Source: an uncultured Bacilli bacterium
GTDB lineage: Bacteria > Bacillota_I > Bacilli_A > RF39 > UBA660
Reading direction: 5' to 3'
DNA: 35,501 bases
Assembly: GCA_944363915.1 (NCBI GenBank)
Contig: CALVVR010000017.1
Span: 1-35,501, forward strand
Shown: piece after piece, positions 1 to 35,501 of the stretch
How the letters are laid out: each line of letters starts with the position of its first letter
Numbering within the stretch: position 1 is the first letter of the stretch
The notes under the pieces: generated by a model
What the model was told of the DNA's origin: nothing
Seen by the model: only the letters and a program-made list of their open reading frames with translations
Databases searched by the model: none
Position numbers and translations under genes: made by a program

Positions 1-520
1 CAAATATTGAACCAACAATACCAGAAGTACCAACAATGCCAAGTGTAGATGAAAGTACATCAAATATCGAACCAACAATACCAGAAGTACCAACAATGCC
101 AAGTGTAGATGAAAGTACATCAAATATTGAACCAACAATACCAGAAGTACCAACAATGCCAAGTGTAGATGAAAGTACATCAAATATCGAACCAACAATA
201 CCAGAAGTACCAACAATGCCAAGTGTAGATGAAAGTACATCAAATATTGAACCAACAATACCAGAAGTACCAACAATGCCAAGTGTAGATGAAAGTACAT
301 CAAATATTGAACCAACAATACCAGAAGTACCAACAATGCCAAGTGTAGATGAAAGTACATCAAATATCGAACCAACAGTACCAGAAATACCAACAATGCC
401 AAGTGTAGATGAAAGTACATCAAGTATCGAACCAACAGTACCAGAAATACCAACAATGCCAAGTGTAGATGAAAGTACATCAAGTATCGAACCAACAGTA
501 CCAGAAGTACCAACAATGCC
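1..520 (+). repeat. 60-bp in-frame coding tandem repeat (8 full units and a partial ninth)
   Basis: Units begin at 1, 61, 121, 181, 241, 301, 361 and 421; the ninth (481) diverges after base 520. The array probably continues leftwards outside the window. Units 1-6 are identical in protein and differ only by one silent T/C (ATT or ATC for Ile). Units 7-9 carry Ile-to-Val, Val-to-Ile and Asn-to-Ser changes. The silent variant runs T,C,T,C,T,T,C across units 1-7, which suggests some duplications copied a 120-bp dimer. Confidence 0.97.
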
Positions 521-845
521 GAATATTTCGACAAATTCAATTGAATCTTCATCTAATTATACTCCTTTATATGAAGTTCCTATTGCTGATAATACTAAAG
601 AAATACCTACTATTGATACACAACCAGAACAAACATTTACAGTAAATAATCAGACAGTAGAAAATAATATATCTGCTCAAAATAATGGAACTACAATAAC
701 TGCTGCTGTTCCTAGCATGAGATTAGCATTAAACACAATAAGAGAATGTGAAAACACATTAGAAAAATATGGATTCACAATTGATGTAGAAGAAATTGAT
801 TTTGAAGATTCATATCAAGTAATTTTTAAAATAGAAAAAAAATAG
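1..845 (+). CDS. Tandem-repeat protein, 5'-partial, function unknown
   Basis: The reading frame is open from the left edge (first full codon at base 3), so the real start lies outside the window; the in-frame ATG codons at 36, 96 and so on are repeat residues, not starts. About 280 residues are visible. Residues 1-175 or so are a 20-residue repeat with consensus MPSVDESTSNIEPTIPEVPT, rich in Pro, Thr, Ser and Glu, of the sort that forms extended stalks or linkers. A non-repetitive Ser/Asn/Thr-rich linker follows, then a compact module of about 45 residues (from VPSMRLALNTIREC to YQVIFKIEKK) that looks like helix-strand-strand. There is no LPXTG motif, transmembrane segment or Cys-rich anchor at the C-terminus, so cell-wall display is not supported by what is visible. 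I do not recognise the C-terminal module. The gene is followed by a strong terminator and is convergent with pgi. Confidence 0.8.
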   Translation, partial: NIEPTIPEVPTMPSVDESTSNIEPTIPEVPTMPSVDESTSNIEPTIPEVPTMPSVDESTSNIEPTIPEVPTMPSVDESTSNIEPTIPEVPTMPSVDESTSNIEPTIPEVPTMPSVDESTSNIEPTVPEIPTMPSVDESTSSIEPTVPEIPTMPSVDESTSSIEPTVPEVPTMPNISTNSIESSSNYTPLYEVPIADNTKEIPTIDTQPEQTFTVNNQTVENNISAQNNGTTITAAVPSMRLALNTIRECENTLEKYGFTIDVEEIDFEDSYQVIFKIEKK

Positions 846-898
846 ACAGACTGAGCTTATCACTAAAAAAATTTATTAAAAATATTATCAAGTGAATT

Positions 899-935
899 AA
901 ACCCTATTTCCATGTCCAAGAAATGGGGTTTTTAT
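899..935 (+). terminator. Rho-independent terminator of the repeat-protein gene
   Basis: A 12-bp stem (AAACCCTATTTC pairing with GAAATGGGGTTT, one G-U pair) with a 9-nt loop is followed by a T-rich stretch, 54 bp after the stop codon. Confidence 0.85.
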
Positions 936-1035
936 ATTTAATTAAAATTTATAATTTAAAACTAAAGTAATTTTTTAACAATATTGATTTATCTTTAATT
1001 ATATTATTTTAATATTTCAATTTTATTGACATTGA

Positions 1036-1065
1036 AAAAGCAGATAACTTTTAGTATCTGCTTTT
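1036..1065 (-). terminator. Terminator of the glucan synthase-pgi operon
   Basis: A perfect 11-bp inverted repeat (AAAAGCAGATA and TATCTGCTTTT) with an 8-nt loop lies just beyond the pgi stop codon. On the minus strand the stem ends in a run of T. Its symmetry could also let it act on plus-strand transcripts. Confidence 0.8.
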
Positions 1066-1072
1066 AAAATAA

Positions 1073-2266
1073 TTATTTTTTTAATTCTTTTTCAATTAAT
1101 TTTTTATATGCGGTTACTCCAGGTTGGTCAAAAGGATTAACATCTAACAAATATCCTCCAGCGGCAGCAGCAATTTCAAAAAAGTAAATTAACATGCCAA
1201 TATGGAATTCATCTAAGTCATCAATCATAATGACATTACTTTCTACCCCGGCTTCAAAATGAGCGTAAGCAACTTGCTTAAGAGCAATCATATTAATATC
1301 TTCAACTGGATACTTATATAAATTGTTTTTTAGATTTCCTTTTTTATCAATCCCTATGATAGTTTCAAAAATAATTGGCGTTCCATCTTGATAAAATTGA
1401 CCTAAAGAATGCAAATCTCTAGTATTATTAGAAGAACTTGGCAAAATTCCTTTTTTATTTTTTCCTTGAGTTTCGCCAAATAGTTGTTTTAACCATTCGA
1501 CAAAATATTCTAGTTTAGGCTCATAAAATGTAAATAATTCAACTAATTTTCCTTGATGATATAAACTATCTCTTATTGTTGCATATTTAAAAGCAAGATC
1601 TTTATTAACTTTTTTAATTCCTAGTAATAATTTATCAATGTCAATACCACTAACAGCAATTGGAAGAAGACCGACAGCTGTCAATACTGAATACCTTCCT
1701 CCAATTTGTGTAGGAACAATGAATGATTGATAATTATTATTATCAGCTAATTTACGTAAAATTCCTTTTTCTGGATCAGTTGTAATAATAATTCTTTTTT
1801 TAAGTTCATCATCAGTATATTTATTTTTCATTTTTTCATAAATAATATCAAAAGCAATACTTGGTTCTAAAGTCGTTCCAGATTTAGAAATAACATTTAT
1901 TATTGTTTCTTTATCGTCCATATATGAAATTAGTTCAGTAAGATAACTTTCTGATAAAGAGTTGCCAGCAAAAATAATTTCTGGCTTTTCTTTTTTAAAA
2001 TATGGTTTTAAAGCTGTAATTACTGCTTTAGCTCCTAAAAAAGATCCACCAATTCCGATTACAATAAATAATTCACAATTTTTTCTAATTTCTTTGCTGA
2101 TATTTTTAATTTTAATTACCTCGTCAGGAGAAATACATTTATTGATATCATACCAATCTAGCATTTCTCCACCATTATTTAAAGTATTCTTTATTTTTAA
2201 AATTTTATCATCATAAAATTTTAAATTTCTATCTTTTAAATATGTTTTAAAATCAGTTTTAAGCAT
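1073..2266 (-). CDS. pgi: Glucose-6-phosphate isomerase
   Basis: Interconverts glucose 6-phosphate and fructose 6-phosphate in the cytoplasm. Both family signatures are present: GGRYSVLTAVGLLP near the middle, and NPFDQPGVTAYKK at the C-terminus (FDQPGV followed by the conserved Lys). The motif GETQGKN carries the expected catalytic Glu, and DLHSLGQF the conserved His. At 397 aa it is shorter than typical Bacillota enzymes (about 450 aa), mainly through a compact N-terminus. The start ATG (2264-2266) overlaps the upstream stop codon as TAATG, and its GGAGG ribosome binding site lies inside the last codons of the upstream gene, so translation is coupled to the large glucan synthase. It is the last gene of that operon; a terminator follows. 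The pairing suggests hexose-phosphate flow into or out of beta-glucan metabolism (inference). Confidence 0.97.
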   Translation of the reverse strand: MLKTDFKTYLKDRNLKFYDDKILKIKNTLNNGGEMLDWYDINKCISPDEVIKIKNISKEIRKNCELFIVIGIGGSFLGAKAVITALKPYFKKEKPEIIFAGNSLSESYLTELISYMDDKETIINVISKSGTTLEPSIAFDIIYEKMKNKYTDDELKKRIIITTDPEKGILRKLADNNNYQSFIVPTQIGGRYSVLTAVGLLPIAVSGIDIDKLLLGIKKVNKDLAFKYATIRDSLYHQGKLVELFTFYEPKLEYFVEWLKQLFGETQGKNKKGILPSSSNNTRDLHSLGQFYQDGTPIIFETIIGIDKKGNLKNNLYKYPVEDINMIALKQVAYAHFEAGVESNVIMIDDLDEFHIGMLIYFFEIAAAAGGYLLDVNPFDQPGVTAYKKLIEKELKK

Positions 2267-5200
2267 TATTTTCCTCCTCGTATCTGAACAATCACTACGT
2301 GATCGCTGTTGTCATCAATTAATGGAATATAATTATGTTTAATAGTTTTATTATCCACAGTAATACTATTTTTATCTTTTTTAATTACTGTTATGTTATA
2401 AGTTGAATTATTGTATTTGTAATTAATTTCATATTTATTCCAACTACTTGGTAGATGTGGTTTAATATAAAGTTTTTTTCCTATTTTATTAAACCCTAGT
2501 ATGTCAATTAAACCAACACGATAAAACCATCCCGCACTACCTGTATACCAACTCCAACCACCTTTAGCTTTAAAATTATTATTACTATAGATATCGGCAG
2601 CAATAGCAAAAGGTTCTAATTGGTAAATGTCAGCATCATTTTTATTTTTACTTCGTTCAATTGGGTTAACCATTTGATATACTTTATAAGCTAAATCATA
2701 ATTTCCAGTTTTAATTAAAGCTTGAATATACCAAGCAACTGCATGGGTATATTGTCCACCATTTTCTCTAATTCCTTTAGGATAGTCCATAATGTATCCA
2801 GGATCGTCTTTAGAATTTTCAAAAGCTGGATATAATAATCTTACAATTTTTAAATCTTTATCGAATAATTGGTCATTTACAGCATTTAAGATTGATGGTA
2901 TTTGTTCTTTTGTAGCAATATTAGAAAGAATAGCAAAACTTTGAGAAATTAAATCTATTTTACATTCTAAATTATCTTTAGATCCTAATTTATTTCCATT
3001 ATCAAAAAATGCTCTTAAATAATATTCACCATCCCAAGCGTTTTCTTTTAATGATTTCTCTAATTTTTCTTTAAATTCTAACCATTCATTAATTTTTATT
3101 TTTTTATTATATCTATTAGTGAAATCAATAAATTTATCTATTACTTGATATAAGAAGAATCCTAACCAAACACTAGTTCCTTTGCCTTTTTCACCTACTT
3201 TATTCATTCCATCGTTCCAGTCGCCACCGCGTATAAGTGGTAATCCGTTTTCACCAATTTCTTTTTGTGCTAATTTAAGGGCTAACAAACAATGATCATA
3301 AAGACTAGCTGTTTTATCAGTATATATATATTCAATTCCTCTTTCCATTTCTTTATCATCAAGTAAAGGTCCATCGACAAAACAAATCTGTTCATCTAAA
3401 ATTGAATAATCATCAGTAATATTTAAATATTCACTAGTTGCATAAATAAGCCATAAATAATCATCTTTATACTTTGAACGTAATCCAATATTAGTTTCTT
3501 TATGCCACCAATGGAGAACATCACCTTCTTTAAATTGATGTTTTGCATTCCATAAAATCTGTTTTCTTGTTATTTCTGGATGTATTAAACAAATATTCAT
3601 ACTATCTTGCAATTGATCACGATAACCATATGCTCCACCAACTTGATAAAAACCAGCTTTAGCATAAATTCTAGAAGTTATTGCTTGATAAGCTAACCAT
3701 CCATTAAGCATATAATTAAAACTTTCATCATTCGTTTTTATTTGAATAACATCTAACATATCTTGCCAATATTTAACAGTTCTTTTTTCTTCAGCCTTAA
3801 TTTTATTAATTGAATTATATTTATTTAATAAATTTTTAACATTTTCTTCATTAGTAGCTCCTAGAACAAAAGTAAGTTCTTTTTCTTCTGAAGGATTTAT
3901 ATATACAGATGTTTCTATTTCTTTAGATAATATTCTGTTTATTTTTGCATCTTCGATTGGTAAGGTACAACTCATAAATGTTATCATTTTAGAAAAATAC
4001 TGACTATATTGGTTTTTAAGCAATACACAGTTATCTTCTTTATTAAATTCATTTAAAATGTAACGACTAGATTTTTCTTCAGTAACACCTAAACATGGTT
4101 TAATCCAATATTTTAAAACAATTCTTTGTTTAGAAGTTCCATTATTTTTAATTTTTAAATGATAAAACTTAATTGGATCGTCACAGGCAACAAATTGCGT
4201 TAAATTTAAGTCAATATTTTTCCATTTACCTAAAAAGTTCATTTTACCAAAACTCACTTCTGTTAATTGATATTTTAAATGAATATCGTTAATTTTTATT
4301 CCTTCAGAACAATCGGCTAATAACGGATCATTTGACCAAGATGTCAATTTGTATTCACGGCTGTTTTCGGCATATGTAAATCCTGTTTGATTATTAGAAA
4401 TAATACTACCAAAGTGTTCATTTGCAAGAATATTACACCATATTAAAGGAGTATCTGGGTTAGTAATAATATATTTTTTACCATCGTTACTAAAGCCACC
4501 ATAATTATTATAAAATTTAAGTTTCTTATTATCATATTCAATAAATTGACTGTTTTCTTTTTTTACTCTTTCTTTTCGATTAATTGTGTTTAATTTTTGT
4601 AAATTTAACACAAATTCTTCTAAAGAGTGGTATTTGCTACTATCAATTTTAATCCTTGCTACTGTTTTGAATAAGGTAATTTCATTTTCATTAACATTAC
4701 TAGGATCAATTACATAAATATTTCCTGGAGTTTTACTAAAACTATTTAAAGCATACATACGATATTTTTCATTTTCAATTTCTTCGTTGATTATTTTTTT
4801 ATCTTGTTTATCTTTACTATTTAAAATAATCAAATCTATGAAAATTGATTTACTTTTATAATATTCAAATGTGTGTAAAACTTCTTTGATTAAACTTAAG
4901 TTATCTAATTTTTCAACTTCTAGAAAAACAATCGGTCGATCTCCAGAAATGCCAAATCTCCATAAACCAGTTTGATTCAATACATTATTTTTTAAGATTT
5001 CTTTTCTTTCTTGATTAATACTAATGTGACTAGTTTGATATAAATAATTTAACATTGTATTGTAAAGTCGCATATCGTGACCAGTAATATCAACCATTTT
5101 GTTAGTAACATTACTCATAATAGTGGCTACTTCAAATGCTTTTTCGGAAATAACATCAGAATTAGAAAATATATTAACTATCTCTAAAACTTGTTCTTTG

Positions 5201-8200
5201 GATTTGCCAAAACCGTTGATTAAATAAACTGTTTTTTCATTATTAGCTTTAATTGTAACTTTACTTCTTAAGCTGATAATTGGATCGATGCAAGTTCCAC
5301 ATTTATTACTAAGTTTTTGTTCTAAAGCAATTGGATTAGCTCCAGTTCTATTTCGTCCAATAAAATTATAACGATTAGTTTCATAACTATATTTACTATT
5401 TTCATCTATTAATAGTCTATTAACCATATAATAAGTAACGTCTTTATCTCGTAATTTGCGATGAATAATAATTGAATTAGTATTTTCATCATATTCACTT
5501 TGAACAAATAAATTTTGAAAAGTTCTGTGACTTATGTCATCTATATTTTCACTTAAGATTGGTTCAGTATAAGTAGTTAATTCTAAAGTTTTATCTTTTT
5601 CTCCTATGTTCTTAAAAGTGATTTTTCTAATTTCTGCATGATGTGTTTTAGTAACTACAACTTCAGTAGTTGTAATAATATCATGATCTGACCTAATAAA
5701 TTTTATTTTATCTAAAGCAAAAACAACTTCATATTTTTCTGGCATTTTATTAATCGGTGCATAAGTATTACACCAAATTTCGTTAGTATCGATATCTTTA
5801 ATATATAAGAAAATGCCGTAATCTTGTTCAGTAATTTTACGATAACGATTTAATTGAATGGTTCGATACCGACTAAAACCATTGCCTCGATCGTTCATGA
5901 AAACACTATATTTTGAATTAGACAAAATAGAAACTTCTGGTAAAGTTGCGAGATTGTGAAAAACTCTAATGTCATTGATAAACGACTCTTTTTCATAAGT
6001 ATATTTTTTATATTTTGTAATATTAACATCAATAATTGGTTTTAATTGAACTTTTTCCTTATTCAATATTTCAAAAGCATGATTATTAATATCATTGATA
6101 AAGTATTTTTGAATTACATTATTTTTTAAAGTATTGGTAATACTTGCTAAAATCATGCCTTGATGGTGAGCAAAATAAGAATAAACAATTGCTTTGTCTT
6201 CATCATCATATGATTCATAAAAACCGTATTTGCCGATTAATTTTAAATTTTCTAATTTTTTCATATTTTTTAAAACTTCGTTAGTAAATCGTGGTAGTAC
6301 TAAAATTGAACTATATGGTGATATAACAATTCGATTGTTTGCTTCTTCTTGAAGCTTTAAATAAGGTGTTGCAAAAGCTTTATATTTATAGTTTTGAGCA
6401 TCGTCCAATTCATTATATGCTGATTCAGAAATGCCCCAAGGATATTTTCGATTAACTTCTTTCATAAACTCTTTTTGGGCGTAAAAAGCAAAGTCATAAC
6501 TTTCATCAATTAGGGTATTTTCATAAGTTGGAATAAATATTAATGGCATAAAATATTCGAAAGAAGTTCCTGACCAAGACACTAGGCCTTTTTTTCTTTT
6601 GTAAGTAGTAAGTGTTTTATCAAGATTAAACCAATGTTTACTAGGAACATCACCTTTAGCAATTGCTAAATAACTAGTTATTCGACTTTCGCTGGCAAAT
6701 TTATTATAATTAAATGGTTCTAAAATTGCTTCGTCAACATTGTATCCAATACTAAAAACGTCATTTTGATTATAAAGTTTAGAAAAATCGGTTTCATGAA
6801 TTAATTTTTCAATTTTAGATACTAAATCAAGTTCATTTAGTGATTTTAAAAATTCTTTAATTGTTATTAAGGAAGCAATAAAATTTCCACTATCGACAGT
6901 TGAAATAAAATGTGGATATATTACTTCTAATGTATCAATTTTATACCAATTATAAAGGTGGCCATTCCATTTTGGTAGCTTTTCAATTGTGTTAATTATT
7001 TTGTTGAAATAATCAATTACTTCTTTTTTATTAATAAATTCTAATTCATAAGCTGATAAAATTGCAACTAATGATAACCCAATATTAGTTGGAGAAGTTT
7101 TATAATCAGTCTTTTTTTCACGATTTAATTGATAATTATCACAAATTAAATAGTTGTTTTCTTTGGTAATATTTTCTTTAAAAAATTTCCAAGTTAATTT
7201 AGCAATATTAGTTAAATACTCACAATCTTCTTTTTTTAATTTTTCATCTTCTTGTTTTATATCTTCACTGATAGCATAAGCCAAAAAAGGAGCAATGATA
7301 AAAAATATTGCGATAATAATACATTCTATTGGATGTTTACTTATTGATAAAGCTAAAATGATAAGCAATACAGCCACAAAATAATTTATCCAAAACTGCT
7401 TTAAATGATTAGATAAAGTTGTTTTAACTTGTTTTGCTGCATCTTCAGCAGTCATCCATTGTAGTAGATGTTTTTTACTGATAGTCATTCGATAAATAGA
7501 AGTTAAAAAAGATTTGATATATAAATAAGCATTGTAAGGAATACTAGTAAATACAGATAATGTTCGTAAAATAAATGCTTGATATCCAAACGCCATAATA
7601 TTATAATATTTTAAATTTTTACTGTTTTTACTTTGAACAGTAAACAATTGTATTATATAAGAAATAACTGGTAAAATAACTATAAATAAAATAAATATTA
7701 ACCACCAATATGGATGATTCATCGAATAACTTGATAGACAAATTAATATTAACAATAATGAAAAATCTAATAAACTTCTTCTAATATTATCAATTATTTT
7801 AAATTTGCCTAAAGTATTAATTGGATTTTTATATTTTTGATTATCTTCATTTTTTACATTTTTAAAAATCCAATTAATAATTTGCATATCTCCTCTTGCC
7901 CAACGTGAACGCCTTGTAGCATCAACTAAAAATTTAGATGGAAAATCATCAAATAATTCAATATCACTAACAACACCACATCTTAAATAATTTCCTTCAA
8001 GTAAATCGTGACTTAAAATAAGTTGACTAGGAAATCGTTTTTTCAAAACTGTTTGATAAATTTCTAAATCATAAATCCCCTTACCAATAAAACTACCTTC
8101 ATCAAAAACATCTTGATAAAAATTAGGGACGATTGTTGAATAAGGATCTAAGCCACCAATTCCTGCATAAATTTGTGAAAATAACGATTTATTAGTTGAT

Positions 8201-9921
8201 TCAACATCAACACTTATTTTGGGTTGTAAAATTCCATATCCTTTAATCACTTTGTTTTTTTCTTTGTTTAAAATAGGTTTATTAATAGGATGTGCCATTG
8301 CACCTACTAATTTTAAAGCACTATTTAATACTAATTGTGTATCAACATCTAATGTTATAACATATTTTATTTTATGTTTAAAATTATTAAAAGTATGAAT
8401 TTGAAACCAATTTTTTTGTTCTTTTTCAGTTAAATTATTTAAAATTAAATCGTTAAAATGTAATAAAGCTCCTCTTTTTCTTTCGTAACCTAAAAAAGTT
8501 TCTTCACTTTCACTATATTTTCTCGTCCGATAAGCAAAATAAAATATTTCTTCATGATATTTTTTATTTAATTCACAAACTTTTAAAAGTCCTTCTTCTT
8601 TTATTTCTTCATCTTTTTCATAATTTTCCGTTTTACATTCGCAAGCATCACCTAAAAGAGTAAAATAAATATTTTTAGATTTATTAGCTAAATAATAATT
8701 TTCTAATTTGCTAAAAACCTCGTCGACTTTTTGTTTATTTTTTAAAATTGTTGGAATAACAACCATTGTTTTGCAATCTTTAGGAATACCTTTTTCAAAA
8801 TCTAGCTTTGCAAGTGGTTTTGCCGGATAGAGTTTAAGATAAATTTTGTTTAAGAAAGTTATAACAATCTCACTTACTGGAATAATTAAGATTAAAAATC
8901 CTAGCCATTTATTTGGAATAAAATAGTAAGATAGAATAATTGATAATAAGACGCTAAAGATAATTATTAAGGATAGATAAATAAATGTTTTAAATTTTAT
9001 ATTTTGATAAGGAAATAGTAAATTTCCGATGTTTTTATCTTTTTTTATTAATTCTTCTGCTAACTTTTCAATATTTTTGTTTCTTTTTTTTGCCAATTTT
9101 ATCAGTTGTCGACGATATAGATTTTTAGTTTCTAATGTCATAGTTGTATAATATGGATCCTTATTTAATGTTTTTTCAGCATAACATAAAGTATTATTAA
9201 GACTCTCAACTTTTATATTTTCAATCTCTTTGATACTATAAAAAATATTAGAAATTAATATATTATCATTAGTATTATCTAAATGTTCTTTATTTATTAT
9301 TTTTCTTAAAGAAATATTATTACTCTCTAGATAATTATTAAACTGCTTAAATGCGTTATTAGAAAAATTACCTAAATTTTTAATTTTGTCATTGAAAAAA
9401 ACAATTGCTGAAGAAGATTTATAAAAATTATCGGGTAAATATCGTTCTAATTTTAAATTATTTTTTTTCATAACATCTTTTATCATTTTTTTAATAATAT
9501 AATTAATTTTTTCTTTTTCTTTTATTTTTTCTTTTTCTTTTTGACAAATTTCACTTAATTTATTTAAGAGAACGATTGATAATGCTACAGGTATAATTTT
9601 GATTTCTTCGTAGTTTAAATGAATATTATTTTTTTTACAATAATCTTTAATATTCATAATTAAATTAACTTCATCAATTCGATAATTTCTAAATTCCAAA
9701 ATATGAGTTAAAATATTAATTAAATTAACATTTTTATATAAATATTGCTTTTCTTTTTTCTTTTTATTAAATTGTTTAATTGCATCACTTTTTTCTACTA
9801 TTAAATAATAATTATCGATTATCCATTCGTTAACAATACCAATAAAGTAATGATGTTTGGTTATTCTAATTAAATTATCATAATGTTTAGTTATTATTTT
9901 TAATCTATTTTTTATATTCAA
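2266..9921 (-). CDS. Cyclic beta-1,2-glucan synthase-like giant membrane protein (GT84, glucoamylase-like and GH94 regions)
   Basis: A 2551-residue NdvB/Cgs-type protein. In the family such enzymes polymerise glucose from UDP-glucose into beta-1,2-glucan, cyclise it and adjust chain length. Visible order: N-terminal cytosolic region (about 1-310), two membrane helices (about 314-360), a GT84-like glycosyltransferase with DVD (525-527), HDLLEG (638-643) and RWARGDMQ (673-680), further membrane helices (about 710-910), a glucoamylase-like region beginning near PKWNGHLYNWY (the part assigned to cyclisation, GH189, in recent family work), a beta-sandwich region, then a C-terminal GH94 phosphorylase-like domain with GGDWNDGMN (Asp-2234 and Asp-2237) and GWSWYTGSAGW. 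All key motifs look intact. Start is TTG at 9921; an in-frame stop lies six codons upstream and no ATG intervenes. It overlaps pgi as TAATG. Family assignment is strong; whether it makes cyclic glucan rather than degrading or remodelling it is inference. Confidence 0.9.
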   Translation of the reverse strand: MNIKNRLKIITKHYDNLIRITKHHYFIGIVNEWIIDNYYLIVEKSDAIKQFNKKKKEKQYLYKNVNLINILTHILEFRNYRIDEVNLIMNIKDYCKKNNIHLNYEEIKIIPVALSIVLLNKLSEICQKEKEKIKEKEKINYIIKKMIKDVMKKNNLKLERYLPDNFYKSSSAIVFFNDKIKNLGNFSNNAFKQFNNYLESNNISLRKIINKEHLDNTNDNILISNIFYSIKEIENIKVESLNNTLCYAEKTLNKDPYYTTMTLETKNLYRRQLIKLAKKRNKNIEKLAEELIKKDKNIGNLLFPYQNIKFKTFIYLSLIIIFSVLLSIILSYYFIPNKWLGFLILIIPVSEIVITFLNKIYLKLYPAKPLAKLDFEKGIPKDCKTMVVIPTILKNKQKVDEVFSKLENYYLANKSKNIYFTLLGDACECKTENYEKDEEIKEEGLLKVCELNKKYHEEIFYFAYRTRKYSESEETFLGYERKRGALLHFNDLILNNLTEKEQKNWFQIHTFNNFKHKIKYVITLDVDTQLVLNSALKLVGAMAHPINKPILNKEKNKVIKGYGILQPKISVDVESTNKSLFSQIYAGIGGLDPYSTIVPNFYQDVFDEGSFIGKGIYDLEIYQTVLKKRFPSQLILSHDLLEGNYLRCGVVSDIELFDDFPSKFLVDATRRSRWARGDMQIINWIFKNVKNEDNQKYKNPINTLGKFKIIDNIRRSLLDFSLLLILICLSSYSMNHPYWWLIFILFIVILPVISYIIQLFTVQSKNSKNLKYYNIMAFGYQAFILRTLSVFTSIPYNAYLYIKSFLTSIYRMTISKKHLLQWMTAEDAAKQVKTTLSNHLKQFWINYFVAVLLIILALSISKHPIECIIIAIFFIIAPFLAYAISEDIKQEDEKLKKEDCEYLTNIAKLTWKFFKENITKENNYLICDNYQLNREKKTDYKTSPTNIGLSLVAILSAYELEFINKKEVIDYFNKIINTIEKLPKWNGHLYNWYKIDTLEVIYPHFISTVDSGNFIASLITIKEFLKSLNELDLVSKIEKLIHETDFSKLYNQNDVFSIGYNVDEAILEPFNYNKFASESRITSYLAIAKGDVPSKHWFNLDKTLTTYKRKKGLVSWSGTSFEYFMPLIFIPTYENTLIDESYDFAFYAQKEFMKEVNRKYPWGISESAYNELDDAQNYKYKAFATPYLKLQEEANNRIVISPYSSILVLPRFTNEVLKNMKKLENLKLIGKYGFYESYDDEDKAIVYSYFAHHQGMILASITNTLKNNVIQKYFINDINNHAFEILNKEKVQLKPIIDVNITKYKKYTYEKESFINDIRVFHNLATLPEVSILSNSKYSVFMNDRGNGFSRYRTIQLNRYRKITEQDYGIFLYIKDIDTNEIWCNTYAPINKMPEKYEVVFALDKIKFIRSDHDIITTTEVVVTKTHHAEIRKITFKNIGEKDKTLELTTYTEPILSENIDDISHRTFQNLFVQSEYDENTNSIIIHRKLRDKDVTYYMVNRLLIDENSKYSYETNRYNFIGRNRTGANPIALEQKLSNKCGTCIDPIISLRSKVTIKANNEKTVYLINGFGKSKEQVLEIVNIFSNSDVISEKAFEVATIMSNVTNKMVDITGHDMRLYNTMLNYLYQTSHISINQERKEILKNNVLNQTGLWRFGISGDRPIVFLEVEKLDNLSLIKEVLHTFEYYKSKSIFIDLIILNSKDKQDKKIINEEIENEKYRMYALNSFSKTPGNIYVIDPSNVNENEITLFKTVARIKIDSSKYHSLEEFVLNLQKLNTINRKERVKKENSQFIEYDNKKLKFYNNYGGFSNDGKKYIITNPDTPLIWCNILANEHFGSIISNNQTGFTYAENSREYKLTSWSNDPLLADCSEGIKINDIHLKYQLTEVSFGKMNFLGKWKNIDLNLTQFVACDDPIKFYHLKIKNNGTSKQRIVLKYWIKPCLGVTEEKSSRYILNEFNKEDNCVLLKNQYSQYFSKMITFMSCTLPIEDAKINRILSKEIETSVYINPSEEKELTFVLGATNEENVKNLLNKYNSINKIKAEEKRTVKYWQDMLDVIQIKTNDESFNYMLNGWLAYQAITSRIYAKAGFYQVGGAYGYRDQLQDSMNICLIHPEITRKQILWNAKHQFKEGDVLHWWHKETNIGLRSKYKDDYLWLIYATSEYLNITDDYSILDEQICFVDGPLLDDKEMERGIEYIYTDKTASLYDHCLLALKLAQKEIGENGLPLIRGGDWNDGMNKVGEKGKGTSVWLGFFLYQVIDKFIDFTNRYNKKIKINEWLEFKEKLEKSLKENAWDGEYYLRAFFDNGNKLGSKDNLECKIDLISQSFAILSNIATKEQIPSILNAVNDQLFDKDLKIVRLLYPAFENSKDDPGYIMDYPKGIRENGGQYTHAVAWYIQALIKTGNYDLAYKVYQMVNPIERSKNKNDADIYQLEPFAIAADIYSNNNFKAKGGWSWYTGSAGWFYRVGLIDILGFNKIGKKLYIKPHLPSSWNKYEINYKYNNSTYNITVIKKDKNSITVDNKTIKHNYIPLIDDNSDHVVIVQIRGGK

Positions 9922-9953
9922 GTTTATCCCTGCTTCCTAATTTTTTCTTTACT

Positions 9954-9983
9954 AATATATCATATTTTTAACATTTATGTAAA
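9954..9983 (-). promoter_or_regulatory. Promoter of the glucan synthase-pgi operon
   Basis: On the minus strand: -35 TTTACA, 18-bp spacer, extended -10 TGA-TATATT, about 33 bp upstream of the TTG start. Confidence 0.6.
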
Positions 9984-10007
9984 TAAAAGTATAAATTACA
10001 AGCTAGA

Positions 10008-10513
10008 TTAATTATTAAGTTCATTATCTATTAATATTTTTATTTTTTTATAACTATTATATAGTATTTGTTCGATTCCTTTTTTACAATTAGTTGGCGA
10101 AGAAGAAGGTAATTTTATATCTTCAATATTAGTATCTTTTAGTATATATTTTTGATATAATTGATGAGCTTTATTACCGGTAGTAAAGATGTATTTGATA
10201 TTGCTTTTTTTAATTATTTTTTTTATATCATTGGGAACAATATTTTTAATAGTATTGTCCATCGAACCTTCAATTTCACATTTTTTTACAACATCAAACA
10301 AAGCAATGTGATGATTTAATAAAATCTTAATTTATCATTGTTATTATTTCCAATTTTTTCATCAAATACTTTTGATAAGATATTCCAAAAACGATTTTGG
10401 GGATGACTATAATAAAATTGTTTTTCCCGTGATTTAACTGAGGGAAAACTTCCTAAAATTAAAACGATACTATTTTTATCGTAAATAGGTTTTAAAGGAT
10501 GTTCTATAAGCAT
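10008..10513 (-). pseudogene. DNA-deoxyinosine/uracil-DNA glycosylase (Mug-like superfamily), frameshifted
   Basis: Two consecutive reading frames form one protein of about 168 residues. The N-terminal half (10316-10513) reads MLIEHPLKPIYDKNSIVLILGSF with the family motif GSFPSVKSREKQFYYSHPQN, then hits a stop just after DKLRF. The C-terminal half resumes one frame over as LLNHHIALFDVVKKCEIEGS, then SMDNTIKNIVPNDI and IFTTGNKAHQLY, as expected for hypoxanthine- or mismatch-uracil-DNA glycosylases. Restoring one T within the T4 tract (A4 at 10321-10324 on the plus strand) joins both halves. The gene has a good ribosome binding site (GGTGG before the ATG at 10513) and its own -10 box, so decay, if real, is recent. 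A sequencing or assembly indel, or slippage-rescued expression, cannot be excluded. Confidence 0.85.
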
Positions 10514-10529
10514 TTAAACCACCATTTTA

Positions 10530-10538
10530 ATTATATCA
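10530..10538 (-). promoter_or_regulatory. Extended -10 promoter of the DNA glycosylase gene
   Basis: On the minus strand TGATATAAT lies about 17 bp upstream of the ATG at 10513. No convincing -35 box is seen at standard spacing. Confidence 0.5.
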
Positions 10539-10645
10539 TATAAAATTATAGATATTGTTTTTTCTTTTGTTTTATTGTATTATTATGTTGATTTTATTTG
10601 CTGATTAAAATTGGAAAATTAAAAAAATAATTGAGAAAGATTAGA

Positions 10646-10675
10646 TAGACTTAAATCAAAGTAAAATGATATAAA
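10646..10675 (+). promoter_or_regulatory. Promoter of uvrB
   Basis: Weak -35 TAGACT, 18-bp spacer, and extended -10 TGA-TATAAA, 57 bp upstream of the ATG. No SOS (LexA/DinR) box was recognised by eye in this interval. Confidence 0.5.
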
Positions 10676-10732
10676 TATAAAAGTAAAAATTAACTAGAAA
10701 AAAGATTATTAATTTAGAAAGAGGGATTAAAT

Positions 10733-12682
10733 ATGTTTGAATTAGTATCAAAATTTAAACCTAGTGGTGATCAACCACAAGCAATAGAAAAATTAGTTGA
10801 AGGAATTAAAAATAATGAAAAATATCAAGTTTTATTAGGCGCAACTGGAACTGGTAAAACGTTCACAATTGCCAATGTTATTAATCAGGTTAATAAACCA
10901 ACTTTAGTTTTAGCGCACAATAAAACTTTAGCTGGACAATTATATGCCGAATTAAAAGAATTGTTTCCAAATAATCATGTGGAATACTTTGTATCATATT
11001 ACGATTATTATCAACCAGAAGCTTATGTGGCTAAAACAGATACTTATATTGAAAAAGATGCTGCTATTAATGATGAAATTGATGAATTAAGACATTCTGC
11101 TACAGCTGCTTTATTAAATAACCGAGATGTTATTGTAGTTGCATCAGTTTCGTGTATTTATGGTATTGGAGAAAAAGAAGAATATAAAAATAAAATGTTA
11201 ACTTTAACAGTTGGTGATAAAGTTGAACGAAATCAAATATTAGAAAAATTAGTTGAAATGTTATATGAAAGAAATAATTTAGACTTGAAAAGAGGTTGCT
11301 TTCGCGTTCGTGGTGATATTTTAGAAGTTGTTCCTATCTCACAACACAACCATGCAATTAGAATTGAATTTTTTGGTGATGAAATAGACAAAATAGCAGA
11401 AGTAGATATTTTAACTGGAAAAGTAATCAATAATAAAAACTCCATTTCTATATTTCCCGCTAGCCATTTTGTTACCAGCGAAGATAAATTAAAAGTAGCT
11501 ATTAAAAATATTAAAGAAGAATTAAATGAACAATTAGAAAAATTTAAAAAAGAAAATAAATTATTAGAATACCAAAGATTACAAGAAAGAACTAATTATG
11601 ATTTAGAAATGTTAGAAGAAACTGGCTTTTGTAGAGGTGTGGAAAATTATTCAAGACCATTAGCTTTAAAGCCACCAGGAGCAACCCCTACTACTTTAAT
11701 TGATTTTTTTGATAAAGATTTTTTAATGGTTGTCGATGAATCACATGTAACTTTACCACAAGTAAGAGGAATGTATAATGGTGATCGTGCCAGAAAAGAA
11801 GTTTTAGTAGAATATGGTTTTAGATTACCTAGTGCTTTAGATAATCGTCCTTTAAAGTTCGATGAATTTGAAGATAAAATAAATCAAATTATTTGTGTAT
11901 CTGCTACGCCAGGTGATTATGAATTAAGTAAAACCAACAATAAATATATTGAACAGATAATTAGGCCAACTGGGTTATTAGATCCTAAAATTACAGTTAA
12001 ACCAGCTAAAGGTCAAATTGATGACTTAGTTAACGAAATAAATAATCAAATTAATAATAACGAAAGAACACTAATTACAACATTAACTATTAGAATGGCT
12101 GAAGAACTAACCAATTATTTAAAAAAATTAGATATTAAGGTTGCTTATCTTCACACTGAAGTTAAAACTTTAGAAAGGTTAAAAATAATTAGCGATTTAA
12201 GAAAAGGAAAATATGATGTTTTAGTTGGAATTAATTTATTACGAGAAGGATTAGATATTCCAGAAGTAAGTTTAGTCGCTATATTAGATGCAGATAAACA
12301 AGGTTTTTTAAGAAGTGAACGTAGCTTAATTCAGACAATTGGAAGAGCCGCTAGAAATGCAAATGGAAGAGTTATCATGTATGCCGATACCATTAGTGAT
12401 TCAATGGATAAAGCGATTAAAGAAACTAATCGTCGTCGTAAGATTCAACAAAAGTACAATTTAGAACATAATATTACTCCAAAGACTATTATTAAAGAGA
12501 TACGAGAAGTTGTTACTAATAATAAAGAAATAGAAAAAGAACCAAGTAAGATGACTAAAAAAGATAAACAAAAATTAATGGTTGAGATCGAAAAAGAAAT
12601 GAAAGAAGCTGCTAAAAATCTAGACTTCGAAAGAGCTATGGAATTAAGAGATATTTTGTTTGAATATAAAAGTTCTGATTAA
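10733..12682 (+). CDS. uvrB: Excinuclease ABC subunit B
   Basis: Damage-verifying helicase-like subunit of nucleotide excision repair; it is loaded by UvrA and recruits UvrC. Visible features in order: Walker A GATGTGKT (about residues 38-45), the beta-hairpin region [20 protein letters not shown], helicase motif II as DESHVTLPQ, helicase C-terminal motifs including [16 protein letters not shown] and [12 protein letters not shown], and the C-terminal UVR (UvrC-binding) motif near [13 protein letters not shown]. At 649 aa it is close to the usual length of about 660. The ATG has an AGAAAGAGGG ribosome binding site. In Bacillus uvrB is followed by uvrA; here a weak terminator and lgt follow, so uvrA must be elsewhere if present. 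Confidence 0.99.
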
Positions 12683-12706
12683 TATAGGAATATGATTTTA
12701 ACTATT

Positions 12707-12735
12707 AAGTTTGAAAATTAAATCTTGAACTTTTT
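12707..12735 (+). terminator. Probable weak terminator after uvrB
   Basis: An 8-bp stem with two G-U pairs (AAGTTTGA and TTGAACTT, 10-nt loop) is followed by a short T run. The stability is modest. Confidence 0.45.
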
Positions 12736-12769
12736 GTTAATAAATTAGCTATTCATGATATAATGAATA
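12734..12769 (+). promoter_or_regulatory. Promoter of lgt-trxB with an inverted repeat over the -10 box
   Basis: Extended -10 TGA-TATAAT (TATAAT at 12759-12764); a possible -35 TTGTTA (12734-12739) has a long 19-bp spacer. The repeat TATTCAT-GATATA-ATGAATA (12750-12769) straddles the -10 box and could be an operator. Confidence 0.65.
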
Positions 12770-12788
12770 ATAGAAAGGAATTGAAAAT

Positions 12789-13604
12789 ATGAATCCAGTT
12801 TTATTAGATTTAGGTTTTATCAAAATATATTGGTATTCGATAATGATTCTATTAGGTATTTTTGTCGGAGGATCAGTTATTATAAAAGAAGCTAAGCGAT
12901 TTAAAATACCAGAGGATTATATTATAAACCTAATATTATTGTGTATGTTGTTTAGCATATTAGGGGCAAGACTTTATTATGTTGCTTTTGAGTGGGAATA
13001 TTATAGTCACCATTTACTAGATATAATAAAAATTTGGGAAGGTGGATTAGCTATTCATGGCGGTATTTTATTTGGATTAATCTTCATTATATTTTATACA
13101 AAAAAATATAAAGTTAATACTTGGCGAATGCTAGATATTGTTGTAGTTGGATTAATAATAGGTCAAGCAATTGGCCGTTGGGGGAATTTTTTTAATGGTG
13201 AAGCCCATGGACCAGCTACTACGTTAGAAACATTACAAGGCTTATTTATCCCAGGATTTATTATTGAAGGCATGAATATTCATGGAACATATTACCACCC
13301 TACTTTCCTTTATGAGTCTTTGTGGTGTTTATTAGGTTTTATTGTACTATTAATGTTTAGAAGAAGATACTATTGTAAAATAGGTCAAACTACGGGTTTA
13401 TACTTAATTTGGTATGGAATAGGTCGCTATTTTATCGAAGGAATGCGAACAGATAGTTTAATGTTATTTGACTTTAAAGTTGCTCAAATTGTTTCTATAG
13501 CCGCTGTTGTAATAGGTTTTATTATCTTATTGGTTAAATCTCGAGGATCAAAATTAAATAATCGTTATAATGATATGGAGAATTTAGATGAAGTTAGATT
13601 TTGA
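12789..13604 (+). CDS. lgt: Prolipoprotein diacylglyceryl transferase
   Basis: Transfers diacylglycerol from phosphatidylglycerol to the lipobox Cys of prolipoproteins in the cytoplasmic membrane, the first step of lipoprotein maturation. The Lgt signature GRWGNFFNGEAHG is exact, and the essential His region GGLAIHGGILFG precedes it. About seven hydrophobic segments are visible, starting at residue 15. At 271 aa it has normal length. The start follows an AGAAAGGAATTG ribosome binding site. The last 17 bp overlap trxB, so the two are co-transcribed. In Bacillus lgt follows hprK; no hprK is present here. Confidence 0.98.
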   Translation: MNPVLLDLGFIKIYWYSIMILLGIFVGGSVIIKEAKRFKIPEDYIINLILLCMLFSILGARLYYVAFEWEYYSHHLLDIIKIWEGGLAIHGGILFGLIFIIFYTKKYKVNTWRMLDIVVVGLIIGQAIGRWGNFFNGEAHGPATTLETLQGLFIPGFIIEGMNIHGTYYHPTFLYESLWCLLGFIVLLMFRRRYYCKIGQTTGLYLIWYGIGRYFIEGMRTDSLMLFDFKVAQIVSIAAVVIGFIILLVKSRGSKLNNRYNDMENLDEVRF

Positions 13605-14457
13605 TTGTGTCATAGTTGGTGCAGGAATTGCTGGGATGACAGCTGCTATTTATTTAAAAAGATCAAATTTAAATGTTTTAATCTTAGATAACGATGCTCC
13701 TGGTGGTTTATTAAATAAAATTAGTTCTATTGAAAATTATCCGGGATTTATTAATATTAGTGGTCCTGATTTAGCGTATAAAATCTATGAACAAGTTAAT
13801 AATTTAGGTATTGAAATTCGTTATGGTAAAGTCATTGATATTAAAGATCATCAAGTAATAACTGATCTTGAAACAATTACCACTAAAAAGATTATTTTAG
13901 CAATCGGTCGTAAGGCACGAAAATTAGAAAACACTAATAATTTAAAAAATGTTAGTTATTGTGCTGTATGTGATGCTAATCTTTATAAAAATAAAACAGT
14001 GGCCTTAGTTGGTTATAGCAATTCAGAAATGGAAGAAGCTTTATATTTAGCCGATATTTGTAAAAAAGTAATTATTATTGGGCGTGGCAAGGAGTTTAAA
14101 GGTGAAGAAACTTTAGCCGATAGAATTAGAAGTAAAGAAAATGTTGAAATAGAATTAGATTGTGTAATTAAAACACTTGAAAGTGATAACGACATTTTAA
14201 CTAAAATTATTACTAATAAAGGTGAATTTTTAGTTGATGGTATGTTTATTGCCATCGGTTATGAACCTAATACCGAATTTTTAAAAGATATTAATAAAGA
14301 CAAAGGTTATATTATTGTTGATGATAAAATGAAAACAAATATTGATTATATTTTTGCCTGTGGCGATATTATTAAAAAAGATATTTATCAATTAACTACT
14401 GCAGTTGGTGAAGCAACCATTGCTGCTATTAACGTTAAAAAAGAAATAAATAATTAA
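13588..14457 (+). CDS. trxB: Thioredoxin reductase family flavoprotein with atypical NAD(P)H-binding motifs
   Basis: Family role: FAD enzyme that passes electrons to thioredoxin through a CxxC disulfide. Visible: N-terminal FAD fold VGAGIAGMTAAIYLKR, the redox pair Cys-125/Cys-128 (CAVC), and the C-terminal FAD motif FACGDI followed by TTAVGEATIAA. The middle domain is unusual. The canonical GGGDSAxEE is replaced by GYSNSEMEE (142-150), and the HRRxxFRA motif that reads the NADPH 2'-phosphate is replaced by GRGKEFKG (165-172). It is also short at 289 aa against about 310-320. It may therefore prefer NADH or another donor, or have specialised; the ATG at 13588 with GGAG upstream, overlapping lgt, is the natural start. 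Family assignment is firm, cofactor is open. Confidence 0.92.
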   Translation: MKLDFDCVIVGAGIAGMTAAIYLKRSNLNVLILDNDAPGGLLNKISSIENYPGFINISGPDLAYKIYEQVNNLGIEIRYGKVIDIKDHQVITDLETITTKKIILAIGRKARKLENTNNLKNVSYCAVCDANLYKNKTVALVGYSNSEMEEALYLADICKKVIIIGRGKEFKGEETLADRIRSKENVEIELDCVIKTLESDNDILTKIITNKGEFLVDGMFIAIGYEPNTEFLKDINKDKGYIIVDDKMKTNIDYIFACGDIIKKDIYQLTTAVGEATIAAINVKKEINN

Positions 14458-14483
14458 TTGTACGATTTAAGTACAATTTTTTT
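14456..14483 (+). terminator. Terminator of lgt-trxB
   Basis: A perfect 8-bp stem (AATTGTAC and GTACAATT, 7-nt loop) overlaps the trxB stop codon and continues into a T run. Confidence 0.85.
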
Positions 14484-14838
14484 GTTACTATTGTAAAAAA
14501 TAAATTTGTTTTATCTAGATGAATCATAAGTAAAATAGAGCGAATAAAGTAATCCGAAAAATTATTTTTTCTATGCAAAAAATATGCTATTGCTTTAAAA
14601 AAATATAAATAAAAAACAAGTTTTTGATAAAAAGGCAAAAATGCCCCTTTCCCCATATGAAGATACATGAGAATAAACTTGTTTATTATGTTCAACTGTA
14701 TAATATTGAATCTTATAATTCTAACGTGAAAAACTTAATTTTTATTAAGAAAAGGACTTATATAGGTCGGCCTTTTTTCTGACAGTTGAAATTTGTAAAT
14801 GTTATTATATATTAGTTTTAGAAAGTTTGCAAGTTAGG
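14484..14838. other. Intergenic stretch with unexplained structure, possible small RNA
   Basis: No credible protein gene is seen here; the one long minus-strand frame starts at TTG without a ribosome binding site and has shadow-like composition. The stretch holds a perfect 10-bp inverted repeat (AAACAAGTTT at 14614-14623, AAACTTGTTT at 14675-14684) enclosing 51 bases. Those contain a small hairpin GGCA-AAAA-TGCC (14634-14645) and a pyrimidine run CCCCTTTCCCC. On the minus strand the outer repeat ends in a run of T, as a terminator would. A GTATAATATTG sequence and a plus-strand terminator-like hairpin (14750-14778) lie downstream. Together they are compatible with one or two small transcripts, but no known RNA family was recognised. 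Confidence 0.4.
14750..14778 (+). terminator. Terminator-like hairpin in the trxB-yvcK gap
   Basis: AAAAGG and CCTTTT can pair around an inner GAC/GTC helix with a 2-nt bulge, ending in six T. No gene precedes it within 290 bp, so what transcript it would end is unclear. Confidence 0.5.
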
Positions 14839-14868
14839 TTGCGGACGCAGTCTGCCGTATGATATAAT
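14839..14868 (+). promoter_or_regulatory. Promoter of yvcK-whiA
   Basis: Perfect extended -10 TGATATAAT (TATAAT at 14863-14868) 38 bp before the ATG; the -35 candidate TTGCGG has an 18-bp spacer. The spacer region GCGGACGCAGTCTGCCG is markedly more GC-rich than its surroundings and contains GCAG-T-CTGC. Confidence 0.65.
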
Positions 14869-14906
14869 TAGATAAACAAATAAATAAAATTAAGTGGTGA
14901 TGTATA

Positions 14907-15860
14907 ATGAATAAAAAAGTAGTTATTTTAGGTGGTGGTACTGGATTATCTACTCTATTACGTGGTTTAAAACAATTCCCAATTGATATAACTGCTATTG
15001 TTGCAGTATCCGACGATGGAAGAAGTACTGGTAAGTTAAGAAAAGAGTTTAATGTTCCCGCTGTTGGTGACATAAGGCAAGTTATTGTAGCATTATCAGA
15101 AACTGAACCTTTAGTTCAAGATTTATTAAATTATCGGTTTGAAACTAAAAGTGATTTGAATGGTCATGCGTTAGGAAATTTATTACTTACAGCTCTTATA
15201 AACGTTGCTGGCAACATGTCGACAGGAATTGAATCATTAGGTAAAATATTAAATTTAAAAGGAAAAGTTTTACCATTAACAGAAGATAATGTAACCTTAA
15301 TGGCTAAAATGGAAGATAATAATGTTATTGAAGGGGAACACAATATTACTGAATATGAGGGAAAAATAAAAGAAATATTTTATAAAGAAAAACCAGAAAT
15401 AAATGATGATGTTATAAAAGAAATAAAACAAGCTGATTTGATCATTTTAAGTATGGGAAGTTTATATACAAGTTTATTGCCTAATTTAATATGCGATAAG
15501 ATAAAAAGTACAATCGATGAAAGTAATGCAGAAGTAATGTATATTTGTAATATAATGACACAACCAGGAGAAACAGATAAATTTACAGCATCAGACCATG
15601 TTAGAACAGTTAATAATTATTTAGGCCAAAAGAAAATTGGTGTGGTTTTAGCTAACACAGGTTCAATAACTAAAGAAATGAAAGAAAAATATGCTTGTTT
15701 AGAACAAAAAGATCCAGTTGTTTTCGATAAAAAAAATCTAAAAAATATGAATGTCAAAATTATATCTGATGATTTTGTTGCTACTACTGGTAATAGATTA
15801 AGACACGATACAATTAAATTAGGTCTTCATATTTATTCGTATTTAGTTTTAGGCAGGTGA
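14907..15860 (+). CDS. yvcK: YvcK/GlmR-type uridyl-sugar-binding protein (CofD-like fold)
   Basis: Family members bind UDP-sugars and are needed for cell-wall precursor supply on gluconeogenic carbon sources, acting in the cytoplasm. Visible: N-terminal VVILGGGTGLSTLLRGLK, the DDGRSTGKLR motif (residues about 37-46), GHALGNLLLTALI, and the long YvcK-type C-terminal half with LSMGSLYTSLLPNL and ICNIMTQPGET. At 317 aa its length matches the family. Ribosome binding site GGTGAT. It is four bases ahead of whiA, the classical yvcK-whiA pair. In Bacillus rapZ (yvcJ) precedes it; here it does not. Confidence 0.95.
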   Translation: MNKKVVILGGGTGLSTLLRGLKQFPIDITAIVAVSDDGRSTGKLRKEFNVPAVGDIRQVIVALSETEPLVQDLLNYRFETKSDLNGHALGNLLLTALINVAGNMSTGIESLGKILNLKGKVLPLTEDNVTLMAKMEDNNVIEGEHNITEYEGKIKEIFYKEKPEINDDVIKEIKQADLIILSMGSLYTSLLPNLICDKIKSTIDESNAEVMYICNIMTQPGETDKFTASDHVRTVNNYLGQKKIGVVLANTGSITKEMKEKYACLEQKDPVVFDKKNLKNMNVKIISDDFVATTGNRLRHDTIKLGLHIYSYLVLGR

Positions 15861-15864
15861 TTTT

Positions 15865-16773
15865 ATGTCATTTACTAGTATTGTTAAAAATGAAGTAAGT
15901 AAATTAGAAACTAATGAATTAGAAAAAATAGCTGAATTATCAGCTATTATTTCTAATGGCTCTATTATTGATAAAGATATAAAAATAACTACCGAAAATG
16001 CTAGTATAGCTAGAAGAATTTATAATTTAATCAAAGATTTATATCAAATAAGTCCTTTAATTATTGTAAGAAGGATTAGTAAAAAAAATCTTTATATTTT
16101 ACAAATAAAAAACAAAGAAATTTTAAAAAAATTAGGAATTTATGAAAAAAAAATATTAAAGATTCCTAAGGAATATATTATTGATGATGAAGAATCGATA
16201 CGGGCGTATTTAAGAGGAGTATTTTTAATGACGGGTTCATTAAACGACCCTAAAACAGCACGTTATCATTTAGAATTTTCAGTTGATAATCGGAACTATG
16301 CCATATTTATAAAAAACTTATTAAATAAATATCAATTAAATAGTAAAGTTTTAAAGCGGGGCACAAAATATATGGTCTACATAAAAGAAGCCGAAAAAAT
16401 TAGTGATTTTTTAAGAATAATAAGTGCATATAATGCAGTTATGTATTTTGAAGATATTAGAATTTATCGTGATCATAAGAATATGACAAATCGTTTAAAT
16501 AATTGTGAACAAGCTAATGTTGATAAAATAATTGAAACAGCTAATAAACAAATTAAAAACATTGAATTAATCAAAGATAGTGTTGGACTCGATCTACTTG
16601 ACGAAAAAGAAAGAGTTGTTGCTGAATATCGTTTAAAATATAAAGATATTTCTTTATTAGAATTAAGCGAAATAATTTCAATAGAAACAGGTAATAAAAT
16701 CACTAAATCTGGAATATATCACCGTTTAAAAAAAATTGATGATATTGCTAATAAAATAAAAAATAAATTATGA
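15865..16773 (+). CDS. whiA: WhiA-family DNA-binding protein
   Basis: WhiA is a nucleoid-associated protein or regulator linked to cell division, and to sporulation in actinomycetes. Visible: an N-terminal LAGLIDADG-like domain (YLRGVFLMTGSLNDP, about residues 113-127, with the later half FSVDNRNYAIFIKNLL) that lacks nuclease activity in the family, and a C-terminal helix-turn-helix with LLELSEIISIETGNKITKSG followed by IYHRLKKI. At 302 aa it has typical length. GGTGAT precedes the ATG; the gene follows yvcK by 4 bp and is closed by a terminator. Confidence 0.96.
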   Translation: MSFTSIVKNEVSKLETNELEKIAELSAIISNGSIIDKDIKITTENASIARRIYNLIKDLYQISPLIIVRRISKKNLYILQIKNKEILKKLGIYEKKILKIPKEYIIDDEESIRAYLRGVFLMTGSLNDPKTARYHLEFSVDNRNYAIFIKNLLNKYQLNSKVLKRGTKYMVYIKEAEKISDFLRIISAYNAVMYFEDIRIYRDHKNMTNRLNNCEQANVDKIIETANKQIKNIELIKDSVGLDLLDEKERVVAEYRLKYKDISLLELSEIISIETGNKITKSGIYHRLKKIDDIANKIKNKL

Positions 16774-16807
16774 GAAAGTGTGAAACAAAAGCATTTTCTC
16801 TTTTTAT
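16772..16807 (+). terminator. Terminator of yvcK-whiA
   Basis: A 10-bp stem with two G-U pairs (GAGAAAGTGT and GCATTTTCTC, 9-nt loop) begins in the whiA stop codon and is followed by TTTTTATT. Confidence 0.8.
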
Positions 16808-16823
16808 TATCAATATTTTATAG

Positions 16824-16829
16824 TATAAT
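16824..16829 (+). promoter_or_regulatory. -10 box for the gdpP-like to rlmH operon
   Basis: TATAAT 17 bp before the chosen ATG. The -35 region is T-rich and overlaps the preceding terminator T run without a clear TTGACA-like box. Confidence 0.5.
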
Positions 16830-16846
16830 AATGATGGGTGAAAAAA

Positions 16847-17824
16847 ATGGAACAAATTTTTAAAACACTTACACAATTAATTAAAGATAATGATAATATT
16901 TTTATTATGACACATAAAAACCCCGATTTTGATGGTATTGGTTCAGCAATTGGTTTGCAACAGATCATTAATAGTTTTAAAAAAAATAGTTATATTATTT
17001 TAAATGGTAATGAAAAAAACAAATCATTAATTAAAAGTTATAATTTATTGAAAGAAAATAAATTATATTTTAATACAGTCATGAAAACCAAAGCAACTAA
17101 TTTAATTAAAGAAAACACTTTATTGATAATTTTAGACACTCATAAGCAAGATATGACCGAAGTTCCTGTATTAATTAATAAAACAAATAATATTGTTGTG
17201 ATTGATCATCATATTAAAAGCAAAGATTACATAAAAGAAGCTAGCTTAACTTACATAAATGCTAATTTATCAAGTACTGTTGAATTTATGACAAATTATA
17301 TTAAATATTTAAATAAAACAGTTGATTCATTAATTGCAACTTTTATGTTAGTTGGTTTAGAAATTGATACTAATAATTTTCGATTAAAAACTACCAAGGA
17401 TACTTACGAAGCAGCTTCTTTCTTATTAGAATTAGGTGCTGATAACGTTTTAAAACAAGAATTATTACAAGAAAATAAAAACGATTATTTAAAAAGACAA
17501 AAATTAATTGAAAAAAGTTATATGATTAATGATAATATGGCTTTATGTGTTGCTGATAATGAATTATATGAAAGCAAAGATTTAGCTTATATTGCTGAGC
17601 AATTATTACAATTTGAAAATGTTACAGCTTCTTTTGTTATTGGTCATTTAACTAAAGATATAATTGGAATCAGTGCTAGATCTTTGGGCAATGTTAATGT
17701 TGAAGAAATAATGGCAAAATTAGGTGGCGGAGGCCATTTGACTGAAGCTGCTACGCAAATAAAAAATAGCACATTAAAAAAGGTAGAACAGCAATTAATT
17801 GAGCAAATTGGAGGAAAAAAATGA
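16847..17824 (+). CDS. GdpP-like DHH/DHHA1 phosphodiesterase, catalytic half only
   Basis: Probably hydrolyses cyclic di-AMP to pApA in the cytoplasm. The sequence resembles the C-terminal half of GdpP (YybT): [13 protein letters not shown] (His-23, Asp-27, Asp-29 as metal ligands), VVIDHH (DHH at 120-122), a conserved Ser/Thr segment LSSTVEFM, and the DHHA1 motif [13 protein letters not shown] (293-305). At 325 aa it lacks the two membrane helices, the PAS and the degenerate GGDEF domains of full GdpP (about 660 aa), so it resembles DhhP/Pde2 in layout. The position just before rplI-dnaB is exactly that of gdpP in Bacillus, favouring loss of the sensory half. I chose ATG 16847 because GGGTGA sits 5 bp upstream; the in-frame GTG at 16838 overlaps that site. 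It overlaps rplI by 4 bp (ATGA). Confidence 0.9.
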
Positions 17825-18261
17825 AAGTAATTTTTATTAAAGATTTAAAAGGGCAAGGCAAAAAAGGCGAAATAAAAGAAGTAAAAGATGGTTATGGAAT
17901 GAACTTTTTAATTAAAAATGATTATGCTGTTTTAGCTAGTGATTCTAATCTAAAACATTTTAATACACAAAAAAATAAAGAATTATTAGAGGAAAGCTTA
18001 TGTATTAAAGAATGCGAAAAACTAAAAGAACAATTAGAAAAATTAAAAATCAATATTAAAGTTAAAGTTGGTAAAGAAGATAAAGTGTTTGGTAGTGTCA
18101 GTACTAAACAAATAGTAACTGAATTAAAAAAACTAAACTTTAATATTGATAAAAATAAAATAAAATTAACTAGTCCCCTATCTAGTTTAGGAACACACTT
18201 TGTAACAGTTGAGTTACATAAAAAAGTGATTGCTAATTTAAAAATAAACTTAGTAAAGTAG
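17821..18261 (+). CDS. rplI: 50S ribosomal protein L9
   Basis: Binds 23S rRNA near the base of the L1 stalk. The N-terminal domain carries the family pattern [20 protein letters not shown] then [14 protein letters not shown], followed by the long connecting helix and a C-terminal domain with [11 protein letters not shown]. At 146 aa it has normal length. Its GGAGG ribosome binding site lies in the end of the gdpP-like gene and the ATG overlaps that gene's stop. Unusually for L9, the loop after GY reads GMNFLIKND rather than the common ARNFLIPxG. Confidence 0.98.
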
Positions 18262-18272
18262 GATTGATATAT

Positions 18273-19622
18273 ATGAAAGAAAATATAATTCCTCATAGCA
18301 TTGAAGCTGAACAGGCTGTTTTAGGTTCAATGTTTTTGACTAAATATGCTCTTCAAAAAAGTATTGAAAGTTTAAATGAAAACTTGTTTTATTTAGATAG
18401 TCATAGCAAAATTTTTTCTACGATTAGAGATTTGTCAGAGAATAATAAGCCAATTGATATTATGACTGTCAGTGAAGAATTAAAAAAAAGGAATTTACTT
18501 AACAGTATTGGTGGAATTGAATATCTAACAGAAGTAGCGCGTAGTGTTCCAACCGCTGCTAATATTGACGAATATATTAGGATCGTTGAGGAAAAAGCAA
18601 TTTTAAGGAGATTGATCGACGAAGGCACATCTATTGTAACTGAAGCATATAATTCAACAAATTCAATCAACGAAATTTTAGATAATGCGGAAACTAAAAT
18701 TTTAAATGTTGTTAAAACAAGAAAAGGAACAGAATTTCGAAGTATTCAGGATGTTTTATTTAAAACTCAATCAGATTTGGAAAAAATATCTAAAAATAAA
18801 GGTGAAATGACAGGGATAGCAACTGGATTTTATAAGTTAGATAAGATAACTTCTGGTTTGCATCCTAACGAGTTAATTATTATTGCTGCCCGTCCTGGTA
18901 TGGGAAAAACAGCTTTTGCTTTAAATTTAGCTACTAATATGGCAATTAGTGGGAAGACAGTAGCTTTATTTAATATGGAAATGAGTGCTGAACAATTAGC
19001 GATGCGTATGCTTTCTTCAGTTGGCCAAATTTTTGGTGATAAATTAAAAAGTGGTAATTTAAAAAATGAAGATTGGAAAAGAGTTAATGAAGCAATTAGT
19101 CGTTTAGCTGATACTAAAATGTATATTGATGATACTGCTGGTATGACAATTAGTGAAATAAGAGCTAAATGTCGAAGACTTGCTTCCATGAAAGATGGAT
19201 TAGATGTGATTATTATTGACTATTTGCAATTAATTCAAGGAACAGATCGCTATAAAGGAAATCGTGTTCAAGAAGTAACCGAAATATCAAGAAATTTAAA
19301 AACTTTGGCAATGGAATTAAAAGTACCAGTTATTGCTTTGTCACAGTTATCACGTAGTGTTGAAGGTAAAGGAAGAAAAGATAATCGCCCCATTTTGAGT
19401 GATTTAAGGGAATCTGGTTCAATTGAGCAAGATGCGGATATTGTAGCGATGCTTCATCGTGAAGACTATTATAATCGTGAAGCTTTAATTGACGAAAATA
19501 CTAGTCGAACTACTTTGATTATTGCTAAACATCGTAATGGTCCAGTTACTGATATACCACTTATTTTTAAAACTAATACTAGTACATTTAATTCTGTCGA
19601 TGAAAGTATAGAAGGTGATTAA
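18273..19622 (+). CDS. dnaB: Replicative DNA helicase
   Basis: Hexameric helicase unwinding DNA at the replication fork (called DnaC in Bacillus). N-terminal primase-interacting domain from IPHSIEAEQAVLGSMF; RecA-like domain with Walker A RPGMGKT (207-213), NMEMSAEQLAMRML, DYLQLI (from Asp-316), and LSDLRESGSIEQDADIV. 449 aa is typical. The ATG at 18273 is preferred over the in-frame TTG at 18264, since the protein then begins MKENIIPHS like other DnaB proteins. No intein is present. It lies 11 bp after rplI. Confidence 0.98.
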   Translation: MKENIIPHSIEAEQAVLGSMFLTKYALQKSIESLNENLFYLDSHSKIFSTIRDLSENNKPIDIMTVSEELKKRNLLNSIGGIEYLTEVARSVPTAANIDEYIRIVEEKAILRRLIDEGTSIVTEAYNSTNSINEILDNAETKILNVVKTRKGTEFRSIQDVLFKTQSDLEKISKNKGEMTGIATGFYKLDKITSGLHPNELIIIAARPGMGKTAFALNLATNMAISGKTVALFNMEMSAEQLAMRMLSSVGQIFGDKLKSGNLKNEDWKRVNEAISRLADTKMYIDDTAGMTISEIRAKCRRLASMKDGLDVIIIDYLQLIQGTDRYKGNRVQEVTEISRNLKTLAMELKVPVIALSQLSRSVEGKGRKDNRPILSDLRESGSIEQDADIVAMLHREDYYNREALIDENTSRTTLIIAKHRNGPVTDIPLIFKTNTSTFNSVDESIEGD

Positions 19623-19623
19623 T

Positions 19624-21231
19624 TTGAAAAAAATAGGAGCAATTATAACTTGTTTAATTTTAGGAATAATTTTATTTCTGATTTGTTTTGATTATAACAA
19701 GCGTGAATATCCAAATGAATTTTATAATGTTTATTTAGATGGACAATATCTAGGAGTTATTCGTTCAGAAACAGAGTTGGAAAATTATATTAATCAAAAA
19801 GCCAATCATTTTATAAATGTCGAAGATGTAACTACAACTTATTGTGAAGATGATCGTTCATTAGAACAAATAATTGCTGAAGAAAATTTACAATCTATAA
19901 TCGATAGTAGTAAAGAAACAAAGTATTATCAAAACGATGATGGTTTAGATTGTATGGATATTACTATTGAAGATGGAGAAATGATTGAAACCGTTTATAC
20001 TCCAGAAGGGTTAAATGTTGAAAAAATTTTAACTTTTTCTGATGAACTTAATACCGTTGAAGAAATCTATTCAAAAATAGTCGATTTAAAGTCTTTTACA
20101 ATTAGAGGGTATCAATTTACTATAAAGAATGAGGATGATAATACATATGTTTATGTAACAGATAAAAATATTTTTGAACAAGCTAGTAATGAATTAATCA
20201 AGACTTATGTTGGGGCAGAAACTTACTCACAATATTTAAATGATACCCAAGCTAAAATTGAAACGGTTGGTTCATTAGTTGAAAATGTTTATATTGAAAA
20301 TGATATAACAGTTAAAGAAATGCAAATTCCCATCGATGAGACAATATATACTAATGTTGCTGATTTAGCGCAATTTCTTTTGTATGGTAGTGATCCAGTG
20401 ACTACTACTTATACTGTTAAAGAAAATGAGATGATTAGTGATATTGCTTTCAATAATAAAATAAGTAATCAAGAATTTTTGATATCAAATCCGCGTTATC
20501 GAAATGAAAATAGTTTAATAACAGTTGGAACAGAAGTTTTGATTAAAGAAACAGATCCAAAATTACGCGTTGTTGTTGAAATGTATGTTGTTGAAGATAG
20601 AACAAGCGATTATGAAACTGTTTATCAATATGACGACAATGAATATATTGGTTATGAAGAAGTTGTTCAAGAAGGTGAAGATGGATTAGAGCGAGTTAGT
20701 CAAAAACAAAAGATTGTTAATGGTGATATTGCCTTTGTTGAACCAGTAAGTAAAGAAACTTTAAAAAATACTATTGATGAGATTATTATTAAAGGTGATA
20801 AATATGTTCCTAATGTTGGAGATATTAGCAATTGGGCTTGGCCTAGTGTCAGTGGTTGGGTCATTACAACTGATTATGCTTGGCGAATTCATCCAATTAC
20901 TGGTGGTCGTGATTTCCACGATGCATTAGATATTGCCGGAATGGGATATAACTCACCTGTTTATTCTGCTAATAACGGAACAGTTATAATAAAAGAATAT
21001 CGTTATGATTATGGTAATTACATGGTAATTGATCATAATAACGGTTATTATACCGTTTATGCCCATATGAATAAATTTATGGAAGGAATCAATATCGGAT
21101 CAACGGTTGCTCGTGGTCAACAAATTGGGTATGTTGGATCAACTGGTTATTCAACAGGACCACATATTCATTTTGAAGTATGGAAAGATTGTCGTTATTG
21201 TAAAATTAATCCTTGGAGTGTTTATCGATGA
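19624..21231 (+). CDS. Membrane-anchored M23 peptidoglycan endopeptidase with LysM-like and G5 domains
   Basis: Zinc metallopeptidase expected to cleave peptidoglycan cross-links outside the membrane. An N-terminal anchor helix (about residues 5-24) is followed by a roughly 230-residue unassigned extracellular region, a LysM-like segment (TYTVKENEMISDIAFNN onwards), a G5-like domain (near ETVYQYDDNEYIGYEEVV), and the C-terminal M23 domain. Zinc and catalytic residues are present: His-432 and Asp-436 (FHDALDIA; the family norm is HxGxD, here the Gly is Ala), His-481 (YAHM), His-514 and His-516 (GPHIHFEVW). The start is TTG immediately after the dnaB stop with GGTGAT correctly spaced; the in-frame GTG at 19615 lies inside that site. 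The last 4 bp overlap walJ. Confidence 0.93.
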   Translation: MKKIGAIITCLILGIILFLICFDYNKREYPNEFYNVYLDGQYLGVIRSETELENYINQKANHFINVEDVTTTYCEDDRSLEQIIAEENLQSIIDSSKETKYYQNDDGLDCMDITIEDGEMIETVYTPEGLNVEKILTFSDELNTVEEIYSKIVDLKSFTIRGYQFTIKNEDDNTYVYVTDKNIFEQASNELIKTYVGAETYSQYLNDTQAKIETVGSLVENVYIENDITVKEMQIPIDETIYTNVADLAQFLLYGSDPVTTTYTVKENEMISDIAFNNKISNQEFLISNPRYRNENSLITVGTEVLIKETDPKLRVVVEMYVVEDRTSDYETVYQYDDNEYIGYEEVVQEGEDGLERVSQKQKIVNGDIAFVEPVSKETLKNTIDEIIIKGDKYVPNVGDISNWAWPSVSGWVITTDYAWRIHPITGGRDFHDALDIAGMGYNSPVYSANNGTVIIKEYRYDYGNYMVIDHNNGYYTVYAHMNKFMEGINIGSTVARGQQIGYVGSTGYSTGPHIHFEVWKDCRYCKINPWSVYR

Positions 21232-21977
21232 GAATATCGATTTTAGCTTCTGGGTCCAAAGGTAATTGTACTTATATTGAAACAAGTTATACTAAAACAT
21301 TGATTGATGTGGGGATGAGTAATTTATATATTGAAAAAAAATTGATATCTTTAGGTGTTGATCCAGATGCTATCAGTAATATTTTTATTACTCATACCCA
21401 TGTTGATCATATCGCTGGGTTAAAAGTTTTCATAAAAAAGCATCATCCAACTGTTTATTTAACTGCGAAAATGTATGATGAGTTAAAAGACGATATAATT
21501 GATTATGTGATTATTGAAGATAAAATTGTCGTATCTGATTTGACAGTTGACTTTTTTAAAACATCTCATGATGCACCTGACTCAGTTGGATACATATTTA
21601 GTAGTGGTGATAAAGAATTTGTTTATGTTACTGATACTGGTTATATTAACTTTAAAATTTTAAAGAAAATAGCCAATAAAGATTTTTATACTTTTGAAAG
21701 TAATCACGATATAGAAATGCTTATGAACAATCCTAATTATCCTTATCATCTTAAGCAAAGAATTTTAGGCGATAAAGGTCATTTATCTAATACACAATGT
21801 GCTGATTATTTAAAAAAAATAGTTGGCAATAAAACAAAATATATTGTTTTAGCGCATCTTTCTGAACAGAATAATCGCCCATCTTTAGCTTTTGATAACT
21901 TAAAAGATAAATTAGATGATAGTATTAAAATAATTATCGCAAATCAAAATGAGAATACCGAGTTGATCGAAATATGA
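21228..21977 (+). CDS. walJ: WalJ/YycJ-type metallo-beta-lactamase-fold hydrolase
   Basis: A cytoplasmic MBL-fold protein; family members influence cell-wall/division coordination and DNA repair, with the exact substrate unsettled. Visible: N-terminal RISILASGSKGNCTYIE, the metal-binding THTHVDHIAGL motif, FKTSHDAPDSVGYIF, DTGYI and FESNHD, and the late His in AHLSEQNN. 249 aa is close to the usual 260. The ATG at 21228 overlaps the M23 gene stop (ATGA); the upstream in-frame TTG at 21213 lies inside that gene and its GGAG serves as the binding site. In Bacillus walJ follows walRKHI; those genes are absent here. Confidence 0.95.
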   Translation: MRISILASGSKGNCTYIETSYTKTLIDVGMSNLYIEKKLISLGVDPDAISNIFITHTHVDHIAGLKVFIKKHHPTVYLTAKMYDELKDDIIDYVIIEDKIVVSDLTVDFFKTSHDAPDSVGYIFSSGDKEFVYVTDTGYINFKILKKIANKDFYTFESNHDIEMLMNNPNYPYHLKQRILGDKGHLSNTQCADYLKKIVGNKTKYIVLAHLSEQNNRPSLAFDNLKDKLDDSIKIIIANQNENTELIEI

Positions 21978-22405
21978 TTAGAATAATCTGTGTTGGAAAG
22001 TTAAAGGAAAAATATTTAGTTGATGCTTGTCAAGAATATATTAAAAGAATTGGTAAATATACTAAAATAGAAGTAATTGAACTAAAAGACAGCAATATTG
22101 AAGAAGAAAAAGATAATATTTTAAAACATATCAATAAAGATTATATTGTTACTTTAGATGTTGAAGGAAATATGCTTGACTCCCCTACTTTAGCTAATAA
22201 AATTGATAATATCTATTTAACTAATTCTAACATCACTTTTATTATTGGTGGTTCTTATGGTCTTCATAATGATATCAAAAAGTTAAGTGATTTTAGTTTA
22301 TCATTTTCTAAATTAACTTTTCCTCATCAATTGTTTAGAGTTATGTTATTAGAACAAATATATCGTAGTTTTAAAATAATGAATAATGAAACTTATCATA
22401 AATAA
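21974..22405 (+). CDS. rlmH: 23S rRNA pseudouridine-1915 N3-methyltransferase
   Basis: SPOUT-class methyltransferase acting on pseudouridine 1915 in helix 69 of 23S rRNA. Starts MIRIICVGKLKEKYL; the SAM-binding knot region is FIIGGSYGLHNDI and the C-terminus is LTFPHQLFRVMLLEQIYRS ending NNETYHK, all hallmarks. 143 aa is somewhat shorter than the usual 159, with the difference in the middle. It overlaps walJ by 4 bp (ATGA) and is the last gene of the operon. Confidence 0.98.
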   Translation: MIRIICVGKLKEKYLVDACQEYIKRIGKYTKIEVIELKDSNIEEEKDNILKHINKDYIVTLDVEGNMLDSPTLANKIDNIYLTNSNITFIIGGSYGLHNDIKKLSDFSLSFSKLTFPHQLFRVMLLEQIYRSFKIMNNETYHK

Positions 22406-22421
22406 ATTGATAAGTTTTTTT
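22390..22421 (+). terminator. Terminator of the gdpP-like to rlmH operon
   Basis: A perfect 9-bp stem (AACTTATCA and TGATAAGTT, 9-nt loop containing the rlmH stop) is followed by five T. Confidence 0.9.
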
Positions 22422-22454
22422 GAAACAAAATTATAAAAGTTATTTTACTTTTAA

Positions 22455-22495
22455 TTGTGTTTTTAGTAAAAAAATTATATAATATAGTTATATTA
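22455..22495 (+). promoter_or_regulatory. Promoter of the nucleoside-salvage operon with a possible operator
   Basis: -35 TTGTGT, 17-bp spacer, -10 TATAAT (22478-22483), no TG extension. An inverted repeat TAATATA-GT-TATATTA (22480-22495) starts in the -10 box and ends two bases before the AGGAGG ribosome binding site; a nucleoside-responsive repressor could bind here, but an all-AT repeat is weak evidence. Confidence 0.75.
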
Positions 22496-22505
22496 AGGAG
22501 GACAT

Positions 22506-23222
22506 ATGATAGAGACACCACATATAAAATGTTATAAAGAAGATATTGCTAGTATTGTATTAATGCCCGGTGATCCATTAAGAGCCAAATTTATTGCAGA
22601 AAATTATTTAGATAATTATAAATTAGTTAATGAAGTTAGAAATATGTTAGCTTATACTGGATTTTATAAAGGTAAAAAAATAACGGTTTTTTCTTCTGGT
22701 ATGGGATTAGCAAGTATGGGAATATATTGTTATGAATTATATAAATTTTTTGATGTTAAATACATTATTCGAATTGGTTCTTGTGGCAGTAATAATCCTA
22801 ATATTAAATTATTAGATATTGTTTTAGCAACATCAAGCTATACCGAAACTAATTTTAGTTATACTTTTAATAGTGAGAATATAAATGAAGTTAATTCAAG
22901 CTCAAAATTAAATAATATCATTATTAATAAAGCTAAAAATTTAAATTTAAAAACTGGTAAAACAGCCTGTACTTTAGTTTTTGATGCTTATATGCAAGAT
23001 CAAAAAGGTTATAATGCAAGATTACCTAAAGATATAATAGCTAGTGAAATGGAAGCTTTTGCCCTATTTTATATTGCTAAAAAGCTAGAAAAACAAGCTA
23101 GTTGTTTATTAACCGTGTCTGATTCTATTTATGAAAACAAAAAAATAACTACAATAGAAAGACAAAATAATTTAAAAGATATGATTGAACTTGCTTTAGA
23201 ATCTTGTTTGGAGGTTGAATAA
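22506..23222 (+). CDS. deoD: Purine-nucleoside phosphorylase (DeoD type)
   Basis: Phosphorolysis of purine (deoxy)ribonucleosides to base and (deoxy)ribose 1-phosphate. Family motifs: MPGDPLRAKFIAENYL, SSGMGLASMGIYCYEL (phosphate loop), RIGSCGSN, SEMEAFALFYIAK (nucleoside-binding Glu) and LTVSDSI with the catalytic Asp region. 238 aa is typical of the hexameric DeoD class. Strong AGGAGG ribosome binding site. The TAATG junction joins it to cdd. Confidence 0.98.
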   Translation: MIETPHIKCYKEDIASIVLMPGDPLRAKFIAENYLDNYKLVNEVRNMLAYTGFYKGKKITVFSSGMGLASMGIYCYELYKFFDVKYIIRIGSCGSNNPNIKLLDIVLATSSYTETNFSYTFNSENINEVNSSSKLNNIIINKAKNLNLKTGKTACTLVFDAYMQDQKGYNARLPKDIIASEMEAFALFYIAKKLEKQASCLLTVSDSIYENKKITTIERQNNLKDMIELALESCLEVE

Positions 23223-23596
23223 TGGAATTAATGGATAAAGCTATTGAAGCTAAAAAAAATTCTTATAGTCCCTACTCTAATTTTAAGGTAGGAGCTGCTT
23301 TATTAACTAAAGATAATAAAATTTATACAGGTTGTAATATTGAAAGTGTATCTTATACACCTACTTGTTGTGCGGAAAGAACCGCTTTCTTTAAAGCTAT
23401 TAGCGAAGGAAAAAAAGAATTTAAAGCTATTGCCATTAGTGGTGATACTCCTTTTTGTTATCCTTGTGGCGTATGTCGTCAAGTTATGAGTGAATTTTGC
23501 GATGATGATTTTAAAATATATGTTGGAAATAACAAGGAATATAAAGAATACACTTTAAAAGAATTACTACCCTATTCTTTTGATATGGAGAAATAA
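23222..23596 (+). CDS. cdd: Cytidine deaminase
   Basis: Zinc enzyme converting (deoxy)cytidine to (deoxy)uridine. CAERTAFFKAI gives the first zinc Cys and the proton-shuttling Glu, PCGVCRQVM the other two Cys ligands; the substrate motif GCNIESVSY is present. 124 aa is the short tetrameric class. Its product is a substrate of the next gene, so the order deoD-cdd-pdp forms a complete salvage unit. Confidence 0.98.
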   Translation: MELMDKAIEAKKNSYSPYSNFKVGAALLTKDNKIYTGCNIESVSYTPTCCAERTAFFKAISEGKKEFKAIAISGDTPFCYPCGVCRQVMSEFCDDDFKIYVGNNKEYKEYTLKELLPYSFDMEK

Positions 23597-23598
23597 CT

Positions 23599-24864
23599 AT
23601 GACTATGTATGATATTATAGAAAAAAAGAAAAATAAAAATACTTTAACTAAAGAAGAAATTTCTCTTTTTGTTAATGGTTATGTTAATAATGAAATACCA
23701 GATTATCAAGTAGCTAGTTTACTTATGGCGATAGTTTTAAATGGTATGAATGATGAAGAGGTTACTAATTTGACTTTAGCCATGGCTAATTCTGGTGATA
23801 AAATGGAATATAATTTTAAAGCTGTGGATAAACATTCAACTGGTGGCGTTGGGGATAAGACTACTTTAATTGTTGCCCCTATTGTTGCTAGCCTTGGTTG
23901 TAAAGTAGCTAAAATGAGTGGTAAAGGATTAGGGTTCACTGGTGGAACTATTGATAAATTAGAGTCCATTCCTGGTTTCAGAGTTCAATTATCTGAAGAT
24001 GAATTTATTCATCAAATAAATGAAATTAATATAGCTTTAATCAGTCAAACTAAAAATATCGCTCCAGCCGATAAAAAAATATATGCTCTAAGAGATGTGA
24101 CTGCAACTGTTGATAGTATTCCCCTAATTGCTTCTAGTATTATGAGTAAAAAAATAGCTAGTGGAGCTTCTAATTTAGTATTAGATGTTAAAGTAGGAAC
24201 TGGCGCATTTATGAAAAATGTTGAAGATGCTAAAGAGTTAGCTACTACAATGGTCAACATTGGTAAAAATGCTAATATTAATACTTTAGCTATATTATCC
24301 AATATGAATCAACCTTTGGGAAATAATATTGGTAATATTTTAGAAGTAAAAGAAGCTATCGAAGTATTAGAAGGTAATGGGCCAACAGATTTAAAAGAAC
24401 TATCTATTGAATTGGCTAGTTATATGGTTAGTCTGTTTAAAAACATATCTTATGACTTGGCTAAAAATCAAGTGGTTGAAGCATTAGAAAATAAGCAAGC
24501 CTTAAATAAATTTTATCAATTAGTTAGTAGTCAAGGAGGCAATCTAGAAAAAATAACTTTTAATCCCAAGTATGAGTACAAAATATATTCTAAAAAAGAA
24601 GGTTATCTTACTAAAATGAATACTGAAGAAATTGGTAAAATCGCATCATTATTAGGAGCTGGTAGAATGACTAAAGATGACATTATTGATTATGAAGCGG
24701 GAATAATTTTAAATAAAAAAATAAATGATTATGTTAAAGAAAATGATTTATTAGCTACTCTTTATACTAATAAAGAAGTTGATCTAACCGATAACTATTT
24801 ACATGCTATTGAAATAAATAATAAATCAACTGAAAATAAATTAATATTAGGAGTAATAAAATGA
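23599..24864 (+). CDS. pdp: Pyrimidine-nucleoside phosphorylase
   Basis: Cleaves uridine, deoxyuridine and thymidine to base and sugar 1-phosphate. The thymidine/pyrimidine phosphorylase signature SGKGLGFTGGTIDKLESIPG is clear; KHSTGGVGDKTTLIVAPIVA is the phosphate site, and DVKVGTGAFMK lies in the alpha/beta domain. 421 aa against about 433 in the family. The start ATG has GGAGAA upstream; an in-frame ATG two codons later is an alternative. A 4-bp overlap (ATGA) couples it to the next gene. Confidence 0.97.
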   Translation: MTMYDIIEKKKNKNTLTKEEISLFVNGYVNNEIPDYQVASLLMAIVLNGMNDEEVTNLTLAMANSGDKMEYNFKAVDKHSTGGVGDKTTLIVAPIVASLGCKVAKMSGKGLGFTGGTIDKLESIPGFRVQLSEDEFIHQINEINIALISQTKNIAPADKKIYALRDVTATVDSIPLIASSIMSKKIASGASNLVLDVKVGTGAFMKNVEDAKELATTMVNIGKNANINTLAILSNMNQPLGNNIGNILEVKEAIEVLEGNGPTDLKELSIELASYMVSLFKNISYDLAKNQVVEALENKQALNKFYQLVSSQGGNLEKITFNPKYEYKIYSKKEGYLTKMNTEEIGKIASLLGAGRMTKDDIIDYEAGIILNKKINDYVKENDLLATLYTNKEVDLTDNYLHAIEINNKSTENKLILGVIK

Positions 24865-25325
24865 AAGAAGTTATTGATAAACTAATTAAAAATAATAAAA
24901 CCATTGCAGCCATGGAGTCTTGTACTGGTGGTGCTTTGGCTAATGAAATCACTAATGTTGCTGATGCAAGTAAAGTTTTTAAATTTAGTGCAATTACTTA
25001 TTGCAATGAATTTAAAGTAAAAATGGGAGTTGATAACAAAATAATTTCTAAATATACTGTTTATAGTATTGAAGTGGCCAAAGAAATGAGTAAAGTAATA
25101 TCTGATTTTACTAATTGTGATTATGGCATAGGTATAACAGGACAACTAAAAAAAGCTGACGAAAACAATCCCGTTGATAATGATAACTTAGTTTATATTA
25201 GTATTTATGATAAAAATAAAAATTTCTATTATACAATGAGTATTGAAGTATTAGACTTGCCAAGAAGTGAAAATAAAAAATATGTCGTAAATAAGATTGT
25301 TACTTTACTTAAAACAATCGTATAA
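24861..25325 (+). CDS. pncC: Stand-alone CinA C-terminal domain protein (nicotinamide-nucleotide amidase family)
   Basis: The family deamidates nicotinamide mononucleotide to nicotinate mononucleotide. The signature AAMESCTGGALANEIT with the nucleophilic Ser region is intact, followed by FSAITYCNEFKVKMGV and SIEVAKEMSKVI. The usual GIAGPGG loop is altered to GITGQLKKADENNP, so activity is less certain. At 154 aa it corresponds to CinA lacking the N-terminal COG1058 domain. It overlaps pdp by 4 bp. Confidence 0.88.
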   Translation: MKEVIDKLIKNNKTIAAMESCTGGALANEITNVADASKVFKFSAITYCNEFKVKMGVDNKIISKYTVYSIEVAKEMSKVISDFTNCDYGIGITGQLKKADENNPVDNDNLVYISIYDKNKNFYYTMSIEVLDLPRSENKKYVVNKIVTLLKTIV

Positions 25326-25365
25326 AAATAATAATTAAAAATCAATATTAATTAGGTGATTAAAA

Positions 25366-25884
25366 TTGAAAAAATTAATATTGGTTATTTTTATAATTGT
25401 TTGTTTTTATGTTTGTTTAGGACATGTAAGCAGCTTAGTTATTCCTGAAGATGCATTGCGAATCAGAGTTATTGCTAATAGCAATGACGAATATGACCAA
25501 GGTGTTAAAAGTATTGTTAAAGAAAATATACAATATAAAATGTATGACTTATTAAAAGATACTAAAGGGATTGATGAAGCTAGAAAGATAATTCATAATA
25601 ATTTAAACAATATTGATAGTGAAGTAGAAAACACTTTACAATTATTAAATTATAATCTTGGTTATGATATTAATTATGGATTAAATTATTTTCCGAGTAA
25701 AGAATATAAAGGAGTTATTTATAATGAGGGATATTATGAATCTTTAGTTATTACCTTAGGTGAAGGTAAAGGTGATAATTGGTGGTGTGTTTTATTTCCT
25801 CCTTTATGTTTAATTGAAGCTGAGGCAAGCGATGATGTAGAGTATACTTCTTTTGTTAAGGAATTATTAGAAAAATATTTATAA
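25366..25884 (+). CDS. spoIIR: Stage II sporulation protein R
   Basis: In spore formers SpoIIR is secreted from the forespore and triggers SpoIIGA to process pro-sigma-E in the mother cell. An N-terminal signal or anchor helix (residues 3-25) is followed by the conserved LRIRVIANSNDEYDQGVKSI block, and by YYESLVITLGEGKGDNWWCV running into LFPPLCLIEA, the most diagnostic part of the family. 172 aa with no internal damage. The start is TTG at 25366 behind GGTGAT. It sits 40 bp after pncC with no promoter evident, so it is probably read with the nucleoside operon, and it is closed by a terminator. Its expression in a housekeeping operon rather than from a forespore promoter would be unusual. Confidence 0.93.
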   Translation: MKKLILVIFIIVCFYVCLGHVSSLVIPEDALRIRVIANSNDEYDQGVKSIVKENIQYKMYDLLKDTKGIDEARKIIHNNLNNIDSEVENTLQLLNYNLGYDINYGLNYFPSKEYKGVIYNEGYYESLVITLGEGKGDNWWCVLFPPLCLIEAEASDDVEYTSFVKELLEKYL

Positions 25885-25896
25885 TAAAATAATAGT

Positions 25897-25936
25897 AAAA
25901 ACGATTTAATAGATAAATTTCGAAAAATCGTTTTTC
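25897..25936 (+). terminator. Terminator of the deoD-spoIIR operon
   Basis: A perfect 11-bp stem (AAAAACGATTT and AAATCGTTTTT) with a 17-nt loop, ending in T. Confidence 0.85.
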
Positions 25937-25947
25937 TTTATATAGTA

Positions 25948-25976
25948 TTGCTTACATTATATTTTTGTTATATAAT
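25948..25976 (+). promoter_or_regulatory. Promoter of tilS
   Basis: -35 TTGCTT, 17-bp spacer, -10 TATAAT, ending 16 bp before the chosen ATG. It coincides with the extra N-terminal codons of the longest possible frame, which argues that tilS starts later. Confidence 0.8.
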
Positions 25977-25992
25977 GATAATGGTGAAAACT

Positions 25993-27321
25993 ATGGACAA
26001 AGTATATCAAGATTTATTAGAAAGATTAAAAATAAAATATGGTGATGCAATTATTGTCGGTGTTTCTGGTGGACCAGATTCAATGGCTTTATTACATATA
26101 TTAATAAGATTAAAAAAAGCTTTAGATTTACAAATCATCGTAGCTCATGTTAATCATAATACTGGTAGAAAAGGCCAATATGAAGAGCAGAAATTTGTTG
26201 AAGAATATTGTAAAAAAAATAGTGTAGTTTTTGAAACAATGATTATTGAAGGATATGGTGACGATAATTTTCACAACGAAGCAAGAAGTATTAGATATAA
26301 TTATTTTGCTAATTTAGTAAAAAAGTATCATGCTAAATATGTTTTTACTGCTCATCACGGAGATGATTTAATTGAGACAATTTTAATGCGAATTGTAAGA
26401 GGTTCAACACTAAAGGGTTATAGTGGCTTTGCTGAAACAGTTAAAATGAATGGTTATTATATTGTAAGACCATTAATTCATGTAACTAAAGATGATATAT
26501 ATAAATACTTAAATAAACACAAGATAAAATATATGTTAGATTCATCTAATACAAAGGATGTATATACAAGAAATAGATTTAGAAAATATATTGTGCCAGA
26601 GTTTAAAAAAGAAGATAAATTGGTTCATGAAAAATTTTATAAATTTAGTAGAACTTTATTAGAGTATAATAATTATATTGATAAGCAAGTTGCTAAAAAA
26701 TATAAAAGGATAGTCCCAGATAATGTGTTAAATATCGAAGAATATTTAAAAGAAGAACCACTTATTCAAACCAAAATAATTTATTTAATGTTAGAACGTA
26801 TATATCAAGATGATTTGATGTTAATAACTGATAAACATTGTGAATTAATCCATAATTTAATCACCTCTAAAAAAGCTAATGCAACAATTCATTTACCTAA
26901 TAATATTCAAGCAATTAAATCATATAATAACTTAGAGATTTCTAAATTAGAACTTAAAAATAATATTTATGAAATCCAAATTGAAGAATATTTAAACTTA
27001 CCAAATGGCAAAAACATTGAAATAATTAAAGAAAGCAAGAACGATGGCAATGATATTTGCCGATTAGATTTAAATGAGGTAAAACAACCATTATATGTTA
27101 GAAATCGTCGTAATGGTGATAAAATGACTGTTAAAGGAATGTTAGGTCGGAAAAAAATTGCTGATATTTTTATTGACGATAAAATAACTAGTAAAGATCG
27201 CGATTTATGGCCAATCGTTTGTGATGCTAATGATGAAATAATTTGGTTACCAGGATTAAAAAAATCGAAATTTTGTAAAGAAAAAAATGAAAAGTATGAT
27301 ATAATACTTAAGTACTATTAA
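25993..27321 (+). CDS. tilS: tRNA(Ile)-lysidine synthase
   Basis: Ligates lysine to C34 of the CAU-anticodon tRNA-Ile using ATP, so that it reads AUA; essential in an AT-rich genome heavy in AUA codons. P-loop SGGPDSM (residues 25-31), [17 protein letters not shown] and [18 protein letters not shown] are typical, as is the C-terminal TilS domain with [10 protein letters not shown] and [14 protein letters not shown]. 442 aa. The frame is open to 25948, but those codons overlap the -35 and -10 boxes; ATG 25993 has GGTGA at the right distance. In Bacillus hpt lies between tilS and ftsH; here ftsH follows directly. Confidence 0.96.
27297..27305 (+). promoter_or_regulatory. Extended -10 promoter of ftsH inside the tilS 3' end
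   Basis: TGATATAAT lies 31 bp before the ftsH ATG and within the last codons of tilS. No good -35 box at normal spacing. It could give ftsH expression independent of tilS. Confidence 0.5.
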
Positions 27322-27335
27322 AAAAGGAGGAATTT

Positions 27336-29291
27336 ATGAATAAAAAAGATATAAAAAAAGGAATATTACCTTATTTACTTTTGTTTTTGGTTATGCTTGG
27401 ATTATTATATTTCTTTAATATGTCTAGACATGAAATCCATCAATTTACTTATGATGAATTTGTAACTAGTATGGAAGAAAAGAAAATTGAAGAAATTACT
27501 ATTGTGCCTAGAAGTGGCGCTGGTGTTTATGAAATAGAAGGTAAACTAGAAGGATATAGCGAATATGAAACTTTTTATTTAAAAGTGCCATTATCAAATG
27601 AAGTTATTGCTAGAATTTTAGAAGCTGAAGAAACAAATGATTTTAAATTAACAACTGTATCTGATCCCGATTCTAATACTTTTGTTTTGTTTATTTTAAA
27701 TATTTTGCCAATGTTAATTATTTTAGGTGCTGGTTTTTATTTTGTTACTAAACAAATGGGATCTGCTAATAAATCAATGGATTTTGGTAGAAGTAGAGCA
27801 AAATTAAATGAGCAAAATAATAAAGTGACATTTAAAGATGTTGCTGGATTAGATGAAGAAAAAGAAGAAGTAGCTGAATTAATTGACTTTTTAAAAAATC
27901 CAAAGAAATTTCAAAGATTAGGTGCTCGTATTCCTAAAGGGGTTTTATTAGTTGGTCCTCCAGGGACCGGTAAAACCTTATTAGCACGAGCAGTAGCTGG
28001 AGAGGCAAATGTACCATTTTATTATATAAGTGGTTCAGAATTCGTCGAGTTATTTGTCGGAGTTGGAGCTTCTCGTGTAAGAGATATGTTCAAACAAGCT
28101 AAACATAATGCACCATGTTTAATATTTATCGATGAAATAGATGCTGTAGGACGTCAAAGAGGTGCCGGACTTGGCGGAGGACATGACGAAAGAGAACAAA
28201 CTTTAAACCAATTACTAACAGAAATGGATGGTTTTGGTGCTAACGAAGGAATCATTATTATTGCTGCTACTAATAGACCTGACGTATTAGACCCAGCCTT
28301 ACTTCGACCAGGTAGATTTGATCGTCAAGTTCAAGTTAATTTACCAGATGCTAAAGGTAGAGAAGAAATTTTAAGTGTTCATGCTCGTGGTAAAACATTT
28401 GCCAAAAATGTTTCCTTAAAAAATATCGCTGAAAGAACAGTTGGTTTTAGTGGAGCTGATTTGGAAAACTTACTTAATGAAGCGGCACTATTAGCCGTTA
28501 GAAGAAATAAGGAAAATATTACGATGGCTGAAATTGATGAAGCTCATGATCGTGTTTTAATGGGACCTGCTAAAAAGTCTAAAAAGTATACTGAAAATGA
28601 TAAGAAATTAGTAGCTTATCATGAGGCGGGTCATGCTGTTTTAGGTATAAAATTAGATGGCGCTAACGATGTTCAAAAAATAACTATTATTCCACGTGGA
28701 TATGCTGGTGGGTATACCATGATGCTTCCTAAAGAAGAAAGATTTACAGCGACTAAACAAGAATTATTGGAACGAATTACCGGCTTATTAGGTGGTCGTG
28801 TAGCTGAAGAATTAATCTTTAATGAAGTCACTACTGGTGCTCATAATGATTTTGAACAAGCTACTAAAATAGTTAGAGCTATGGTTACTGAATATGGTAT
28901 GAGTAGTTTAGGTCCTTTGCAATTAGAACAAAATGAAGGTAGTGTCTTTTTAGGAAGAGATTATAATAAATCGCGTAATTTTTCTAGTCAAGTAGCTTAT
29001 GAAATTGATCAAGAAATGCGCAAAATAATCGACGAATGCTATAAAAATGCTGAAAAAATTATTAAAGAAAATAAAGATTTATTAGATTTGATAGCTAATA
29101 CTTTAATAACTAAAGAAACTTTGACTAAAGAAGAAATTGATTATTTAGTTGAACATAAATGTTTACCTGAAGAAGAAAAGGAAGATACTTTAGAAGAATT
29201 GAAAGAAAAAGCTAAAGAATTAAAAATTAAAGGTTATACAAAAATGACTAAAGAAGAACTAAAAGATGCTATAGATAAAGCTAAAGAGTAA
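27336..29291 (+). CDS. ftsH: ATP-dependent zinc metalloprotease FtsH
   Basis: Membrane-bound AAA+ protease degrading misfolded membrane proteins and regulators. Two N-terminal membrane helices (about 12-28 and 113-135) flank an extracytoplasmic domain. AAA module: Walker A GPPGTGKT (207-214), Walker [10 protein letters not shown], second region of homology [20 protein letters not shown]. Protease: HEAGH (429-433). 651 aa. The last 36 residues carry [20 protein letters not shown] then KEELKDAI, which resembles a SAP/Rho-N-type helix-extended-loop-helix motif, an addition I do not expect in standard FtsH. Ribosome binding site AGGAGG. Confidence 0.98.
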
Positions 29292-29307
29292 AATCTTTAG
29301 TTTTTTT
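29281..29307 (+). terminator. Terminator after ftsH
   Basis: A perfect 7-bp stem (CTAAAGA and TCTTTAG, 6-nt loop including part of the ftsH stop codon) with seven following T. Confidence 0.85.
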
Positions 29308-29359
29308 AACCAAAAATTTAAAAATAGATAATAGATTTAATTTTTTACTGTTTAATACT

Positions 29360-29387
29360 ATCTAATTAGATTAAAATGTGATAAAAT
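29360..29387 (+). promoter_or_regulatory. Promoter of parA-parB with a 12-bp palindrome
   Basis: Extended -10 TG-A-TAAAAT (TAAAAT at 29382-29387) 27 bp before the ATG. The perfect palindrome ATCTAATTAGAT (29360-29371) sits between the -35 and -10 positions and could be an operator. It does not match the parS consensus. Confidence 0.55.
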
Positions 29388-29413
29388 AGTATTTGTAGAA
29401 AAATGGTGATGTT

Positions 29414-30199
29414 ATGGGTCGTGTTATAGCTTTAGTTAATCAAAAAGGTGGTGTTGGTAAAACAACTACTAGTATAAATTTAGCTGCATCTTTAGGTGTT
29501 TTAGGGAAAAAAGTGTTATTAGTTGATTTAGATAGTCAAGGTAATAGTACAACTGGGGTTGGAATTAGTAAAAGTTCACATGAAAAAACCGTTTATGATT
29601 TAATTATTGATCAAGCTACGTTAGACGAAGTAATTATTAAAACAAAATTTAAAAACTTATATATTATGCCAGCTTCAATTAATTTAGCTGGTGCAGATAT
29701 CGAATTAATGGAAAAAAGTCGTGTTGATCATAGTTTTAATAAGTCAGGTCAATTAAAAAAATATTTAGATGTTGCTAAAGAAAAGTTTGATTATATTATA
29801 ATTGATTGTCCACCTTCTTTGGGTATATTAACTACAAATGCTTTAGCAGCAGCAAATTCAGTTATCATCCCTGTCCAATGCGAGTTTTTTGCTTTAGAAG
29901 GAATAACTCAATTATTACATTCAATCTTACTTATTCAAAAAGATTTAAACCCAACTTTGGACATTGAAGGGGTATTATTAACTATGTTAGATAGTAGGAC
30001 TATTTTAGGATTAGAAGTAGTTGAAGAAATTAAAGCTTATTTTAAAGAAAAAGTATACGATACGATTATTCCAAGATTAATTAAAATATCAGAAGCACCA
30101 AGTCATGGCAAACCAATTTTGGCATATGACCCTAAAAATCGTGGAACTGTCGCATATCTTAATTTGGCTAAAGAGGTGATTGATCATAATGGAAACTAA
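29414..30199 (+). CDS. parA: Chromosome-partitioning ATPase ParA (Soj)
   Basis: Deviant Walker A ATPase that works with ParB in origin segregation and replication control. MGRVIALVNQKGGVGKTTTS carries the Walker box with the signature Lys-11 and Lys-16; Walker B region YIIIDCPPSLGILT; later conserved EFFALEGITQLL and IPRLIKISEAPSHGKPI. 261 aa, close to Soj (253). GGTGAT ribosome binding site. It overlaps parB by 11 bp using the chosen parB start. Confidence 0.98.
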   Translation: MGRVIALVNQKGGVGKTTTSINLAASLGVLGKKVLLVDLDSQGNSTTGVGISKSSHEKTVYDLIIDQATLDEVIIKTKFKNLYIMPASINLAGADIELMEKSRVDHSFNKSGQLKKYLDVAKEKFDYIIIDCPPSLGILTTNALAAANSVIIPVQCEFFALEGITQLLHSILLIQKDLNPTLDIEGVLLTMLDSRTILGLEVVEEIKAYFKEKVYDTIIPRLIKISEAPSHGKPILAYDPKNRGTVAYLNLAKEVIDHNGN

Positions 30200-31064
30200 A
30201 AAAAGAGCTTTAGGTAGAGGGTTAGAGCAATTATTTAATAGTGAAAATTTAGATTACAATAGTTTTGAAAAACAAATTTATGATACTACCAGCAGCGATG
30301 AAATAATTGAATTAAATTTAGATGAAATTAGATCAAATCCTTATCAACCTAGAAAAATATTTAAAGAAGATTCATTAAAAGAATTAGCTGAATCAATTAA
30401 AGTAAATGGTGTATTTCAACCAATTATTGTAAAAAAAAGTATTAAGGGCTATGATTTAGTTGCTGGTGAAAGAAGATTTAGAGCATCTAAATTAGCTGGT
30501 AAACAAACGATACCAGCAATAATCAGAGATTTTTCGGAAAATCAAATGATGGAAATTGCACTACTTGAAAATTTACAAAGAGAAAATTTGAATGTTATTG
30601 AAGAAGCCTTAGCATATAAATCAATGATTGAAAAATTAAATTTAACTCAAGAAGAATTAAGTAATAAAGTAAGTAAAAGTAGGAGTCATATTACTAACAT
30701 TTTAGGTTTATTAAGATTACCAAGCGAAATTCAAAAAATGTTAATAAATAATGAGTTAACGATGGGACATGCTAGAGTACTAAGTAAATTAGAAAATGAA
30801 GAAAAAATGTTAGAATATGCGAAAATGATCGTGGAAAATAAATTACCGGTTAGACAAACTGAAGAAATAACAGTTGAAGAAGAAAGAAAAAATAAAATAA
30901 AGAAACCCATTAAAGAAGTAAATAAGGATTATAAATATGTTGAAGATTTATTAAGAGAAAAGTTAGACACTAAAGTTAAAGTAAAGGATAAAAAAATTGA
31001 AATTAACTTTACCAATGTAGCTGACTTAAATCGAATTTTAGAGATTTTAAATGTAAGAGAGTGA
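30189..31064 (+). CDS. parB: Chromosome-partitioning protein ParB (Spo0J)
   Basis: CTP-dependent DNA clamp that loads at parS near the origin and recruits SMC. N-terminal KKRALGRGLEQLF (the ParA-stimulating end), then the CTPase domain with IRSNPYQPRK and GYDLVAGERRFRASKLAG, ENLQRENLNVIEEALAY, the helix-turn-helix region SNKVSKSRSHITNILGLLRL, and a C-terminal dimerisation segment. 291 aa. The ATG at 30189 is preferred to TTG 30180 because GAGGTGAT is correctly spaced from it and the protein then begins METKKRALG. Confidence 0.97.
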   Translation: METKKRALGRGLEQLFNSENLDYNSFEKQIYDTTSSDEIIELNLDEIRSNPYQPRKIFKEDSLKELAESIKVNGVFQPIIVKKSIKGYDLVAGERRFRASKLAGKQTIPAIIRDFSENQMMEIALLENLQRENLNVIEEALAYKSMIEKLNLTQEELSNKVSKSRSHITNILGLLRLPSEIQKMLINNELTMGHARVLSKLENEEKMLEYAKMIVENKLPVRQTEEITVEEERKNKIKKPIKEVNKDYKYVEDLLREKLDTKVKVKDKKIEINFTNVADLNRILEILNVRE

Positions 31065-31068
31065 TATT

Positions 31069-31848
31069 ATGGAAAAATTTTGGGAAAAACTTTTATCACC
31101 AAAAGTTATTGGTCCAGTTATGACAATAATTATAATGTTTATTATTTATAAAATTTTGAAAAGAATTATAAAAAAAATATTTAATTTTAAGACAAATAAA
31201 ATAAAACATAATAAACAAATAACATTAATGAATTTTTTTATTAATGTAATAAGAGTAATTTGTTTAATTATTACTGCTGTTATAATATTAGGTATATATA
31301 ATATTGAAACAAGTGCTATAATCACTTCATTAGGTGCCGTAACAGTTGTTTTAGGTCTTGCTTTTCAAGATTTATTAAAAGATTTTATTGCTGGTATTTC
31401 TTTTATATTAGAAAATAGTTATAATGTTGGTGATTGGGTAACTATCAATGGCTTTAAAGGTGAAGTCATAAGTTTGGGAATGAAAACAACTCGTGTCAAA
31501 GCTTATGAAGGACAAGTATTAATTATCAATAATGGTAAGATTACGCAAGTAATTAATCACGATGCTGCTAATTCACTAGCAATAGTTGATGTTAAAATTC
31601 CGACAAAATATGATATAGAAAAAGTTGAGTCTTCTTTAAATAATTTATGTAAAAAATTGCAAAAGGAATTAAAAGATTTAAAAGGAAATGTTAAGTTGTT
31701 GGGAATTGAAAGTTTAGATGAAAATGACTTAGTATTTAGAATTACTGCTGAAGTAGAAGCGGGAAAACAATATGAAATTCAAAGAGAAATAAGAAAACAA
31801 ATTAAATTATTATTTGATGAAAATGATTTTGAAAAAGTTCAGGAATAA
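31069..31848 (+). CDS. mscS: Small-conductance mechanosensitive channel (MscS family)
   Basis: Pressure-gated channel that releases solutes on osmotic downshock. Three membrane helices (about residues 12-32, 54-76 and 82-103); the pore helix and following beta domain are recognisable as ITSLGAVTVVLGLAFQDLLK, DFIAGISFILENSYNVGDWV and GMKTTRVKAYEGQVLIINNG. 259 aa, a minimal YkuT-like form. It starts 5 bp after parB. With the gdpP-like phosphodiesterase in the window it hints at active turgor control. Confidence 0.95.
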   Translation: MEKFWEKLLSPKVIGPVMTIIIMFIIYKILKRIIKKIFNFKTNKIKHNKQITLMNFFINVIRVICLIITAVIILGIYNIETSAIITSLGAVTVVLGLAFQDLLKDFIAGISFILENSYNVGDWVTINGFKGEVISLGMKTTRVKAYEGQVLIINNGKITQVINHDAANSLAIVDVKIPTKYDIEKVESSLNNLCKKLQKELKDLKGNVKLLGIESLDENDLVFRITAEVEAGKQYEIQREIRKQIKLLFDENDFEKVQE

Positions 31849-31862
31849 TAAGGTGATTCAAA

Positions 31863-32045
31863 ATGAAAGAATATAAATTAGGTAGTATTGTAACTATGAA
31901 AAAAGAACATCCTTGTGGTACCAATGAATTTGAGATTGTAAGAATAGGTGCTGATATAAAAATAAAATGTTGTAAATGCAATAGAACAATCATGATGCCT
32001 AGAATTGAATTTAACAAAAAAATCAAGAAAATAATTAATTTATAG
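31863..32045 (+). CDS. DUF951 family small protein (YyzM-like)
   Basis: A 60-residue protein with the DUF951 pattern: LGSIVTMKKEHPCGTNEFEI, VRIGADIKIKCCKCNR, TIMMPRIEF. The CxxC within KCCKC and the upstream HPCG suggest a small metal- or nucleic-acid-binding fold; function in the family is unknown. AAGGTGAT ribosome binding site, 14 bp after mscS. In many Bacillota it lies next to ychF, as here with one transporter gene between. Confidence 0.92.
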   Translation: MKEYKLGSIVTMKKEHPCGTNEFEIVRIGADIKIKCCKCNRTIMMPRIEFNKKIKKIINL

Positions 32046-32053
32046 GAGGAATT

Positions 32054-33562
32054 ATGACTAAAAAGAGAAAAGACAAAAAGAAAAGATTGATATCGCCAAT
32101 TACGATGATGTTATTATTGATATTTATTACTCTTATTGGTAGTAGTTGGCTAGCAATTTTAAATGTTGATGGCACACAAACGACAATTGAGAATGGAATC
32201 TTAGAAACTTCAATAGTTGTGGTACAAAATATTTTTTCTAAAGAAGGATTAACTTATTTTTTTAGTAATATAATAACTAATTTTACTTTACTTCAGCCAT
32301 TTGTTTTATTAATTTTATCACTTATGGCTGTTAGTATTGCTAAAAATAGTGGCTTATTAAAACATATATTTTCTCCTTTAAAAAAACTAAAGTCATCAGT
32401 TTTAACTTTTATTGTGATTTTTGTTAGTGTTATTGCGACTATTATTGGTGACTATAGTTATATTATTTTGATACCATTGGTTGCAATTTTATATCAATAT
32501 GTTAATAAAAGTCCTGTTTTAGGAGTAATTACTGTTTTTGTTGGAATAACTTTAGGATATGGAACAGGTATATTTTATAATTATAATGATTATGCATTAG
32601 GAATGTTGACCGAAGCAGCAGCAATTGTTGATGTTGATTCTTCATATAAATTTGATTTATATTCAAATCTTTACATTATGTTAGCTAGTACAATAGCAAT
32701 AAGTTTTATTTTAACTGCTCTAATTGAAAAATATTTAAGTAAAAGAGTTAGAAGTTCAGAAAAGTATAATGATGAATTAGTTATTTCAAAAAAAGCTTTA
32801 ATGGGGGGATTATTGACTTTAGCTTTATGTTTGGTTGGAACAATCTTTTTAATTCGTCCGGGAGGAATTCTATTAGATGAAACACAGACACATTATGTAG
32901 CTAAACTATTCAGTTCAACATCTCCATTTAATTTATCTTTTATGTTTATTTTTTTATTTATTGTAACTTTAACCAGTTTAGTCTATGGAATATTAAGTAA
33001 AAATTTTAAAAATAATCATGATTTTAGTTGGGCATTTACTAAAGAATTTAATAATATAGGTTATTTATTTGTCTTGATGTTTTTGTCATCAATTTTAATT
33101 GGTATTATTAATTGGACTAATTTAGGGGTTGTTATTGCAAACCAATTGATATATTTAATTAGTTTATTTGATTTTACTGGTATATTATTGATTGTTATTA
33201 GTTTTATTTTTATAATTTTGATGAGTATTTTCATTCCAGGAAGTATTGAAAAATGGGCTTTAATTTCACCGGTTTTAGTACCTTTATTTATGCGTGGTAA
33301 TTTAACGCCAGATTTTGCTCAATTTGTTTTTAAAGCAGCTGATAGTGTTGGTAAAATTATAACGCCGTTATTTATTTATTTTATTATTATGGTTGGATTT
33401 ATTCAAAAATATAATAATAATGAAAATAAGGTTACTCTATTTAATACGATGAAATTAATTTGGCCAATTATTTTAACAATGATAGTGTTTTGGTTATTAA
33501 TTTTAATTGTATGGTATGTAGCTGGTCTTCCTTTAGGCATTGGCACATTAGCTACAATGTAA
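32054..33562 (+). CDS. AbgT-family transporter
   Basis: Inner-membrane secondary transporter of the AbgT family, whose members import p-aminobenzoyl-glutamate or export antifolates. Around a dozen hydrophobic segments start at residue 17 after a Lys-rich cytosolic tail. Family landmarks: IGDYSYIILIPLVAILYQYV, NYNDYALGMLTEAAAIVD, and the C-terminal IPGSIEKWALISPVLVPLFM with AADSVGKIITPLFIYF. 502 aa. AGGAGG ribosome binding site 8 bp after DUF951. Its presence between DUF951 and ychF is not the usual arrangement and may be a later insertion. The substrate cannot be told from sequence; folate-precursor salvage would fit a reduced genome (inference). Confidence 0.88.
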   Translation: MTKKRKDKKKRLISPITMMLLLIFITLIGSSWLAILNVDGTQTTIENGILETSIVVVQNIFSKEGLTYFFSNIITNFTLLQPFVLLILSLMAVSIAKNSGLLKHIFSPLKKLKSSVLTFIVIFVSVIATIIGDYSYIILIPLVAILYQYVNKSPVLGVITVFVGITLGYGTGIFYNYNDYALGMLTEAAAIVDVDSSYKFDLYSNLYIMLASTIAISFILTALIEKYLSKRVRSSEKYNDELVISKKALMGGLLTLALCLVGTIFLIRPGGILLDETQTHYVAKLFSSTSPFNLSFMFIFLFIVTLTSLVYGILSKNFKNNHDFSWAFTKEFNNIGYLFVLMFLSSILIGIINWTNLGVVIANQLIYLISLFDFTGILLIVISFIFIILMSIFIPGSIEKWALISPVLVPLFMRGNLTPDFAQFVFKAADSVGKIITPLFIYFIIMVGFIQKYNNNENKVTLFNTMKLIWPIILTMIVFWLLILIVWYVAGLPLGIGTLATM

Positions 33563-33583
33563 AAGTTTATAATTTAGTTTTTA

Positions 33584-33638
33584 AAATCAATTAATTAACA
33601 TTTTTCAAGCTTTGAAATTTATTGATAATTGATTTTTT
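33584..33638 (+). terminator. Probable terminator of the parA-AbgT operon
   Basis: A perfect 10-bp stem (AAATCAATTA and TAATTGATTT) followed by T, with a 32-nt loop that itself contains TTTCAA-GCT-TTGAAA. Confidence 0.6.
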
Positions 33639-33641
33639 CTA

Positions 33642-33680
33642 TTGTTTAAAAATTAATATAATGATATACTATATTAGTAT
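33642..33680 (+). promoter_or_regulatory. Promoter of ychF
   Basis: -35 TTGTTT, 17-bp spacer, extended -10 TGA-TATACT (33665-33670). The inverted repeat ATACTA-TAT-TAGTAT (33666-33680) overlaps the -10 box. Confidence 0.75.
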
Positions 33681-33693
33681 TTGAGGTGATTTT

Positions 33694-34794
33694 ATGGCAT
33701 TAACAGCTGGCATAGTTGGTTTACCTAATGTTGGGAAAAGTACTTTATTTAATGCAATAACTAAAAAAAACATTTTAGCTGCCAATTATCCATTTGCAAC
33801 AATCGAACCAAATGTTGGGATCGTCATTGTGCCGGATAAAAGATTAGATTTTTTAAATGAATTGTATCAACCCAAAAGTTTAGTTCCTACTACTTTTGAA
33901 TTTACTGATATTGCTGGACTTGTCAGTGGCGCTTCTCATGGCGAGGGGTTAGGAAACAAGTTTTTATCTCATATTCGCGAAGTTGATGCAATTGTTGAAG
34001 TAGTTAGATGTTTTGAGGACAAAAACATTATTCATGTCGAAGAAACAGTTGATCCAATTAGAGATATCGAAATAATTAATGTTGAGTTAATTTTGGCTGA
34101 TTTAGAAGTAGTCGAAAATAGATTAAATCGAATCGGTAAAAAGGCCGTTATGTCAAAAGATAAAGAAAGTTTAAAAGAAGTTGAATTATTAAACAAAATA
34201 AAAGAGAGTTTACTTAAAAACTTTCCAATTAGAAGAATGGAATTAGATGAAGAAGAAGTAAAAATAATTAAGCCATTTAACTTTTTAACAGCTAAACCAA
34301 TTATTTATATGGCCAATGTAAGTGAAGAGGAATTACTTGATAAAAATAATCCTCATGTTATTAAGGTGGAAGGATATGCTGAAGGTGAAAATGCTAAAGT
34401 TATTAAAGTGTGTGCAAAAATCGAAGCTGAGCTAAGTGATTTAAATGATGAAGAGAAGAATCTATTTTTAAATGATTTGGGAATTGAGGAAAGTGGTTTA
34501 GATAAATTGATTAAGGCTACTTATTCTTTATTAGGTTTGCAAACATTCTTTACAGCTGGTCCTGATGAAGTAAGAGCTTGGACTTTTAAAAAAGGAATGA
34601 AGGCGCCAGAATGTGCAGGAATTATTCATACGGACTTTGAAAAAGGCTTTATTAGAGCGGAAGTTTTTAGTTACTATGCTTTAGAAAAATATGGTAGTGA
34701 AAAAGCTGTTAAAGAAGCTGGTAAAGTAAGACTAGAAGGTAAAGAATATCTAATGCAAGATGGCGATATTTGTTATTTTAGATTTAATGTTTAA
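33694..34794 (+). CDS. ychF: Redox-regulated ATPase YchF (Obg family)
   Basis: Ribosome-associated P-loop NTPase of the Obg family that prefers ATP. G1 is GLPNVGKST (9-17), switch region ANYPFATIEPN, G3 DIAGLVSGASHGEGLGNKFL, and the position of NKxD is NVSE in IYMANVSEEE, the substitution that gives adenine preference in this family. The C-terminal TGS domain contains TFFTAGPDEVRAWTFKKG and IHTDFEKGFIRAEV. 366 aa, typical. GAGGTGAT ribosome binding site. Its last 11 bp overlap the stop region of the convergent gene. Confidence 0.98.
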   Translation: MALTAGIVGLPNVGKSTLFNAITKKNILAANYPFATIEPNVGIVIVPDKRLDFLNELYQPKSLVPTTFEFTDIAGLVSGASHGEGLGNKFLSHIREVDAIVEVVRCFEDKNIIHVEETVDPIRDIEIINVELILADLEVVENRLNRIGKKAVMSKDKESLKEVELLNKIKESLLKNFPIRRMELDEEEVKIIKPFNFLTAKPIIYMANVSEEELLDKNNPHVIKVEGYAEGENAKVIKVCAKIEAELSDLNDEEKNLFLNDLGIEESGLDKLIKATYSLLGLQTFFTAGPDEVRAWTFKKGMKAPECAGIIHTDFEKGFIRAEVFSYYALEKYGSEKAVKEAGKVRLEGKEYLMQDGDICYFRFNV

Positions 34795-35273
34795 CAATAA
34801 CCGTAAAAAATAAATCTAAAATAAATATAATAGTTAAGATATAAGTAAAATATGCAGGTATTTTACTTATTATTTTGTCTAAAAAAGGTTTAACAAAGCA
34901 GACCACAATAATACTACATAATCCCCACACAATAGCCATCTCTATTGCCGTATATTTACCAATGTTAAATTTATAATCACTATAATCCCAAAAACTATAC
35001 TTAAATATTAATTCAATTAAATAACCACCAATTGCTTCTATAGTAGATAATAAAATAGCCGATATAATAAATAAAAGAAAAGCTTTTACAATTTTATTAG
35101 TTTTAACTTTATTGATTAATTTATTAATTAATAATATTATTACAACACCTATTCCATAGATTGGTGTCCACCACCCTAATAGGATTCCACTATCTCCATT
35201 ATAGTAAACTATACTTTCTATTATATGACCAATTATGGATGGAAAAAATAAAAAAATAACTTAAATAGTACAT
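34784..35273 (-). pseudogene. CmpB-type (putative ABC transporter, type IV) membrane protein gene, frameshifted
   Basis: Too interrupted to appear as one open frame. From ATG 35273 (behind TAGGTGG) it reads MYYLSYFFIF, then the frame is lost in two adjacent A-tracts (A6 at 35243-35248, A7 at 35250-35256). It resumes as PSIIGHIIESIVYYNGDSGI, LLGWWTPIYGIG, then STIEAIGGYLIELIFKYSFW, DYSDYKFNIGKYTAIEMAIV and more membrane helices to the stop at 34784. The PIYGIG, E-x-x-G-G-Y-L-I-E and WDYS..FNIG motifs are those of the ABC_trans_CmpB family. The span is 490 bp, one base more than a whole number of codons, so one inserted A explains it; the repaired protein would be about 162 aa with about five helices. 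It could be real decay or a homopolymer sequencing error. Confidence 0.8.
34841..34870 (+). terminator. Candidate ychF terminator inside the convergent gene
   Basis: A perfect 12-bp inverted repeat (ATAAGTAAAATA and TATTTTACTTAT, 6-nt loop TGCAGG), followed by TATTTTG, 47 bp past the ychF stop. It lies within the C-terminal codons of the CmpB-like gene, whose reading would be preserved. Confidence 0.55.
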
Positions 35274-35284
35274 ATTAACCACCT

Positions 35285-35290
35285 ATTATA
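35285..35290 (-). promoter_or_regulatory. -10 box of the CmpB-like gene
   Basis: TATAAT on the minus strand, 11 bp before the ATG at 35273, overlapping the approach to its ribosome binding site. No clear -35. Such a short leader makes the call tentative. Confidence 0.3.
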
Positions 35291-35361
35291 TTTTGGTTTA
35301 AAAATGATAATATATACCAAACATATTAAATAAAATTAAGTATAACCTATGTCAATAATTT

Positions 35362-35409
35362 TTGATTAATTCCTAAAAAAAAATTAAAATAATTTCTTGA
35401 TTAGTTCCT
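35362..35409. repeat. Short direct repeat pair
   Basis: TTGATTAATTCCT (35362-35374) and TTGATTAGTTCCT (35397-35409), 12 of 13 matching, 35 bp apart, in otherwise featureless AT-rich DNA. Nothing else is seen between 35291 and 35431. Confidence 0.4.
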
Positions 35410-35431
35410 TTTTCTTTTGAAAAATTATTAT

Positions 35432-35489
35432 TTGCCCGCCCGCTCGATTTTACGCATTTAAAAATGCATAAAATCGAGCGGGCGGGCAA
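35432..35489. repeat. 58-bp near-perfect GC-rich palindrome at the right edge
   Basis: Arms 35432-35459 and 35462-35489 pair over 28 bp with one C-A mismatch (35453 with 35468) and only two unpaired central bases. The outer arm TTGCCCGCCCGCTCG is far richer in GC than anything else here. ATCATTTTTT follows, so it could end plus-strand transcripts, but the stem is much longer than any other terminator in the window. A dispersed palindromic (REP-like or MITE-like) element is the main alternative. Confidence 0.9.
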
Positions 35490-35501
35490 TCATTTTTTAG
35501 T

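Follow-up and report, generated by a model that had tools for sequence, protein, structure and literature searches.

The cgs–pgi locus

The window, meaning the whole 35,501-nucleotide stretch analysed here, harbors two adjoining genes on the reverse strand. The first, cgs (2266–9921), is an open reading frame of 2551 amino acids encoding a giant cyclic beta-1,2-glucan synthase (Cgs). It occupies 21.6% of the window, in line with a first-pass annotation of this DNA that had put its share above a fifth. It begins with TTG, at a position homologous to the start codons of relatives within the genus, which are ATG in most cases and TTG in G004. The second, pgi (1073–2266), is intact and encodes a glucose-6-phosphate isomerase (PGI) of 397 amino acids with catalytic-type residues R191, E265, H286 and K388. 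The product matches PRK14097 over its full length with 439.3 bits, 4 bits under the equivalog cut-off, and the Pfam PGI profile with 85.8 bits against a cut-off of 22. Profiles and catalytic Arg, Glu, His and Lys together confirm, at sequence level, its membership of the PGI family.

The TAA stop of cgs and the ATG start of pgi overlap as TAATG, and the ribosome-binding site of pgi, AGGAGG (2273–2278, reverse strand), lies inside the 3′ end of cgs, both as first annotated. In relatives, cgs and pgi mostly overlap or are separated by no more than about 20 bases; gaps of 40–210 bases occur in some, and one or more genes intervene in a few. Just upstream of cgs, on the same strand, a promoter-like TTTACA-18-TATATT with TG (9954–9983) matches at 10 of 12 positions and belongs to a class of sites not above chance. 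Following pgi is a hairpin (1036–1065, reverse strand; −13.1 kcal/mol, z −4.2) with a T run at the stem end, the likely terminator of cgs–pgi. The gene after pgi converges, therefore the transcript is most likely limited to these two genes. The initial description of a tightly packed stretch holds for 10.7–35 kb; the pair itself and its neighbouring genes are on opposite strands.

The surroundings contain two further features. At 1–845 (forward strand) lies a 60-bp tandem repeat, with 8.7 copies that are 98% alike. Its translation, a Pro/Glu-rich repeat of 20 residues, forms the C-terminal portion of what, judged by the N-terminal sequence of relatives, is a ParB-family-like protein; complete relatives have 540–601 amino acids, and the repeat unit varies among species of the same genus. 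At 10008–10513 (reverse strand), a frameshift near codons 61/62 breaks up a gene of the uracil-DNA-glycosylase superfamily. The gene is complete in L078 (162 amino acids), the window copy being either a pseudogene or an assembly error.

Domains and active sites of the synthase

The window Cgs matches the Agrobacterium tumefaciens enzyme (8RF0, 8RF9) over its whole length, from the N-terminal domain to the C-terminus, with 1316 bits, and also matches the cyclase domain of Thermoanaerobacter italicus CGS (8WY1). Pfam places the GH94 catalytic domain at residues 2051–2476, the GH94 supersandwich in two stretches and Glycoamylase/GH189 at 1075–1274; NCBIfam has no model for this synthase. Hydrophobic stretches, as read from the sequence, occur at matching places.

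All key residues described for the A. tumefaciens enzyme (cited in 8RF0 numbering; PMC10901819/PMC11842490) have counterparts in the window Cgs. The GT84 glycosyltransferase region (7822–8811, reverse strand; residues about 371–700 by alignment to 8RF0) contains D425, D525 and D527, D639, R673-W674 and the priming Y594, corresponding to the UDP-binding D527, D624 and D626, the base D739, the RW motif and the priming Y694. In the GH189 cyclase domain (6022–7272, reverse strand; residues 884–1300), the acid/base E1078, E1122, the nucleophile E1166 and H1252-H1253 are present, E1078 and E1166 standing for the cyclase glutamates E1300 and E1386. Counted along the printed alignment, E1078, E1122 and E1166 equal E1356, E1400 and E1442 of the T. 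italicus enzyme. The GH94 phosphorylase part (2269–5940, reverse strand; residues 1328–2551) holds D2102 and the catalytic D2237, the counterparts of D2393 and D2528.

Across relatives, the GT84 residues are conserved in 60–61 of 61 RF39-type alignment rows, and catalytic residues at all sites are kept in practically every Cgs. Structure prediction by domain, proposed at the outset, gave an AlphaFold model of the window cyclase with a pLDDT of 92.8, which superposes on 8WY1 at 1.2 Å over 405 residues (Z 64.5, 44% identical). By alignment and model, the window Cgs has all three catalytic sites intact, as the first-pass annotation had read from their motifs, and is an enzyme of known kind with an ordinary mechanism. 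A decayed synthase is rejected for the window copy and is true for one relative, G030, in which L069 (5146–12651) carries a full-length Cgs reading frame with six key residues lost across all three active sites. There another gene separates cgs from pgi, and the protein is a pseudo-enzyme or a decaying copy.

Distribution of the gene pair

A survey of the family with a fused GH94–PGI query over 291 genomes found both genes in 60, cgs only in one, pgi only in 21 and neither in 209 (Fisher p 6e-43, not corrected for phylogeny and with incomplete MAGs). Counted by genus, the figures for both, cgs only, pgi only and neither are 39, 0, 14 and 97 (p 1.5e-24, likewise uncorrected for phylogeny). About 21% of the sampled family genomes carry an intact synthase, nearly always with pgi. 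In about 45 of the 60 genomes with both, pgi lies directly downstream of cgs; a script counted 46 same-strand adjacencies, from which G281 was subtracted, its genes being on different contigs and its GH94 match ending at a contig edge. The two genes are 0.7–2.7 kb apart in six genomes and on different contigs, some at contig ends, in nine. Two of the pgi-only genomes, G094 and G226, have a short cgs remnant adjoining pgi, and in genus g75 cgs is reduced to a remnant of 160–170 amino acids next to pgi. Within the genus of the window, 11 genomes have both genes and 7 neither, with pgi exactly where cgs is. All 16 cgs-bearing family members among the first 60 relatives have pgi downstream, 15 directly and G030 after 590 bases.

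A contig scan of 84,980 species genomes extends the survey beyond the family. The best 80 cgs loci, assigned by title, G+C and tree, comprise 47 from RF39-type Bacilli, 26 from Bacteroidales and 7 from Clostridia. The taxonomy gives class Bacilli only, and RF39-type is a label which we presume from names such as Candidatus Onthousia and Bacilli or Mollicutes bacterium and from GTDB usage. Among these best 80 loci, 43 of the RF39-type ones have flanking sequence, and in 39 of these pgi is downstream of cgs, in differing surroundings; it follows cgs in none of the 33 Bacteroidales or Clostridia loci. No larger conserved cluster was seen around the pair, whose neighbours vary by genus (uvrB, PolIV-type, SPFH, PAP2, ParB and others); in three loci (C37: L076, L098, L108) PMM/PGM comes right after pgi.

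The linkage of cgs and pgi is real, family-wide and lineage-specific. The two surveys rule out chance adjacency, and neither of the outcomes named beforehand as adverse, an adjacency peculiar to the window genome or lost active-site residues, occurred. In the literature searched, no text was found that connects cgs to pgi or reports this synthase from RF39. Novelty lies in the family-wide linkage, not in the enzyme.

History of the pair

In a tree with 10 PGIs from other Bacilli families, those of the family group separately as a single clade with support 100. Over 39 loci, the distances among Cgs proteins are correlated with those among the PGIs (Mantel r 0.81, 0 of 999). A single PGI clade with correlated distances indicates a pair that is old in the family and was either lost many times or kept patchily; on these trees, PGI is an old, family-specific clade co-inherited with Cgs. 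A gain of PGI together with cgs from elsewhere was considered and rejected, the family clade not being nested among the 10 other-Bacilli PGIs sampled. Separately, in a Cgs tree rooted on Clostridia, Bacteroidales Cgs (L100–L143, L151) fall inside RF39-type Cgs, beside anaerobic-digester Mollicutes sequences. This is a FastTree topology with composition warnings and long branches, which suggests, as a lead, transfer of Cgs between phyla in gut or rumen to Bacteroidales without pgi.

Sugar metabolism around PGI

The classic Embden-Meyerhof enzyme set is incomplete in the family: PfkA-type phosphofructokinase occurs in 0 of 37 family genomes, against almost every genome from other Bacilli families. 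Class II and III FBPases (PF03320, PF06874) are likewise absent from all 37, which leaves gluconeogenic supply through either class unsupported. Transketolase is present in nearly all family genomes, and FBP aldolase and PMM/PGM in most. The window genome has PMM/PGM, GalU (over cut-off), FBP aldolase and transketolase, and with PGI, PMM/PGM and GalU the line from fructose-6-phosphate through glucose-6-phosphate and glucose-1-phosphate to UDP-glucose is unbroken.

The sole PfkB-family kinase found in the window genome (G000:C18:24980-25825) is YihV/ketohexokinase-like, nearest to the sulfofructose kinase YihV, and this type is kept by nearly all sampled members of the family (f1). It is a candidate alternative phosphofructokinase; because YihV phosphorylates a ketose phosphate analogue at C1, its type could in principle act on fructose-6-phosphate. 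In G012, the gene for this kinase adjoins a PPDK-like gene. With PfkA and both FBPase classes absent and the PfkB kinase YihV-like, classic glycolysis from glucose-6-phosphate cannot be assumed.

Some genomes depart from this pattern. Those in the window's genus that lack both cgs and pgi nevertheless carry GalU and PMM/PGM, so that some UDP-glucose is made there in the absence of PGI and glucose phosphates come from elsewhere, and G022, G025 and G026 have cgs–pgi and no recognised GalU. G016, of the same genus and 94% complete, is without galU, FBP aldolase, transketolase and PfkB; it seems to have largely lost its sugar metabolism or to be a misplaced bin.

Role of the operon

The explanation that fits best is that cgs–pgi is an operon for cyclic beta-1,2-glucan in which PGI joins the fructose-6-phosphate pool to UDP-glucose; this, not classic glycolysis, is probably the main reason why pgi is kept in the family. 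By analogy with characterised enzymes, the GT84 domain would glucosylate its own Tyr594 and extend a beta-1,2-glucan with UDP-glucose, GH94 would trim the chain by phosphorolysis, freeing glucose-1-phosphate, and GH189 would close the ring, which a putative transporter may export. Genome content suggests that PGI, PMM/PGM and GalU in turn would carry fructose-6-phosphate to UDP-glucose, chiefly for the large demand of the synthase, and that PGI could also return GH94-released glucose-1-phosphate in reverse. Of the two functions initially proposed for the linkage, balancing of hexose phosphate for UDP-glucose is the better fit. Supply is favoured on the ground that phosphorolysis can give back no more than the synthase has consumed.

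The kept catalytic residues, the cyclase fold, translational coupling, the likely shared terminator, the co-occurrence surveys, the single PGI clade with its correlated Cgs distances, the absence of PfkA and the PMM/PGM, GalU, FBP aldolase and transketolase of the window genome all argue for this explanation as a whole. Against it stand the same-genus genomes with GalU and PMM/PGM and no pgi, the three cgs genomes lacking a recognised GalU, a PfkB-type kinase that might restore glycolysis, the 21 pgi-only genomes and the tendency of closely linked genes to be lost together for that reason alone. A stronger form of the proposal, that pgi in this PfkA-less family is no longer a glycolysis gene but an accessory of cyclic glucan synthesis, retained mainly alongside the synthase and moving fructose-6-phosphate into UDP-glucose, is tentative and somewhat less probable than its opposite.

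The other function initially proposed, GH94 feeding glucose-1-phosphate to glycolysis, is weakened by the lack of PfkA, which leaves the YihV/ketohexokinase-like kinase as the only enzyme that could fill the step. In its broader form, PGI would mainly carry GH94-released glucose-1-phosphate, via PMM/PGM, to fructose-6-phosphate, from where a PfkB-type kinase or transketolase leads into central metabolism. The intact GH94 site, the presence of PMM/PGM, transketolase and FBP aldolase and the conservation of the YihV-like kinase are consistent with such salvage, but phosphorolysis trims only chains already paid for with UDP-glucose, so that the return flux is at most equal to the input, and finished rings are not cleaved by Cgs according to a review (PMC11842490); overall it is unlikely. 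A purely historical linkage, in which repeated deletions removed an ancient operon as a unit and nothing in particular binds pgi to glucan synthesis, is unlikely as well. Adjacency by itself yields joint losses and pgi alone is kept in 14 genera, yet the pair persists amid different gene surroundings, both genes are held by the 15 genomes in which they lie apart on one contig or on different contigs, and pgi is missing from only 1 of 61 cgs genomes. An inactive or re-purposed synthase, as the residue losses in G030 and the remnant in g75 might suggest, is highly improbable, since every site is intact in the window copy and in practically all others.

Cyclic beta-1,2-glucan is mainly known as an osmotic and host-interaction factor of Gram-negative bacteria. 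An intact synthase in gut-type Bacilli of reduced genome, nearly always accompanied by pgi, suggests that the glucan matters there too. UDP-glucose supply by PGI would be an example, open to testing, of an enzyme of central metabolism kept for the sake of a single biosynthetic product, and bears on the sugar metabolism of uncultured bacteria that lack PfkA.

Comparison with known systems

With A. tumefaciens Cgs/ChvB (8RF0, 8RF9; PMC10901819), the window enzyme shares the domain order NTD-GT84-CY(GH189)-GH94, the UDP-binding Asp, priming Tyr and base Asp residues, the RW motif, the cyclase Glu pair and the GH94 Asp residues. It differs in being about 250 residues shorter, in its operon with pgi and in its Bacilli lineage. 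Insertions of about 140–155 residues occur in 8WY1 (149–302) and 8RF0 (1118–1256) at window residues about 1023–1036; a comparable insertion is absent from the window Cgs and other RF39-type rows, and the clostridial rows analysed showed none either. A motif of four helices, about 120 residues long, is described in the cyclase domain of the Agrobacterium enzyme as taking part in a dimer (PMC10901819), and position and size suggest that this motif is the stretch missing from the window Cgs.

All of E1356, E1400, E1442, H1536 and H1537 of the T. italicus cyclase (8WY1, GH189; PMC10834661) are matched, while its insertion of about 150 residues, near window residue 1034, is lacking. Biochemical proof exists for the cyclase of this enzyme, which comes from a member of the Bacillota (Thermoanaerobacter; PMC10834661), so the initial view of such glucans as a Gram-negative theme needs qualifying. 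Clostridial and Bacteroidales Cgs (L100–L153) share the full architecture and catalytic residues, but have no pgi nearby; downstream of cgs, several Clostridia instead carry genes for a response regulator and a histidine kinase. Stand-alone GH94 phosphorylases (cellobiose, chitobiose and 1,2-beta-oligoglucan phosphorylase) have the GH94 domain and catalytic Asp in common with the window protein, in which, however, GH94 is fused to GT84 and GH189. Finally, the Firmicutes-type PGI (PRK14097) is matched over its full length and in its catalytic residues, whereas the PGI of the family falls in a separate clade from those of other Bacilli and is tied to cgs.
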